A DNA stretch of 52,974 bases, from contig JAJZRO010000017.1 in assembly GCA_021802645.1 (NCBI GenBank), positions 1-52,974 of the forward strand, in the 5' to 3' direction. The DNA comes from Deltaproteobacteria bacterium. GTDB taxonomy: Bacteria > Desulfobacterota > Desulfobulbia > Desulfobulbales > Desulfurivibrionaceae. This document shows positions 1 to 52,974 of the stretch, in pieces; the first letter of the stretch is position 1, and the number at the start of each line of letters is the position of its first letter. The translations under genes were made by a program, and so were the position numbers. Under the pieces are notes generated by a model, which did no database searches, had not been told where the DNA came from, and worked only from the letters and a program-made list of their open reading frames with translations.

Positions 1-59
1 CGTTGTACCCACTCGGCCACAGGGCATCCCCGGTGGCTTTTTCCCGATGAGGCCCGCCC

Positions 60-1685
60 ATGATCACCGCAGCCAATGTCTCCCTTGCCTACGGCAAGCG
101 GGTCATCTTTCAGGACGTCAACATCAAATTCACCCCCGGCAACTGCTATGGCCTGATCGGGGCCAACGGCGCCGGCAAGTCCACCTTTCTGAAGATCCTG
201 GCCGGCCAGCGCGAAGCGGATCGGGGCGAGATCATCAAGGGGCCGAAAGAACGCCTCGCCATGCTCAACCAGGATCAGTTCGCCTTTGACGAACACACGG
301 TCTTCGATACCGTGATCATGGGCCACATGAAGCTCTACACGGTGATGGCCGAGCGGGAGGCCTTGTATGCCAAGGCCGATTTCAGCGAGGAGGATGGTGT
401 GCGTTCCGGCGAACTGGAGACCATCTTCGGCGAATTGGGCGGCTACGAGGCCGAGGCCGAGGCCGCGGTGCTCTTGAGTGGCCTGGGTATTTCCGAGGAG
501 CTGCGCCAGAAGCGGATGAAGGAACTGGACGGCAACGACAAGGTGCGGGTGCTCCTGGCCCAGGCTCTGTTCGGCAATCCGGACATCCTGCTCCTCGACG
601 AGCCCACCAACCAGCTCGACATCAGGACCATCACCTGGCTGGAGGAGTTCCTCTCCCGCTTCCAGAATACCGTGATCATCGTCTCCCACGACCGCCACTT
701 CCTCAACCAGGTCTGTACCCACATGGCGGATATCGATTACGGCAAGATCACCGCCTATGTCGGCAACTACGACTTCTGGCAGCAGGCGAGCCAGCTCCAC
801 TTCCGGCAGAAGGAGAGCGAGGCGAAGAAGGCCAACGCCAAGGCCGATGAATTGAAGGCCTTTATCCAGCGTTTCAGCTCCAACGCCTCCAAGGCCAAGC
901 AGGCCACCTCGCGGAAAAAATTGCTGGAGAAGCTCACCATCGAGGATATGCCGGTCTCTTCCCGGAAATATCCCTACATCATCTTTAACCCGGAACGCCC
1001 CTGCGGCGACGTGATCCTGGAGATCGAGGGGCTCTCGAAGTCCATCGACGGGGTCTCCCTGTTCGAGAATCTGACGCTCACGGTGAACAAGGGTGACAAG
1101 ATCGCCTTTGTCGGCACGAACAGCCTGGCCAAGACCACCCTCTTTCAGATCCTGGCAGGAGAGATCGAGCCGGACAAAGGCTCCTTCCGCTGGGGGGTGA
1201 CCATCAGCAGCGCCTATTTCCCCAAGGAGAACACCAGCTACTTCAGCAACGAGGCACTCGATCTCATCGGCTGGCTGCGCCAGTTCGCCTCGCCCAAGGA
1301 GCATGAGAGTTTCCTGCGCGGTTTCTTAGGCAAGATGCTCTTTTCCGGCGAGGAGGCGCTGAAGAAGACCTCGGTCCTCTCCGGCGGCGAGCGGGTGCGC
1401 TGCATGCTCGCCAAGATGATGCTCTCCGGCGCCAATGCCCTCATCCTCGACGAGCCCACCAACCATCTCGACCTGGAGTCGATCACCGCGCTCAACAACG
1501 GGCTCAATGCGTTTTCCGAGGTGGTGCTCTTTGCCTCCCACGATCACCAGTTGGTCTCCACCGTGGCCAACCGGATCGTCGAGATCACGCCGGACGGCAT
1601 CATCGACGTGATGATGGGCTTCGACGACTATCTTGCCCGCGGGGAGAGGGATATGGTTGGCCTGGAGGAGAATCAGGCCGCGTAA
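60..1685 (+). CDS. ABC-F family ATPase, YbiT-like
   Basis: 541 aa with two ABC ATPase domains joined by a charged helical linker (about residues 240-310) and no membrane segments, the ABC-F architecture. These proteins act on the ribosome rather than in transport. The first half has Walker A GANGAGKST and Walker B ILLLDEPTNQLD. Its signature region reads LDGND where LSGGE is usual; YbiT-type proteins are also degenerate here. The second half has a normal LSGGE signature and LILDEPTNHLD, but its Walker A reads GTNSLAKTT, with Ser and Ala replacing two glycines. The linker text (RFSSNASKAKQATSRKK) is close to E. coli YbiT. The ATG at 60 gives a conserved N-terminus. The first 59 bases of the window hold no recognisable gene. 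The family is certain; the exact ribosomal role is not known. Confidence 0.93.
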   Translation: MITAANVSLAYGKRVIFQDVNIKFTPGNCYGLIGANGAGKSTFLKILAGQREADRGEIIKGPKERLAMLNQDQFAFDEHTVFDTVIMGHMKLYTVMAEREALYAKADFSEEDGVRSGELETIFGELGGYEAEAEAAVLLSGLGISEELRQKRMKELDGNDKVRVLLAQALFGNPDILLLDEPTNQLDIRTITWLEEFLSRFQNTVIIVSHDRHFLNQVCTHMADIDYGKITAYVGNYDFWQQASQLHFRQKESEAKKANAKADELKAFIQRFSSNASKAKQATSRKKLLEKLTIEDMPVSSRKYPYIIFNPERPCGDVILEIEGLSKSIDGVSLFENLTLTVNKGDKIAFVGTNSLAKTTLFQILAGEIEPDKGSFRWGVTISSAYFPKENTSYFSNEALDLIGWLRQFASPKEHESFLRGFLGKMLFSGEEALKKTSVLSGGERVRCMLAKMMLSGANALILDEPTNHLDLESITALNNGLNAFSEVVLFASHDHQLVSTVANRIVEITPDGIIDVMMGFDDYLARGERDMVGLEENQAA

Positions 1686-1738
1686 AGAACAGACGGCGCG
1701 GCCCAATGCCGTGTTGTGCCCTGGGTAAAGGAAGAAAG

Positions 1739-1771
1739 GGAAGGGGGCTGCGCAGCGCGTGGCCCCCTTCC
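1739..1771. terminator. Hairpin terminator after the ABC-F gene
   Basis: A perfect 10-bp inverted repeat (GGAAGGGGGC at 1739-1748, GCCCCCTTCC at 1762-1771) with a 13-nt loop, 54 bp after the ABC-F stop. It is followed on the plus strand by TTATTT, a weak U-tract. It also lies immediately after the stop of the minus-strand gene remnant and could serve both directions. Confidence 0.6.
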
Positions 1772-1984
1772 TTATTTGGTGGTGAAGGTGAAGACGCCGT
1801 CCCAATCGGCTGGGGGCGGGTGTTCGCGGAAGTGGGCGATACCTTCCAGGGAGAGTTCCTGAATCTTCGCCGGCTGCTGCCGAACTTCCGGACTTTGCCC
1901 TGCGGGTGGCGGCAGGATAGGGCGGATCAGACAGTTGCCCGCTCCCGCAATTCCAGCGAGTCGTGAACTCTTGGAATTGCTGCC
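1772..1984 (-). pseudogene. Truncated reading frame (C-terminal remnant), unknown family
   Basis: On the minus strand a frame stays open for 70 codons and ends at TAA (1772-1774). The translation ends in ADWDGVFTFTTK and has a proline-rich stretch (RPILPPPAGQ). There is no start codon. Upstream the frame runs into a TGA inside the attC stem at about 2000. The frame therefore begins where the second attC ends, as if the cassette block had joined the 3' end of an older gene. I do not recognise the family. The coding claim rests on the open frame and plausible composition alone. The rest of 1686-1985 shows only the hairpin above. Confidence 0.35.
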
Positions 1985-2044
1985 CCATCGTGTCGCTCAG
2001 CCGCGGCGCGTCAGCGCCGACGTCGGCTGGAGCGAGTGTTGTGC
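1982..2044 (-). other. attC recombination site (distal, degenerate R' core)
   Basis: Read on the minus strand it starts with GCACAAC (R'', 2038-2044), then ACTCGCTCCAGCCGACGTC. It folds on CGCTC/GAGCG, AGCCG/CGGCT and GGCGC/GCGCC with an unpaired G beside CGGCT, as expected for attC extrahelical bases. The 3' core should be GTTRRRY but reads ATGGGGC (1982-1988), so the conserved GTT is lost. Its stem sequence closely resembles the first attC. Confidence 0.72.
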
Positions 2045-2057
2045 CGTGAATTCACCT

Positions 2058-2438
2058 TCACCGTGCTTTCTGACACGGAAATGTGTTGACCAAGATAGCA
2101 CCGATCAGCCCAGCGGCATCCAGCTTCTTATCCTCCGGGTATACCATGAGATCTTGACCAAGTTTCATCTTTACCGCTAACTCCAAAGCTGAACCGGAAG
2201 TGTTGTCTGGGATGCAGGGACGCCCACCTTTAGTCTTGCCGTCGGCGATGCTCATGCCCATACTGACTCCTTGCGTGATTCCCAAAATATAGAAGCGACA
2301 CGCGGCTTTGCTCTCAGCGCTCGAGTTGGTGCAAATTTCTTGAAGGTCTCCGCCGGTCATCGCACCGCCGTTATCTACTGCGCCAGCGGGAGACACGAAC
2401 GCCAGCGCGCACAGCAACACCCCTATGGCTATTTTCAT
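2058..2438 (-). CDS. Rap1a/Tai-type immunity protein, integron cassette gene
   Basis: 126 aa. Residues 1-20 are a signal peptide (MKIAIGVLLCALAFVSPAGA), so the protein should be periplasmic. The mature part has the Rap1a/Tai pattern: Cys in LQEICTN, Cys in KAACRFYILGITQG, a later GRPCIP Cys and a C-terminal FPCQ. In the known family members, periplasmic proteins of this fold neutralise type VI secretion amidase effectors. No toxin gene is adjacent, so here it is an orphan immunity gene. A good ribosome site (AAGGGAG) lies 8-9 nt before ATG, and attC sites lie on both sides. Function is inferred from family resemblance. Confidence 0.75.
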   Translation of the reverse strand: MKIAIGVLLCALAFVSPAGAVDNGGAMTGGDLQEICTNSSAESKAACRFYILGITQGVSMGMSIADGKTKGGRPCIPDNTSGSALELAVKMKLGQDLMVYPEDKKLDAAGLIGAILVNTFPCQKAR

Positions 2439-2460
2439 TGTGTTAACTCCCTTCTTCGCG

Positions 2461-2520
2461 GCACAACGTTAGAACTCAGCCGCGCTGCTTTTCGGCGTCG
2501 GCTGGAGTGTCTTGTTGGGC
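2461..2520 (-). other. attC recombination site (between cassettes)
   Basis: 60-bp site. On the minus strand it opens with GCCCAAC (R'', 2514-2520) and closes with GTTGTGC (R', 2461-2467). Internal inverted repeats ACTC-AGCCG-CGC and GGCG-T-CGGCT-G-GAGT pair with single unpaired bases, the usual attC geometry. R' matches GTTRRRY at six of seven positions. It separates the TIR gene from the Rap1a-type gene. Confidence 0.82.
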
Positions 2521-2533
2521 GATGTATAGTGTT

Positions 2534-3325
2534 TCATAGATTATAGATAGCCTTTAGCTCACGTTGTAAGACATGAAAACCAGCATCTATATTGTCTTTG
2601 GGGAATGGTACATATGCTACTCCAGAAAGATTAGAGGGTATATTTACACCTTCCTCATGAAGCAATATAACTTTATGCCTGCCATACGAGCCTTGAAAAA
2701 AACCAATTTCATGCATGACGTTTTCTCGGACTCGAGCTTCTTCTTTCTGGGTAAAATCATCACCTGTCATTACAATAACAGCACTGTCACAACGTTTTGA
2801 ATTATCTATGAGTTTTTCGATAATAGTGCGACCAGCATTTGGTTCTTGGGCTAACTCAATGGTTTGCAGTTCTACGTCTTTTTCGATAAAAGGCTGAACT
2901 TTGCGCCACTCAGCAGAACGCCCATGAGAAATAAAGACTCTTCGTGGCGATTCCGTTTTTGGCTGTTCAAGCTCACTATTTGCTCGTAATTCAAAAATTT
3001 GCTCAAGATCACGAGACAGTTTTTCAACTTGGCGACGAGAGAAATGCCAAACTACTTTCTTTTCTGGACCAGAGGGAGCCATTTCAGTCTCTGGCTCTGT
3101 TTTGATAGATTGAAAGTCACCGTACAAACCCGGCAGTAATTCCTTTAACTTTTCAAGCAAGCTTGCCGCTTGTGTGAAATAGTGTTGTACAAGATCAGGA
3201 TCAAAATTTGCGCGAGTCTTAACATCACCACTACTTCTAGCTCGGCTAACATTTTCATTCATCACCGAGATCAACGCTTTTTGGATGCCCGAAAGCTTTG
3301 CCATTGTAGTAGATATTTCATTCAT
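2534..3325 (-). CDS. TIR-like nucleotide-binding domain protein, integron cassette gene
   Basis: 263 aa. Residues 1-110 are mostly helical and carry no recognised domain. From about residue 128 (RRVFISHG) to the end is a TIR-like domain of the predicted nucleotide-binding type (PF10137). It includes AGRTIIEKL, with Glu170 at the position expected for the catalytic Glu of NAD-cleaving TIRs, then VIVMTGDD, RENVMHEIGFFQG and KVILLHEEG. Relatives of this domain act as effectors in anti-phage systems such as CBASS. The gene is the first of two cassettes and is followed by an attC. Base composition is AT-rich compared with neighbours, pointing to transfer. The ATG at 3325 has AAGGA about 11 nt upstream. 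A defence role is inferred; a sensor partner is not visible. Confidence 0.85.
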   Translation of the reverse strand: MNEISTTMAKLSGIQKALISVMNENVSRARSSGDVKTRANFDPDLVQHYFTQAASLLEKLKELLPGLYGDFQSIKTEPETEMAPSGPEKKVVWHFSRRQVEKLSRDLEQIFELRANSELEQPKTESPRRVFISHGRSAEWRKVQPFIEKDVELQTIELAQEPNAGRTIIEKLIDNSKRCDSAVIVMTGDDFTQKEEARVRENVMHEIGFFQGSYGRHKVILLHEEGVNIPSNLSGVAYVPFPKDNIDAGFHVLQRELKAIYNL

Positions 3326-3371
3326 ATGGATTTAATTCCTTTCCACCCAACATTGTATTAGACAGAATGGA

Positions 3372-3404
3372 CCAATACGCTGTTACACAGAATCGGTGTA
3401 TTGG
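3372..3404. repeat. Inverted repeat between cassette island and amidotransferase
   Basis: CCAATAC (3372-3378) and GTATTGG (3398-3404) form a 7-bp stem with a 19-nt loop. It lies after the minus-strand amidotransferase stop and before the cassette boundary. It may be a weak terminator. It does not have attC end boxes. The rest of 3352-3525 shows nothing I can name. Confidence 0.3.
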
Positions 3405-3525
3405 CTTACTGCGTTTCGTGATGTGAGAGGCTCGCCAGGGAGCCATAACCTGCGGATAGATTAGCAGACGCTTTGGGTAAATTCCACAGACATGTGTGGA
3501 CTCGTCAGAAAAAGAGGCGCGCGGT

Positions 3526-4251
3526 TCAGCGGGTTGTTGCCGTTGCCAACCGGGCGAAGCGGGCGAGAAGGGAGCCAGCCTCGGGACATTCCCGTACGCT
3601 AGCCAGCATGGTGGAGGGGGTGAGCCCAGCAGCGGTCAGGTGTTCGGTGTCGGCTGCGATCTCGGCGGTCATAATTGCTTGCGTATATTCGGGATGGAAC
3701 TGCACACCCCAGGCGCATGCACCGATTCGGAAGGCGTGGTGGGGTTCGAAGTTGTTGCGGGCAAGGAGGGTCGCCCCGGGTGGTAGGGAGAGAACGCTCT
3801 GGCTGTGAAAGGCCTGGACCGGAAAGGTGGCGGGCAGGCCGGCAAAGAGCGGGTCATTCCCTGCCTCCGGCAAGAGATCGATGGTGACCGTGCCGATCTC
3901 CGGGCCCTGCGGATGGTAATCCACCCGGCCGCCCAAGGCTGCCGCCAGAAGTTGATGGCCGTAACAGACGCCGAGCAGCGGGATGCCCCGCGCCACCACC
4001 TCTGGCAGCCAGGCGGCGAGCGCCACGCTCCATGGAAGGTTGTCGGTCACCATGGCATGGGAGCCGGTGATCACCACGCCGCCGCATTCTTTGGGCCGCG
4101 GCAGTTCCTCGCCATCCTCCACTCGCACCACCCGGACGGCATCGTCGGGCAGCATCAGTCCCTCGCGCAGCCACTCCTCGAAATCGCCGAAACGCTGCCG
4201 TACCGCCGCCATGGCGCTGCCGGCCTTGAGGATGACGAGCGGTCGCGTCAT
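3526..4251 (-). CDS. Class I glutamine amidotransferase
   Basis: 241 aa, a single GATase1 domain of the kind seen in stand-alone GMP-synthase-like amidotransferases. The nucleophile elbow is GVCYGHQ with Cys96. The catalytic His186 and Glu188 are in GVQFHPEY, so the triad is complete. Such domains release ammonia from glutamine for an acceptor or hydrolyse gamma-glutamyl bonds. The substrate cannot be told from sequence. It is the last gene of the nif-linked minus-strand run, overlapping the preceding HEPN-like gene by 4 nt (ATGA). Its C-terminal tail (about residues 200-241) is alanine-rich. Confidence 0.85.
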   Translation of the reverse strand: MTRPLVILKAGSAMAAVRQRFGDFEEWLREGLMLPDDAVRVVRVEDGEELPRPKECGGVVITGSHAMVTDNLPWSVALAAWLPEVVARGIPLLGVCYGHQLLAAALGGRVDYHPQGPEIGTVTIDLLPEAGNDPLFAGLPATFPVQAFHSQSVLSLPPGATLLARNNFEPHHAFRIGACAWGVQFHPEYTQAIMTAEIAADTEHLTAAGLTPSTMLASVRECPEAGSLLARFARLATATTR

Positions 4252-4661
4252 CCCTTGGCCTTGCAGCCGAGAACGGCGACCACGAAGTTCTGGATCTCTT
4301 CGGCGGTTTGGAGGACCACCGCCAGCTCCGCCTCATCGGGCGAGGTGCGGCGATAGCTCTCCTGGTCGCAGATTTCCTGGAAGGCGTCGAGGAAGAGCAG
4401 CCGCTCCTTGAGGCTGGGCTCTAAAGAGAGGTGGCGTTCCGTCGAGTGGATAAGGTCGCGCATGGTGTGGTTGTCGGCCAGATCGCCGTGGAACATGAGC
4501 AGGGCCATGAGGTGTTTCTCGATGGCCATGGCCGCCAGGTTGTAGAGGACCTCCGCGGTAAAGACCTCGCGCCGCTTGGCTGCAGCGCGCAGCGCGGTGT
4601 TCAGGTAGTCATCGCCCTCTTTCATGAACTGCCGCCAATCATCCAGTTGCACGAGCTGCAT
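4248..4661 (-). CDS. HEPN-like small helical protein
   Basis: 137 aa, all-helical. The segment EVLYNLAAMAIEKHLMALLMFHG followed by RDLIHSTERHL resembles HEPN-domain proteins. The RNase motif R-x4-6-H of toxic HEPN proteins is not present in clear form, so it is more likely a structural or nucleotidyltransferase-partner type. A start at ATG 4661 is preferred over GTG 4670 because AAGGTG lies 6 nt before it. The start overlaps the GNAT stop by about 23 bp, and the stop overlaps the amidotransferase start, indicating co-translation. Function is unknown. Confidence 0.65.
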   Translation of the reverse strand: MQLVQLDDWRQFMKEGDDYLNTALRAAAKRREVFTAEVLYNLAAMAIEKHLMALLMFHGDLADNHTMRDLIHSTERHLSLEPSLKERLLFLDAFQEICDQESYRRTSPDEAELAVVLQTAEEIQNFVVAVLGCKAKG

Positions 4662-5157
4662 GGGTTGCACCTTGAGGTGAGGTCATTCTGCCAGGGGTGG
4701 CATTTTGGCAAGCAAGCAGGCGCTGCCGGAGGCAGATGAGTTCCGTGTGCTGCCAGCCGATACGCCGATAAAACTCCAGGGCCGGCTGGTTGTTGCGATC
4801 GGCCAGCAGTTGCAGGCGGCCGATGCCTTGCGCTCCGGCCCATTCGGCCAGGGCGGTCAGCAGCCGCCGACCGATGCCCTTCCCGCGCCAGCCTGCCTCC
4901 ACCACCACGTCCTCCACCAGCAGGGCGAAACCTCCTTCGGCGGTGGAAATGGTGGTTTGGCCGGTGACCATGCCGATCACCCGGCCTTCGGCCTCGGCCA
5001 CCAGAACGCAGGTGGCGGGGCTCGCCAGCATCAAGGCCAGCCCCCGCCGCTGCCGTGCTTCGTCGCAGGAAAAATCCGCCTCGATGGCAAAAAGCACCTG
5101 CAACAGGGCGGTGAGGGCGTCGAGGTCCGCCATGGTCGCCGGTCGGATGGTTACCAT
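4639..5157 (-). CDS. GNAT family N-acetyltransferase
   Basis: 172 aa. A GNAT core runs from VTIRPATMADLDAL at the start, through VEDVVVEAGWRGKGIGRRLL (acetyl-CoA loop, R/Q-x-x-G-x-G/A form as RGKGIG), to NQPALEFYRRIGW at about residue 135. Acetyl-CoA is the expected donor; the acceptor is unknown. It sits between the ferredoxin (gap about 11 bp) and the HEPN-like gene in the tail of the nif operon. The C-terminal 25 residues beyond the fold overlap the next gene and may be dispensable. The ATG at 5157 fits the family's usual N-terminus. Confidence 0.85.
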   Translation of the reverse strand: MVTIRPATMADLDALTALLQVLFAIEADFSCDEARQRRGLALMLASPATCVLVAEAEGRVIGMVTGQTTISTAEGGFALLVEDVVVEAGWRGKGIGRRLLTALAEWAGAQGIGRLQLLADRNNQPALEFYRRIGWQHTELICLRQRLLACQNATPGRMTSPQGATHAARATG

Positions 5158-5168
5158 GTCCAACGCCT

Positions 5169-5471
5169 TTAGCCGATCAGATACTTGGCGGCTGGTTCGC
5201 CATCTTCCAGGCCGTCGAGGATGGCGTCGATGGCCGCCTCGCTGTCCACGCCCTTGAACCACCAGCTCTCCGGCTGCACCACCATGATGGGCCCGGATTC
5301 GCACTGCTTGAGGCAGGTGGTGGCGGTGACCAGGCAGTCGAGGCCGCGGTCCAGGATCTCCTCCTCCAGATACTGGAGAAAACCGTCGGTCTGCTTGTGG
5401 CAGATGCCTTTCTTGTCGCCGGCCACGCGGAAGCTCTGGCAGACGAGAATCTGTCGTTTCGGAATTGCCAT
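5169..5471 (-). CDS. Thioredoxin-like [2Fe-2S] ferredoxin
   Basis: 100 aa. Cys11 (ILVCQSF), Cys24 (GICHKQ), Cys53 and Cys57 (TTCLKQCE) form the ligand pattern of thioredoxin-fold [2Fe-2S] (Shethna-type) ferredoxins. Cys46 is an additional cysteine. Proteins of this type often lie in nif clusters, where they are thought to carry electrons to or within nitrogenase assembly or activity. It directly follows the NifB-related gene (52 bp gap) and precedes the GNAT. The start at 5471 has a GGAG-containing site just upstream. Confidence 0.88.
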   Translation of the reverse strand: MAIPKRQILVCQSFRVAGDKKGICHKQTDGFLQYLEEEILDRGLDCLVTATTCLKQCESGPIMVVQPESWWFKGVDSEAAIDAILDGLEDGEPAAKYLIG

Positions 5472-5523
5472 GGGGGTCTCCTTATTCCAATTCTCAATCT
5501 TGATTTAGAAATGGAATTATCGA

Positions 5524-6666
5524 TTATGGCCGCTGGTTGCGGCCGCCTTTGCCTTTTTTGCCGCCGCCGTAGAGCAGGTCCACGGTGGCGTCGGTCTCGC
5601 CCTCGGTAATCAGCATGCTGATACCGTGGCTGGCGAGGATTTTTTTCGGACTCTCGCCCGCACTGGCGGCAAGCAGGGCGAAACAGTCGTGCAGGATGCT
5701 GGCCGCCGCCTCCCAACGGGCCTGGCCGCTGCCTGGTTCCGGCAGTTCCCGGATGGCCAGGAGCGAAATCAGCCCATCCTCCCGCGGGCCATAGATCAAG
5801 GCCTTGATCGCGTGACCGAGATGCAGGTCCACCTCCCTGCCGCCGATGCTCACCACCGCCACGTTGGGTTGAGTTGGGGTCGGCTTGGGCAACACCGGGC
5901 CACCCGAGAACGGTGCGGCCATGCCACCGGGCTCCACCGTGGGCCGGGCCGCGAGCACGGGCAGATGCTGCGCCACCAGGGGGGTCACCCTGGCCAGCAC
6001 CGCCGCATCCTCATCGCTGCCCGCATGGGCCGGCAGCAGGGTCATGGTGGCCGCGCCCAACGATGCCATCTTCCGGGCGATCTCCTCTACTTGGCCGTCG
6101 TTGATGCCGGGGCAGATCGTGGTCTGGATGTGCACCGTCATTCCTGCCTGACTCAAGGCCATGGCGGCCCGGGCCTGTTCCGCAACGAGCAGCGCCGTTG
6201 CCTCGGCAAGCGGCATGGTCTTGGTGCCCGGTCGTACCCAGGCATAGACCTTGGCTGCCTCATCCTGCGTCACCGCGTCCACCAGCAGGGTTATCCGGCG
6301 AACGCCCAGGGCGGCCAACTGGCGGGCATGGTCGCTGCCGCCCAGTCCCAGGGTGGCGACCTCCAGCGGCAACCCGGGGTACTGGCGGCGGATCAGCGCC
6401 AGGGTCTCGAAGAGGAAGCCGGGCGTGGCCAGGGGGTCACCGGGGCCGTCGCATGCCACCGCACCAATCATCTGCCCATGGTGCTGCACCTCTGCCAGCC
6501 AGGTCACGGCCGCGACCGGGGCGATGGCCGGTTGCGGCCTGGCCGCGACCGCCCACCGCACTCTGGCCAGGGCCTTGGGTGCCACGGGCAGTCGGGCCAG
6601 CAGCGGTCCGGCCGTGGCGGCCTCATTGGCAGGCGCTTCGGCACCGGGGAAGGAGAGGATTTTCAT
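5524..6666 (-). CDS. NifB-related protein lacking radical-SAM cysteines, with NifX-like C-terminal domain
   Basis: 380 aa. Residues 24-210 follow the NifB radical-SAM core: ARLPVAPK at 24-31, DGPGD at 73-77 (NifB: AGPGD), KVYAWV at 139-144 and ICPGINDGQVEEIARK at 184-199. Directly after ARLPVAPK, where NifB has CNIQCNYC, this protein reads ALARVRWA (residues 32-39, DNA 6550-6573), so all three cluster cysteines are replaced by Ala, Val and Ala. The later Cys-rich HCRQC segment of NifB is also absent. Residues 267-360 form a NifX/NafY-like cofactor-binding domain (VDLHLGHA). It cannot use SAM in the known way. A scaffold or carrier role for NifB-co or FeMo-co is my inference. It starts 88 bp after nifK. 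Confidence 0.82.
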   Translation of the reverse strand: MKILSFPGAEAPANEAATAGPLLARLPVAPKALARVRWAVAARPQPAIAPVAAVTWLAEVQHHGQMIGAVACDGPGDPLATPGFLFETLALIRRQYPGLPLEVATLGLGGSDHARQLAALGVRRITLLVDAVTQDEAAKVYAWVRPGTKTMPLAEATALLVAEQARAAMALSQAGMTVHIQTTICPGINDGQVEEIARKMASLGAATMTLLPAHAGSDEDAAVLARVTPLVAQHLPVLAARPTVEPGGMAAPFSGGPVLPKPTPTQPNVAVVSIGGREVDLHLGHAIKALIYGPREDGLISLLAIRELPEPGSGQARWEAAASILHDCFALLAASAGESPKKILASHGISMLITEGETDATVDLLYGGGKKGKGGRNQRP

Positions 6667-6693
6667 GATGGCACCCTTTCCGCCTCGTCCCGC

Positions 6694-6714
6694 CTGCCGC
6701 GTGTGAGGCGGCAG
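6694..6714 (-). other. Hairpin between nifK and the NifB-related gene
   Basis: CTGCCGC (6694-6700) and GCGGCAG (6708-6714) make a 7-bp stem with a 7-nt loop in the 88-bp gap. There is no U-tract, so it is more likely an mRNA-processing or stability element than a full terminator. Confidence 0.3.
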
Positions 6715-6754
6715 ACCGGGCCGGGATTGGCCGGCAAGCAGCCCGGCTTCGTTG

Positions 6755-8128
6755 TTACATGACCAACTCGAACTTGGTTTCTGGCGCATCGCGGTCGAGG
6801 CGATCCATCAGCACCCCGAGGATTTTCTCCAGCAGCCGGATGCCGCCCTTGTAGCCCACGGTGGGGAAGTACTGATGCCCCTGGCGGTCGAGGATGGGGA
6901 AGCCCCAGCGCACGTAGGGGATGTCCTCGTCCCGGGCAATGTACTTGCAGTAGGTGTTGCCGACCAACAGATCCACCGGCTCGTTCTTGATCCACTGATG
7001 CAAAAGGAACATGTCGCCCGCCGCCTTGACGTTCACCTCGTAGGGCAGCTCCTTGGTGAGCTCCCTGATCCGCTCCTCGAACCGCTTGCCCGGCGTGCCG
7101 GTGACGATATGGGTCGGCCACATGTCCAGCGAAACCAGAAACTCAGTCATGGCGATGAGCTGATCCGGATCACCCACCAGGGCCACCTTCTTGTGGTAGA
7201 GGTACTGGTGCATGTCCGAGATCATGTCCACCAGCTGGCCGCGCTCAAGGGTGATCTCCTCCGGGATGGTCACCCCGGCGACGGTTCGGAGCGCATCGAT
7301 GAAACGGTCGGTGGCCGCCAACCCAAAGGGCATGTCCAGCACCTTGCACGGCACCTTGCACTTGGCGTCGAGCCAGCGGGCCGCGTCGGCGGAGCACCAC
7401 TCGCCCAGGGCCAGGGTGCCGCAGGAGTCGCCGCAGGACTTCAGCTCGTCGATGGTCACCCCGCCCTCGGGGAACATCTTGTATTCGCCGGAAAGCGGGC
7501 CGTTCAAGACGCCGGAGGTGTCGGGGAACATGATGGATTTGACGCCGATAAGCCGCATCAGCCGTTTGATTTCCTCCATGTCGCAGGGTTCGACCCAGCC
7601 GGGAATGATGTTGACCTTGCCGTTCTTCTTGCCCTTGGGCTCGGCCAGCATGGCCATGGACTTGGTCATGCTGGCAAAGCCGGTGACGTGCGACCCCACG
7701 TAGCTCGGGGTGTTGGCGCCGAGCACTGTCTTGCCTGCGGGGATCTTGCCCTCATCCTGCGCCTTTTTCTTGATCTGCTTGAGATCGTCGCCGATGGTCT
7801 CGGAAAGGCAGGTGGTGTGGATGGCGATCACCTCGGGGTCGTAGACCGAGAAGATGTTGTTGATCGCCTGCAGCATGTTGGCCTGACCGCCGAAGACCGA
7901 GGCGCCCTCGGTAAACGAGCTGGTGGAGGCGGAGATCGGCTCCTTGTAGTGGCGGGTCAGGGTGCTGCGGTGGTAGGCGCAGCACCCCTGGGATCCGTGG
8001 CTGTGCGGCAGGCAGCCGTGGATGCCTAAGCTCGCATACATGGCGCCGATGGGCTGGCAGGTCTTGGCCGGGTTGATGGTCAAGGCCGTGCGTTCGGTGA
8101 TTTCCTTGGGGGTATGTCGTAAGAGCAT
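6755..8128 (-). CDS. nifK: Nitrogenase molybdenum-iron protein beta chain
   Basis: 457 aa, the short form typical of anaerobe nitrogenases that lack the long N-terminal arm of the Azotobacter protein. P-cluster cysteines are Cys24 (KTCQPIGA), Cys49 (GSQGCCAYHR) and Cys107 (TTCLSETIGDD). With NifD it forms the alpha2-beta2 component that reduces N2. It lies 70 bp downstream of nifD on the same strand. The next gene is a NifB relative rather than nifE, which is unusual. The ATG at 8128 has a GAGG site just upstream. Confidence 0.97.
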   Translation of the reverse strand: MLLRHTPKEITERTALTINPAKTCQPIGAMYASLGIHGCLPHSHGSQGCCAYHRSTLTRHYKEPISASTSSFTEGASVFGGQANMLQAINNIFSVYDPEVIAIHTTCLSETIGDDLKQIKKKAQDEGKIPAGKTVLGANTPSYVGSHVTGFASMTKSMAMLAEPKGKKNGKVNIIPGWVEPCDMEEIKRLMRLIGVKSIMFPDTSGVLNGPLSGEYKMFPEGGVTIDELKSCGDSCGTLALGEWCSADAARWLDAKCKVPCKVLDMPFGLAATDRFIDALRTVAGVTIPEEITLERGQLVDMISDMHQYLYHKKVALVGDPDQLIAMTEFLVSLDMWPTHIVTGTPGKRFEERIRELTKELPYEVNVKAAGDMFLLHQWIKNEPVDLLVGNTYCKYIARDEDIPYVRWGFPILDRQGHQYFPTVGYKGGIRLLEKILGVLMDRLDRDAPETKFELVM

Positions 8129-8198
8129 GGTTGTTGCCTCATGTGTTTTTGTTCACCGGCCGCATAGGTCCTATGGGAACCTATGTCTTCGGTTTTTC

Positions 8199-9845
8199 CT
8201 ATTCCCAGGCGAAGGTGGCGGAAAGCTGCGGGTTGGTCTGCCACGGCGCCTTCATGTAGCTCCAGACCTTGCTGTTCACCAACCGGTCGATCTCCTGGTA
8301 GAAGTTGATCGCACCCTTGAACCCGGCATAGGGACCGCCGGAGTCGTAGCTGTGGAGCTGCTTCATGGGCACGCCCAGCTTCTGGATCGAGAACTTCTCC
8401 TTGATGCCGGCGCAGAAGATATCCGGCTGCATCAATTCCACCAGCTTTTCCGCCTCGTACTGGTTGAGGTCGTCGATAACGAGCGTCCCTTTCTCCATGT
8501 CCGGAATGAGGCCGTCGTAATCCTTGAACCGGTAGCCGGCCTTTTCCAGGGTCGCGAGTTCCTTGGCGCTCTTGCGCGGTTTGAAGCGCTTTTCGTCCGC
8601 CTCCACCTCGAGCTCCTCGATGTTGCGGCTGTCGGCATCCACCTCCAGAGAAGGGATCACCTGGCGGCCTTCGTAGTCGTCGCGGTGGGCGAACTCGTAG
8701 CCGGCAGAGATGGTCTTCATGCCCAGCTCGGTGAAGAGTTCCTGGTAGTGGTGGGCCCGGGAGCCGCCGACAAAGAGCATCGCGGTCTTGCCCTCGGTCC
8801 TCGGCGTGATCTCCTTCAATGCCGCCGTAACCGCCGGCATTTCCTCGGCAATCACCGCCTCGACCCGGGCAATGAGCTTCTGGTCGCCGAAGTACTCGGC
8901 GATCTTCCGGAGCGATTTGGCCGTGGCATGGGCGCCGATGAAGTTCACCTTGATCCAGGGAATACCGAACTTGGTCTCCATCATGTCGGCCACGTAGTTG
9001 ATGGAGCGGTGGCACATGACGGTGTTCAGATCCGCCTGGTGGGCCGAGGCGAACTGATCGTAGCTCGAATTGCCCGAAAAGGTGGCGAGGGGGGTGATGC
9101 CGCACTTCTTGAGCACCCGGTCGATCTCGAAGCCGTCACCGCCGATGTTGTACTCGCCGAGCAGGTTGATCTTGAACTCGCCCTCCTTGGGCACGTCGTT
9201 TTCGCCCACGATGTGGCGGAAGACCTGGTTGTTGGCGATGTGGTGGCCGGCGGACTGGCTGACGCCCTTGTACCCCTCGCAGGAGAAGGCATAGACGTTG
9301 CAGTCGCCGAACTTCTCCTTCATCCGCTTGGTCACCGTGTGGATGTCGTCGCCGATGAGCCCCACCGGGCAGGTGGCGAAGACGGCGATGGATTTGGGGT
9401 GAAAGAGGTCGTAGGCCTCCTGGATCGCCCGCTCCAACTTCTTCTCGCCGCCGAAGATGATGTCCGAGTCCTGCATATCGGTAGAAAAGCAGTAGGTCAT
9501 GTAGTTCTCACCGTCCGGACCGGCATCGGTCTGGTTGCGGCGGGTGAGCCAGGAATAGAAGCCGCAGCCGATGGGGCCGTGGGTGATGTTGACGATGTCC
9601 CGCGTCGGCCCCATGATCACGCCCTTGCAGCCGGCATAGGTGCAGCCGCGCATGGTGATGATGCCGGGGGTGGTGCGGACGTTGGCGGAAATCTCCGGCG
9701 TCTCGTTGCCGAGCGCCTCGTTGATCATGATCTGCTTGGCGCGTTTGCGGGCGACTTTGGCCGGATACTTGGCCAGCAGCTCTTTTTTGACCTCGGCCGG
9801 GTCCCACTGGGCCGACTTCTTCTTGGTTGCCGTTGCGGTTGCCAT
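8199..9845 (-). CDS. nifD: Nitrogenase molybdenum-iron protein alpha chain
   Basis: 548 aa. P-cluster cysteines are Cys68 (RGCTY), Cys94 (PIGCGFYS) and Cys159 (ATCPVGLIGDD). FeMo-co ligands are Cys278 (VMCHRSINY) and His498 (KQLHSYD). The active-site residues of SQSAGHH (Gln197, His201) are conserved, so this is a molybdenum-type enzyme by ligand pattern. An insertion of about 50-70 residues around 388-460 is absent from Azotobacter NifD but present in clostridial and many sulfate-reducer proteins (group II). It is 17 bp from nifI2. Confidence 0.97.
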   Translation of the reverse strand: MATATATKKKSAQWDPAEVKKELLAKYPAKVARKRAKQIMINEALGNETPEISANVRTTPGIITMRGCTYAGCKGVIMGPTRDIVNITHGPIGCGFYSWLTRRNQTDAGPDGENYMTYCFSTDMQDSDIIFGGEKKLERAIQEAYDLFHPKSIAVFATCPVGLIGDDIHTVTKRMKEKFGDCNVYAFSCEGYKGVSQSAGHHIANNQVFRHIVGENDVPKEGEFKINLLGEYNIGGDGFEIDRVLKKCGITPLATFSGNSSYDQFASAHQADLNTVMCHRSINYVADMMETKFGIPWIKVNFIGAHATAKSLRKIAEYFGDQKLIARVEAVIAEEMPAVTAALKEITPRTEGKTAMLFVGGSRAHHYQELFTELGMKTISAGYEFAHRDDYEGRQVIPSLEVDADSRNIEELEVEADEKRFKPRKSAKELATLEKAGYRFKDYDGLIPDMEKGTLVIDDLNQYEAEKLVELMQPDIFCAGIKEKFSIQKLGVPMKQLHSYDSGGPYAGFKGAINFYQEIDRLVNSKVWSYMKAPWQTNPQLSATFAWE

Positions 9846-9862
9846 AGTTCTTCTCCTTGCGC

Positions 9863-10237
9863 TTATGCGATCGCCTTGCTGCCTTTCTCGCCGGTCCGGA
9901 CGCGCACGGCATCCTTGAGCGGCACCACGAAGATCTTGCCGTCGCCGGGCTTGCCGGTCTGGTTCACGGCGATCAGGGCCTGCACCACATCCTTGACCTC
10001 GTTATCCTTGACCACCGCGGTCACCATGCGCTTGGGGTAGAGCTGGCCCTTGGCGCCCAAGAGGGCGGCGGCCTCCTCGTAGCCCTGGCTGGCGCCTTCC
10101 AAGATCTTGGGATTGGCCAACCCCTTGCCACGGCCTTGGGCCTCGTGGACAAAGAAGGCGTCGATGCCCGCGTCGGTGAGGGCCTGTTTGGTCTGGTTCA
10201 TCATATTGATCCGCACGACGGCGATGACCTCTTTCAT
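9863..10237 (-). CDS. nifI2: Nitrogenase-associated PII-like regulator NifI2
   Basis: 124 aa PII-family protein. The C-terminal signature is KPGDGKIFVVPLKDAVRVRTGEKG. The T-loop segment differs from GlnB, with no YRGAEY tyrosine and a longer insert around residues 45-65. In methanogens and several anaerobes NifI1 and NifI2 together bind the dinitrogenase and inhibit it on ammonium addition, relieved by 2-oxoglutarate. Its start overlaps the nifI1 stop by 4 nt, consistent with a complex made in equal amounts. Confidence 0.93.
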   Translation of the reverse strand: MKEVIAVVRINMMNQTKQALTDAGIDAFFVHEAQGRGKGLANPKILEGASQGYEEAAALLGAKGQLYPKRMVTAVVKDNEVKDVVQALIAVNQTGKPGDGKIFVVPLKDAVRVRTGEKGSKAIA

Positions 10238-10590
10238 GCCGGCACCCCCTCGGCGGCATATTGGGTCTCCTTGACCCCGGAGCTGATGGTGTAGGACTCC
10301 TCCACCTCGGAGACGAAGATCTTGCCGTCGCCAAACGCCCCCTTGCCGCTGGAGCGGGCGCTGTTCATGACGGTCTCGATGAAGAAATCCTTGTCCGCGC
10401 TGTTGATGACGCTCATCAGCATGACCTTGGGGATCTCGTCGTAGGTGACGTCGCCGATCTTGATGCCGCGTTGCTTGCCGCGGCCGGCAACCGCGTATTT
10501 GGTGACCGCCGGAAATCCCGCCTCCATGAGGGCGGCGAGGACTTTATCTGCTTTTTCCGGCCGGACAATGGCCCTGATCATGGTCAACAT
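10234..10590 (-). CDS. nifI1: Nitrogenase-associated PII-like regulator NifI1
   Basis: 118 aa PII-family protein placed between nifH and nifD, the diagnostic position of nifI1. It starts MLTMIRAIVRPEKADKV and carries GRGKQRGIKIGDVTYDE in the T-loop region and GAFGDGKIFVSEVEESYTI at the C-terminal end. It acts post-translationally on nitrogenase with NifI2. The ATG at 10590 is chosen; the frame extends upstream but without PII similarity. Confidence 0.93.
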   Translation of the reverse strand: MLTMIRAIVRPEKADKVLAALMEAGFPAVTKYAVAGRGKQRGIKIGDVTYDEIPKVMLMSVINSADKDFFIETVMNSARSSGKGAFGDGKIFVSEVEESYTISSGVKETQYAAEGVPA

Positions 10591-10636
10591 GGTGTTGTTC
10601 TCCAATCTGTTTTTTATAGGACCTCTTGGACTTATG

Positions 10637-10649
10637 GCGCCGGAGGCGC
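10637..10649 (-). other. Short hairpin between nifH and nifI1
   Basis: GCGCC-GGA-GGCGC gives a 5-bp GC stem in the 80-bp gap after nifH. On the minus strand it is not followed by a strong U-tract. Hairpins after nifH often adjust the higher level of nifH mRNA; that role here is a guess. Confidence 0.25.
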
Positions 10650-10670
10650 TCTTCGCTTTGCCTTCCAGCC

Positions 10671-13571
<2,901 letters not shown>

Positions 13572-13625
13572 AAGATCCGGGGCAGACAGAGTCCAGCCAG
13601 CCTTCCGGGCGGCGCCCCGGCCGCC

Positions 13626-14348
13626 TCAGCGAATGAGCCGGAGATACCGGGCGAAGAAGAGCTCGAAGTCGGCGGCGATCTCCTTTTCATGGAGTCGGGC
13701 CGCTTCGAGGATATGTCGGGGGTTGATCTCCTGATCGCGAATGGAGGAGAGCCACTTCTGGTCCTTCTGGAGCCAGAGGGCCACATCCTCAGGCGCGGCG
13801 GCGTGGTTGTCGAACTGTACCCCGACCAAATGGGGGCGGCCGGCCACCGAGATCGCCTCCACCTGGCACTCGGCCGAGGTCATCAAGACGGTGAGATGTT
13901 TGGGAACCGGCTCCAGGACGGTCTGGCCGTGCCATTTGAAGAGCGGTATCGTCTGGCCGAGCTCCGCAAAGGCCGGATGCGTTCGGCCGTCGTGGGTGAG
14001 ATGGCCCTGGACAAAGCCCACGCTGGTGCAGAAGTTGGGGCCGATGCGGGCGCCGAGGGCCTGGGCCAGCAGCTGATGGCCCAGGCAAAAACCAAGGCAC
14101 GGCTTATCCGTTGCCATGGCCTCGCGAAGCAGGCGTTTTTCTTCGGCCAGAAAGGGGTATTGCGCCTCCTGATCCACATTGGCTCCGCCTCCCAAGAGCA
14201 ACAGGCCGTCATACTCGCGAAAATCGGGTAGCGGCGCCTCCCACACCCGGACCACATGCAGTGTGGTGCGATGTTTCCGGACCGACCGCATCAGGATGGC
14301 GCCGGGACCTTCCCAGGGGCTATGTTGCAGAACCAGCAGTCGCAGCAT
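13626..14348 (-). CDS. Glutamine amidotransferase-like protein, altered catalytic His
   Basis: 240 aa class I amidotransferase fold. The nucleophile elbow is intact (GFCLGHQ, Cys88). The position of the catalytic His-Pro-Glu reads GVQFDNHA, so His is replaced by Asp180 and Glu is missing; His182 is two residues on. It may be inactive as a glutaminase or use a shifted His. It is convergent with nifA (54 bp gap). It is a different subfamily from the amidotransferase at 3.5-4.3 kb. Function is unknown. Confidence 0.8.
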   Translation of the reverse strand: MLRLLVLQHSPWEGPGAILMRSVRKHRTTLHVVRVWEAPLPDFREYDGLLLLGGGANVDQEAQYPFLAEEKRLLREAMATDKPCLGFCLGHQLLAQALGARIGPNFCTSVGFVQGHLTHDGRTHPAFAELGQTIPLFKWHGQTVLEPVPKHLTVLMTSAECQVEAISVAGRPHLVGVQFDNHAAAPEDVALWLQKDQKWLSSIRDQEINPRHILEAARLHEKEIAADFELFFARYLRLIR

Positions 14349-14446
14349 ATGTCATTGTTCGCCAATGGCGGAGGGGTAATCATTCGAACAGCGGGGCAGG
14401 CACCTCTCCGGCCTGCTCCGCTGCAAGGTTTCTGGGGGGGGGATGG

Positions 14447-14486
14447 TTATCCCAGGGAGATCGCATCGCTGCTCTCCCCGGGATAA
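14447..14486 (-). terminator. Hairpin downstream of amtB
   Basis: TTATCCC-A-GGGAGA (14447-14460) pairs with TCTCCC-C-GGGATAA (14473-14486), giving a long stem with one A/C mismatch, 15 bp after the amtB stop. No U-tract follows, so this is a hairpin of uncertain terminator strength. Confidence 0.4.
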
Positions 14487-14501
14487 TCGCCCGCCACGCC
14501 C

Positions 14502-16145
14502 CTAACGATGAATCTTGTGGAGGTTGAAGTCCGGATAGGCGGTAACCGCCACCTCGGCCTGATCCAACCCTTCCAGTTCCATCTCCGGCGGGACCCGCAG
14601 GCCGATTACCTTGTCGAGCACCTTGAAGATGACCCAGGAGATGATGAACACATAGGCCACGTTGGTCAGGGTGCCGATGCACTGGGCGAGGAACTGGCCC
14701 GAATCGCCGTAGAAGAGGCCGGTCACGCAACCCTTGACGCCATTGAAGCCGTCGCCGTACTTGCCGTCGGCGAAGAGGCCGAGGGAGAGGACACCCCAGG
14801 CGCCGTTGACGCCGTGCACCGAGATGGCGCCCACCGGATCGTCGATCTTCATGACGCGCTCGAAGAAGAAGACGCTGAGGACGCAGAGGACGCCGGCGAT
14901 GGCGCCGATGAGGACCGCGACCGGCGCGGTGACGAAGGCGCACGGGGCGGTGATCGCGACCAGTCCGGCCAGCAGACCGTTGGCGCTCATGGAGATGTCG
15001 GGTTTGCCGTAGCGCATCCACATGTAGACCCAGGAGGAAACGGCACCAGCCGCGCCCGCCAGCATGGTGTTGGTGGCGATGACGCCGATCCTGAGATCGG
15101 TGCCGGCCAGGGTGGAACCCGCGTTGAAGCCGAACCAGCCGAAGGCGAGGATGAAGCAGCCGACCACCGCCATGGGGATGTGGTGCCCAGGAATGGGGTT
15201 GGGGGAGCCATCCTTGTTGAATTTGCCGAGACGCGGCCCCAATACCATGGCCCCGGCCAGGGCGCAGACTCCACCGGTCATGTGCACGACCGAGGAACCG
15301 GCGAAATCGACATGGCCGTGGCCCAGGCCGAAGTTGGCGCCAAGGGCGGACAACCAGCCACCGCCCCAGACCCAGTTGGCGTAGAGCGGGTAAATGAGGC
15401 CGGAAACCAGGAAGCCGTAGACGAAGAACGATTTCATGTTCCACCGTTCGGCCATGGAGCCGGTCGGGATGGTGGCGGTGGTGTCCATGAAGACCATCTG
15501 GAACAGGAACAGGGTGAAGATCGCCGCATCATAGGTGTCGCCGGAGAGGAAGAACCCCTTCATGCCGAAGAGGCCGAAGTCCTTGCCGAAGAGATGGATG
15601 ACGAATTCGCTGTTCAATGCCTTGGCGCCGCCCAAGGCTGCTACGCCGCCCACTCCGCCCATCTGGAGGGCGAAGCCGCAGAACCAGTAGCCGAGGAGGC
15701 CGAGGCCATACACCATGAAGTTCATGGCCATGGTATGGCCGGCATTCTTCGCCCGGGTGAAGCCGGTTTCCGCCATGGCGAAGCCGGCCTGCATGAACAT
15801 GACCAGGAAGCCGCAGATCAGGGTCCAGACGATGTTGGTGGAGATGCGGTTATGGCCGATGACGTCCGCCAGCTTGGCGGCCAGCGGTTCACTCTTCCCG
15901 AGCTCGGCCAGTTCCTTGTCGGTGGGGGCATTGGCCGAGGCGCCGACCACATCGGCGGCCCCGCCGGTATTGGCCCCGCTGGGGTCCGATACGATTACCG
16001 CTGGCGGCGTCGGGGTTGCCGCTGCCGCCGCTTCGGTGGCGGTAGCCGTGGGGGCGGGTGGGGCCATGTCTTCGGCGAACGCCCCGATGGTCAGGCCGCA
16101 TAGCCAGCCTGCTATAACCAGACACAACAAAATTTTCCTTTTCAT
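14502..16145 (-). CDS. amtB: Ammonium transporter with extended secreted N-terminus
   Basis: 547 aa. MKRKILLCLVIAGWLCG...AFA is a signal peptide. It is followed by about 70 residues rich in Ala, Thr and Pro before the first Amt helix (NRISTNIVWTLICGF). The rest is a standard Amt/Rh channel of 11 membrane helices with the twin-His pore (HMTGG and SVHGVNGAWG). ATG 16145 is preferred because GGAG lies 7 nt upstream; ATG 16163 is also in frame. It lies 65 bp downstream of glnK in the conserved glnK-amtB pair, in which GlnK blocks the channel when nitrogen is sufficient. The long periplasmic N-terminal extension is unusual. Confidence 0.95.
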   Translation of the reverse strand: MKRKILLCLVIAGWLCGLTIGAFAEDMAPPAPTATATEAAAAATPTPPAVIVSDPSGANTGGAADVVGASANAPTDKELAELGKSEPLAAKLADVIGHNRISTNIVWTLICGFLVMFMQAGFAMAETGFTRAKNAGHTMAMNFMVYGLGLLGYWFCGFALQMGGVGGVAALGGAKALNSEFVIHLFGKDFGLFGMKGFFLSGDTYDAAIFTLFLFQMVFMDTTATIPTGSMAERWNMKSFFVYGFLVSGLIYPLYANWVWGGGWLSALGANFGLGHGHVDFAGSSVVHMTGGVCALAGAMVLGPRLGKFNKDGSPNPIPGHHIPMAVVGCFILAFGWFGFNAGSTLAGTDLRIGVIATNTMLAGAAGAVSSWVYMWMRYGKPDISMSANGLLAGLVAITAPCAFVTAPVAVLIGAIAGVLCVLSVFFFERVMKIDDPVGAISVHGVNGAWGVLSLGLFADGKYGDGFNGVKGCVTGLFYGDSGQFLAQCIGTLTNVAYVFIISWVIFKVLDKVIGLRVPPEMELEGLDQAEVAVTAYPDFNLHKIHR

Positions 16146-16210
16146 AACCATGCTCCTCTGCATGTCTTGCTCAGTTGGATGTTGCCGCTGCTGCTCCCGA
16201 GGGACCAAGG

Positions 16211-17096
<886 letters not shown>

Positions 17097-17942
17097 ATGG
17101 TACACGAGACCGCGATACGGTTGGGGTTCTTCTTCGGCATTCTGGCGCTGGTGGCAGTGGGCGAATTGCTGTTTCCCCGCCGGACGTTGCGGACCGGCAA
17201 GGCGGTCCGCTGGTTGAGTAACCTCGGCGTGGTGGCGGTGGATACGCTCATGGTCCGCCTCCTTTTTCCGGTGCTCGGGGTTGGGGTGGCGGTGGCGGCG
17301 CAGGCGCACGGGTGGGGGCTTTTGAACGTGCTGGCCCTGCCGACGTGGCTCTCGGTGCCCATCGGCGTGCTCGTCCTCGATCTGGTGGTCTATCTCCAGC
17401 ATGCCATGTTCCACACCATGCCGCTCCTTTGGCGGCTGCACATGATGCACCATGCGGACCTCGACATCGATGTTTCCACGGGCCTGCGTTTCCATCCCAT
17501 CGAGATCGCGATCAGCATGGTGATCAAGATGACCGTCATCGCCGCCCTTGGCCCCTCGGCCTTCACCGTCATCCTCTTCGAGGTGATCCTGAACGGCACC
17601 GCCATGTTCAACCACGGCAATCTGCGGCTGCCTCTGGCCCTCGACCGCGCCTTCCGCCTGCTGGTGGTGACGCCGGACATGCACCGGGTCCATCATTCGG
17701 TGGCCATCCGCGAGACCAACAGCAACTTCGGCTTCAATTTCCCCTGGTGGGACCGCCTGTTCGGCACCTACCGAGCCCAACCCGCAATGGGCCATGAACA
17801 GATGGTCATCGGGCTTGCCCAGTTCCGCGATTCCCGCAAGAACACGCTGGGGCACATGCTGGTCATGCCCTTCACCGACCCGCCGGGCGACTATGCCATC
17901 AACCGGCACGGCATGGACCCTGCACGCCTCAGGAAGGAGTGA
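17097..17942 (+). CDS. Fatty acid hydroxylase / sterol desaturase family membrane protein
   Basis: 281 aa integral membrane protein with three to four hydrophobic segments in the first half. It has the family's di-iron histidine boxes: QHAMFHT (HxxxH), HMMHH and HRVHHS (HxxHH). A C-terminal tail follows NFPWWDRLFGTY. Members hydroxylate or desaturate lipids using O2. The substrate is unknown. An oxygen-dependent enzyme next to a nitrogen-fixation region suggests some oxygen exposure. ATG 17097 is chosen for the GGGGTGG before it; ATGs at 17079 and 17085 are in frame. Confidence 0.88.
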   Translation: MVHETAIRLGFFFGILALVAVGELLFPRRTLRTGKAVRWLSNLGVVAVDTLMVRLLFPVLGVGVAVAAQAHGWGLLNVLALPTWLSVPIGVLVLDLVVYLQHAMFHTMPLLWRLHMMHHADLDIDVSTGLRFHPIEIAISMVIKMTVIAALGPSAFTVILFEVILNGTAMFNHGNLRLPLALDRAFRLLVVTPDMHRVHHSVAIRETNSNFGFNFPWWDRLFGTYRAQPAMGHEQMVIGLAQFRDSRKNTLGHMLVMPFTDPPGDYAINRHGMDPARLRKE

Positions 17943-18035
17943 TGTAAGACGGTTGGTCGGCCTTTAAGTATTTAATGAATTTCTTAATTTTTTCTGTTGC
18001 ACAAAACCCAAAACCTGTATAGTGGAGCCATAAAG

Positions 18036-18149
18036 GCGTTGTGCGTTGGCCAGGGTGTCGGCCAGCGGTTTTGCGGGGTCCAGAACTATGGGCAGAATCC
18101 CGATGGTGGTCGGGGCACTCGCTCACCAGCAACGTGAAGGAGAACAAAA
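18036..18149 (+). repeat. Leader of first glycine-zipper gene (copy A)
   Basis: Related to the leader at 18635-18752. Shared blocks in order are AAGGCG-TGTG-GCTGGC-like, ATGGGC, CCGATGGTGGTCGGGG (which can form a CCCGA/TCGGG hairpin) and GCTCA-CAGCAAC-TGAAGGAGAA at the ribosome site. It may be only duplicated sequence or a structured leader RNA. Confidence 0.5.
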
Positions 18150-18548
18150 ATGATCAGGCGTTTGGGAGTCGTGGCATTAACGATGGTGGTTGGTTTTTCC
18201 ACCCCGGCTCAGGCCGCAAGGGTGGATGGCGACGCGGTGATCGGCGGCGCTCTCGGTGCCGCTGCCGGCGCGGTGGTGGGCTCTGCCATCGGCGGTCGGG
18301 ATGGCGCCATCATCGGTGGCGGTCTTGGCGGCGTGATGGGCGCTGTGGTTGCCACCTCCGGCAGAGAGGAAGAAAGGGTGGTCGTGGTGCGCGACAGATA
18401 TCCCCACTACCCCTATTATCGCCATTATGACCATGGCCGTCACCTTGGCTATGGTTACTACCGGCCGCGGTATCGGTGTGATTACCGGTATGCCCATGAG
18501 GAGGAGGGCTATCGTGGCCATCATCACCACTATGACGATGAGGATTGA
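18150..18548 (+). CDS. Glycine-zipper secreted/outer-membrane-associated protein (copy 1)
   Basis: 132 aa. Signal peptide MIRRLGVVALTMVVGFSTPAQA. Residues 25-70 are a glycine zipper (DAVIGGALGAAAGAVVGSAIGG, repeated GxxxG) that can insert into or oligomerise at membranes. The C-terminal half is rich in Tyr, His, Arg and Asp (HHHHYDDED), suggesting metal or surface binding. GAAGGAG lies upstream of ATG 18150. It is paralogous to the next gene. Function is unknown. Confidence 0.8.
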   Translation: MIRRLGVVALTMVVGFSTPAQAARVDGDAVIGGALGAAAGAVVGSAIGGRDGAIIGGGLGGVMGAVVATSGREEERVVVVRDRYPHYPYYRHYDHGRHLGYGYYRPRYRCDYRYAHEEEGYRGHHHHYDDED

Positions 18549-18634
18549 TGTAAGGAATATAGGGGAAAGGCGCTTTTGAGGATGTTTTGCTTGCACTGTC
18601 TCAAATTTACGTTTAGTTAGAACCCTAATAAGGC

Positions 18635-18752
18635 GCTGTGTCGCTGGCGTTGATTTTACGCTGGCGAGTTTGGGGAGGGTCCCGAGAAAATGGGCGCTCA
18701 CCCGATGGTGGTCGGGGGACGTTGCTCAACAGCAACCTGAAGGAGAAGATTG
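18635..18752 (+). repeat. Leader of second glycine-zipper gene (copy B)
   Basis: It matches copy A best over the last 75 bp before the start codon, including the CCCGATGGTGGTCGGGG hairpin and the GCTCAACAGCAACCTGAAGGAGAA ribosome-site region. The 5' half can also form a TCGC...GCGA stem where copy A forms CGTTGG...CCAGCG. Confidence 0.5.
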
Positions 18753-19088
18753 ATGGGAAAGCGTTTGGCAATCGTGGCATTGATTCTATCGGTCGGGCTT
18801 TCCATGCCGACCTTGGCGGCTGCGGTGGACGGTGACGCGGTGATCGGCGGGGCCATCGGCGGAGCCGCCGGGGCCGCAATTGGTTCCGCGGTCGGCGGTC
18901 GGGAGGGAGCCGTCATCGGCGGCGGCCTCGGTGGCGCTGCCGGGGCAGCGGTCGCCACCTCCGGCAAGCCGCGGGAAAAAGAGGTGGTCGTGGTCCATGA
19001 GGAGGAAGAGCATCATCGTCATGACAACGGTCGTCATCTGGGCCATTATAAACACAAGCGTCATGGTCGTGGACCTCATGATGATTGA
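18753..19088 (+). CDS. Glycine-zipper secreted/outer-membrane-associated protein (copy 2)
   Basis: 111 aa. Same plan as the previous gene: signal peptide (MGKRLAIVALILSVGLSMPTLAAA), AVDGDAVIGGAIGGAAGAAIG glycine zipper, VATSGK, then a charged His/Arg-rich tail (HHRHDNGRHLGHYKHKRHGR). A tandem duplication with divergence confined mainly to the tail. ATG 18753 follows GAAGGAG; a TTG at 18750 is in frame but not needed. A strong terminator follows. Confidence 0.8.
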   Translation: MGKRLAIVALILSVGLSMPTLAAAVDGDAVIGGAIGGAAGAAIGSAVGGREGAVIGGGLGGAAGAAVATSGKPREKEVVVVHEEEEHHRHDNGRHLGHYKHKRHGRGPHDD

Positions 19089-19114
19089 TTCCTGACCAGC
19101 GTTGCAGGAGTTGC

Positions 19115-19152
19115 AAACAAAAAGGGCGCCCGCTTGGGCGCCCTTTTTGTTT
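19115..19152. terminator. Bidirectional intrinsic terminator
   Basis: A perfect 17-bp stem, AAACAAAAAGGGCGCCC (19115-19131), loop GCTT, and its complement (19136-19152). Flanking A/T runs serve as U-tracts in both directions. It ends the glycine-zipper gene and the convergent znu operon. Confidence 0.95.
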
Positions 19153-19174
19153 GGCGGCGGCAAAGGGAGGCGCG

Positions 19175-19903
19175 TTACGCTTTTCTCCGGCCGCCGAAGA
19201 GGGCCAGGTCGAAGATCTTGAAAAAACAGTCCACGTCGTCAAAGCCGCTCCGGCGCAGCCAGGCGCACTGCTCCGCCACCGGGGCCAGGATGTTTTCCGC
19301 CTTGTCCGGCCGGTGGTAGAAGGCGTGGGCGATTTCGTCCCGCCGTTTGGTCGGGTCCTGGCGCTGGTGGAAGCGATGCAGATGGTCGATGAAATACTCA
19401 TCGAACAAGCGTTCCGCGGCCGGGCCTGCCGGTGCCACGTGCTCCAGGTTGAGGAAGAGGCCGTCATTCTCCAATAGGGAGAAGATCTCGGCGTAGAGGG
19501 CCTTTTTACGCTGGTCAGGCTGGTGGTGGATGGCAAAGCCGGAAACCACCACGTCGAAGGGCCCATGGTCGCGCACCGCGGCGAGCCAGCTGGCGGAGGA
19601 GAAGTCCGCCTTGACCACCAAGGCCTGAGGCTGACCGGCGAGCTGTTTTTTCGCCGCCGCCAACATGGGCTCGGAAAAGTCGGCAAAGATCACCTGCGCG
19701 GCGGGAAAGCGGTTGAGCAGGAAGCGGCCGACGGCGCCGTCGCCGCACCCCAGGTCGAGGATGCGCTGTGGTTCGGGACGCCACGAGTGGATGATATGGG
19801 CCATGACGTCGAGTTGCAGACCGGCCGCGGGGATCGCCCCGCGTACCCCTTCAAGAAAGGCGGTGGCCAGTTCGTTGCTCTGCCATTTGCTTTGGGCTTT
19901 CAT
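19175..19903 (-). CDS. Class I SAM-dependent methyltransferase
   Basis: 242 aa. Motif I is ILDLGCGDGAVGRFLL (about residues 47-62), acidic motif II FADFSEPML, motif IV FDVVVSGFAIHH. The pattern is that of small-molecule or quinone/tRNA-type methyltransferases; the acceptor is unknown. Its start overlaps the znuB stop (ATGA), so it is translated as the last gene of the zinc-uptake operon. A link to zinc (for example a metallophore step) is speculation. Confidence 0.85.
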   Translation of the reverse strand: MKAQSKWQSNELATAFLEGVRGAIPAAGLQLDVMAHIIHSWRPEPQRILDLGCGDGAVGRFLLNRFPAAQVIFADFSEPMLAAAKKQLAGQPQALVVKADFSSASWLAAVRDHGPFDVVVSGFAIHHQPDQRKKALYAEIFSLLENDGLFLNLEHVAPAGPAAERLFDEYFIDHLHRFHQRQDPTKRRDEIAHAFYHRPDKAENILAPVAEQCAWLRRSGFDDVDCFFKIFDLALFGGRRKA

Positions 19904-20766
19904 GCGATTCCCTTGGGTTGCCCTGTTCGGCGGTGCAGCAGGCGTTTGCCGGCCAGCACCAGCAGATAGGCCAGGCCGGCCACCACGATGATGGTCGGAC
20001 CGCTGGGCAGGTCGTAGCTGTAGCTTACGGCCAGACCGCTGCTGATGAAGAGCATGGAGCAGAGGGTGGCGAGCACCATCATCTGCCAGAGGCCGCGGGC
20101 GAAGCTGCCCGCCACCGCCGCCGGCAGGGTCAAGAGCGCGATGACCATGACGATCCCGACCACCCGCACCAGCAAGACCACGGTGAGCGCGGTGAGGCAG
20201 AGCAGCAGCAGGTAGAAGAGGTCGGTGCGGATGCCGCGCAGCCGGGCATATTCCTCGTCGAAGCAGACCGCCAGCAATTGATGGTAGAAGAGCAGGGCGG
20301 TTCCCGCCACCACCGTATCCAGGGCGAGGACCAGCCAAAGGTCGGCCTGCGAAATGAGCAGGATGTTGCCGAAGAGGTAGCTCATCGGCTCCACATAGCC
20401 CGGGGTCTTGGCGATGAAGAGCAGGCCTGTCGCCATGCCGATGGACCACAGGGCGCCGATGACCGTATCCTCCCGCTGGTTGGCGTGCAGGCTCACCAGG
20501 CCGATGATGAGGGCGGCGATCAGGGCGGTGACGATGGCGCCGGTCAGTGGCCCGAACCAGTCGATGCCCAGGGCCTTCTGGCAGTAGAGGCCAGCGCCGA
20601 TGCCGGCCAGCACGCAGTGGGAGATGGCGCCGGCGATGTAGGTGATGCGGCGGGCTACCACGTAGGTGCCGATGATGCCGAAGGCCAGGCTGGCCACGAT
20701 GCCGGTCAGGAGGGCGTAGCGGAGAAAGGGGATGGCCGGGTCGGCGAGGGCGTTAAGGAAGTCCAT
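19900..20766 (-). CDS. znuB: Zinc/manganese ABC transporter permease
   Basis: 288 aa, ABC-3 family permease with about eight hydrophobic segments (start [51 protein letters not shown]). With ZnuC and ZnuA it imports a divalent metal. ATG 20766 is chosen over an upstream start that lies inside the ATPase gene. It overlaps the znuC 3' end by 14 bp. Confidence 0.92.
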   Translation of the reverse strand: MDFLNALADPAIPFLRYALLTGIVASLAFGIIGTYVVARRITYIAGAISHCVLAGIGAGLYCQKALGIDWFGPLTGAIVTALIAALIIGLVSLHANQREDTVIGALWSIGMATGLLFIAKTPGYVEPMSYLFGNILLISQADLWLVLALDTVVAGTALLFYHQLLAVCFDEEYARLRGIRTDLFYLLLLCLTALTVVLLVRVVGIVMVIALLTLPAAVAGSFARGLWQMMVLATLCSMLFISSGLAVSYSYDLPSGPTIIVVAGLAYLLVLAGKRLLHRRTGQPKGIA

Positions 20767-21523
20767 GGCTGCAGTGCCCCCCCTCCGCACAGCGGTGATC
20801 GTGGCGGATCATGCGGATATCGCCGCCGTACATGTTGCGGATCAGCTCGCCGGTGAGCTCGCTGGTGGGGTGGATCACCACCTCGCGGTTGACGCAGGCG
20901 ATGCTCTTGAAGAACTTGGAGGCAAAGCCCACGTCGTGGGTGACCAGCATGACGGTGAGCCGCTGGTTGAGCTTCTTGAGGACCTCGAAGAGATGCTCCT
21001 CCGCGGCGGCGTCGATGTTGGCCGTGGGTTCGTCGAGGAGCAGCAGCTCACCCGAGGCCGCCAGGGCCCTGGCAATGAGGGTGCGCTGGCGCTGGCCGCC
21101 GGAGATCTCGGCAAAGAGGCGGCGTTCCAAGTCGGCGAGTCCCATCTCGGCTAAAGCCGCGCGGGCGGCCTCCCGGTCCTGCCTGGTATAGGGGCCGATG
21201 GCCAGGCGGTCCAGCCGGCCCATCAACACCACGTCGAGCACGGTGACCGGGAAGAGGGGATCGTAATGGGCATACTGCGGGACATAACCCACTCGCAGGC
21301 TGGCCTTTTCCGGCCGTTCGCCCAGCACGCGGATCTCGCCGCGGGTCGGTTGCAGGAGGCCGAGGATGAGCTTGAGCAGGGTGGTCTTGCCGCCGCCGTT
21401 GGGCCCCACGATGCAGAGCGAATCGCGCGCCGCGATCTCCAGATTGACGTTCCGGAGGATGGGGCTGCCGTTGTAGGCGAAATCGAGTCCGCGGATGGTG
21501 ACGACGGGTACTGGCGCGGTCAT
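20753..21523 (-). CDS. znuC: Zinc/manganese ABC transporter ATP-binding protein
   Basis: 256 aa. Walker [11 protein letters not shown]-loop VPQYAHYD, signature SGGQRQR, Walker [14 protein letters not shown]-loop VTHD. A His/Cys-bearing tail ([15 protein letters not shown]) may bind metal. Its start overlaps the znuA stop by 4 nt. Confidence 0.93.
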
Positions 21524-22455
21524 CGGCCTTTCATGCCTCCGGATGTCGCCTGTTGGTGCAATGCCTGTTCAATCGCGGCGGCGATGGCCGTCAGGTTGGC
21601 CGTGACCTCCTTGGCCATGGGGTCGATGGGGACTACACTGCCGCCGATGGCCTGGGCCAGGGTGGCGGCGCTCCTGGTATCGAACTGGGGTTGGACAAAG
21701 ATCACCTTGACTCCGTCCGCCTTGGCCTGGCGGATCAGTTCGGTAAGGCGTTTGGGCGAGGGCGATTTGCCGCCGGTTTCCACCGCCTTTTGGGTGAGAT
21801 GGTAGGCTGCGGCGAAATAGCCGAAGGCCGGATGGAAGACATAGAAGGCCCGGCCCCGATAAGGGGCGAGACCTACGGACAGGCGATGGTCCAGGGCCTG
21901 GAGTTCGGCATCGAGTGCGGCCAGGTTGCGTTGGAAGAGCGCCTTTTGCTCGGGGCGGGCGGCAATGAGCGCGGCGGTCATGTTGTTGGCCATCAAGCGC
22001 AGGTTGGCCGGCGCCAGCCAGACATGGGGGTCGGGCTCGCCGTGGTCGGCGTGGAGGTCGTGTTCCTCCTCGACCATGGGCAGTCGGGCGATGGTGCTGG
22101 TGGAGTCCATCACCAGGAGGTTGCGGTTGTTGGCCGCCGCCTTGGCCACCAGCGTTCTTTCGAAGGGCAGGCCCACGGTGAAGAAGAGACGCGCCTGGGC
22201 CAGGGCGGCCACCTGCCTCGGGGTGGCCTCGAAGGTGTGGGGGTCCTGGCCTTTGGCCACCAGGGTATGGACTGTCACGGCCTGGCCGCCGATCCGTTCG
22301 GCAAGGAAGGCCTGGGGTGGCAGAGTGACGAAGACCAGCAACGGTTCCGCGGCCATGGCCACCGTCGCCCCCAGCAGGGTGAGACAGCAGCCGATAACCG
22401 CTGCCAGCAGGCATCGGCAGAAGCGCGGCGGTCGAGGGGAGGCGGGGAGAGTCAT
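21520..22455 (-). CDS. znuA: Zinc-type periplasmic metal-binding protein
   Basis: 311 aa cluster A-I solute-binding protein. A long N-terminal signal sequence ends near [10 protein letters not shown]. Metal ligands of the family are visible: His in [11 protein letters not shown], His in [10 protein letters not shown], His in [13 protein letters not shown] and Asp in QFDTRSA. Between the first two is a short His-rich loop (HDLHADHGE), which favours zinc over manganese. ATG 22455 lies 2 nt after the regulator gene stop. Confidence 0.92.
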
Positions 22456-22457
22456 GG

Positions 22458-22736
22458 TCAGTGACCGTGGGGTTCCGGTGCTGCTTCGCACACTAGGTGG
22501 ACGGCCTGGCATTCGGTGCATTTTTCCAAAGAGTGGCTGGCGATAAAGCGCGCCCAGTGTTTTTGCTGCTCCGGGGTAAGGATGCCGGTGCCCTGACAGA
22601 GTGGGCAGCCGTTCTCCAGCGCGGTGAGAATCGCGCTGCGGATGAATTCAGAGCGGTTGGGCACGGTCTGGAGCGCCTCGGCCAGGGCCGCATCTGCCTT
22701 GAAGGTGATGATCGTCTGTTTTTTGTGGGTGCTCAT
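22458..22736 (-). CDS. Ribbon-helix-helix protein with Cys-rich metal site, likely znu regulator
   Basis: 92 aa. The N-terminal 40 residues fit a CopG/ribbon-helix-helix DNA-binding domain ([18 protein letters not shown]...[14 protein letters not shown]). The rest has Cys44 and Cys47 (CPLC), Cys73 and Cys76 (CTEC), His80 and Cys83, and a His-containing end (PHGH). This looks like a zinc site that could gate DNA binding. It is the first gene of the znuACB operon, 2 nt before znuA, so it is a candidate metal-sensing autoregulator distinct from Zur. The role is inferred; the fold assignment is fairly sure. Confidence 0.75.
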
Positions 22737-22765
22737 CGGACCTCCAGTCTCCGTTGAAGCTACTG

Positions 22766-22781
22766 TATTACAAAATATTAC
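22766..22781. promoter_or_regulatory. Possible operator/promoter of the znu operon
   Basis: Direct repeat TATTAC (22766-22771) and TATTAC (22776-22781) at 10-bp spacing, 30-45 bp before the regulator ATG. One helical turn is the spacing that ribbon-helix-helix dimers commonly use. AT-rich in GC-rich DNA. Confidence 0.35.
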
Positions 22782-22914
22782 CGACGGCAAGGCGTTTTGC
22801 GGTGCGGCATAATGGCGCAGGGGAGGAAAAGATGTTTGCATCTTGCCGGAGTTGGGGTAAATAACAGGTTTAGGGAAGCAGACGTGGCAAATACGAGAAG
22901 GGGGTGAAGACACT

Positions 22915-23100
22915 ATGTTCGGACTTGGCATGCCGGAATTGTTGGTCATCCTGGTCATCGTGGTGCTCATCTTCGGGGCGGGCAAATTGCCGGAAATCGG
23001 CGCCGGCATCGGCAAGGGCATCAAGAATTTCAAGCAGTCCGTCCACGAGGCGGAGGGGCCGGAAAAGCTGGACAATAAGAAGAAGGACGACGCGGCATAG
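22915..23100 (+). CDS. tatA: Twin-arginine translocase subunit TatA/TatE (short)
   Basis: 61 aa. One N-terminal membrane helix ([36 protein letters not shown]) with the TatA FGxxKLPE motif, then a short charged tail. It oligomerises in the inner membrane to pass folded proteins. TatB and TatC are not in the window. It is the first of a tandem pair. Confidence 0.92.
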
Positions 23101-23132
23101 GCAATCCCGCTGAAACGCGTAAAGGAGGTTGT

Positions 23133-23381
23133 ATGTTTGGATTGGGTACCCCAGAACTTATGGTGATTCTCGCCATTGCCTTTTTGGTCTTCGGCGGGAA
23201 AAAGCTGCCTGAACTCGGCTCTGGTCTCGGCAAGGCGGTCAGCTCCTTCAAGAAGGGGCTGCGCGAGGTAGAGGATTCCGGCAAGGAATTGGCCCAGGAG
23301 GTTCCTGGCGTCAAGGAGATTGCCGCGGTGAAGCAGGAAGTGGAGAACGTGAAGACCCTGGGCGGCACGCTGAGCAAGTAA
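23133..23381 (+). CDS. tatA: Twin-arginine translocase subunit TatA/TatB-like
   Basis: 82 aa. Same MFGLGTPELMVILAIAFLVFGGKKLPELG core as the previous gene, with a longer amphipathic tail (about residues 38-82). This could be TatA or a short TatB. AAAGGAGG precedes the ATG. 32 bp downstream of the first copy. Confidence 0.92.
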   Translation: MFGLGTPELMVILAIAFLVFGGKKLPELGSGLGKAVSSFKKGLREVEDSGKELAQEVPGVKEIAAVKQEVENVKTLGGTLSK

Positions 23382-23405
23382 GCCCGGCTCTTCTCAAGGA
23401 ATAAA

Positions 23406-23438
23406 AAAAGGGTGGCGCGGATTCCGCGTCACCCTTTT
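23406..23438. terminator. Bidirectional intrinsic terminator
   Basis: AAAAGGGTGGCGCGG (23406-23420), loop ATT, CCGCGTCACCCTTTT (23424-23438), with one non-Watson-Crick position. A-run on one side and T-run on the other serve tatA and the convergent aldolase gene. Confidence 0.9.
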
Positions 23439-23457
23439 CGCGTTTCTGGGGAGGGGA

Positions 23458-24741
23458 TCAGTCGTCGAAGTTGCCGGCCGGCCCTTTGTCGGTGCCAAGC
23501 GCCGCAACCCGTTTGGCGATCTGGTCGCCGCTCCACTGGGCCGGATCCTCGATGCGGCTGGCCTTGGGGCCGAGATCGTGGCTGCCCGCCTTCACAATCT
23601 CGGCAATGGCGAGCGGCGCCGTGTCTTGCGCGTTGAAGACCTCGGTGAGCAGGGTGTAGACGAACTCCTCCACCCGTTTCACCATCCGTTCCCGCACCGG
23701 TTGGGGCTGGCCCAGCAGCCGGTTTTCGAAAACCAGATTGAGGTTTTTGTAGTCGCCCTTCTTCCAGCCCTTGTCCTCGGCGTATTTGACCATCTCCTCC
23801 CACATCGCCTCGGTCATGCCGGCGTTCTTCACCTTCCTGAAGTTGCCGTTTGCATCGAGCTGGGCATTGCCATAGTCGTTGACCTCCAGGCCCCATGAGA
23901 TCATCTGCAGGGCGGTGGCGACATTGGCCTTGGTGGTGTGGGTCTTGCTGGCAATGGCCTTGAGGCGCTCCGAGCTGTTGCCCGAGGTGCCGTGCTGGGC
24001 ACCGGAAATCTTGTAGGGCGCCAGTTTGGCATGGATGTCGGCGGTGAGTTCCACCTGGATGCCGGAGTCGCTCGCCTCGATGCCGTGGGTGGTGCCGTTG
24101 TTCAGCGCGATCCAGTCCGGGAAGAGGTTGTGGGCGTTGAGCCCCTGGATGAGGAAGAGCGCCTCGGCCGGGGTGGAGAGGCCGGCCTTGCCCTTGATCT
24201 CCCCTACCTCGGTCTCGTAGCCCGCCCAGGGCGGAATGAGCTGTGCCAGCGAGAGGTTGGTCAAGAGGTTCTTGTCGTCCTGCAGGTGGGAGGCGTCGAT
24301 GGCAATGGAGGTGATGCCCGCCTCGAACATGGTGGGGATCTCCACCTTGGCGAAATCGATGTCCGACTCCTTCTTGATCCCGTAGTGGTCGGCGTGGATG
24401 GCCACCGGCACGGTGATGCCCATCTCGTTCATGGCCGCATCGACCATGGTGGCCATGTTCCAGTAGTTGATCGGGCAGTAGGCCTTGGCCCCGCCCTCGG
24501 AGCGGGCGATCTCGATGATCAGGCAGGCGTTGGCCTTCTGCGCCGCCCGCAGCGCCCCGCGGATCACGAAGGAGTTGCGGGCGTTGGCGGCCATGGTCAT
24601 GCAGTGGCCCTTGGCCAGCATGGCCCGGTCGATCACCTTGCCGCTGACGATGAGGGCCCGCGAATTGGGGAAGAGCTTGACGATGTTGGGCGGCCGGCCA
24701 ACGGCCAATGCCTTGTCGAAATCTGCCGGGCGGACAGACAT
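23458..24741 (-). CDS. Class II fructose-bisphosphate aldolase
   Basis: 427 aa, longer than the usual 340-360. Zinc-dependent class II aldolase motifs are visible: AIHADHYG (metal His), IDASHLQDD, LNNGTTHG and SGAQHGTSGNS. It splits or forms fructose 1,6-bisphosphate in glycolysis/gluconeogenesis. The extra length lies mostly in the C-terminal third (EEMVKYAEDKGWKKGDYKNLNLVFENRLL). An AGGAGG site precedes ATG 24741. Monocistronic by spacing. Confidence 0.9.
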   Translation of the reverse strand: MSVRPADFDKALAVGRPPNIVKLFPNSRALIVSGKVIDRAMLAKGHCMTMAANARNSFVIRGALRAAQKANACLIIEIARSEGGAKAYCPINYWNMATMVDAAMNEMGITVPVAIHADHYGIKKESDIDFAKVEIPTMFEAGITSIAIDASHLQDDKNLLTNLSLAQLIPPWAGYETEVGEIKGKAGLSTPAEALFLIQGLNAHNLFPDWIALNNGTTHGIEASDSGIQVELTADIHAKLAPYKISGAQHGTSGNSSERLKAIASKTHTTKANVATALQMISWGLEVNDYGNAQLDANGNFRKVKNAGMTEAMWEEMVKYAEDKGWKKGDYKNLNLVFENRLLGQPQPVRERMVKRVEEFVYTLLTEVFNAQDTAPLAIAEIVKAGSHDLGPKASRIEDPAQWSGDQIAKRVAALGTDKGPAGNFDD

Positions 24742-24838
24742 AAAAACCTCCTTGTAGGTGGTGCGCTGGTGCCAGGGTGGAATTGCAGAGTATTCATGCA
24801 AAATCTACCTCAAAACAAAAGCGCTCGTCATCAAAAAA

Positions 24839-26128
24839 TCAGTCGGCCGGGGCAAAAGTTTCGGCGGGATCACCCTGGGACGGCGGTGTTTCCTGGACCG
24901 TGAGCAGGAGGATGCCGCCCAGGACGAAAAAGGGAATGATGGTGGCGATCCCGGCCCGTTGACTGTGGAAAAAGGCGGTGGCAGAGCCGAGGAGGATCGG
25001 CCCCAGAAAGGAGGTGATCTTCCCGGAGAGGGTGAAGAAGCCGAAGAACTGCGCCCGGTGCGAGGCGGGGGTGAGACGGCCCATGAAGGCGCGGCTGGCT
25101 GATTGGTTGGGGCCGACAAAGAGCCCGAGTACCAGGCCCGCCAACCAGAGCCAGAGGCGGTTCGGGGCGATGGCCGCGATGGTGGTGGCGATGGTGAGGC
25201 CCACGAGGGTGAGGCGGATGGTCGGCTTGCTGCCGATGGCGTCTTCCAGATGGCCGAAGAGGAAAGCCCCTATTCCCGCGGCCATGTTGAGGGCGATGCC
25301 GAAGAAAACCACCTCGGCGATGGTCATGCCGAAGGTGCCGGCGGCGTAAATGCCGCCAAAGGCGAAGATGGTGATGAGGCCGTCGTTGTAAATGAGGTGG
25401 GCAAGGAGAAAGCGGACCACCTGCCGGAACTCCCGCAGCGAGCGGAAGGTGGCGGCGAGATCACCCGCGGCCGTGGCAACGGTGACCGGCTGCGGCGATT
25501 GTTGTTCGGGCGGGGCCAGGAAGAGGAAGGGCAGGGTGAAGAGGAGAAACCAGAGGGCGGTGAGGAGGTTGGTGGCCCGCACGTGGAGCCCCGCCTCCCG
25601 TGGCAGTCCGAGAAGGGGCGCATTTCCCACCAGCAGAATGAGCGCCAGAAGGAGGCAGAGGATACCGCCCACGTAGCCCAATCCCCAGCCGTAGCCGGAA
25701 ACCCGGCCACTGCGTTCCGGCGGGGCGAGTTCCGGCAGGTAAGCGTTGTAGAAGACGATACCGATCTCGTAGGCGGTGTTGGCGCCGACAAAGAGGGTGA
25801 GGGCCAGGAGGATGGAAAAAGAGTGGCCTGGGGCGACAAAGGTGAGGCCGGCGGTGCAGGCGATGCAGAGCAGGGTGGCGATGGCGAGCGTTCGGCGCCG
25901 GTGCCCTCCGCGGTCGGCCACGGCGCCGAGGAATGGCGAGAGCAGGGCGATGGCCAGGGCGCTCAGCCCCATGGCCCGGGACCACAGCACCGTGCCGGCC
26001 TCGGGGGTAGGGGCCAGGGCTTGGCTGAAATAGGTGGAGTAGATGAAGGTCACCACCAGGGTGGTGAAAGCGGAGTTGCCCCAGTCGTAGAGGCACCAGG
26101 CGAAAAGAGTTCTTTCTTCGCGTTTCAT
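24839..26128 (-). CDS. MFS transporter, UMF1 (Atg22-like) family
   Basis: 429 aa, about twelve membrane segments. The N-terminus FAWCLYDWGNSAFTTLVVTFIYSTYF is the UMF1 signature, and PFLGAVADRGGHRRR is the MFS loop. The substrate is not known for the family in bacteria. It overlaps the upstream phosphatidyltransferase gene by 4 nt, so the two are co-translated. Confidence 0.92.
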   Translation of the reverse strand: MKREERTLFAWCLYDWGNSAFTTLVVTFIYSTYFSQALAPTPEAGTVLWSRAMGLSALAIALLSPFLGAVADRGGHRRRTLAIATLLCIACTAGLTFVAPGHSFSILLALTLFVGANTAYEIGIVFYNAYLPELAPPERSGRVSGYGWGLGYVGGILCLLLALILLVGNAPLLGLPREAGLHVRATNLLTALWFLLFTLPFLFLAPPEQQSPQPVTVATAAGDLAATFRSLREFRQVVRFLLAHLIYNDGLITIFAFGGIYAAGTFGMTIAEVVFFGIALNMAAGIGAFLFGHLEDAIGSKPTIRLTLVGLTIATTIAAIAPNRLWLWLAGLVLGLFVGPNQSASRAFMGRLTPASHRAQFFGFFTLSGKITSFLGPILLGSATAFFHSQRAGIATIIPFFVLGGILLLTVQETPPSQGDPAETFAPAD

Positions 26129-26691
26129 TGTGTGTCACCTCGCCGCAGGCGCCAGGCGTGCAGGCAGGAGGGGACGTTCGCCTGCCAGCTGGTCAGGAGC
26201 AGGGTGATGGCGAGCTCTTCCAGGGCGGAGAGGACGAGGAGGAGCACGGCCAGCTGGAAAGGCCAGGCGATGCCAGTCAGGATCAGCAGCAGGAAGCCAA
26301 GCCCGATGGCGCCGGCCGCGGCCTTGGCGCCCCAGGTATGGTAGCTGGTCAGCCGTCGGAACTTGATAAAGCCGATGGCAATGGGCAGGAGAAAGGCGCC
26401 GATGGCGGTGGCGACAAAGGGGGATTCCTGCCGGACCACCGCCGGCCACAGCCACCAGACCGCGGGCGGCATGGTGCAGTAGAGGGCGAAATCCCCCCAG
26501 CTGTCGAGCACGCCGCCCAGCGCGCTGGTCTGGCCGAAGCGGCGGGCCAGAAAGCCGTCCAGGGCGTCGCTCAGCAGCGCCGCGGCAAAGAGGAGGAGAA
26601 AGAGAGTGGGTAGGGCGAACCACGCCGCCAACAGCAGGAACGGCGCCACGACGAGGCGGAAGAGGCTCAGGAGATTGGGCAGCGAGAACAT
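26125..26691 (-). CDS. CDP-alcohol phosphatidyltransferase family protein
   Basis: 188 aa integral membrane enzyme. The CDP-alcohol motif D-x2-DG-x2-AR-x8-G-x3-D-x3-D is complete as SDALDGFLARRFGQTSALGGVLDSWGD. It transfers a phosphatidyl group from CDP-diacylglycerol to an alcohol. Phosphatidylglycerol-phosphate, phosphatidylinositol or cardiolipin products cannot be told apart here. First gene of a two-gene operon with the MFS transporter. Confidence 0.88.
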   Translation of the reverse strand: MFSLPNLLSLFRLVVAPFLLLAAWFALPTLFLLLFAAALLSDALDGFLARRFGQTSALGGVLDSWGDFALYCTMPPAVWWLWPAVVRQESPFVATAIGAFLLPIAIGFIKFRRLTSYHTWGAKAAAGAIGLGFLLLILTGIAWPFQLAVLLLVLSALEELAITLLLTSWQANVPSCLHAWRLRRGDTQ

Positions 26692-26805
26692 GGCCAGCCA
26701 AGGGGAATGAAAAAAAATTTTTCCGGATGAAAGCGGTCCATGGTTCTGTTATAAAAGCCTTTATTCATTCTGGCTATCCATTTTGTTCAGTGCAGAGAGG
26801 GGATC

Positions 26806-27228
26806 ATGGCACCACTGAAGGTCCTTGCGGTCGAGGACGAAGAGGTCACGCGGAAGCTCATCCGCGTAGGGCTCAAGGACGAACAATGTTTTGAGTTGCG
26901 GATCGTCGCCAATGGCGAGGATGCGTTGGTTGAGTACAAGCGCTTCCAGCCTGACGTCATTCTGCTCGACATCATGATGCCGCAGATGAACGGCTATCAG
27001 GTGTTGCAGGAGATCCGCACCACCCTGGCCGACCGCCGGACCACCATCGTCATGGTCAGCTCGGTGGCGGCCAAAAACGAGATTGTGGCCTGCGTCCACC
27101 TCGGCATTCAGGGGTATATCCTCAAACCCTTCCACACCAAGGCTCTAGGCGATACGGTGCTCCAGTACCACCGCAAGGCCCAGCCGGCCGCCGCGTCGCG
27201 GCACGGGAGCACCACGGCCTCCGCCTAA
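26806..27228 (+). CDS. Single-domain response regulator
   Basis: 140 aa. One receiver domain: acidic pair EDEE near residue 10, phospho-acceptor Asp55 (LLDIMMP), conserved Ser/Thr in MVSSVA and Lys in YILKPF. No output domain; the C-terminus is a short Ala/Ser tail. It must act by protein contact or as a phosphorelay intermediate. No kinase is adjacent. Convergent with the SLC13 gene. Confidence 0.9.
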   Translation: MAPLKVLAVEDEEVTRKLIRVGLKDEQCFELRIVANGEDALVEYKRFQPDVILLDIMMPQMNGYQVLQEIRTTLADRRTTIVMVSSVAAKNEIVACVHLGIQGYILKPFHTKALGDTVLQYHRKAQPAAASRHGSTTASA

Positions 27229-27240
27229 CTCTTTCCTGTT

Positions 27241-28458
27241 TTATTGCAGGACCAGCCAACCGCCCAGGATCAGCAGCGAGCACAGCGTTACCGGCACGCC
27301 GATTCTGGCGTGGTCCCGAAAGCTGATGATGACTCCGAAGGGTCGCGCCTGCTCGATGACGATGAGATTCGCGATGCTGCCGATCACCACCAGGTTGCCG
27401 GCAAAGGTGCTGGAAACCGCCAGGGTATACCATTGCGCCGGCTGCAACGGGTTGATGAAGCGCATCAGCAGCATCACCGCCGGCACGTTGCTCACCAGAT
27501 TGCTCATGAGTGTGGAGACGCCGGCAAGCGTGAAGAGGTGGGTCGGATTGATGCCGTGGGCGGCCAGGGTGTCGATGATCCGGGCCGGCAGCCCTTGGGC
27601 GTTGATGGCGTGGATGACGATGAAGAGCGCGCAGAAGAGGGTGATGAGATGCCAGTCCACCAGTTCGAGGATCTGGCGAGAATGCATGCGGCGGCTGCAC
27701 AGCAATATGCCGGCCACGGTGATGGCGGAGAGTTCGCGCGGGATGGGGGTAAAGAAGAGGAGCACCAGCAGGCCGGTGGCGAGGAGCCCCTTGCTGCTCT
27801 GCCAGCGGTTGAATTCCGGCCACTCGGCGGCCTGGGCCGTCGGCGTGGCCGCGGTTCGCTCCTGGAGAGTGGCGCGGTAGGTCCAGCAGATGAGGCCGTA
27901 GGCCGCCAGCAAGGCCAGCAGGCTGGGCGGGGCGCACCAGCGGAGAAAGGCGCCGAAATCCAGGCGGCCCACCTGGCCGATCAGCATGTTCTGCGGGTTG
28001 CCGATGATGGTGGCGGCGGAGCCGATGTTGCTTGCTGCCGCCAGGCCGAGGAGATAGGGCAGCGGCCGGCGGCCGGCCGCCAGCAGGGTGGCGCAGAGCA
28101 CCGGGGTGAAGGCGAGGCAGATGATGTCGTTGGCCAAGAGGGCCGAGAGGGCGGCGGCCAGTCCCATGACCGCCGCCAGCAGCACTTCGGGCCGTGCGGC
28201 CAGCCGGCTGCTCCTGAACGCCACCCAGGTGTAGAAACCGCCGAGCCGGAGCTGGGCCGAGACCACCATCAAGGCATAGAGCAGGAGGATGGTGGGCAGG
28301 TCGATGGCGGCCACCGCCTCGTTGAGGGGGACGATACCGCTCGCCACCAGGGCGATGGCGCCCAGCAGCGCGATGCCGGTGCGGTCGAGCATGAGTCCAG
28401 GAATGCGGCCCAAGGCCACGCCGGCGTAAGTGAGCAGGAAGATGACGAGGGTGGTCAT
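27241..28458 (-). CDS. SLC13/ArsB-type anion permease
   Basis: 405 aa, ten to eleven membrane segments. The repeats ALLANDIICLAFTPVLCATL with NIGSAATIIGNPQNMLIG, and NVPAVMLLMRFINP with FAGNLVVIGSIANLIV, are the paired substrate-binding motifs of the ion transporter superfamily. Dicarboxylate, sulfate, arsenite or Na+/H+ functions are all possible. No ars genes are nearby. Confidence 0.85.
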   Translation of the reverse strand: MTTLVIFLLTYAGVALGRIPGLMLDRTGIALLGAIALVASGIVPLNEAVAAIDLPTILLLYALMVVSAQLRLGGFYTWVAFRSSRLAARPEVLLAAVMGLAAALSALLANDIICLAFTPVLCATLLAAGRRPLPYLLGLAAASNIGSAATIIGNPQNMLIGQVGRLDFGAFLRWCAPPSLLALLAAYGLICWTYRATLQERTAATPTAQAAEWPEFNRWQSSKGLLATGLLVLLFFTPIPRELSAITVAGILLCSRRMHSRQILELVDWHLITLFCALFIVIHAINAQGLPARIIDTLAAHGINPTHLFTLAGVSTLMSNLVSNVPAVMLLMRFINPLQPAQWYTLAVSSTFAGNLVVIGSIANLIVIEQARPFGVIISFRDHARIGVPVTLCSLLILGGWLVLQ

Positions 28459-28618
28459 TGTTCGTTTCCAGCAGACCGAGGGCGCCCGGCAGAAGAAGGC
28501 TGCCTGCCATCCTCGGGAGGGACCGCGCCTTCAGCCGCGCCCGGCAAGAGGGCTCGCAGGGTGGGACAAGCGCCATGGGGGATGGGGTAGGGGAACATGG
28601 CAGGCGAGCAAAGGGCGG

Positions 28619-29110
28619 TCAGGAGTGAGTCAGTTGGTTGATTTTGTATTGGAGATAGACGTTGAGCAACAGCAGGGTCCAGAGGTTCGAAAAAGGGATG
28701 TCCCGCTGAAGATGATCGTTGTGATTGAAATGATCCGCCAGCATCCGTTTCGCCCTGAAGGTCTGATAGACCAGCGGCACCAGGGCCAGCAGCGCCAAGA
28801 GGTTGGCGACGAGGTCGAGCAGTGTCGCGGCAAGTTGTTGCCCCGGTTCGATAGCGTTTGCGAGGGGCATGGTCAGGTATGCTGCATAGAGACTCAGAAG
28901 AAGCGCCAGGCCAAAGGCGAGGAGGGCGGCCACCAGGGTCCCCTTGTGCAGCCGTTCCTCGCTGTGCAGTTGATTGAAGGCGGCGCGTCGGGTGAGGAGC
29001 CAGATGGGCAGATAGAGGCCGCCGCTTATCACGGTGAGTAGAAGGACCACGGCCACCGGGACTTTCCTGAACGGGATTGCCGGGGACGGAGAGGTCTTGT
29101 TGGTTGCCAT
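28619..29110 (-). CDS. DUF4234-like small membrane protein
   Basis: 163 aa with four hydrophobic segments. The N-terminal pattern FRKVPVAVVLLLTVISGGLYLPIWLLTRRAAFNQLHS fits DUF4234 proteins (TxGIYxxYW-type motif). Function unknown. ATG 29110 starts a sensible soluble N-terminus; the frame upstream is open but unsupported. Confidence 0.7.
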   Translation of the reverse strand: MATNKTSPSPAIPFRKVPVAVVLLLTVISGGLYLPIWLLTRRAAFNQLHSEERLHKGTLVAALLAFGLALLLSLYAAYLTMPLANAIEPGQQLAATLLDLVANLLALLALVPLVYQTFRAKRMLADHFNHNDHLQRDIPFSNLWTLLLLNVYLQYKINQLTHS

Positions 29111-29238
29111 GCCTGCCTCCCTGCAGGTGAGGGGTGAGTGGAAAAATGACATGGGGCCATGCTTCTTTTACCCCTGCGGACGCCGTCCGTCAATCGGACT
29201 GGTCGGCGGCCGCCGCGCCGCCGCGGGGAACGGCCCGA

Positions 29239-29841
29239 TTAGTTCTCCCCGCCCAGGTCGGCGAAATCCTGGCGCAGCCGTTCGAGCCGTTTCTTGTAGC
29301 CTTCGGCGTCGCCGTATTCCAGAAATTTGCCGTAGCGGCTGTGGATGGCGGCGATCTTGCGGGCATGCTTGATCGGGCACCAGTATTGTTCGGTGCGGGC
29401 GGCGATCTCCTGCACGTAGCAAATGAGGCCGTTGAAGTAGCCGCAGTAGGCGCAGTTGATCTTTTCGATCAGGTTGAGGTAGCGCAGGGCGTGGCGGTCC
29501 ATGACGATATAGTCGCTCCGCCGCACCTTGGGAATGCCGTAGATCGGGAAGCAGACTGCATGGTAGATGGAAACCATCAGATCCAGGCCCAGGGCCGGCA
29601 GCAGACACGCCCAGATGACCGGCGCGGTCAGCAGGTTGAAGAGGGTGGCGGTGGCGAGATAGGGGGCAAGACGGGTGGCGTATTCTTTGTGGCGGCGCTT
29701 GACCTCCTGCTCGAACAGGACCTTGCGGCCGCGGATGGTGTAGAAGAACTCCTCCTCCTTTTTCTGGATCTCGGCGGCGAGTTCGTTCTCCAGCTTCTTG
29801 ATCCGTTCGATCAGCTCTTCCAGTTTTTCCATCTTTTCCAT
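29239..29841 (-). CDS. Conserved membrane protein with coiled coil and Cys cluster
   Basis: 200 aa. Residues 1-60 are a coiled coil (MEKMEKLEELIERIKKLENE). Two membrane helices follow (LAPYLATATLFNLLTAPVIWACLLPALG). Then comes a soluble region with CAYCGYFNG (CxxC), CYVQEI and CPIKHARK. This could bind a metal or be redox active. The neighbouring arrangement does not reveal a role. I recognise the type as a conserved hypothetical protein only. Confidence 0.75.
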   Translation of the reverse strand: MEKMEKLEELIERIKKLENELAAEIQKKEEEFFYTIRGRKVLFEQEVKRRHKEYATRLAPYLATATLFNLLTAPVIWACLLPALGLDLMVSIYHAVCFPIYGIPKVRRSDYIVMDRHALRYLNLIEKINCAYCGYFNGLICYVQEIAARTEQYWCPIKHARKIAAIHSRYGKFLEYGDAEGYKKRLERLRQDFADLGGEN

Positions 29842-29866
29842 GGGAGTTCCTTGGGGCTTGGGCTGG

Positions 29867-30766
29867 TCACAGCAGTTGGGAGAGAAGCGGCAGGGTGGCG
29901 AAGCTCAGGATGACGCCGAGGCCCACCAGGGCGGCGGTAAGCGGCGGCGCCAGCTCGGCGAGGATGGCCAAGGCGCCGGCCGAGACCATGGGCGGCATGC
30001 CGGCCTCGAAGATCGAAACCCTGGCGGCTTGGCCATCGAGGTGAAGGAGGCGGCAGACGAGCAGGGCGGCCAAGGGGGCTGCGATGAGTTTGAGGCAGAG
30101 GCCCATGGTCAGCGGCGCCAATATCTCCTTCTCAAGTTTCAGGGTGAGCTGGAAGCCCACGGCAACCATCACCACCGGCACCAGGGTGGCGGCCAGGGTC
30201 TTGAGCAGGGCGGTCATTACCGCCGGGTAGGCAAAGGGCCGGAGTGCCAGGGCCGCCAGCAGGGCGAGGAAGGGCGGGAAGAGGAAGATGCTGCGGAGGA
30301 TGCCGGCCGGGGTCGGTGTTCCCTGGCCGTTGCCGTAGACCGCGAGCACCAGCGAGCCGTAGGTCGCCAGCCCCACAAAGGAGCCGAGCTGGTCGTAGAG
30401 CACGGCATAGGGCACGGCCGCGGGTCCGAAAAAGGCCTGCACCATCGGGATGCCGAGAAACGAGGTGTTGCCCAGCGGCACCAGCAGCAGGAGGCAGCCG
30501 ATGACCGGCCGCGACCACTGACACAGGGCGGCCAAGCCCAGCACGGCGGCGGCCCCCAGCGCCAGCATGAGCCAGGGCATCAGGGCCGGGACCAGGAGTT
30601 CCCGTGACCAGGCCAGCTCCGGAATCTTGAGGAGCACCAAGGCGGGCAAGGCGACGTAGATGACAAAAAGGTTGAGCACGGTGCCGCCCTCGCGGGGGAA
30701 ACCGGGCAGCCGCTTGAGGCCCATGCCGATGAGCAGGCAGGCGATGGTGAGGACGAAATTTTCCAT
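29867..30766 (-). CDS. Auxin efflux carrier (AEC) family permease
   Basis: 299 aa, ten hydrophobic segments arranged as an inverted repeat. The N-terminal half contains LNLFVIYVALPALVLLKIP and the hinge PLGNTSFLGIPMV; the C-terminal half has EAGMPPMVSAGALA. Bacterial members move malonate, malate or other organic anions. Lies between a cupin gene (16 bp) and the coiled-coil membrane protein. Confidence 0.88.
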   Translation of the reverse strand: MENFVLTIACLLIGMGLKRLPGFPREGGTVLNLFVIYVALPALVLLKIPELAWSRELLVPALMPWLMLALGAAAVLGLAALCQWSRPVIGCLLLLVPLGNTSFLGIPMVQAFFGPAAVPYAVLYDQLGSFVGLATYGSLVLAVYGNGQGTPTPAGILRSIFLFPPFLALLAALALRPFAYPAVMTALLKTLAATLVPVVMVAVGFQLTLKLEKEILAPLTMGLCLKLIAAPLAALLVCRLLHLDGQAARVSIFEAGMPPMVSAGALAILAELAPPLTAALVGLGVILSFATLPLLSQLL

Positions 30767-30782
30767 GGCGGCAGGGAGCGGG

Positions 30783-31115
30783 TCACTCCTGATCGCGGTA
30801 ATGGAGGGCGAGCCAGATGGTCGCGGTGGTCGGGTCGGTCCACTCCACCCGGTGACGGCAATGGGCGGGGATCGTCAGATAGTCGCCCGGTTTCAGGCGG
30901 ATCGGCTCCACCTCTCCCTCGATGTGCAGCCCGGCGCTGCCGGCAAGCAGCAGCACCCATTCCTCTTCCGTCTGATCGTACCACTCGCCCGCCGGCGTGG
31001 CGTGGCCGTGGGAGACGATCCGTTCCAGCCGCAGCCCCGGGCGATGCAGGAGTTCCTTAAAGGCCTCCCGGGGCATCTTGGGAGGAAGGTCGTCGTAGAG
31101 GTTGGCAATGCGCAT
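30783..31115 (-). CDS. Cupin domain protein
   Basis: 110 aa single cupin. Motif 1 is degenerate (SHGHATPAGEWYDQTEEEWVLLLAG) and motif 2 is PGDYLTIPAHCRHRVEW, with His residues available for a metal. It probably works as a small-molecule binding or isomerase-like protein; no substrate is evident. Likely co-transcribed with the AEC permease. Confidence 0.85.
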   Translation of the reverse strand: MRIANLYDDLPPKMPREAFKELLHRPGLRLERIVSHGHATPAGEWYDQTEEEWVLLLAGSAGLHIEGEVEPIRLKPGDYLTIPAHCRHRVEWTDPTTATIWLALHYRDQE

Positions 31116-31156
31116 CGATGATCGGCTCGTGGTCAGGGCGCTCCCGGTGGCGCGCC

Positions 31157-31687
31157 TCAGTTCGGCTGGAGCGCGTTGTCGCCGCTGACGGCGGCCAGAT
31201 ACTCCTTGACCCGGCTGATGGTGGCGACAAAGAGCCGAGAGCCGGCCATGGCGGTGAAAAGATCGTCCGGGGCGCCGCAGTAACGGGCAAATTGTCGGCC
31301 CACCACCCCGGCGGGATCGGCGCCGTTGTCCTCCTGCAGGGCGCCGAGATAGCGGTCAAGCCGCTCGCGCATCTCGGCGAAGTAATCCACCTCGCTGCCG
31401 ATCATCAGGCCGGAGGTGTGGGAGACGTTGGCGGCCAGTTCATGGATCGCCTGCCAGTACTGTTCCGCCAGCCCCTGCCGGAAGGGGGATTCTTCCAGGG
31501 CATAGAGGATACCCCAGCCGACGAAGATGATTTTCACGAGCTGGAGTTCGTACTCCACGGTATCGGCGTTCGCCTCAACCTCGGCCGGCAGGTTCGCCAC
31601 CAGCCATTTCACGTCCTCGCGGTCGATGGCAAAGTTGAAGATGCCCTCGGTCACGGGGTCAAGGGCGGGGGTGTCGGTGGGTTCCAT
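31157..31687 (-). CDS. Conserved hypothetical protein
   Basis: 176 aa, soluble, mainly helical, acidic. No catalytic motif recognised. ATG 31687 is favoured over an ATG six codons upstream because AAGGAG stands before it. It lies between a small ORF and the cupin gene on the same strand. Confidence 0.7.
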   Translation of the reverse strand: MEPTDTPALDPVTEGIFNFAIDREDVKWLVANLPAEVEANADTVEYELQLVKIIFVGWGILYALEESPFRQGLAEQYWQAIHELAANVSHTSGLMIGSEVDYFAEMRERLDRYLGALQEDNGADPAGVVGRQFARYCGAPDDLFTAMAGSRLFVATISRVKEYLAAVSGDNALQPN

Positions 31688-31762
31688 GGCGCTCCTTGTT
31701 GGCAAACGATTGGCAGGTTACCGGAATATCCCTGGTCCGTGGTCTTTTGTCAACCGCGCCGG

Positions 31763-31864
31763 TCAATCGGCCAGCCGCCGAATCGGATAGGGTGTCAGTT
31801 GCAGCAGGATGATGCCGGGTCTGCCAAAGGCCATGCCGCTGGGGTGGGTGGTCTCAATGGTCAT
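31763..31864 (-). CDS. Putative 33-residue small protein
   Basis: MTIETTHPSGMAFGRPGIIL continuing to a TGA at 31763-31765. An AAAGGA site lies 6-7 nt before the ATG. It starts 16 bp after the stop of the large PAS histidine kinase. There is one hydrophobic patch (GIILLQL), too short for a clear membrane helix. Coding status rests on the ribosome site and position only. Confidence 0.4.
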   Translation of the reverse strand: MTIETTHPSGMAFGRPGIILLQLTPYPIRRLAD

Positions 31865-31880
31865 GGTATTCCTTTGGGGC

Positions 31881-34757
31881 TTAATCTTTCAGAGCCCGGC
31901 GAACGGCGTCGGAGAAGTCGTGGACGGTAAAAGGCTTCTGGATGAAGTGCATGCCCTGTTCCAGCACACCGTGCTGGGCGACGATATCGGCAGTATAGCC
32001 CGACATATAGAGGCAACGAAGCCCCGGTCGCTGCGCCATGAGTTTATTGGACAGTTCGCGGCCGTTCATTTCGGGCATCACTACGTCGGTAATCAGCAGA
32101 TGGATGCGGCCAGGGTGCTCCTGCGCGAGGCGTAAGGCCTCGGCCGCATTCCGGGCAACGAGCACGCTGTAGCCGCTCAACTCCAGCACGGTTCTGCCGA
32201 GTTTCAGGATCGCCTCTTCGTCTTCCACCAGCAGCACCGTTTCGGTACCGCCCGCAGGTGCTACCACCACGCTGGTCAGCAGAGAATCCGCTGGTTCGGC
32301 CATCATGCGCGGCAGATAGATGCGGAAGGTGGTGCCTTGGTCGGGAGCGCTTGCGACGGTGAGAATCCCGTTGTTTTGCCGAACAATGCCGTACACCGTG
32401 GCCAGCCCCAGGCCGGTGCCCTTGCCCTGCTCCTTGGTGGTGAAGAAGGGCTCGAAGATCTGCGTGAGCGTGGCCTGATCCATGCCGCAGCCGTTGTCGC
32501 TCACCGTGAGCAGGACGTAGTCGCCGGGGGGGCAATCAGGGTAGTCTGCGCAAGCGGCCGCGTCGAGGCAGCTGTTTTCCGTGGCAATGGTGATCGTGCC
32601 GGTGTCGCTGATGGCATCGCGGGCATTGACCGCGAGGTTCGCCAGGATCTGGTCGAGCTGGGAGGGGTCGATTTTTACCCGCCAGAGCTCGTGTCCAGGC
32701 ATCCAGACCAGATCGATATTCTCGCCGATGAGCCGTTGCAGCATCTTGAGCATGCCGGCCACCGTGTCGTTGAGATCGAGCACCCTGGGGGCGGCGGTCT
32801 GCTTGCGGGCAAAGGCGAGGAGCTGGCGGGTGAGGTCGGCGGAGCGGCGAGCAGCCTTGCGGATTTCGTTGAGGTTATCCTGGAGCGGGTCGCCTGCCGG
32901 CAGCTCGTTGAGAGTAAGGTCGCAGTAACCGAGGATGGTCTGCAGCATGTTGTTGAAGTCGTGCGCCACGCCGCCGGCCAGCCGGCCGACGGATTCCATT
33001 TTCTGCGCTTGGAGCAGTTGGGCCTGGAGCCGCTCTTTTTCCACCTGCATCTGCCGCTGTTCGTTGATGTCGATGATGACACCATCGAGCCAGAGCAGCT
33101 TCCCGTTGGCGTCGAAGATGCCTTGGCCTTTTTCGTGAACCCAGAGGGTGGCGCCGTCGGCCCGGACGATGCGGTATTCCATTTCGTAGGGCCGGTGGGC
33201 GTTCACTCCATCCTGCACGGCGCGGTCCACCAGGGCGGCATCCTCGGGGTGGATGATGCTCGCATAGGAACGGACCCTGTTGTCGAGGAAGTCGCTGGCC
33301 GGGTAGCCGGTCAGTTGTCTCGCCCCCTCGCTGAAGAAGAGCATGGTCCAGTGCGCATCGTTCAGGCAGCGGTAGGCCAGACCCGGCAGGTTGTTGACCA
33401 GCGTCCGGTAGCGTTCCTCGCTCTCCCGGAGCGCCTTTTCGGTGCGTTTGCGTTCGGTGATGTCGGTGTGGACGCCGACCAGGCCGATGACGCGGCCGTC
33501 TTGGTCCTTGTTGGCATAGGCCTGGAGGGAGATGTGCAGCACCTGGCGATCCTTGCCATACATTTCGACCTCGCCGTCCCAGCGACCGCCAGCTATGAGG
33601 GTTCGGAAGATTTCCCTGCCCACGGCCTGATCGACATAAACTGTCACTGGCGGGTCGTCGCCGACCTCGCCAAAGAGTTTGGTGAAGGCCTCGTTCTGGT
33701 AGTAGTGCTTCCCTTCCGGGGTGGCCATGGCAATGGCATCCGAGGCGTTTTCCACCAGGATGTTGAAGAGCCGCAGGCTTTCTTCCGCCTGCTTGCGGGC
33801 AGTGATGTCCACCAGCAGGGCCAGGACGTAATTGACCCTGCCATCAGCAAAGCGGACGCAGCCGATGGAGACCTCGGCCCAGAGGACGGTGCCATCCTTG
33901 CGGAGAAAACGCTTCTCCATGGAGTATCCGTCGATGGTTCCGGTGAGCATCTGTTCAAAGCGCGTTACATCCGCCAGCAAATCGTCGGGGTGGGTGATTT
34001 CGGCCCAGGTGAGGCGGGACAACTCCTGACGGGAATAGCCCAGCATCTGACACAACTTGTCGTTCACCTGCAGCCAGCCCTTCTGCGGCGAGGTGATGGC
34101 CTTGCCGACGATTTGATGCTCGAAAAAGAGGCGCATCCGCTCTTCGTTCGCCGCCAGTTGGGCGGCATCGTGCTCCCGCCGCAGGCGGTTGACCATGAGC
34201 ATGCCCAAAAGTGTCGTGGCTACCGGATAGATGGTGAGCACCGGCAGGGTGATGTGGGTGAGAACATGCTGGGCTGTCGGCCAGGGCAGGATGAGCATCA
34301 TGGCCAGCATGTCCAGGTGGAGGAGGAGGCCGAAAAGATAAAGCTCCTGCCAGGTGAGGTCGGTGAGCGGGCGGCGGCGATGGTGGCGCCAGACGATGCC
34401 GATGGTGCCGGTGGTGCAAATCACCGCCACCCCGGTCCAGGCCGCGGCACCGCCTTGTGAGAGGCGGAAGAGCGCGGTCATGGCCATGGCGACCGCGGTG
34501 GGCACCACCCCGAAGAAGAGGCCGGCGATGCCGAGCAGCACCGAGCGGGTGTCGAAGACAATGCCCGGCACGTAGATCCAGGGCGAGAGCATGATGATAA
34601 TGCCGAGGCCACCCACCACGCCGCCCACCGTGAGCCGCATCGGCAGCGGCCAGGGGCCGACTTTGTAGCGGCTGGTCAGAACATCGAAGAGGAACGCCAT
34701 GGTCAGCAGGAGGGCGGCGTTCTGGATAAGGGCGGTGAAGATGCTGGCGGTCTCCAT
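31881..34757 (-). CDS. Hybrid sensor histidine kinase: 5TM region, three PAS domains, receiver
   Basis: 958 aa. The N-terminal 190 residues have about six hydrophobic helices of the 5TMR-LYT type (FLFDVLTSRYKVGPW...LSPWIYVPGIVFDTRSVLLGIAGLFFG). Three PAS/PAC modules follow (about 205-580). Then come the phospho-acceptor His599 (GGVAHDFNN), an HATPase with DNGCGMDQATLTQIFEPFF and GTGLGL, and a C-terminal receiver with Asp891 (LLITDVVMP). The presence of its own receiver suggests phosphorelay to a separate Hpt or regulator not seen nearby. ATG 34757 is chosen; it is 16 bp after the YjbQ-type gene. The ligand is unknown. Confidence 0.93.
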   Translation of the reverse strand: METASIFTALIQNAALLLTMAFLFDVLTSRYKVGPWPLPMRLTVGGVVGGLGIIIMLSPWIYVPGIVFDTRSVLLGIAGLFFGVVPTAVAMAMTALFRLSQGGAAAWTGVAVICTTGTIGIVWRHHRRRPLTDLTWQELYLFGLLLHLDMLAMMLILPWPTAQHVLTHITLPVLTIYPVATTLLGMLMVNRLRREHDAAQLAANEERMRLFFEHQIVGKAITSPQKGWLQVNDKLCQMLGYSRQELSRLTWAEITHPDDLLADVTRFEQMLTGTIDGYSMEKRFLRKDGTVLWAEVSIGCVRFADGRVNYVLALLVDITARKQAEESLRLFNILVENASDAIAMATPEGKHYYQNEAFTKLFGEVGDDPPVTVYVDQAVGREIFRTLIAGGRWDGEVEMYGKDRQVLHISLQAYANKDQDGRVIGLVGVHTDITERKRTEKALRESEERYRTLVNNLPGLAYRCLNDAHWTMLFFSEGARQLTGYPASDFLDNRVRSYASIIHPEDAALVDRAVQDGVNAHRPYEMEYRIVRADGATLWVHEKGQGIFDANGKLLWLDGVIIDINEQRQMQVEKERLQAQLLQAQKMESVGRLAGGVAHDFNNMLQTILGYCDLTLNELPAGDPLQDNLNEIRKAARRSADLTRQLLAFARKQTAAPRVLDLNDTVAGMLKMLQRLIGENIDLVWMPGHELWRVKIDPSQLDQILANLAVNARDAISDTGTITIATENSCLDAAACADYPDCPPGDYVLLTVSDNGCGMDQATLTQIFEPFFTTKEQGKGTGLGLATVYGIVRQNNGILTVASAPDQGTTFRIYLPRMMAEPADSLLTSVVVAPAGGTETVLLVEDEEAILKLGRTVLELSGYSVLVARNAAEALRLAQEHPGRIHLLITDVVMPEMNGRELSNKLMAQRPGLRCLYMSGYTADIVAQHGVLEQGMHFIQKPFTVHDFSDAVRRALKD

Positions 34758-34773
34758 GGGCGCTCTCCGGCTC

Positions 34774-35190
34774 CTATTCGCCGATGATCTTGACCAGCAC
34801 CCGCTTCTTGCGGCCGCCGTCGAATTCGCCGTAGAAGATCTGTTCCCAGGGGCCGAAATCGAGTTTGCCACCTGTTACCGCCACCACCACCTCGCGTCCC
34901 ATGATCTGCCGTTTGAGGTGGGCGTCGGCATTGTCCTCGTAGCCGTTGTGGCGATACTGGGAGATCGGTTCGTGGGGGGCGAGTTTTTCCAACCACACCT
35001 CGTAATCGTGGTGCAGACCACTCTCGTCGTCGTTGATGAAGACCGAGGCGGTGATGTGCATCGCATTGACCAGCACCAGCCCTTCGGTGACGCCGGAGGC
35101 GCGGAGGCATTCTTCCACCTGCGGCGTGATGTTGCGGAAAGCGCGGCGGGCGGGGATATGGAACCAGAGTTCCTGACGATAGCTTTTCAT
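34774..35190 (-). CDS. YjbQ/UPF0047 family protein
   Basis: 138 aa. The family's conserved stretches are seen: [45 protein letters not shown] and [13 protein letters not shown]. Members have weak thiamine-phosphate synthase activity in vitro and are otherwise uncharacterised. Upstream of and possibly co-transcribed with the large kinase. Confidence 0.93.
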
Positions 35191-35406
35191 GGGCGCCTGT
35201 CTAGGTTGGAGTCGCGTGAACGGCTGGCGATGCTTATCAGTATACCTTCTTCCCGGCCGGACGTCCACGCCCCTGCGCTTGACAATTTCCCCAAACTCCT
35301 CCATCCTGACATTAAGATATCCTTTAGTGGCACAACGGGATATTTTTTCGTTTTTTTTGTGGGTTGAGTCCACCGGGCCAGGGTGCGCAGCGGAGAGGGG
35401 CGATCC

Positions 35407-37710
35407 ATGAAGATTCCACAGCGTTGGAAAAACGATGGGCAGATGCTTTCCTACCTGGTGATGGGGGCGGCCCTGTTCTGGTCGGGCCTCATCGTCGCCT
35501 CCGGGGTCTGGAATCTGCTGCGTGACCGCGAGGAGACGCTTCGGCTGGCACAGCACGAAGCCAGGGTACATATCGACAAGGATCTTGCCTTCCGTCGTTG
35601 GGCCACCTCGCACGGTGGTGTCTATGTGCCGGTGGACGCCATGACTCCCCCTAACCCAAATTTGCGTCAGATCGCCGAACGCGACCTGCTCACCCCCTCC
35701 GGCCGGCAGCTCACCCTGATGAATCCCGCCTACATGGTGCGGCAGGTGATGACGCAATCCGCTGAGCTTTACGGCGTTAAGGGCAAGATCACCAGCCTCA
35801 AGCTGTTCAACCCCGTCAATACTCCGGATCAATGGGAACGCGAGGCCTTGACCGCCTTTGCCGGGGGAGCGAAAGAGCGAATGGCGTCAACGGAAATCGC
35901 CGGGGTGCCGCATCTGCGCTACATGGTCCCGTTGTATATGGAGGAGGGGTGCCTCAAGTGCCATGGCGTGCAAGGCTATAAGGTCGGCGATGTCCGGGGC
36001 GGCGTCTCGGTGGCCGTTCCGCTGGCGCCCTTTCTGGCCGAATACCACAATCGCGTGAGGCGCACGCTCGGTACCCATCTGGCGGTATGGGCCATGGGCC
36101 TGGGCTGCTTGCTCTTTTTCTATGGTCGCGGCAGAAAGGCCATTGTCATGCGGGCGGCCTGGGATGAGGAGCGCGAACGGCTGAATCGGCAGATGGCTCT
36201 CATCCTGAACTCCCTTGAGGAGGGGGTGGTGGGCATCGACCGGGAGGGGAGGGCGACCTTCGTCAACAAGGCGGCGGAGAGGATGTGTGGCTATGGCCGG
36301 GAGGAGTTGCTGGCCCAGGATTTCCACGCGAAGGTGCATCACAGCCGGGCCGACGGCAGCCCCTATCCGCCGGAGGAGTGCCCGCACTTTCAGGCCATCC
36401 ACAGCGGCGAAGCGAAGCGGATTGGCGAGGAGGTCTTCTGGCGCAAAGATGGTTCTTCGTTCCCGGTGGAATATTCCGTTGCTCCGCTGCGCAGAGGGAG
36501 CGAAGAGGGAGCGGGATGCGTGGTGGCCTTCGCCGACGTGAGCAGCAAATTGGAACTGGAGCAGCAGTTGCGACAGGCGCAGAAGATGGAAGCCATTGGC
36601 ACGCTCGCCGGCGGGATCGCCCACGATTTCAACAACATCCTCTCGGTGATCATCGGCTACGCCGAGATGGCGGCATTGAACCTGCCGCCGGAGAGTGAAG
36701 CGACAAAGGCCATTGAGGAAGTCACCCGGGCCGGCAGCCGGGCAGCGGATCTGGTGCGGCAGATCCTCACCTTCAGCCGCCGCAGTGAAAAGAGTTTCCA
36801 GCCGTTGCGGCTGCAGGGGCTGCTCAAGGAGGCATTGAAACTGCTGCGGGCCTCGATTCCTACCTCGGTCGAGATCCAGCAGAACATCGACAGCACATGC
36901 CGCTCGGTGTTGGCCGATGCCACTCAGATGCACCAACTCATCATGAACCTCTGCACCAACGCCTACCACGCCATGCTGGAGCAGGGCGGTACCTTGAAGG
37001 TCTCTTTAAGCGAGGTGGAACTCGGGCCGGGGGATTTGGGCAACAAGATAGAGTTGCAGCCGGGGGTGTATGTGCGGCTCTTGGTGAGCGATACCGGCCA
37101 TGGCATGGACAAGGCCACCATGGCGAAGATTTTCGAGCCTTACTTCACCACCAAGACCATGGGACAGGGAACCGGCCTGGGGCTCGCCATCGTGCACGGC
37201 ATTGTCAAGGCGATGAAGGGGGCGGTGACGGTCTACAGCGAAGTGGGCGTAGGGACCACCTTCCATGTGTATTTCCCCCTGGCGCCGGGGGAGGCGGCCC
37301 CGCCTGCCGTGACGGCGGAGCAGGGTATCCCGCGGGGCAGTGAGCGGCTGCTGGTGGTGGACGACGAGGAGAGCCTCGCCCAACTTTTCGCCCAGATCCT
37401 CTCTTCCCTGGGCTATCAGGTCACCATCTTTACCAATAGCTTGGAGGCACTGGCTTTCTTTGAAAAGGCGCCGGAGGCCGTTGACCTGGTGGTTACCGAC
37501 ATGACCATGCCCCATCTGAACGGCACACAATTGGCGCAGCGACTCACCGCCATCCGTCCCGAGCTGCCGGTCATCCTCTGCACCGGCTTCAGCGAACTGC
37601 TCGACGAAAGCACGATTCATTCCTGCGGAATTCAGGCCATGGTCATGAAGCCGGTGTCGCGAGCCAGAGTGGCCCGGGTGATCCGTGAGGTGCTGGAGGC
37701 GGCCCGCTGA
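35407..37710 (+). CDS. Haem-c (Tll0287-like) hybrid histidine kinase
   Basis: 767 aa. TM helix at about 15-37, a periplasmic Tll0287-like/DUF3365 domain with one c-type haem motif CLKCH (182-186), TM helix at about 220-240, PAS (about 265-385), phospho-acceptor His406 (GGIAHDFNN), HATPase ([25 protein letters not shown]) and a receiver with Asp698 (VVTDMTMP). The covalent haem suggests redox, O2 or NO sensing outside the cytoplasm. The start ATG 35407 follows GGAGAGGGG. Convergent with a receiver-only regulator 40 bp away, a likely phosphate partner. Confidence 0.93.
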
Positions 37711-37750
37711 TGCAATTCCGTCCGCCTTTGTCGGAGGCGGGATGGGGCGA

Positions 37751-38134
37751 TCAGAGTTCGTGCAGCAAGGTTTTCAGCAGGTTGATGGTGATGGCGGTGA
37801 TGGGCTTGGGCAGGACCTTGATCACACTCGGCCGGTTGCTCAGTTCCATAAGTTTCGCGGCGTCGTTGAAGCTGGTGATCACCACCACGCGGGGCAGGTC
37901 GGCGATGAGTTTCTTGGCGGCCCATTCCTCCACCACATCGAGAAAGACCTCGCCGTCGGTCACCGGCATCATGAGGTCGAGCAACACCAGATCCGGTTGG
38001 TATTGCAGCAACTGAAAGAGGGCCTCGGCGCCGTTTTCCGCCTCGGCGATCTCCGCATGCGCCAGCAGACGTCCCAGATGTTCCTTGAGGACCGTGCGGG
38101 CGGTGATTTCATCGTCGACGATCAGGAGTTTCAT
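37751..38134 (-). CDS. Single-domain response regulator
   Basis: 127 aa receiver. Acidic DDE near residue 8, Asp53 (LLDLMMP), Lys in VLPKPI. Ends directly after the fold with no output domain. Tail-to-tail with the haem-c kinase gene. It may be its target or a relay shuttle. Confidence 0.9.
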   Translation of the reverse strand: MKLLIVDDEITARTVLKEHLGRLLAHAEIAEAENGAEALFQLLQYQPDLVLLDLMMPVTDGEVFLDVVEEWAAKKLIADLPRVVVITSFNDAAKLMELSNRPSVIKVLPKPITAITINLLKTLLHEL

Positions 38135-38211
38135 GCGCGTCCGCTCCTCCCTGTGGGACGAGACAATTCAGCATCCCTCCAAGAAAAGGGTATCGGAGCG
38201 GGGCAATCAAA

Positions 38212-40092
38212 TCAATCAAAATCGATTTCAAAGGAGTAGACGTCCTCCACCCGGCGGCTCTTCATGCGGAAGCCGCTGTGGTTGAAGATCGCCTGCATGC
38301 GGCGGTTGTCGCGCAGCACCTCGGCGGTGAAGCCCGAGATGCCGTTTCTCTTGGCAATGGTCACCAAGTGGCGGAAGAGGAAGGAACCGATCCGGCGGTT
38401 CTGCCATTCGTCGCGGATGATGAAGGCAACCTCCGCCCGGTTGGTCTTCTCGTCGAGGTAGTAGCGGCCCACCGCGATGATGTCCTCGCCGTGCGCCTCG
38501 GGCACGGTGCCGACAATGGCGACGTCCTTGCGGTGGTCGATGTAGACGAACTCCTGCACCTGCTTGGGGGCAAAGCGCTGGCTGTGGGTCATGAAGCGGT
38601 AGTACAGGGTTTCCTGGGAGAGGGCGTAGAGGATGTCGCGCATCCGCGGCTCGTCGGTGGGGTGCACCGGCCGGAAGGAGATCTGGGTGCCGTCGTCGAG
38701 TAGCATGGTGGTGTTCATCTCCTGGCTTGCCATGAGGAAGCGGCCTTCGAGGTCGGTCAGCTCGTGTTTCAAATAGTGGGCCTCGAGCGCCTCGCGGAAG
38801 AGTTGGTCGCGGAATTTGGGATGGGCGATGGAGATGAGCGCCATGGCCCGTTCCTGCACGCTCTTGCCGTGGAGGTAGGCCACCCCGTATTCGGTGACCA
38901 CGTAGTGCACCTCGCCGCGGGTGGTGACCACGCCGGCGCCGGGGGTGAGCCGGGTCACGATGCGACTCACCGTGCCGTTCCTGGCCGTGGATTCCATGGC
39001 GATGATGGGCTTGCCGCCGATGGAGCGGGCGGCGCCGCGGTTGAAATCGACCTGGCCGCCGATGCCAGAATAAAAAAGCGAACCGAGCGAGTCGGCGCAG
39101 ACCTGGCCGGTGAGGTCCACTTCCAGCGCCATGTTGATCGCCACCATCTTCTGCTGCATGCCGATGATGTACGGGTCGTTCACATATTCCGTGGGCCGGA
39201 AGCTGAAGCGTGGATTGTTGTGGACGTAATCGTAGAGCTTCTTGGTGCCCATGCAGAAGCTGGCCACCACCTTGCCGCGATCGGTGGTCTTGCGGCTGCC
39301 GGTGATGGCGCCGGAGTCCATGAGGTCGATGATGGAGTCGGTGAGCATCTCGGTGTGGATGCCGAGCTCCTTCTTGTCCTTGAGGTATTCCACCAGCGAG
39401 TGGGGGATGCGGCCGATGCCGAATTCGATGGTGGAACCGTCCTCGATGAGGGCGGCGATGTATTCGCCGATGCGGCGGGTATCCTCGCTGGCGGGGTCGG
39501 ATTCCCGTTCGATGATCGGCCGATCCACCGGCACCAGGAGGTCGATGTCGTAGATGTCGAGGAAGCTGTCGCCCATGGTGCAGGGCATCTGCGGATTGAC
39601 CTGGGCGATGACCAGCGAGGCGTTCTCGGCCGCGGCTTTCACGATGTCCACCGAAACGCCGAGGCTCACCTTGCCGCGGATGTCGGGTGGGGTGATCTGG
39701 ATGAGGGCCACGTCGAGGGGAAGCTGGCCGGAGCTGAACAGCCGGGGGATGTCGGAAAGCAGGGTGGGGGTGTAGTCGCCCAACCCCTGCTGGATATGCT
39801 CGCGGATCGACTGGCCGATGAAAAAGCTGTTCACCGTGAAGCAGTCGATGAGATGGCGGCTGGCATAGGGGGCGTCGCCCTTGGTGAGGAGCTGCACGAT
39901 CTCGACATCGGCGAGTTCGCCGGACCTTTTGGTCAGCGCCTCGACCAGTTCCACCGGCTCGGCGCAGGCGGTGCCGATGAAAATCCGCTGCCCCGGCTTG
40001 ATGCGGCTGACGGCCTGACGGGGGCTGGCGACCATGTCGCGGTACTTCTCCTGCCACTCGGGGTCGATGGCAAAAGGAGGCTGGGTGGTCAT
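38212..40092 (-). CDS. CoA-transferase/acetyl-CoA hydrolase fused to a GNAT domain
   Basis: 626 aa. Residues 1-440 are an acetyl-CoA hydrolase/transferase (family I CoA-transferase, 4-hydroxybutyrate CoA-transferase type) with GIGGQVDFNRGA and VVTEYGVAYLHGKS. Residues 465-626 are a GNAT acetyltransferase (VAFIIRDEWQNRRIGSFLFRHL as the acetyl-CoA loop). The first part moves or cleaves CoA from acyl-CoA; the second could acetylate protein lysines. Overlaps the acyl-CoA synthetase stop by 4 nt. Together with a CBS-ACT protein and a deacetylase this suggests acetylation control of acyl-CoA metabolism. Confidence 0.9.
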   Translation of the reverse strand: MTTQPPFAIDPEWQEKYRDMVASPRQAVSRIKPGQRIFIGTACAEPVELVEALTKRSGELADVEIVQLLTKGDAPYASRHLIDCFTVNSFFIGQSIREHIQQGLGDYTPTLLSDIPRLFSSGQLPLDVALIQITPPDIRGKVSLGVSVDIVKAAAENASLVIAQVNPQMPCTMGDSFLDIYDIDLLVPVDRPIIERESDPASEDTRRIGEYIAALIEDGSTIEFGIGRIPHSLVEYLKDKKELGIHTEMLTDSIIDLMDSGAITGSRKTTDRGKVVASFCMGTKKLYDYVHNNPRFSFRPTEYVNDPYIIGMQQKMVAINMALEVDLTGQVCADSLGSLFYSGIGGQVDFNRGAARSIGGKPIIAMESTARNGTVSRIVTRLTPGAGVVTTRGEVHYVVTEYGVAYLHGKSVQERAMALISIAHPKFRDQLFREALEAHYLKHELTDLEGRFLMASQEMNTTMLLDDGTQISFRPVHPTDEPRMRDILYALSQETLYYRFMTHSQRFAPKQVQEFVYIDHRKDVAIVGTVPEAHGEDIIAVGRYYLDEKTNRAEVAFIIRDEWQNRRIGSFLFRHLVTIAKRNGISGFTAEVLRDNRRMQAIFNHSGFRMKSRRVEDVYSFEIDFD

Positions 40093-42203
40093 AGGCGTTC
40101 CTCCGCCACGGGTTGCAGGGTCAGGCGGGCGTCGGCCACCACCGGCTCGCTGCCGATCTCGCCGACGATGTAGGGATTGATGTCCAGCTCGGCGATCTGC
40201 GGGAAGTCGGTGGTGAGCTGGCTGATGCGCTGGAGCCCGTTCGCGATGGCGGCGAGATCGACCCCGCGCTGGCCGCGCTTGCCCTGCAGGATCTCGTAGG
40301 AGCGGGTGGATTTGAGCATCTGGATCGCCTCGGCCTCGCTGATCGGCGCCAGATGGAAGGTGACGTCCTTCATCACCTCGACGAAGATGCCGCCCAGGCC
40401 GAACATGAGCATGGGGCCGAACTGCGGGTCGCGGTTCATGCCGATGATGACCTCGAGGCCGCGGTTGACCATCTTCTCCACATAGATGCCCTCCACCCAA
40501 GCCTCCGGCGCCCGCTCCTTGATGCGGAGCATCATCAGGTCGAAGGCGTCGCGCACCCCGTCGTTGTTGGGGACGTTCAATCGCACCCCGCCGATGTCCG
40601 ATTTGTGGATGATGTCCGGCGAGACGATCTTCATCGCCACCGGAAAGCCGATGCGCTCGGCGATTTCCACCGCCTCGCCGGCGGCGGTGGCAAGGTAGCC
40701 CTCTGGAATCTGGAAGCCATACGCCGCGAGGATGCTTTTGGCCTTGACCTCGCCCACCTGATAGCGCTGGGTGCGGAGGCGGCGGGTGATGATGCGTTCC
40801 ACCCGGCGGCGGTTGACGCGAAAACGGGTGACTATTCTCGGCGGGCGGCTGCGCCAGGCCGCGTATTCGTGCATGGCCGCCAGAGCCGCCACCGCCCGTT
40901 CCGGCGAGGGATAGTCGGGCAGGCCGGCCGCCACCAATTCGGCGCGGCCGGGCATCACATCGGCCCCGCCCATGAAGGCGGCCACCACCGGCTTGTCGCC
41001 CGTAAGGCTCGCGGTGATGGCGCGGGCAGTGGCGGCCGGCTTGGTCATGGCCTGGGGGGTGAGGATCACCACCACCGCATCCACCGCCGGATCGTCCTGG
41101 GCGGCGCCCACGGCGGCCACATAGCGTTCCGGTTCGGCATCGCCCAGCACGTCGATGGGGTTGCCGACGCTGGCGGCAGCCGGCAATTTGTCCCGCAGCG
41201 CCGCTGCGGTGTTGCGGTCGAGTTCGGCCACGGCCAATCCCGCCTTTTCCACCGCATCCGCCGCCATGGTGCCGGGGCCGCCGGCATTGGTGACGATGAG
41301 CACCCGGTTGCCGCGGGGCAGCGGCTGCATGGCGAGCGCGGTGGCGTGGTCGAAGAGCTCCTCGAAGGTGTCGGCGCGGATCACCCCGGAGCGCTTGAAG
41401 GCGGCGCCATAGGCGATGTCCACGCCGGCCAGCACGCCGGTGTGCGAGGAGGCGGCCTTCTGGCCCGCCGTCGTGGTGCCGGCCTTCAGGATCACCACCG
41501 GCTTGTGGGTGGAGGCCTCGGCCGCGGCCTTGACGAAGTCGTCACCCGAGGCGATGTCCTCGAGGTAGGCGATGATGACCTTGGTCTGCTCGTCGGCGGC
41601 CAGCGCCAGCAGCAGGTCGTTTTCAGTGAGATCCGCCTTGTTGCCGATGCTGATGAGCTTGGCCAGCCCCAGATGGCGGCCGGCGGCCATGTCGAGGATG
41701 GCGGTGCACAGGGCGCCGGACTGCGAGATCACCGAGATGGCACCCTTTTCCGGCATGCGGCCGGCAAAGGAGGCGTTCATGGCGTGGTCGGTGTTGATGA
41801 GCCCCAGACAGTTGGGGCCCAAGAGCCGCACCTGCCGGCTGGCGCACATCTCGGCGATCTGGCGCTCCAGCGTCGCCCCCTCGCTGCCGGTTTCCTTGAA
41901 GCCGGCGGTGACCACGGTGATGGCCCTGGTGCCGGCGTCGAGGGCGTTTTTCACCGCCTCGACCACCCCGGCGCGGGGCAGGGCAATCAGGCTCAGGTCC
42001 ACCGGCTTGCCGTAGTCCTTGAGGTTTGGGTAGGCCTTGCGGCCGAGGAGCTCCGGGGTCGAGGGGTTGACCGGCACGATTTCGCCGGCAAAACCGCCGT
42101 TGATGAGGTTGGCCAGGAGATCGTGGCCCACCTTGCCCGGGGTGCGTGAGGCACCGACCACTGCCACCGCCTGGGGATAGAGGAGGGGGCTCAAATCGAC
42201 CAT
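40089..42203 (-). CDS. ADP/NDP-forming acyl-CoA synthetase, fused alpha-beta
   Basis: 704 aa. The alpha half has a CoA-binding Rossmann domain (VAVVGASRTPGKVGHDLL) and succinyl-CoA-ligase-like domains, with the phospho-His region SSHTGVLAG. The beta half is ATP-grasp (YGFQIPEGYLATAAGEAVEIAERIGFPVAMKI, with GIYVEKMV). It interconverts acyl-CoA plus ADP and Pi with acid plus ATP, an energy-conserving step in anaerobes. Acetate, propionate or aryl substrates are possible. Central gene of a four-gene minus-strand run. Confidence 0.93.
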   Translation of the reverse strand: MVDLSPLLYPQAVAVVGASRTPGKVGHDLLANLINGGFAGEIVPVNPSTPELLGRKAYPNLKDYGKPVDLSLIALPRAGVVEAVKNALDAGTRAITVVTAGFKETGSEGATLERQIAEMCASRQVRLLGPNCLGLINTDHAMNASFAGRMPEKGAISVISQSGALCTAILDMAAGRHLGLAKLISIGNKADLTENDLLLALAADEQTKVIIAYLEDIASGDDFVKAAAEASTHKPVVILKAGTTTAGQKAASSHTGVLAGVDIAYGAAFKRSGVIRADTFEELFDHATALAMQPLPRGNRVLIVTNAGGPGTMAADAVEKAGLAVAELDRNTAAALRDKLPAAASVGNPIDVLGDAEPERYVAAVGAAQDDPAVDAVVVILTPQAMTKPAATARAITASLTGDKPVVAAFMGGADVMPGRAELVAAGLPDYPSPERAVAALAAMHEYAAWRSRPPRIVTRFRVNRRRVERIITRRLRTQRYQVGEVKAKSILAAYGFQIPEGYLATAAGEAVEIAERIGFPVAMKIVSPDIIHKSDIGGVRLNVPNNDGVRDAFDLMMLRIKERAPEAWVEGIYVEKMVNRGLEVIIGMNRDPQFGPMLMFGLGGIFVEVMKDVTFHLAPISEAEAIQMLKSTRSYEILQGKRGQRGVDLAAIANGLQRISQLTTDFPQIAELDINPYIVGEIGSEPVVADARLTLQPVAEERL

Positions 42204-42208
42204 GGCGG

Positions 42209-42877
42209 CTACTCCGTCGGTGGGGTGATGGTGGGGATGGTGACGTGGAAGCCGGCTTCATCCAAGGCGTTGCGCACGGCCGAGAGGTTGTAGGTGTTGA
42301 CTCGCAGGTAGATGGTGGCCTTGTCTTGCGCATCGTCCTTGTCCTTGCGAATGAGGCGGGTAAAGCGGATGCGATGCTCCTCCAGCACCCTGGCGATGCG
42401 GGAAAGAGGCTTGGGGTTGCCGTCGTCCTCCACCACGATCATGGCGGAGCCCCGTTCGCCGAGGCCGAAGAGGCTGCGGTATGCCTTGATGAGGTCGCGG
42501 ATCGAGAAGACCCCCACCACCTTGCCGTTGGCGTCGAGCACCGGCAGGGCGCCGACCCGTTCGCGGTCGAGCAGGATCAGGGCGTCGTCCAGGGTGGAAT
42601 CCGGCGAGACGGTGAAGAAGGCGCGGCTCATGATGGCGCTCACCGGCGTCTTGTCGAGTTCCACCAGGCAGGTCTTGATCACCTCGGCCGAGAGCACCGA
42701 GGAGGGGTAGGCCGAGCGCAGATCGCGGTCGGTGATCATCCCCACCAGTTTGCCGGTGCTGTCCACCACCGGCAGGTGGCGGAAGTGGCGGGACTGCAAC
42801 AGCTCCTTGGCCGCGGGAATGGTCATCTCCGGCGGGATGGTGAGCGGCGGGGTGGTCATGTAGCGGGCGATGAACAT
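42209..42877 (-). CDS. CBS-pair and ACT domain protein, AcuB-like
   Basis: 222 aa. Two CBS domains (residues 1-60 and 78-135) bind adenosyl nucleotides in the family. The C-terminal ACT-like domain (SAMIVVEDDGNPKPLSRIARVLEEH...) resembles B. subtilis AcuB. Placed between the acyl-CoA synthetase and the deacetylase-like gene (11 bp gap), the same order of partners as acuB-acuC. Likely a ligand sensor that tunes acetate/acyl-CoA metabolism. Confidence 0.85.
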   Translation of the reverse strand: MFIARYMTTPPLTIPPEMTIPAAKELLQSRHFRHLPVVDSTGKLVGMITDRDLRSAYPSSVLSAEVIKTCLVELDKTPVSAIMSRAFFTVSPDSTLDDALILLDRERVGALPVLDANGKVVGVFSIRDLIKAYRSLFGLGERGSAMIVVEDDGNPKPLSRIARVLEEHRIRFTRLIRKDKDDAQDKATIYLRVNTYNLSAVRNALDEAGFHVTIPTITPPTE

Positions 42878-42888
42878 GGCAAAACTCC

Positions 42889-43854
42889 TTACGGTTCAGT
42901 GGTGAGACCGGTGAGATATTCCTCGACGCCGGCGGCGAGGCTGTCGAGGTGATAGCCGCCTTCGAGCAGGGTGAGCACCCTGCCCTGGCAGTAGCGTTCC
43001 GCCCAGCGGGCGGCACAATCGCCGAGGTGGCGGTAGAGTTCGGTGGTGTAACTGAGGCCCGACATGTCGTCCGCCACATGACCGTCGAAGCCGGCGCAGA
43101 TGATGAGGGCCTCGGGATCAAAGCGGCTGAGGGCCGGCTCCACCTGCTCGGCTATGGCCTGCATGACCGCGTGATCGTCGCTGCCCGGCGGCAGCGGGAT
43201 GTTGCAGGTGGTGCCCTTGCCGGGGCCGAGGCCGGTTTCCTCTTTCCAGCCGGTGCCGGGGAAGCTCCAGGTCGGGTGCTCGTGGATGGAGAGATAAAAG
43301 ACCTCCGCGTCCTCCTCGAAGGCCGACTGGATGCCGTTGCCGTGGTGGGCGTCCCAGTCGATGATCATCACCTTGCGGCGGCCGTGGGCCTGCTGCCAAT
43401 AGCGGGCGGCCACCGCGGCATTGTTCAGGAAGCAGAAGCCCAGCGCCAGCGAGCGCTCGGCATGATGGCCTGGCGGCCGGCCGCAGCAGAAGACGCGGCT
43501 GGTGGCGCCGCCTTCGAGCAGGTCGATGGCCACGAGCCCGGCGCCGGCCGAACAGAGCGCTGCCTGGTAGGATTCGAAGCAGAGCTGGTTGTCCGGGTGG
43601 TCGAGGTAGCTTTTGCCGGCCAGGGCGGTTTCTTCGAAGCGATAGAGGTACTCCTCGCTGTGCACCGTGGTGAGCCACTTCCGTTCAGCAGGCCGCGCGG
43701 GCAGGGTGGTAATCCCGCCGGCGAGAGGACTCTGCGCCAGACGTTCGGCGATGACGGTCAGCCGGGCCGGTGCCTCCGGGTGGCCGTTGCCGCCGGTATC
43801 GTGGCGGTGGCATAAGGGGTCGGTGATGACGGTGAGCGGCAGCAGGGTGGGCAT
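42889..43854 (-). CDS. Histone deacetylase-like (AcuC-type) amidohydrolase
   Basis: 321 aa class II-like deacetylase. Active-site motifs: RPPGHHAE (His-His), IIDWDAHHGNG (zinc Asp/His), SIHEHPTWSFPGTG and GFDGHVADDMSG (zinc Asp). Removes acetyl or other acyl groups from lysines or polyamines. Its position next to an AcuB-like protein and acyl-CoA synthetase suggests it deacetylates that synthetase, as AcuC does for acetyl-CoA synthetase. ATG 43854 is chosen over a longer frame because it starts at the fold. Confidence 0.88.
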   Translation of the reverse strand: MPTLLPLTVITDPLCHRHDTGGNGHPEAPARLTVIAERLAQSPLAGGITTLPARPAERKWLTTVHSEEYLYRFEETALAGKSYLDHPDNQLCFESYQAALCSAGAGLVAIDLLEGGATSRVFCCGRPPGHHAERSLALGFCFLNNAAVAARYWQQAHGRRKVMIIDWDAHHGNGIQSAFEEDAEVFYLSIHEHPTWSFPGTGWKEETGLGPGKGTTCNIPLPPGSDDHAVMQAIAEQVEPALSRFDPEALIICAGFDGHVADDMSGLSYTTELYRHLGDCAARWAERYCQGRVLTLLEGGYHLDSLAAGVEEYLTGLTTEP

Positions 43855-44088
43855 CGCGCTCTCGCAGAGGGTGGGGCCGCGCGGAGAGGCATGGCGGCTT
43901 TCCTTTGGTGTATCGTGTTCGGAACCCCTTGTCAATACGAAGAAAAAAAGCGATCGCTGCCGGGACGTTGGTTGCCCAAGATGGGGCATTTGTGGGCTCC
44001 CGGCGCAGAGAAGGGTTGCAAATTCCCGGAAATGGATGCATAAGGAAGGTGCTGTTTTTGTTTTTTATAGAAAAATTAACTGGTTGCC

Positions 44089-45258
44089 ATGGAGACCGAC
44101 TATACTACCGCGCCGCAGCTATTGGCCTTGCGCGAAGAGCTCGATAACAAGGAGGCGATCCGCCTCTCGCCCCAGGCGAGTTTGAGCCGTGCCGGTCTGC
44201 GCCGCCGCCCCGAAGATCGGGCCGGCCATCGCCAGACCTATGCCGCCGATGCCGACCGCATCCTCCATTCCCGTGCCTACACCCGCTACATCGACAAGAC
44301 CCAGGTCTTCTACATGGTGCGGAACGACCATATCACCCACCGGGTGCTCCACGTGCAGCTGGTCTCGAAGATCGCCCGCACCATCGGCCGTTTCCTGGGC
44401 CTGAACGAGGATCTGATCGAGGCCATCGCCCTGGGCCACGACATCGGCCACCCGCCCTTTGGCCACGACGGCGAAAAGATGCTCGCCGCCCTCTGCCGCG
44501 AGCACGGGCTGCCCTCCTTCCAGCACAATCTCCAGAGTGTCGAGTTCCTGGAGCGCATCGAGCGGGACGGTAAGGGCTGGAACCTGACGCTGCAGGTGCT
44601 CGACGGCATCATGTGCCACGACGGCGAGATTCACAACCAGAGCCTGCGGCCGGAGCGCGACAAGGATTTTGCCGCCTTCGACCGGCAACTCGCCGCCAAG
44701 GCGGCCGATCCGGAACAGCCGCTTACGCCCATGACCCTGGAGGGGTGCGTGGTGCGGCTGGCCGACACCATCGCCTACATCGGCCGCGACATCGAGGATG
44801 CCATCGAACTCAGGCTGATCCGGCGCGAGGAGATTCCGGCCGAGTGCCAGGAGACCCTGGGCCGCACCAACGGCGCCATCGTCTACCGTCTGGTCACCGA
44901 CCTCATCGCAAGCGGCATTCGCGACGACGCCATCGCCTTTTCCCCGGAGGTCTCCGAGAGCCTGCAACGACTCAAGCGGTTCAACTACGAACGCATTTAT
45001 CTGAACCCCGCCATCAAGCAGGGGCTTGGCCAGATCGAGCAGTGCTACCGCGAGCTCTTTACCCGCTGCCTGGCGGATCTGGCTGCCGGGCGGCAGGACT
45101 CCTCGATCATGACCGGCTTTCTTGCCCCGATGGCCGCCGCATACCGGGAAGTCACCCCGCCGGCCGCGGTGGTGCGCGATTTTCTGGCCGGCATGACCGA
45201 CGACTATTTCCTGGCCCGGGCCGCGGCCTTGGGCTGTGAGGTGCCGCAGAAACGATGA
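44089..45258 (+). CDS. dgt: dGTP triphosphohydrolase
   Basis: 389 aa. HD-domain dNTPase: DADRILHSRAYTRYIDKTQVF, ALGHDIGHPPFGHDGE (HD pair) and VVRLADTIAYIGRDIEDAI. It cuts dGTP or other dNTPs to nucleoside and triphosphate; some relatives act in phage defence. Its stop overlaps the ClC gene start (ATGA), an unexpected pairing. The AT-rich stretch 44040-44085 upstream likely contains the promoter. Confidence 0.92.
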   Translation: METDYTTAPQLLALREELDNKEAIRLSPQASLSRAGLRRRPEDRAGHRQTYAADADRILHSRAYTRYIDKTQVFYMVRNDHITHRVLHVQLVSKIARTIGRFLGLNEDLIEAIALGHDIGHPPFGHDGEKMLAALCREHGLPSFQHNLQSVEFLERIERDGKGWNLTLQVLDGIMCHDGEIHNQSLRPERDKDFAAFDRQLAAKAADPEQPLTPMTLEGCVVRLADTIAYIGRDIEDAIELRLIRREEIPAECQETLGRTNGAIVYRLVTDLIASGIRDDAIAFSPEVSESLQRLKRFNYERIYLNPAIKQGLGQIEQCYRELFTRCLADLAAGRQDSSIMTGFLAPMAAAYREVTPPAAVVRDFLAGMTDDYFLARAAALGCEVPQKR

Positions 45259-47036
45259 CCGACGTGAGCCAACCGATCAGACGATTTTTTCGCAATGAGC
45301 AGTTCCGGATGGTGCTCATCGCCACCTTTATCGGGCTCGTTGCCGGCGGGGCGAACATCATCTTCCGCATGGTGGTGGAACTCGTCCACCGCCAGATCTT
45401 TGTCCGCGGCCACGAGCTGCTGGCCATCGGCCAAGGCGGCTGGCATCTGCTGCTGCTGCCGCTTATCCCCATGGCGGGCATGGTGCTCTTGATCCCGCTC
45501 TCCCTGCTCTATCCCGGTGAGGTGAATGGCTACGGCTTCACCAAGTTTCTCCGCCAGGTCAACCTGGAGGGCGGCATCATCCGCTTCCGCACCGTGGTGC
45601 TCAAGATCCTCTCCTGTTCGCTCACCCTGGGGACCGGCGGTTCGGCCGGCGTGGAGGGGCCGATCGCCCAGGTCGGCGGCGCGCTGGGCTCGACCTTGGG
45701 CCAGTTTTTCCGGGTCTCCGGGGTGCGCATGAAGGTTTATATCGCCGCCGGTTGCGCCGCCGGCATCGCCGCCATGTTCAATGCGCCCATTGCCGGCGTC
45801 TTTTTCGCCGCCGAGATCGTCCTGCTCGGTACGTACGAGATCGGCTCCTTTGCGGCGCTGGTCATTGCCTCGGCCATGGCCACCGTGGTGTCGCGCGCCT
45901 ACTACGGCGTGGCCCCAGCCTTCCCGGTGCCACCTTACCAGCTGGTCAATCCGCTGGTGGAGGTACCGCTCTACTCCGTGTTGGGGGTGATCATGGGGCT
46001 GATCGCCGTCTTCCACATCAAGGTCTTCTATACGGTGCGCGACCGTTTCGCTGCCTTTACCCTCCATCCGCAGCTCAAGCCCATTTTCGGCGCCTTGCTG
46101 ATCGGCATCATCGGCATCGCTTTCCCGCAGGTCATGGGTGACGGCTACGACTATCTCACCGCGGTGCTGGACGGCCACGGGCTGGTGCTCATCATGGCCG
46201 TCCTCATCTTCCTGAAGATCATCGCCACCGCCATTACCCTCGGCTCCGGCGGGGCGGGCGGGGTTTTCGCGCCGGCGCTCTTCATCGGCGGCATGGTGGG
46301 GGGCACCTTCGGCGGCCTTGTCCACCTTTGGCTGCCAGGGCATACCGCCAATCCGGGGGCCTATGCCGCGGTCGGCATCGGCGCCTTCCTCGCCGCCGCC
46401 ACCCATGCGCCGCTCACCGCCATCTTCCTGCTCTTCGAGATGACCGGTAACTACCGGATCATCGTGCCCATCATGCTCTCCAGCATCATCGGCACCATGG
46501 TGGCGGCCCGGCTCAACCACGACTCCATCGACACCGTGGATTTCAGCCGCGAGGGGATCGACATCCACGAGGGCCGCGAAACTGCGGTGATGCGGTCGAT
46601 CAAGGTCGGCTCCCTCATCACCGAGGATGTGGATTTCATCAGCGAAGAGGCCAATGTCGATCAGTTGCTCACCATCTTCAGCATGGCCCAGAGCGGCTTC
46701 TATTTTCCGGTGGTGGACGCCACCGGCCGCATGACCGGCGTGGTTTCCCTGCAGGACGTGAAAAGCATCCTCCACGACGAAGAGTTGCGCCTTTCCGCCA
46801 CGGTGGGCAACATCTGCGCCCGCAAGGTGGTGGTGCTCACACCGGACGAGACGTTGTACGACGCCATGCGGATCTTCGATTCCATGGGAATCGAAGAGAT
46901 TCCGGTGGTGGAGTCTCCCGACAACCGCTGGGTGGTGGGGATGCTGAAACGGCGCGATGCCATTGCTGCCTACAACCGGGAGATCGTCCGGCGTGGGATC
47001 TGCGAGATTCAGGGCACCTGCAACATTGAGGATTGA
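45255..47036 (+). CDS. ClC family chloride channel/antiporter with CBS pair
   Basis: 593 aa. The ClC selectivity motifs are GTGGSAGVEGP (GSxGxEGP variant), NAPIAGVFFAAE, GSGGAGGVFAPALFIGG and TGNYRIIVP. A C-terminal CBS pair (about 455-575) follows. The gating/proton glutamate is present in VEGP and the external segment. Such proteins exchange Cl- for H+ or act as channels. Translationally coupled to the dGTPase gene. Confidence 0.95.
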   Translation: MTDVSQPIRRFFRNEQFRMVLIATFIGLVAGGANIIFRMVVELVHRQIFVRGHELLAIGQGGWHLLLLPLIPMAGMVLLIPLSLLYPGEVNGYGFTKFLRQVNLEGGIIRFRTVVLKILSCSLTLGTGGSAGVEGPIAQVGGALGSTLGQFFRVSGVRMKVYIAAGCAAGIAAMFNAPIAGVFFAAEIVLLGTYEIGSFAALVIASAMATVVSRAYYGVAPAFPVPPYQLVNPLVEVPLYSVLGVIMGLIAVFHIKVFYTVRDRFAAFTLHPQLKPIFGALLIGIIGIAFPQVMGDGYDYLTAVLDGHGLVLIMAVLIFLKIIATAITLGSGGAGGVFAPALFIGGMVGGTFGGLVHLWLPGHTANPGAYAAVGIGAFLAAATHAPLTAIFLLFEMTGNYRIIVPIMLSSIIGTMVAARLNHDSIDTVDFSREGIDIHEGRETAVMRSIKVGSLITEDVDFISEEANVDQLLTIFSMAQSGFYFPVVDATGRMTGVVSLQDVKSILHDEELRLSATVGNICARKVVVLTPDETLYDAMRIFDSMGIEEIPVVESPDNRWVVGMLKRRDAIAAYNREIVRRGICEIQGTCNIED

Positions 47037-47079
47037 CGGCCGGTTGCCGCCGTGCGAAGAACGGGAACGCAGAGGACGA

Positions 47080-47119
47080 AAAAAAGCCGCCACTGCCGGA
47101 GAGGCAGGGCGGCTTTTTT
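47080..47119. terminator. Bidirectional intrinsic terminator
   Basis: AAAAAAGCCGCC-A-CTGCC, loop GGAGA, GGCAG-GGCGGCTTTTTT. An 11-bp GC stem with one bulged A, extended by A/T runs. Between the ClC gene and the convergent ilvC. Confidence 0.93.
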
Positions 47120-47139
47120 GTGGGCGGGGTGGAGCGGGA

Positions 47140-48627
<1,488 letters not shown>

Positions 48628-48635
48628 TCAAAGAC

Positions 48636-48660
48636 GGTGGGTTTGCATGAGTAAACCACC
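48636..48660 (-). other. Hairpin in the ilvC leader
   Basis: GGTGG-G-TTT (48636-48644) and AAA-CCACC (48653-48660) can pair, with one bulge and an 8-nt loop, just upstream of the ilvC ribosome site. It could affect initiation or be chance. No leader peptide with Ile/Val/Leu codons is seen. Confidence 0.25.
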
Positions 48661-48734
48661 ATATATACCCGATGGCGGCTGTTCCGTAAACCGGAGAAAT
48701 GGCGGCGGAGAAAATGACGGGGGGTGGTGAAATT

Positions 48735-49346
48735 ATGCAAGAGATCGCATCGATAGCGTGGGTGAGCGGCCTGTGGGTTCTCTGGTGCGCGCTGCACAGC
48801 CTGCTGATCGCGGCCCCAGTGGTGGGCCGGTTCGAGGCCAGGCTCGGCAAGTGGTTTGCCTGGTATCGGCTGGGGTATGTGGCGTTGAGCAGTATCACGC
48901 TGCTGCCGCTTTTTTTCTATTCCCTGCACCTGCCCCAGCAACTGCTCTTTGACTGGACCGGGGGGTGGCGGCTTGTTCAGCTCTTGCTGCTCGGCTATGC
49001 GCTCTTCATGTTCCTCGCGGGTGCCAGGGAGTATGATCTGGGATATTTCCTGGGGTGGCGGCAGATCAGGGCCCAGCGACACGGGGAGGCGTTACCCCCA
49101 TTGCCCTTCGCCACCAGCGGCATTCACCGCTATGTCCGTCATCCTTGGTATTCCGGCGGTATCGTCTTCGTGTGGGGTGGCGGGCCGGTGACCACGGTGA
49201 ATCTGGCGGTGAAGGGCGTCCTCACCGTTTATCTGCTGGTGGGAACCCTGCTGGAAGAGCGCAAACTGGCGGCGGCCGTCGGGACGCGGTACCGTGACTA
49301 CCAAAGGCAGGTACCGATGCTCATTCCCTGGCGTCGCCGGCAGTGA
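48735..49346 (+). CDS. NnrU/isoprenylcysteine methyltransferase-like membrane protein
   Basis: 203 aa with four to five membrane helices. The C-terminal motif GIHRYVRHPWYSGGI...LLEERKL...YRDYQRQVPMLIPW is that of the phospholipid/isoprenylcysteine methyltransferase superfamily (RHPxY...EE). NnrU proteins, linked to nitric-oxide metabolism, have the same fold. The substrate is unknown. ATG 48735 has GGTGG upstream; an earlier ATG at 48699 is less likely. Confidence 0.82.
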   Translation: MQEIASIAWVSGLWVLWCALHSLLIAAPVVGRFEARLGKWFAWYRLGYVALSSITLLPLFFYSLHLPQQLLFDWTGGWRLVQLLLLGYALFMFLAGAREYDLGYFLGWRQIRAQRHGEALPPLPFATSGIHRYVRHPWYSGGIVFVWGGGPVTTVNLAVKGVLTVYLLVGTLLEERKLAAAVGTRYRDYQRQVPMLIPWRRRQ

Positions 49347-49524
49347 GGGATTGGCAGACCACTTCCTGCCATGCCTCGATCTGTTCCCGGTACGCCTTGG
49401 CCGATGATGTGAAGCCGCACACCGTGCAGACCACCGTGGCGTTGTGTCAGCGGCCTTTGAGTTCGGCCTTTCCTCCGCAGGCGAGGCAGGCAAGGGATAT
49501 CTCCGGTGTGGGGGTGGCTGGCAT
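49321..49524 (-). pseudogene. Small zinc-ribbon ORF interrupted by in-frame TGA
   Basis: From ATG 49524 (AGGAG site 6-7 nt upstream) the frame codes MPATPTPEISLACLACGGKA through LKGR. It then has TGA (49447-49449) and continues in the same frame for 41 codons to a final TGA at 49321-49323. The second part has CTVCGFTSSAKAY, so the two CxxC pairs of a zinc ribbon lie on both sides of the TGA. The TGA may be a nonsense change of TGG (Trp), a sequencing error, or a selenocysteine codon. Full frame would be 67 residues. Confidence 0.6.
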
Positions 49525-49646
49525 GGTGATTCTCCTGGGTGGAATATAACGGGCGACCGCGGCGTGTCAATGGCGGGCGGCGCAAATCCTTTTTGCGTCC
49601 TTTCGCCTGCTCCGCTATGATAGAAAAAACATACAGGGAGGGTGGC

Positions 49647-50234
49647 ATGCAACTGCAACATTGGAAAACGATGGTGAGTTGGGCACTCTTGGCGGCGCTC
49701 ACTGCCGGTTGCACCGAGGCGGTGGTTGGCGGCGGTGCGGCAACAGGGGGATACGCGGTAGCCACCGACGAACGCACCGCCGGCCGGCAGATCGACGATG
49801 TCACCATTACCGCCAGGGTCAAGACGGAGATGGTGAGGGATGCCACGGTCAAGGCCCGCGATATCAACGTGGATACGGTGAACGGGGTGGTCTACCTCAC
49901 CGGCTTTGTCGACAGCACCAGGGAGCGGGAGCGGGCCGAGGCCCTTGCCCGGTCGGTGCCTGGCGTGACCGGTGTGCATAATCAGCTTCAGGTCGGCACC
50001 CGCAGCGTGGGGCAGGTGGTGGACGACGAGAATCTCGGGGTCAAGATCAAGGCCAAGCTGATCGGCGAACCGGGGATCCGCTCCCTCAACGTGGACGTCG
50101 ATGTCTACCGCGGCGTGGTTCATCTCACCGGCTTGGTGGAGAACGCGACCCAGAAGGCGCGGGTCATCGAGCTGGCCAGATCCACGCCGGGTACGGTCCG
50201 GGTGGTGGATAACCTGCAGGTCAAGGGTCACTGA
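49647..50234 (+). CDS. Lipoprotein with two BON domains
   Basis: 195 aa. Lipobox LTAGC with Cys22 after a short hydrophobic stretch, so an outer-membrane or inner-membrane lipoprotein. Two BON domains (about 58-125 and 135-195), each with a VNGVVYLTGFVDS-type core (second: VYRGVVHLTGLVENATQ). OsmY/DolP-like proteins bind phospholipid and help envelope integrity under stress. Start chosen at ATG 49647 after GGGAGGG. Confidence 0.9.
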   Translation: MQLQHWKTMVSWALLAALTAGCTEAVVGGGAATGGYAVATDERTAGRQIDDVTITARVKTEMVRDATVKARDINVDTVNGVVYLTGFVDSTRERERAEALARSVPGVTGVHNQLQVGTRSVGQVVDDENLGVKIKAKLIGEPGIRSLNVDVDVYRGVVHLTGLVENATQKARVIELARSTPGTVRVVDNLQVKGH

Positions 50235-50255
50235 GCCGGTTAGCTGCCCTCTGCC

Positions 50256-51017
50256 GTGTTGCTCTCTCCCGCGATCAGCGTCGTGCTGGTGGAATCCCAG
50301 GGCGGCCGCAACCTCGGTGCCATCGCCCGGGTGATGAAGAATTTCGGTGTTGCCGACCTGCGGCTGGTCAGGCCGCGGGTCGGACACCGGTCGCCGGAAG
50401 CATGTCGCATGGCGGTCAGGTCCGTCGAAATCCTGGAGCAGGCCGCGCTCTTCGAAAGCCTCCCCGCCGCCTTGGCCGACTGCCATCTCGCCGTCGGCAC
50501 CACCCGCCGGTTCGGCCGCTACCGCGACAATCTCCTCCTGCCGGCAGAGGCCGCCGCCATGGTCGCGACCCTGCCCATGGGGCAACGGGCGGCCTTGGTC
50601 TTCGGTCGGGAGGATAAGGGGCTCACCACCGAAGAACTCGACTGTTGTCAACGGCTCCTCACCATCCCCGCCGACGTGGCGCTTCCCTCCCTGAACGTAG
50701 CCCAGGCGGTGGGGATTTGTCTCTATGAAGTGGCCAAGGCCGCGGGCGGAGGGGAGAATCCAAGTCCGGCCAGGGAAGATCCTGCCACCGGCGCCGAATA
50801 CGAACGTCTTTACGACCAGATGCGACAAACCCTTTTGGCCATTGGTTTCCTTGATCCACGGAACCCTGGGCATATCATGCGGGCCATGCGCCGGTTGCTG
50901 GGAAGACAGGGGATGACCAGCCGGGAGGTCCGTCTGCTGCGGGGTCTGCTGAGTCAGGTGGATTGGCTGGAGCGCGAAGGCCGGGCCGCAAGGCAACCAG
51001 GCCGCAAACAGGGGTAG
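50256..51017 (+). CDS. TrmH/SpoU-family RNA methyltransferase, TrmJ-like
   Basis: 253 aa SPOUT enzyme. Motif 1 is NLGAIARVMKNFG, motif 2 ALVFGREDKGLT, motif 3 IPADVALPSLNVAQAVGICLYE (the trefoil knot). The C-terminal helical extension (EYERLYDQMRQTLLAIGF) is like TrmJ, which 2'-O-methylates tRNA position 32. GTG start at 50256; upstream there is no clear ATG. 22 bp after the BON gene. Confidence 0.88.
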   Translation: MLLSPAISVVLVESQGGRNLGAIARVMKNFGVADLRLVRPRVGHRSPEACRMAVRSVEILEQAALFESLPAALADCHLAVGTTRRFGRYRDNLLLPAEAAAMVATLPMGQRAALVFGREDKGLTTEELDCCQRLLTIPADVALPSLNVAQAVGICLYEVAKAAGGGENPSPAREDPATGAEYERLYDQMRQTLLAIGFLDPRNPGHIMRAMRRLLGRQGMTSREVRLLRGLLSQVDWLEREGRAARQPGRKQG

Positions 51018-51102
51018 GGCTGCACGGTTGGGAAGCGTGTCTTTCTGACCCGCTCTTCCCGCGATTCCGGCAGGCACTCCTGGCGGTTCGCGGTTTGGGG
51101 AA

Positions 51103-51130
51103 ATCTTTCCCATCCTCCGGGTGGGAAGAT
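51103..51130 (+). other. Hairpin upstream of the antiporter gene
   Basis: ATCTTTCCCA (51103-51112) pairs with TGGGAAGAT (51122-51130), one bulged T, 9-nt loop. No U-tract follows. It could be a weak terminator of the RNA methyltransferase or part of the antiporter leader. Confidence 0.35.
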
Positions 51131-51149
51131 CGGCACAAAGGGGGCGGCA

Positions 51150-52916
51150 ATGGATGCGATGGCGATGCAGACTATCAGTCTCGCCGTGATGTTGGGGGTC
51201 GGTTCCTCTCTTTTGGCGCGCTGGCTCAAGGTGCCGGCGGTACTTTTTTATCTGGTTTGCGGGTTCGCCGCCGGTCCGGTGGGACTGCATCTGCTGGAAC
51301 CGGTCGCCTTGGGCCATGGCTTGCTGGTGCTGGTGGAGACCGGGGTGGCGATCATCCTTTTTGAGGGCGGTCTTTCGCTTTCCGCCCACGGCTTCCGGGC
51401 CGAGTCAGCCGCCATCCACCGGATTCTCTTCGTCACCCTCCCGCTTACCGGTCTCGGCGCCGCCCTTCTGGCCCACCTTCTCCTACCGATTCCCTGGCGC
51501 TTTGCGATCTTTTTTGGCGCCCTCATCGTGGTGACCGGCCCCACCGTCATCGGTTCCCTGCTGAAGAGCACCTCGTTGAACCGGCGCATGGAGGTGATCC
51601 TCCATTGGGAGTCGATCTGGGGCGACGTGCTGGGGGTTCTGCTGAGTGCCTTGGCGCTGGAAATGATTCGCATGTCAGGGCCGTATGCGACTGGTTCGTT
51701 GGCCAGCCATTTCGTGCTGCGGATTGTGAGCGGCGCGGCCATCGGTACCGTGAGCGGCTTTCTGCTCGCCAGGGTGGTCATCCCTTGGGTGGTGCGCCTG
51801 CGCGATCCGCTGCTGCCAGGGGTGGTGGCGGTGGCAGGGGCGCTGGGCACCTTCTTTCTTTCCAATACCCTGCTCTCTTCGTCGGGGCCCCTGGCGGTGG
51901 CGGTGGCTGGTTTTTCCCTTTCCTATCTGCGGGCCGAGACCCTGCACGAGATCCGGCAGTTCAAGGAGCAGCTTTCCAGCCTGTTTATCAGCATGCTGTT
52001 TGTGCTGCTGTGTGCCAACATCGATCCCATACCGTTGGCCCCCCTATGGCCGAGGATGCTCCTGGTGGCCCTCTTGCTCGGTGCTCTGGTGCGGCCCCTT
52101 GCCGTGCTGGTCGCCTTTGGCGGCACCACGCTTTCCGTTGCCGAACGCCTTTTTATCGGCCTCATCGGCCCGCGTGGCATCATCGCCATGGCCACCGTCT
52201 CTTACGCCTCCTTGGTGTTGACCGGCGGCGGATACGGTATGGAGCTGCTGCTCAACCTCACCTTTGCCATTATCTTTTTTTCCGGTACGGCAGCGACCCT
52301 GTTCGGCACCCCGCTGGCCAGAATTCTTCGCGTGCTGGTGCCTCGGGCTGGCAGTGGCATCCTCATTGCCGGCGCCAATCTTTTCAGCAACCGGCTGGCC
52401 GAGTTTGCCAGCCGCTATGTGCCGGTGCTGGTTCTGGACCGCAACACCCCTGCCTGCCTCTTGTCCGGGCGGTTGCGGGCCGAAGAGGTCTGCCTCGATC
52501 TCCTGGACAGCGATGTCTACGAAAAGGCGGCCGAGGAGGGGTTTCAGCGGCTGCTGGCCAACACCGGCAATGATGCCCTGAACGAATTGATCGCCCGTCA
52601 GGCCGCCATTCACCTGGAGCCGGATGCGATTTTCCGGGTGCCGGCCGGCTCGGCCGATGAGCAAATCATCCGTCACTCCTCCTTTCCTGCCCATATCGCC
52701 TTTGCGGAACACCTTCATGCGCCGGAGGCGATCAACGGACTGGCCAATGATACCGCAAGCCTTGAACTGATGAGGCCGGAGCAGATCGGTCCTGGTATGG
52801 TACCGCTGCTGGAGGTGACGGCGGCGGAAAGGGGTATCCGGATTGTCAAGGCGGGGGAAGCGGTAAAAGGTAAAGCCCTCTGTTATGTGCCACGGAATCA
52901 AGTCCAGCCGGGGTGA
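51150..52916 (+). CDS. Cation:proton antiporter (CPA family) with C-terminal nucleotide-binding-like region
   Basis: 588 aa. About twelve membrane helices (1-400): GLLVLVETGVAIILFEGGLSL, ALIVVTGPTVIGSLL and IGLIGPRGIIAMATVSYASLVL are antiporter family motifs. Residues 400-588 are cytosolic, Rossmann-like at first (GSGILIAGANLFSNRLAEFASRY, similar to a TrkA-N/KefB domain with an altered GxGxxG). Exchanges Na+ or K+ for H+. The ion is not determined. Confidence 0.9.
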   Translation: MDAMAMQTISLAVMLGVGSSLLARWLKVPAVLFYLVCGFAAGPVGLHLLEPVALGHGLLVLVETGVAIILFEGGLSLSAHGFRAESAAIHRILFVTLPLTGLGAALLAHLLLPIPWRFAIFFGALIVVTGPTVIGSLLKSTSLNRRMEVILHWESIWGDVLGVLLSALALEMIRMSGPYATGSLASHFVLRIVSGAAIGTVSGFLLARVVIPWVVRLRDPLLPGVVAVAGALGTFFLSNTLLSSSGPLAVAVAGFSLSYLRAETLHEIRQFKEQLSSLFISMLFVLLCANIDPIPLAPLWPRMLLVALLLGALVRPLAVLVAFGGTTLSVAERLFIGLIGPRGIIAMATVSYASLVLTGGGYGMELLLNLTFAIIFFSGTAATLFGTPLARILRVLVPRAGSGILIAGANLFSNRLAEFASRYVPVLVLDRNTPACLLSGRLRAEEVCLDLLDSDVYEKAAEEGFQRLLANTGNDALNELIARQAAIHLEPDAIFRVPAGSADEQIIRHSSFPAHIAFAEHLHAPEAINGLANDTASLELMRPEQIGPGMVPLLEVTAAERGIRIVKAGEAVKGKALCYVPRNQVQPG

Positions 52917-52924
52917 GGAGGGCA

Positions 52925-52959
52925 TAAAAAAAGGATTGCAGGCAGAGCCTGCAATCCTT
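52925..52959 (-). terminator. Intrinsic terminator, mainly for a minus-strand gene to the right
   Basis: AAGGATTGCAGGC (52931-52943), loop AGA, and its complement (52947-52959): a perfect 13-bp stem. On the minus strand the stem is followed by seven Ts (52925-52932), so it fits best as the end of a gene beyond the window; in the plus direction there is no U-tract. Confidence 0.82.
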
Positions 52960-52974
52960 GGTGACGTTCTGGGG

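Follow-up and report, generated by a model that had tools for sequence, protein, structure and literature searches.

Gene and operon setting

The window, that is the whole 52,974-nucleotide stretch of DNA analysed here, contains a nitrogenase operon in which the genes are arranged in the order nifH-nifI1-nifI2-nifD-nifK and are followed by a gene for a NifB-like protein, termed the paralog in the following, and by a [2Fe-2S] ferredoxin gene (Table 1). The paralog gene is separated from nifK by 88 bases and from the ferredoxin gene by 52 bases. A longer, mechanically called ORF from position 6789 was rejected as its start, as it overlaps nifK, which ends at 6755, and the ATG at 6666 was taken. 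The resulting frame of 380 amino acids contains all the landmarks that an earlier note on this DNA had listed (LPVAPK, GPGD, YAWV, PGIND, and HLGHA). Upstream of nifH, a sigma-54-type promoter-like site (TGGCACACCCCTTGCC) was detected. Since sites with at most two mismatches occur 26 times in the window against 29 expected and are weak evidence alone, this site is plausible because of its position before nifH and not because of its match score.

Table 1 Features of the nif locus in the window
Feature	Position	Strand	Basis
[2Fe-2S] ferredoxin, Clostridium/Azotobacter nif-linked type	5169..5471	(-)	NF041612, 1.1e-15, below curated cut-off
Pseudo-NifB: Cys-less NifB-type barrel plus NifX-like domain, 380 aa	5524..6666	(-)	profile and fold matches
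NifX/NafY-like domain, residues 265-366	5569..5874	(-)	PF02579; fold; profile matches 1p90, 9ian
HLGHA with His282, equivalent of NifX His35	5809..5823	(-)	profile alignment
NifB-type (radical-SAM fold) barrel, residues 22-239, without cluster ligands	5950..6603	(-)	match to NifB structures
GPGD, residues 74-77, retained part of NifB AGPG motif	6436..6447	(-)	G76 in 89/89; G74 and P75 in 87/89
ALARVRWA, residues 32-39, replacing NifB CNIKCNFC	6550..6573	(-)	alignment to the genome's own NifB
nifK	6755..8128	(-)	TIGR01286 match above cut-off
nifD	8199..9845	(-)	PF00148 match
nifI2, PII-type regulator	9863..10237	(-)	sequence; gene order conserved in relatives
nifI1, PII-type regulator	10234..10590	(-)	sequence; gene order conserved in relatives
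nifH	10671..11495	(-)	sequence; gene order conserved in relatives
Sigma-54-type promoter-like site, 1 mismatch	11567..11582	(-)	about 70 bases before nifH

Downstream of the ferredoxin gene lies an ORF that looks HEPN-like by eye (4248-4670, minus strand), and a similar ORF is found directly after nifK and the ferredoxin gene in the relative G034 (locus L167, 6765-7262). Genes resembling class-I glutamine amidotransferases by eye are located on either side of the nif region (3526-4251 and 13626-14348, both on the minus strand).

Missing ligands of the NifB clusters

In NifB, the radical-SAM cluster is ligated by three cysteines of the Cx3Cx2C motif and one loop cysteine, the K1 cluster by two cysteines, one histidine, and one glutamate, and the K2 cluster by two C-terminal cysteines (PMC9692996). 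Six fingerprint motifs have been defined for the family, namely Cx3Cx2C, HPC, ExRP, AGPG, TxTxN, and Cx2CRxDAxG (Arragain et al. 2017; PMC5715403). The paralog shares about 30 % identity with NifB, including GPG and other structural residues, and its match to the NifB profile TIGR01290 is real (107.9 bits) but far under the cut-off of 343.65. When it is aligned with the intact NifB of the same genome, ALARVRWA stands opposite CNIKCNFC (C79-C86), which bears out the replacement reported in the earlier note. The same is true for the accessory cysteine clusters, whose absence had also been noted: at least 95 of 96 relatives have lost the loop with C92 and E95 (E95 corresponds to a gap in 95), and the K2 pair C306/C309 is replaced, as judged from 96 paralogs and 47 intact NifB proteins. 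Cx2CRxDAxG occurs in no or nearly no family member, and the ExRP motif of the flexible loop is absent from the paralog and deleted in nearly all relatives. The K1 motif HPC is missing from the window protein and survives, as HPCF, in seven basal relatives only. The statement that all cysteines had been replaced is thus exact for the window protein but does not extend to the family, given these seven proteins and a lone cysteine at the third position of the radical-SAM motif in 16 of 89 relatives. The complete CxxxCxxC motif is kept in 0 of 96 distinct relatives, which rules out a frameshift or sequencing error hiding it in the window; because the Cys-less form recurs in so many distinct sequences, it is no artefact.

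Since the ligands of all three clusters are lost, NifB-type catalysis by the paralog is excluded, and the protein is a pseudoenzyme in this respect, as had been suggested. Annotation-based counts of "nifB" can consequently include proteins unable to make NifB-co. The AGPG motif reads DGPGD in the window protein, with GPG kept and the alanine lost, and is mostly GPG in the family. Its near invariance would fit retained SAM binding by a non-radical SAM-dependent enzyme or sensor; such a function is very improbable, however, as no cluster is left to anchor SAM, TxTxN (TLLVD in the window protein) is altered and SNG lost in most relatives, and GPGD may be structural.

The paralog is not the sole nifB of its genome, since an intact nifE-nifN-nifB cluster, for which a search had been recommended, is present on contig C2; an intact nifB was likewise found in all eight further genomes checked, cable bacteria included. 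A separate nif-linked NifX was not found in the window's genome. In several genomes carrying the paralog, a small NifX-like gene lies beside nifB, and because such carriers have both, the paralog is not simply the missing NifX. A small conserved protein (FEYASMPLHGTMSRKLRKG) is encoded beside nifB in the window's genome (locus L067 on contig C2, 10800-10985); a protein of this type is found after nifK in the relative G010 (L166, 6865-7125) and is nif-linked in several relatives.

Predicted fold and the NifX/NafY-like domain

The AlphaFold2 model of the paralog has a mean pLDDT of 84, and that of the C-terminal domain alone one of 88. As had been supposed, the fold appears to be kept: the predicted barrel matches the NifB structures 7jma, 7jmb, 7bi7, and 6y1x with Z scores of 26-27 (VIA-align), and the next family follows 9 units lower at 17.5. 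The C-terminal domain, described before as NifX-like, is recognised by PF02579 at residues 276-358 with 26.8 bits, just over the cut-off of 26.3, and its predicted structure matches the NafY core (Z 13.2, 107 residues, 3.5 A) and NifX of the NifENX complex (Z 13.0, 107 residues, 3.1 A), with general PF02579 proteins more than one unit behind (Z 9-11.6). A profile of the full alignment matched NifB and, weakly, NafY (E 0.014); the NafY and NifX profile matches came from the domain alone.

In the NifENX structure, His35 of NifX ligates an apical iron of NifB-co, and the cofactor histidine is also present in NafY but missing from NifY and NafX (PMC13128457). In the profile alignment of the domain, His282 of the paralog aligns with residue 35 of NifX and with the histidine of the NafY HFG motif, and an equivalent histidine is present in 96 of 96 relatives. 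The residue two positions before it is Asp in 95 of the 96 paralogs, as in NifX and NafY, and Asn in 46 of 47 NifB proteins. A basic tail follows at the C-terminus in 91 of 96 relatives.

Distribution, synteny, and losses

The 96 distinct Cys-less relatives belong nearly all to the Desulfobacterota, namely to the Desulfobulbales including cable bacteria, to some Desulfovibrionales, and to the Desulfarculaceae, and the named ones include members of Desulfobulbus, Desulfocapsa, Desulfopila, Desulfosediminicola, Pseudodesulfovibrio, and the Desulfarculaceae and, among the cable bacteria, of Electrothrix and Electronema. A match at E <1e-60 was obtained in 36 of 58 relatives. The coverage of other phyla is that of one contig scan, limited to the best 80 of its 129 loci, and weaker or more distant members may exist elsewhere; in a search of plasmids for the Cys-less form, no member was recognised. 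Among 80 named loci, the paralog lies directly after nifK in 73, so that the arrangement seen in the window recurs in other genomes, and directly before a [2Fe-2S] ferredoxin gene in 77. Cable bacteria and close relatives of theirs account for most of the exceptions. Here, paralog and ferredoxin gene have been relocated together, and the nitrogenase genes and an intact nifB are located away from the pair. Loci with the pair outside the nifHDK operon are L129, L134, L138, L139, L145, and L149, and several loci of this group also have amtB and a PII gene at a distance of no more than about 5 kb.

The paralog is absent from three genomes (G005, G010, and G034) that all keep nifHDKENB, and it is therefore dispensable in some lineages. 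In G010, a C-terminal remnant of 20 residues (EGTVDLLYGGGKKGKCRK) persists between nifK and the ferredoxin gene; beside it, at the place of the lost paralog (L166, about 7190-7530), lies a small ORF (MAKKNAEDFLIAGGED), a sister of which follows the ferredoxin gene in G005 (L165, 7401-7622). We take both to be Nif11-like. The ferredoxin gene follows nifK in these three genomes and in Nitratidesulfovibrio; in N. vulgaris it does so directly, and the matches of the plasmid search fall at a gene after nifEN.

The linkage in 77 of the 80 named loci and the joint relocation in cable bacteria would be expected if the paralog were a redox or protection partner of the ferredoxin on the MoFe protein, e.g., in protection or in electron delivery for maturation. 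We regard this as improbable, since the ferredoxin persists after nifK where the paralog is missing and hence does not need it.

Origin and selection

In a maximum-likelihood tree built from 53 paralog and 38 NifB sequences, the Cys-less proteins form a single clade apart from NifB (100/100), which indicates one origin from a NifB duplicate. The stem of the clade is long (0.9 changes per column) and attaches inside or beside NifB of the same phylum, an attachment point that long-branch effects may distort. The seven basal paralogs that retain HPCF are of the Desulfovibrionales type; three of them also have a TNGL-type stretch, and both features are fossils of NifB. One very divergent Cys-less member of another family (L187, contig C5 of G371; branch length 1.62) may represent a separate pseudo-NifB lineage.

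The dN/dS values of the paralog range from 0.10 to 0.21 in most close pairs, compared to about 0.03-0.09 for nifK and, where measured, 0.04-0.05 for nifB. They indicate purifying selection on a full-length frame, in line with the earlier view of the gene. The value between the window and its nearest relative (G001) is 0.50 with an uncertain dS, so that constraint is moderate in this pair, and the very close pair L056/L137 gave 0.55. That the gene evolves faster than nifB and nifK and was lost in G010 with a remnant left behind might suggest a pseudogene that is decaying and persists as a passenger of the operon. This explanation is scarcely credible in view of the open frame and the invariant residues in 96 sequences from several orders, the dN/dS values below 1, and the retention of the gene after its relocation in cable bacteria.

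Domain constraint was compared in 28 genomes possessing both genes (378 non-independent pairs). In the NifX domain, identity is 0.642 for the paralog versus 0.607 for NifB, and the paralog is higher in 259 of the 378 pairs, a small margin; in the barrel, it is 0.442 versus 0.655, and the paralog is lower in 377 pairs. Relative to NifB of the same genome, these identities indicate that constraint has shifted from the barrel to the NifX domain.

Proposed role

The loss of the NifB ligands combined with an invariant cofactor-type histidine suggests that a NifB duplicate gave up the metal sites needed for catalysis and took on the role of a NafY/NifX-like cofactor carrier or chaperone of the MoFe protein, a reading to which we assign a probability of roughly 50 %. 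NafY and NifY bind the MoFe protein before cofactor insertion and then dissociate (PMC6016461). The place of the paralog in the operon after nifK would point to apo-NifDK as its partner, as for these two proteins. In other bacteria, nifY lies near nifHDK, a position similar to that of the paralog. According to the proposed mechanism, His282 would act like His35 of NifX and ligate an apical iron of the cofactor, FeMo-co or NifB-co, and docking on apo-NifDK (or NifEN) would fall to the dead barrel together with the basic tail, this module standing in for the unrelated N-terminal domain of NafY; the protein would pass on the cofactor or keep the insertion site open and depart after insertion. The more specific proposal that a radical-SAM enzyme gave rise, in a single event, to a metallocofactor carrier without catalytic function, with the barrel docking on apo-NifDK or NifEN and the NifX domain delivering, is advanced tentatively, at somewhat less than even odds.

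The same histidine and Asp-x-His as in NifX, the structural match to NifX of NifENX, and the lack of a separate nif-linked NifX in the window's genome would also suit a shuttle of the NifX type that carries NifB-co from NifB to NifEN, with the barrel mimicking NifB or docking on a shared partner. The roles of NifX and NafY are not separable by sequence, but the gene is grouped with nifHDK instead of standing between nifEN and nifB, and in several carriers nifB is accompanied by a small NifX-like gene of its own; we consider the shuttle unlikely, yet the strongest of the alternatives. A rather less probable one is a NifY-like placeholder or regulator acting without cofactor, either capping apo-NifDK or serving as an inactive decoy on NifB or NifEN. 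Paralogs that are dead enzymes are often regulatory, and the gene position after nifK would agree with such a role. Members of the NifX family without the cofactor histidine do exist (NifY and NafX; PMC13128457), but the paralogs have this histidine in all 96 cases. A function as scaffold or regulator, which the earlier note had named next to that of a carrier, is possible; the cofactor carrier is more likely because the NifX-type histidine is invariant and the NifX domain is the more constrained one.

The transfer of finished FeMo-co from NifEN to NifDK is an incompletely understood part of nitrogenase assembly, for which knowledge comes chiefly from Azotobacter and Klebsiella. If the carrier reading is true, the Desulfobulbales and some other Desulfobacterota have a delivery protein with a docking part unrelated to that of NafY, and this conserved candidate, present in sulfate reducers as well as in cable bacteria, would exemplify a route from enzyme to chaperone and provide a possible part for engineered nitrogenase.

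Comparison with known systems

Our search of the open-access literature turned up neither a NifB-derived pseudoenzyme nor any radical-SAM pseudoenzyme in nitrogenase, and the papers on cable bacteria contained nothing relevant to the paralog. A Paenibacillus study of several nifB genes concerns other variants. Arragain et al. (2017; PMC5715403) set aside "NifB" entries without Cx3Cx2C as misannotated NifX; by description, these entries resemble the paralog in their annotation, the missing motif, and the NifX domain, whereas the N-terminal half of the paralog is a NifB-derived barrel. In all, the removal of 101 entries reduced their set from 390 to 289.

With NifB, the paralog has the two-domain architecture and the barrel fold in common, but it lacks the ligand sets of the radical-SAM, K1, and K2 clusters and adjoins nifHDK, with the intact nifB elsewhere. 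It resembles NafY, a FeMo-co carrier that binds apo-NifDK, in having two domains, one of them NifX-like with the cofactor histidine and Asp-x-His; the N-terminal docking domain of NafY, in contrast, is a sterile alpha motif according to Hernandez (2011, as cited in PMC13128457), in place of which the paralog has a dead NifB barrel. NifX, which carries NifB-co to NifEN, shares the domain fold and the equivalent of His35 but is a single-domain protein whose C-terminal helix binds NifE, whereas the paralog has a barrel at its N-terminus and a basic tail in addition. NifY has the NifX-like domain and a gene near nifHDK but no cofactor histidine. Because the protein falls outside NifB while showing the testable features of the NifX domain, it is a new variant assembled from known parts.
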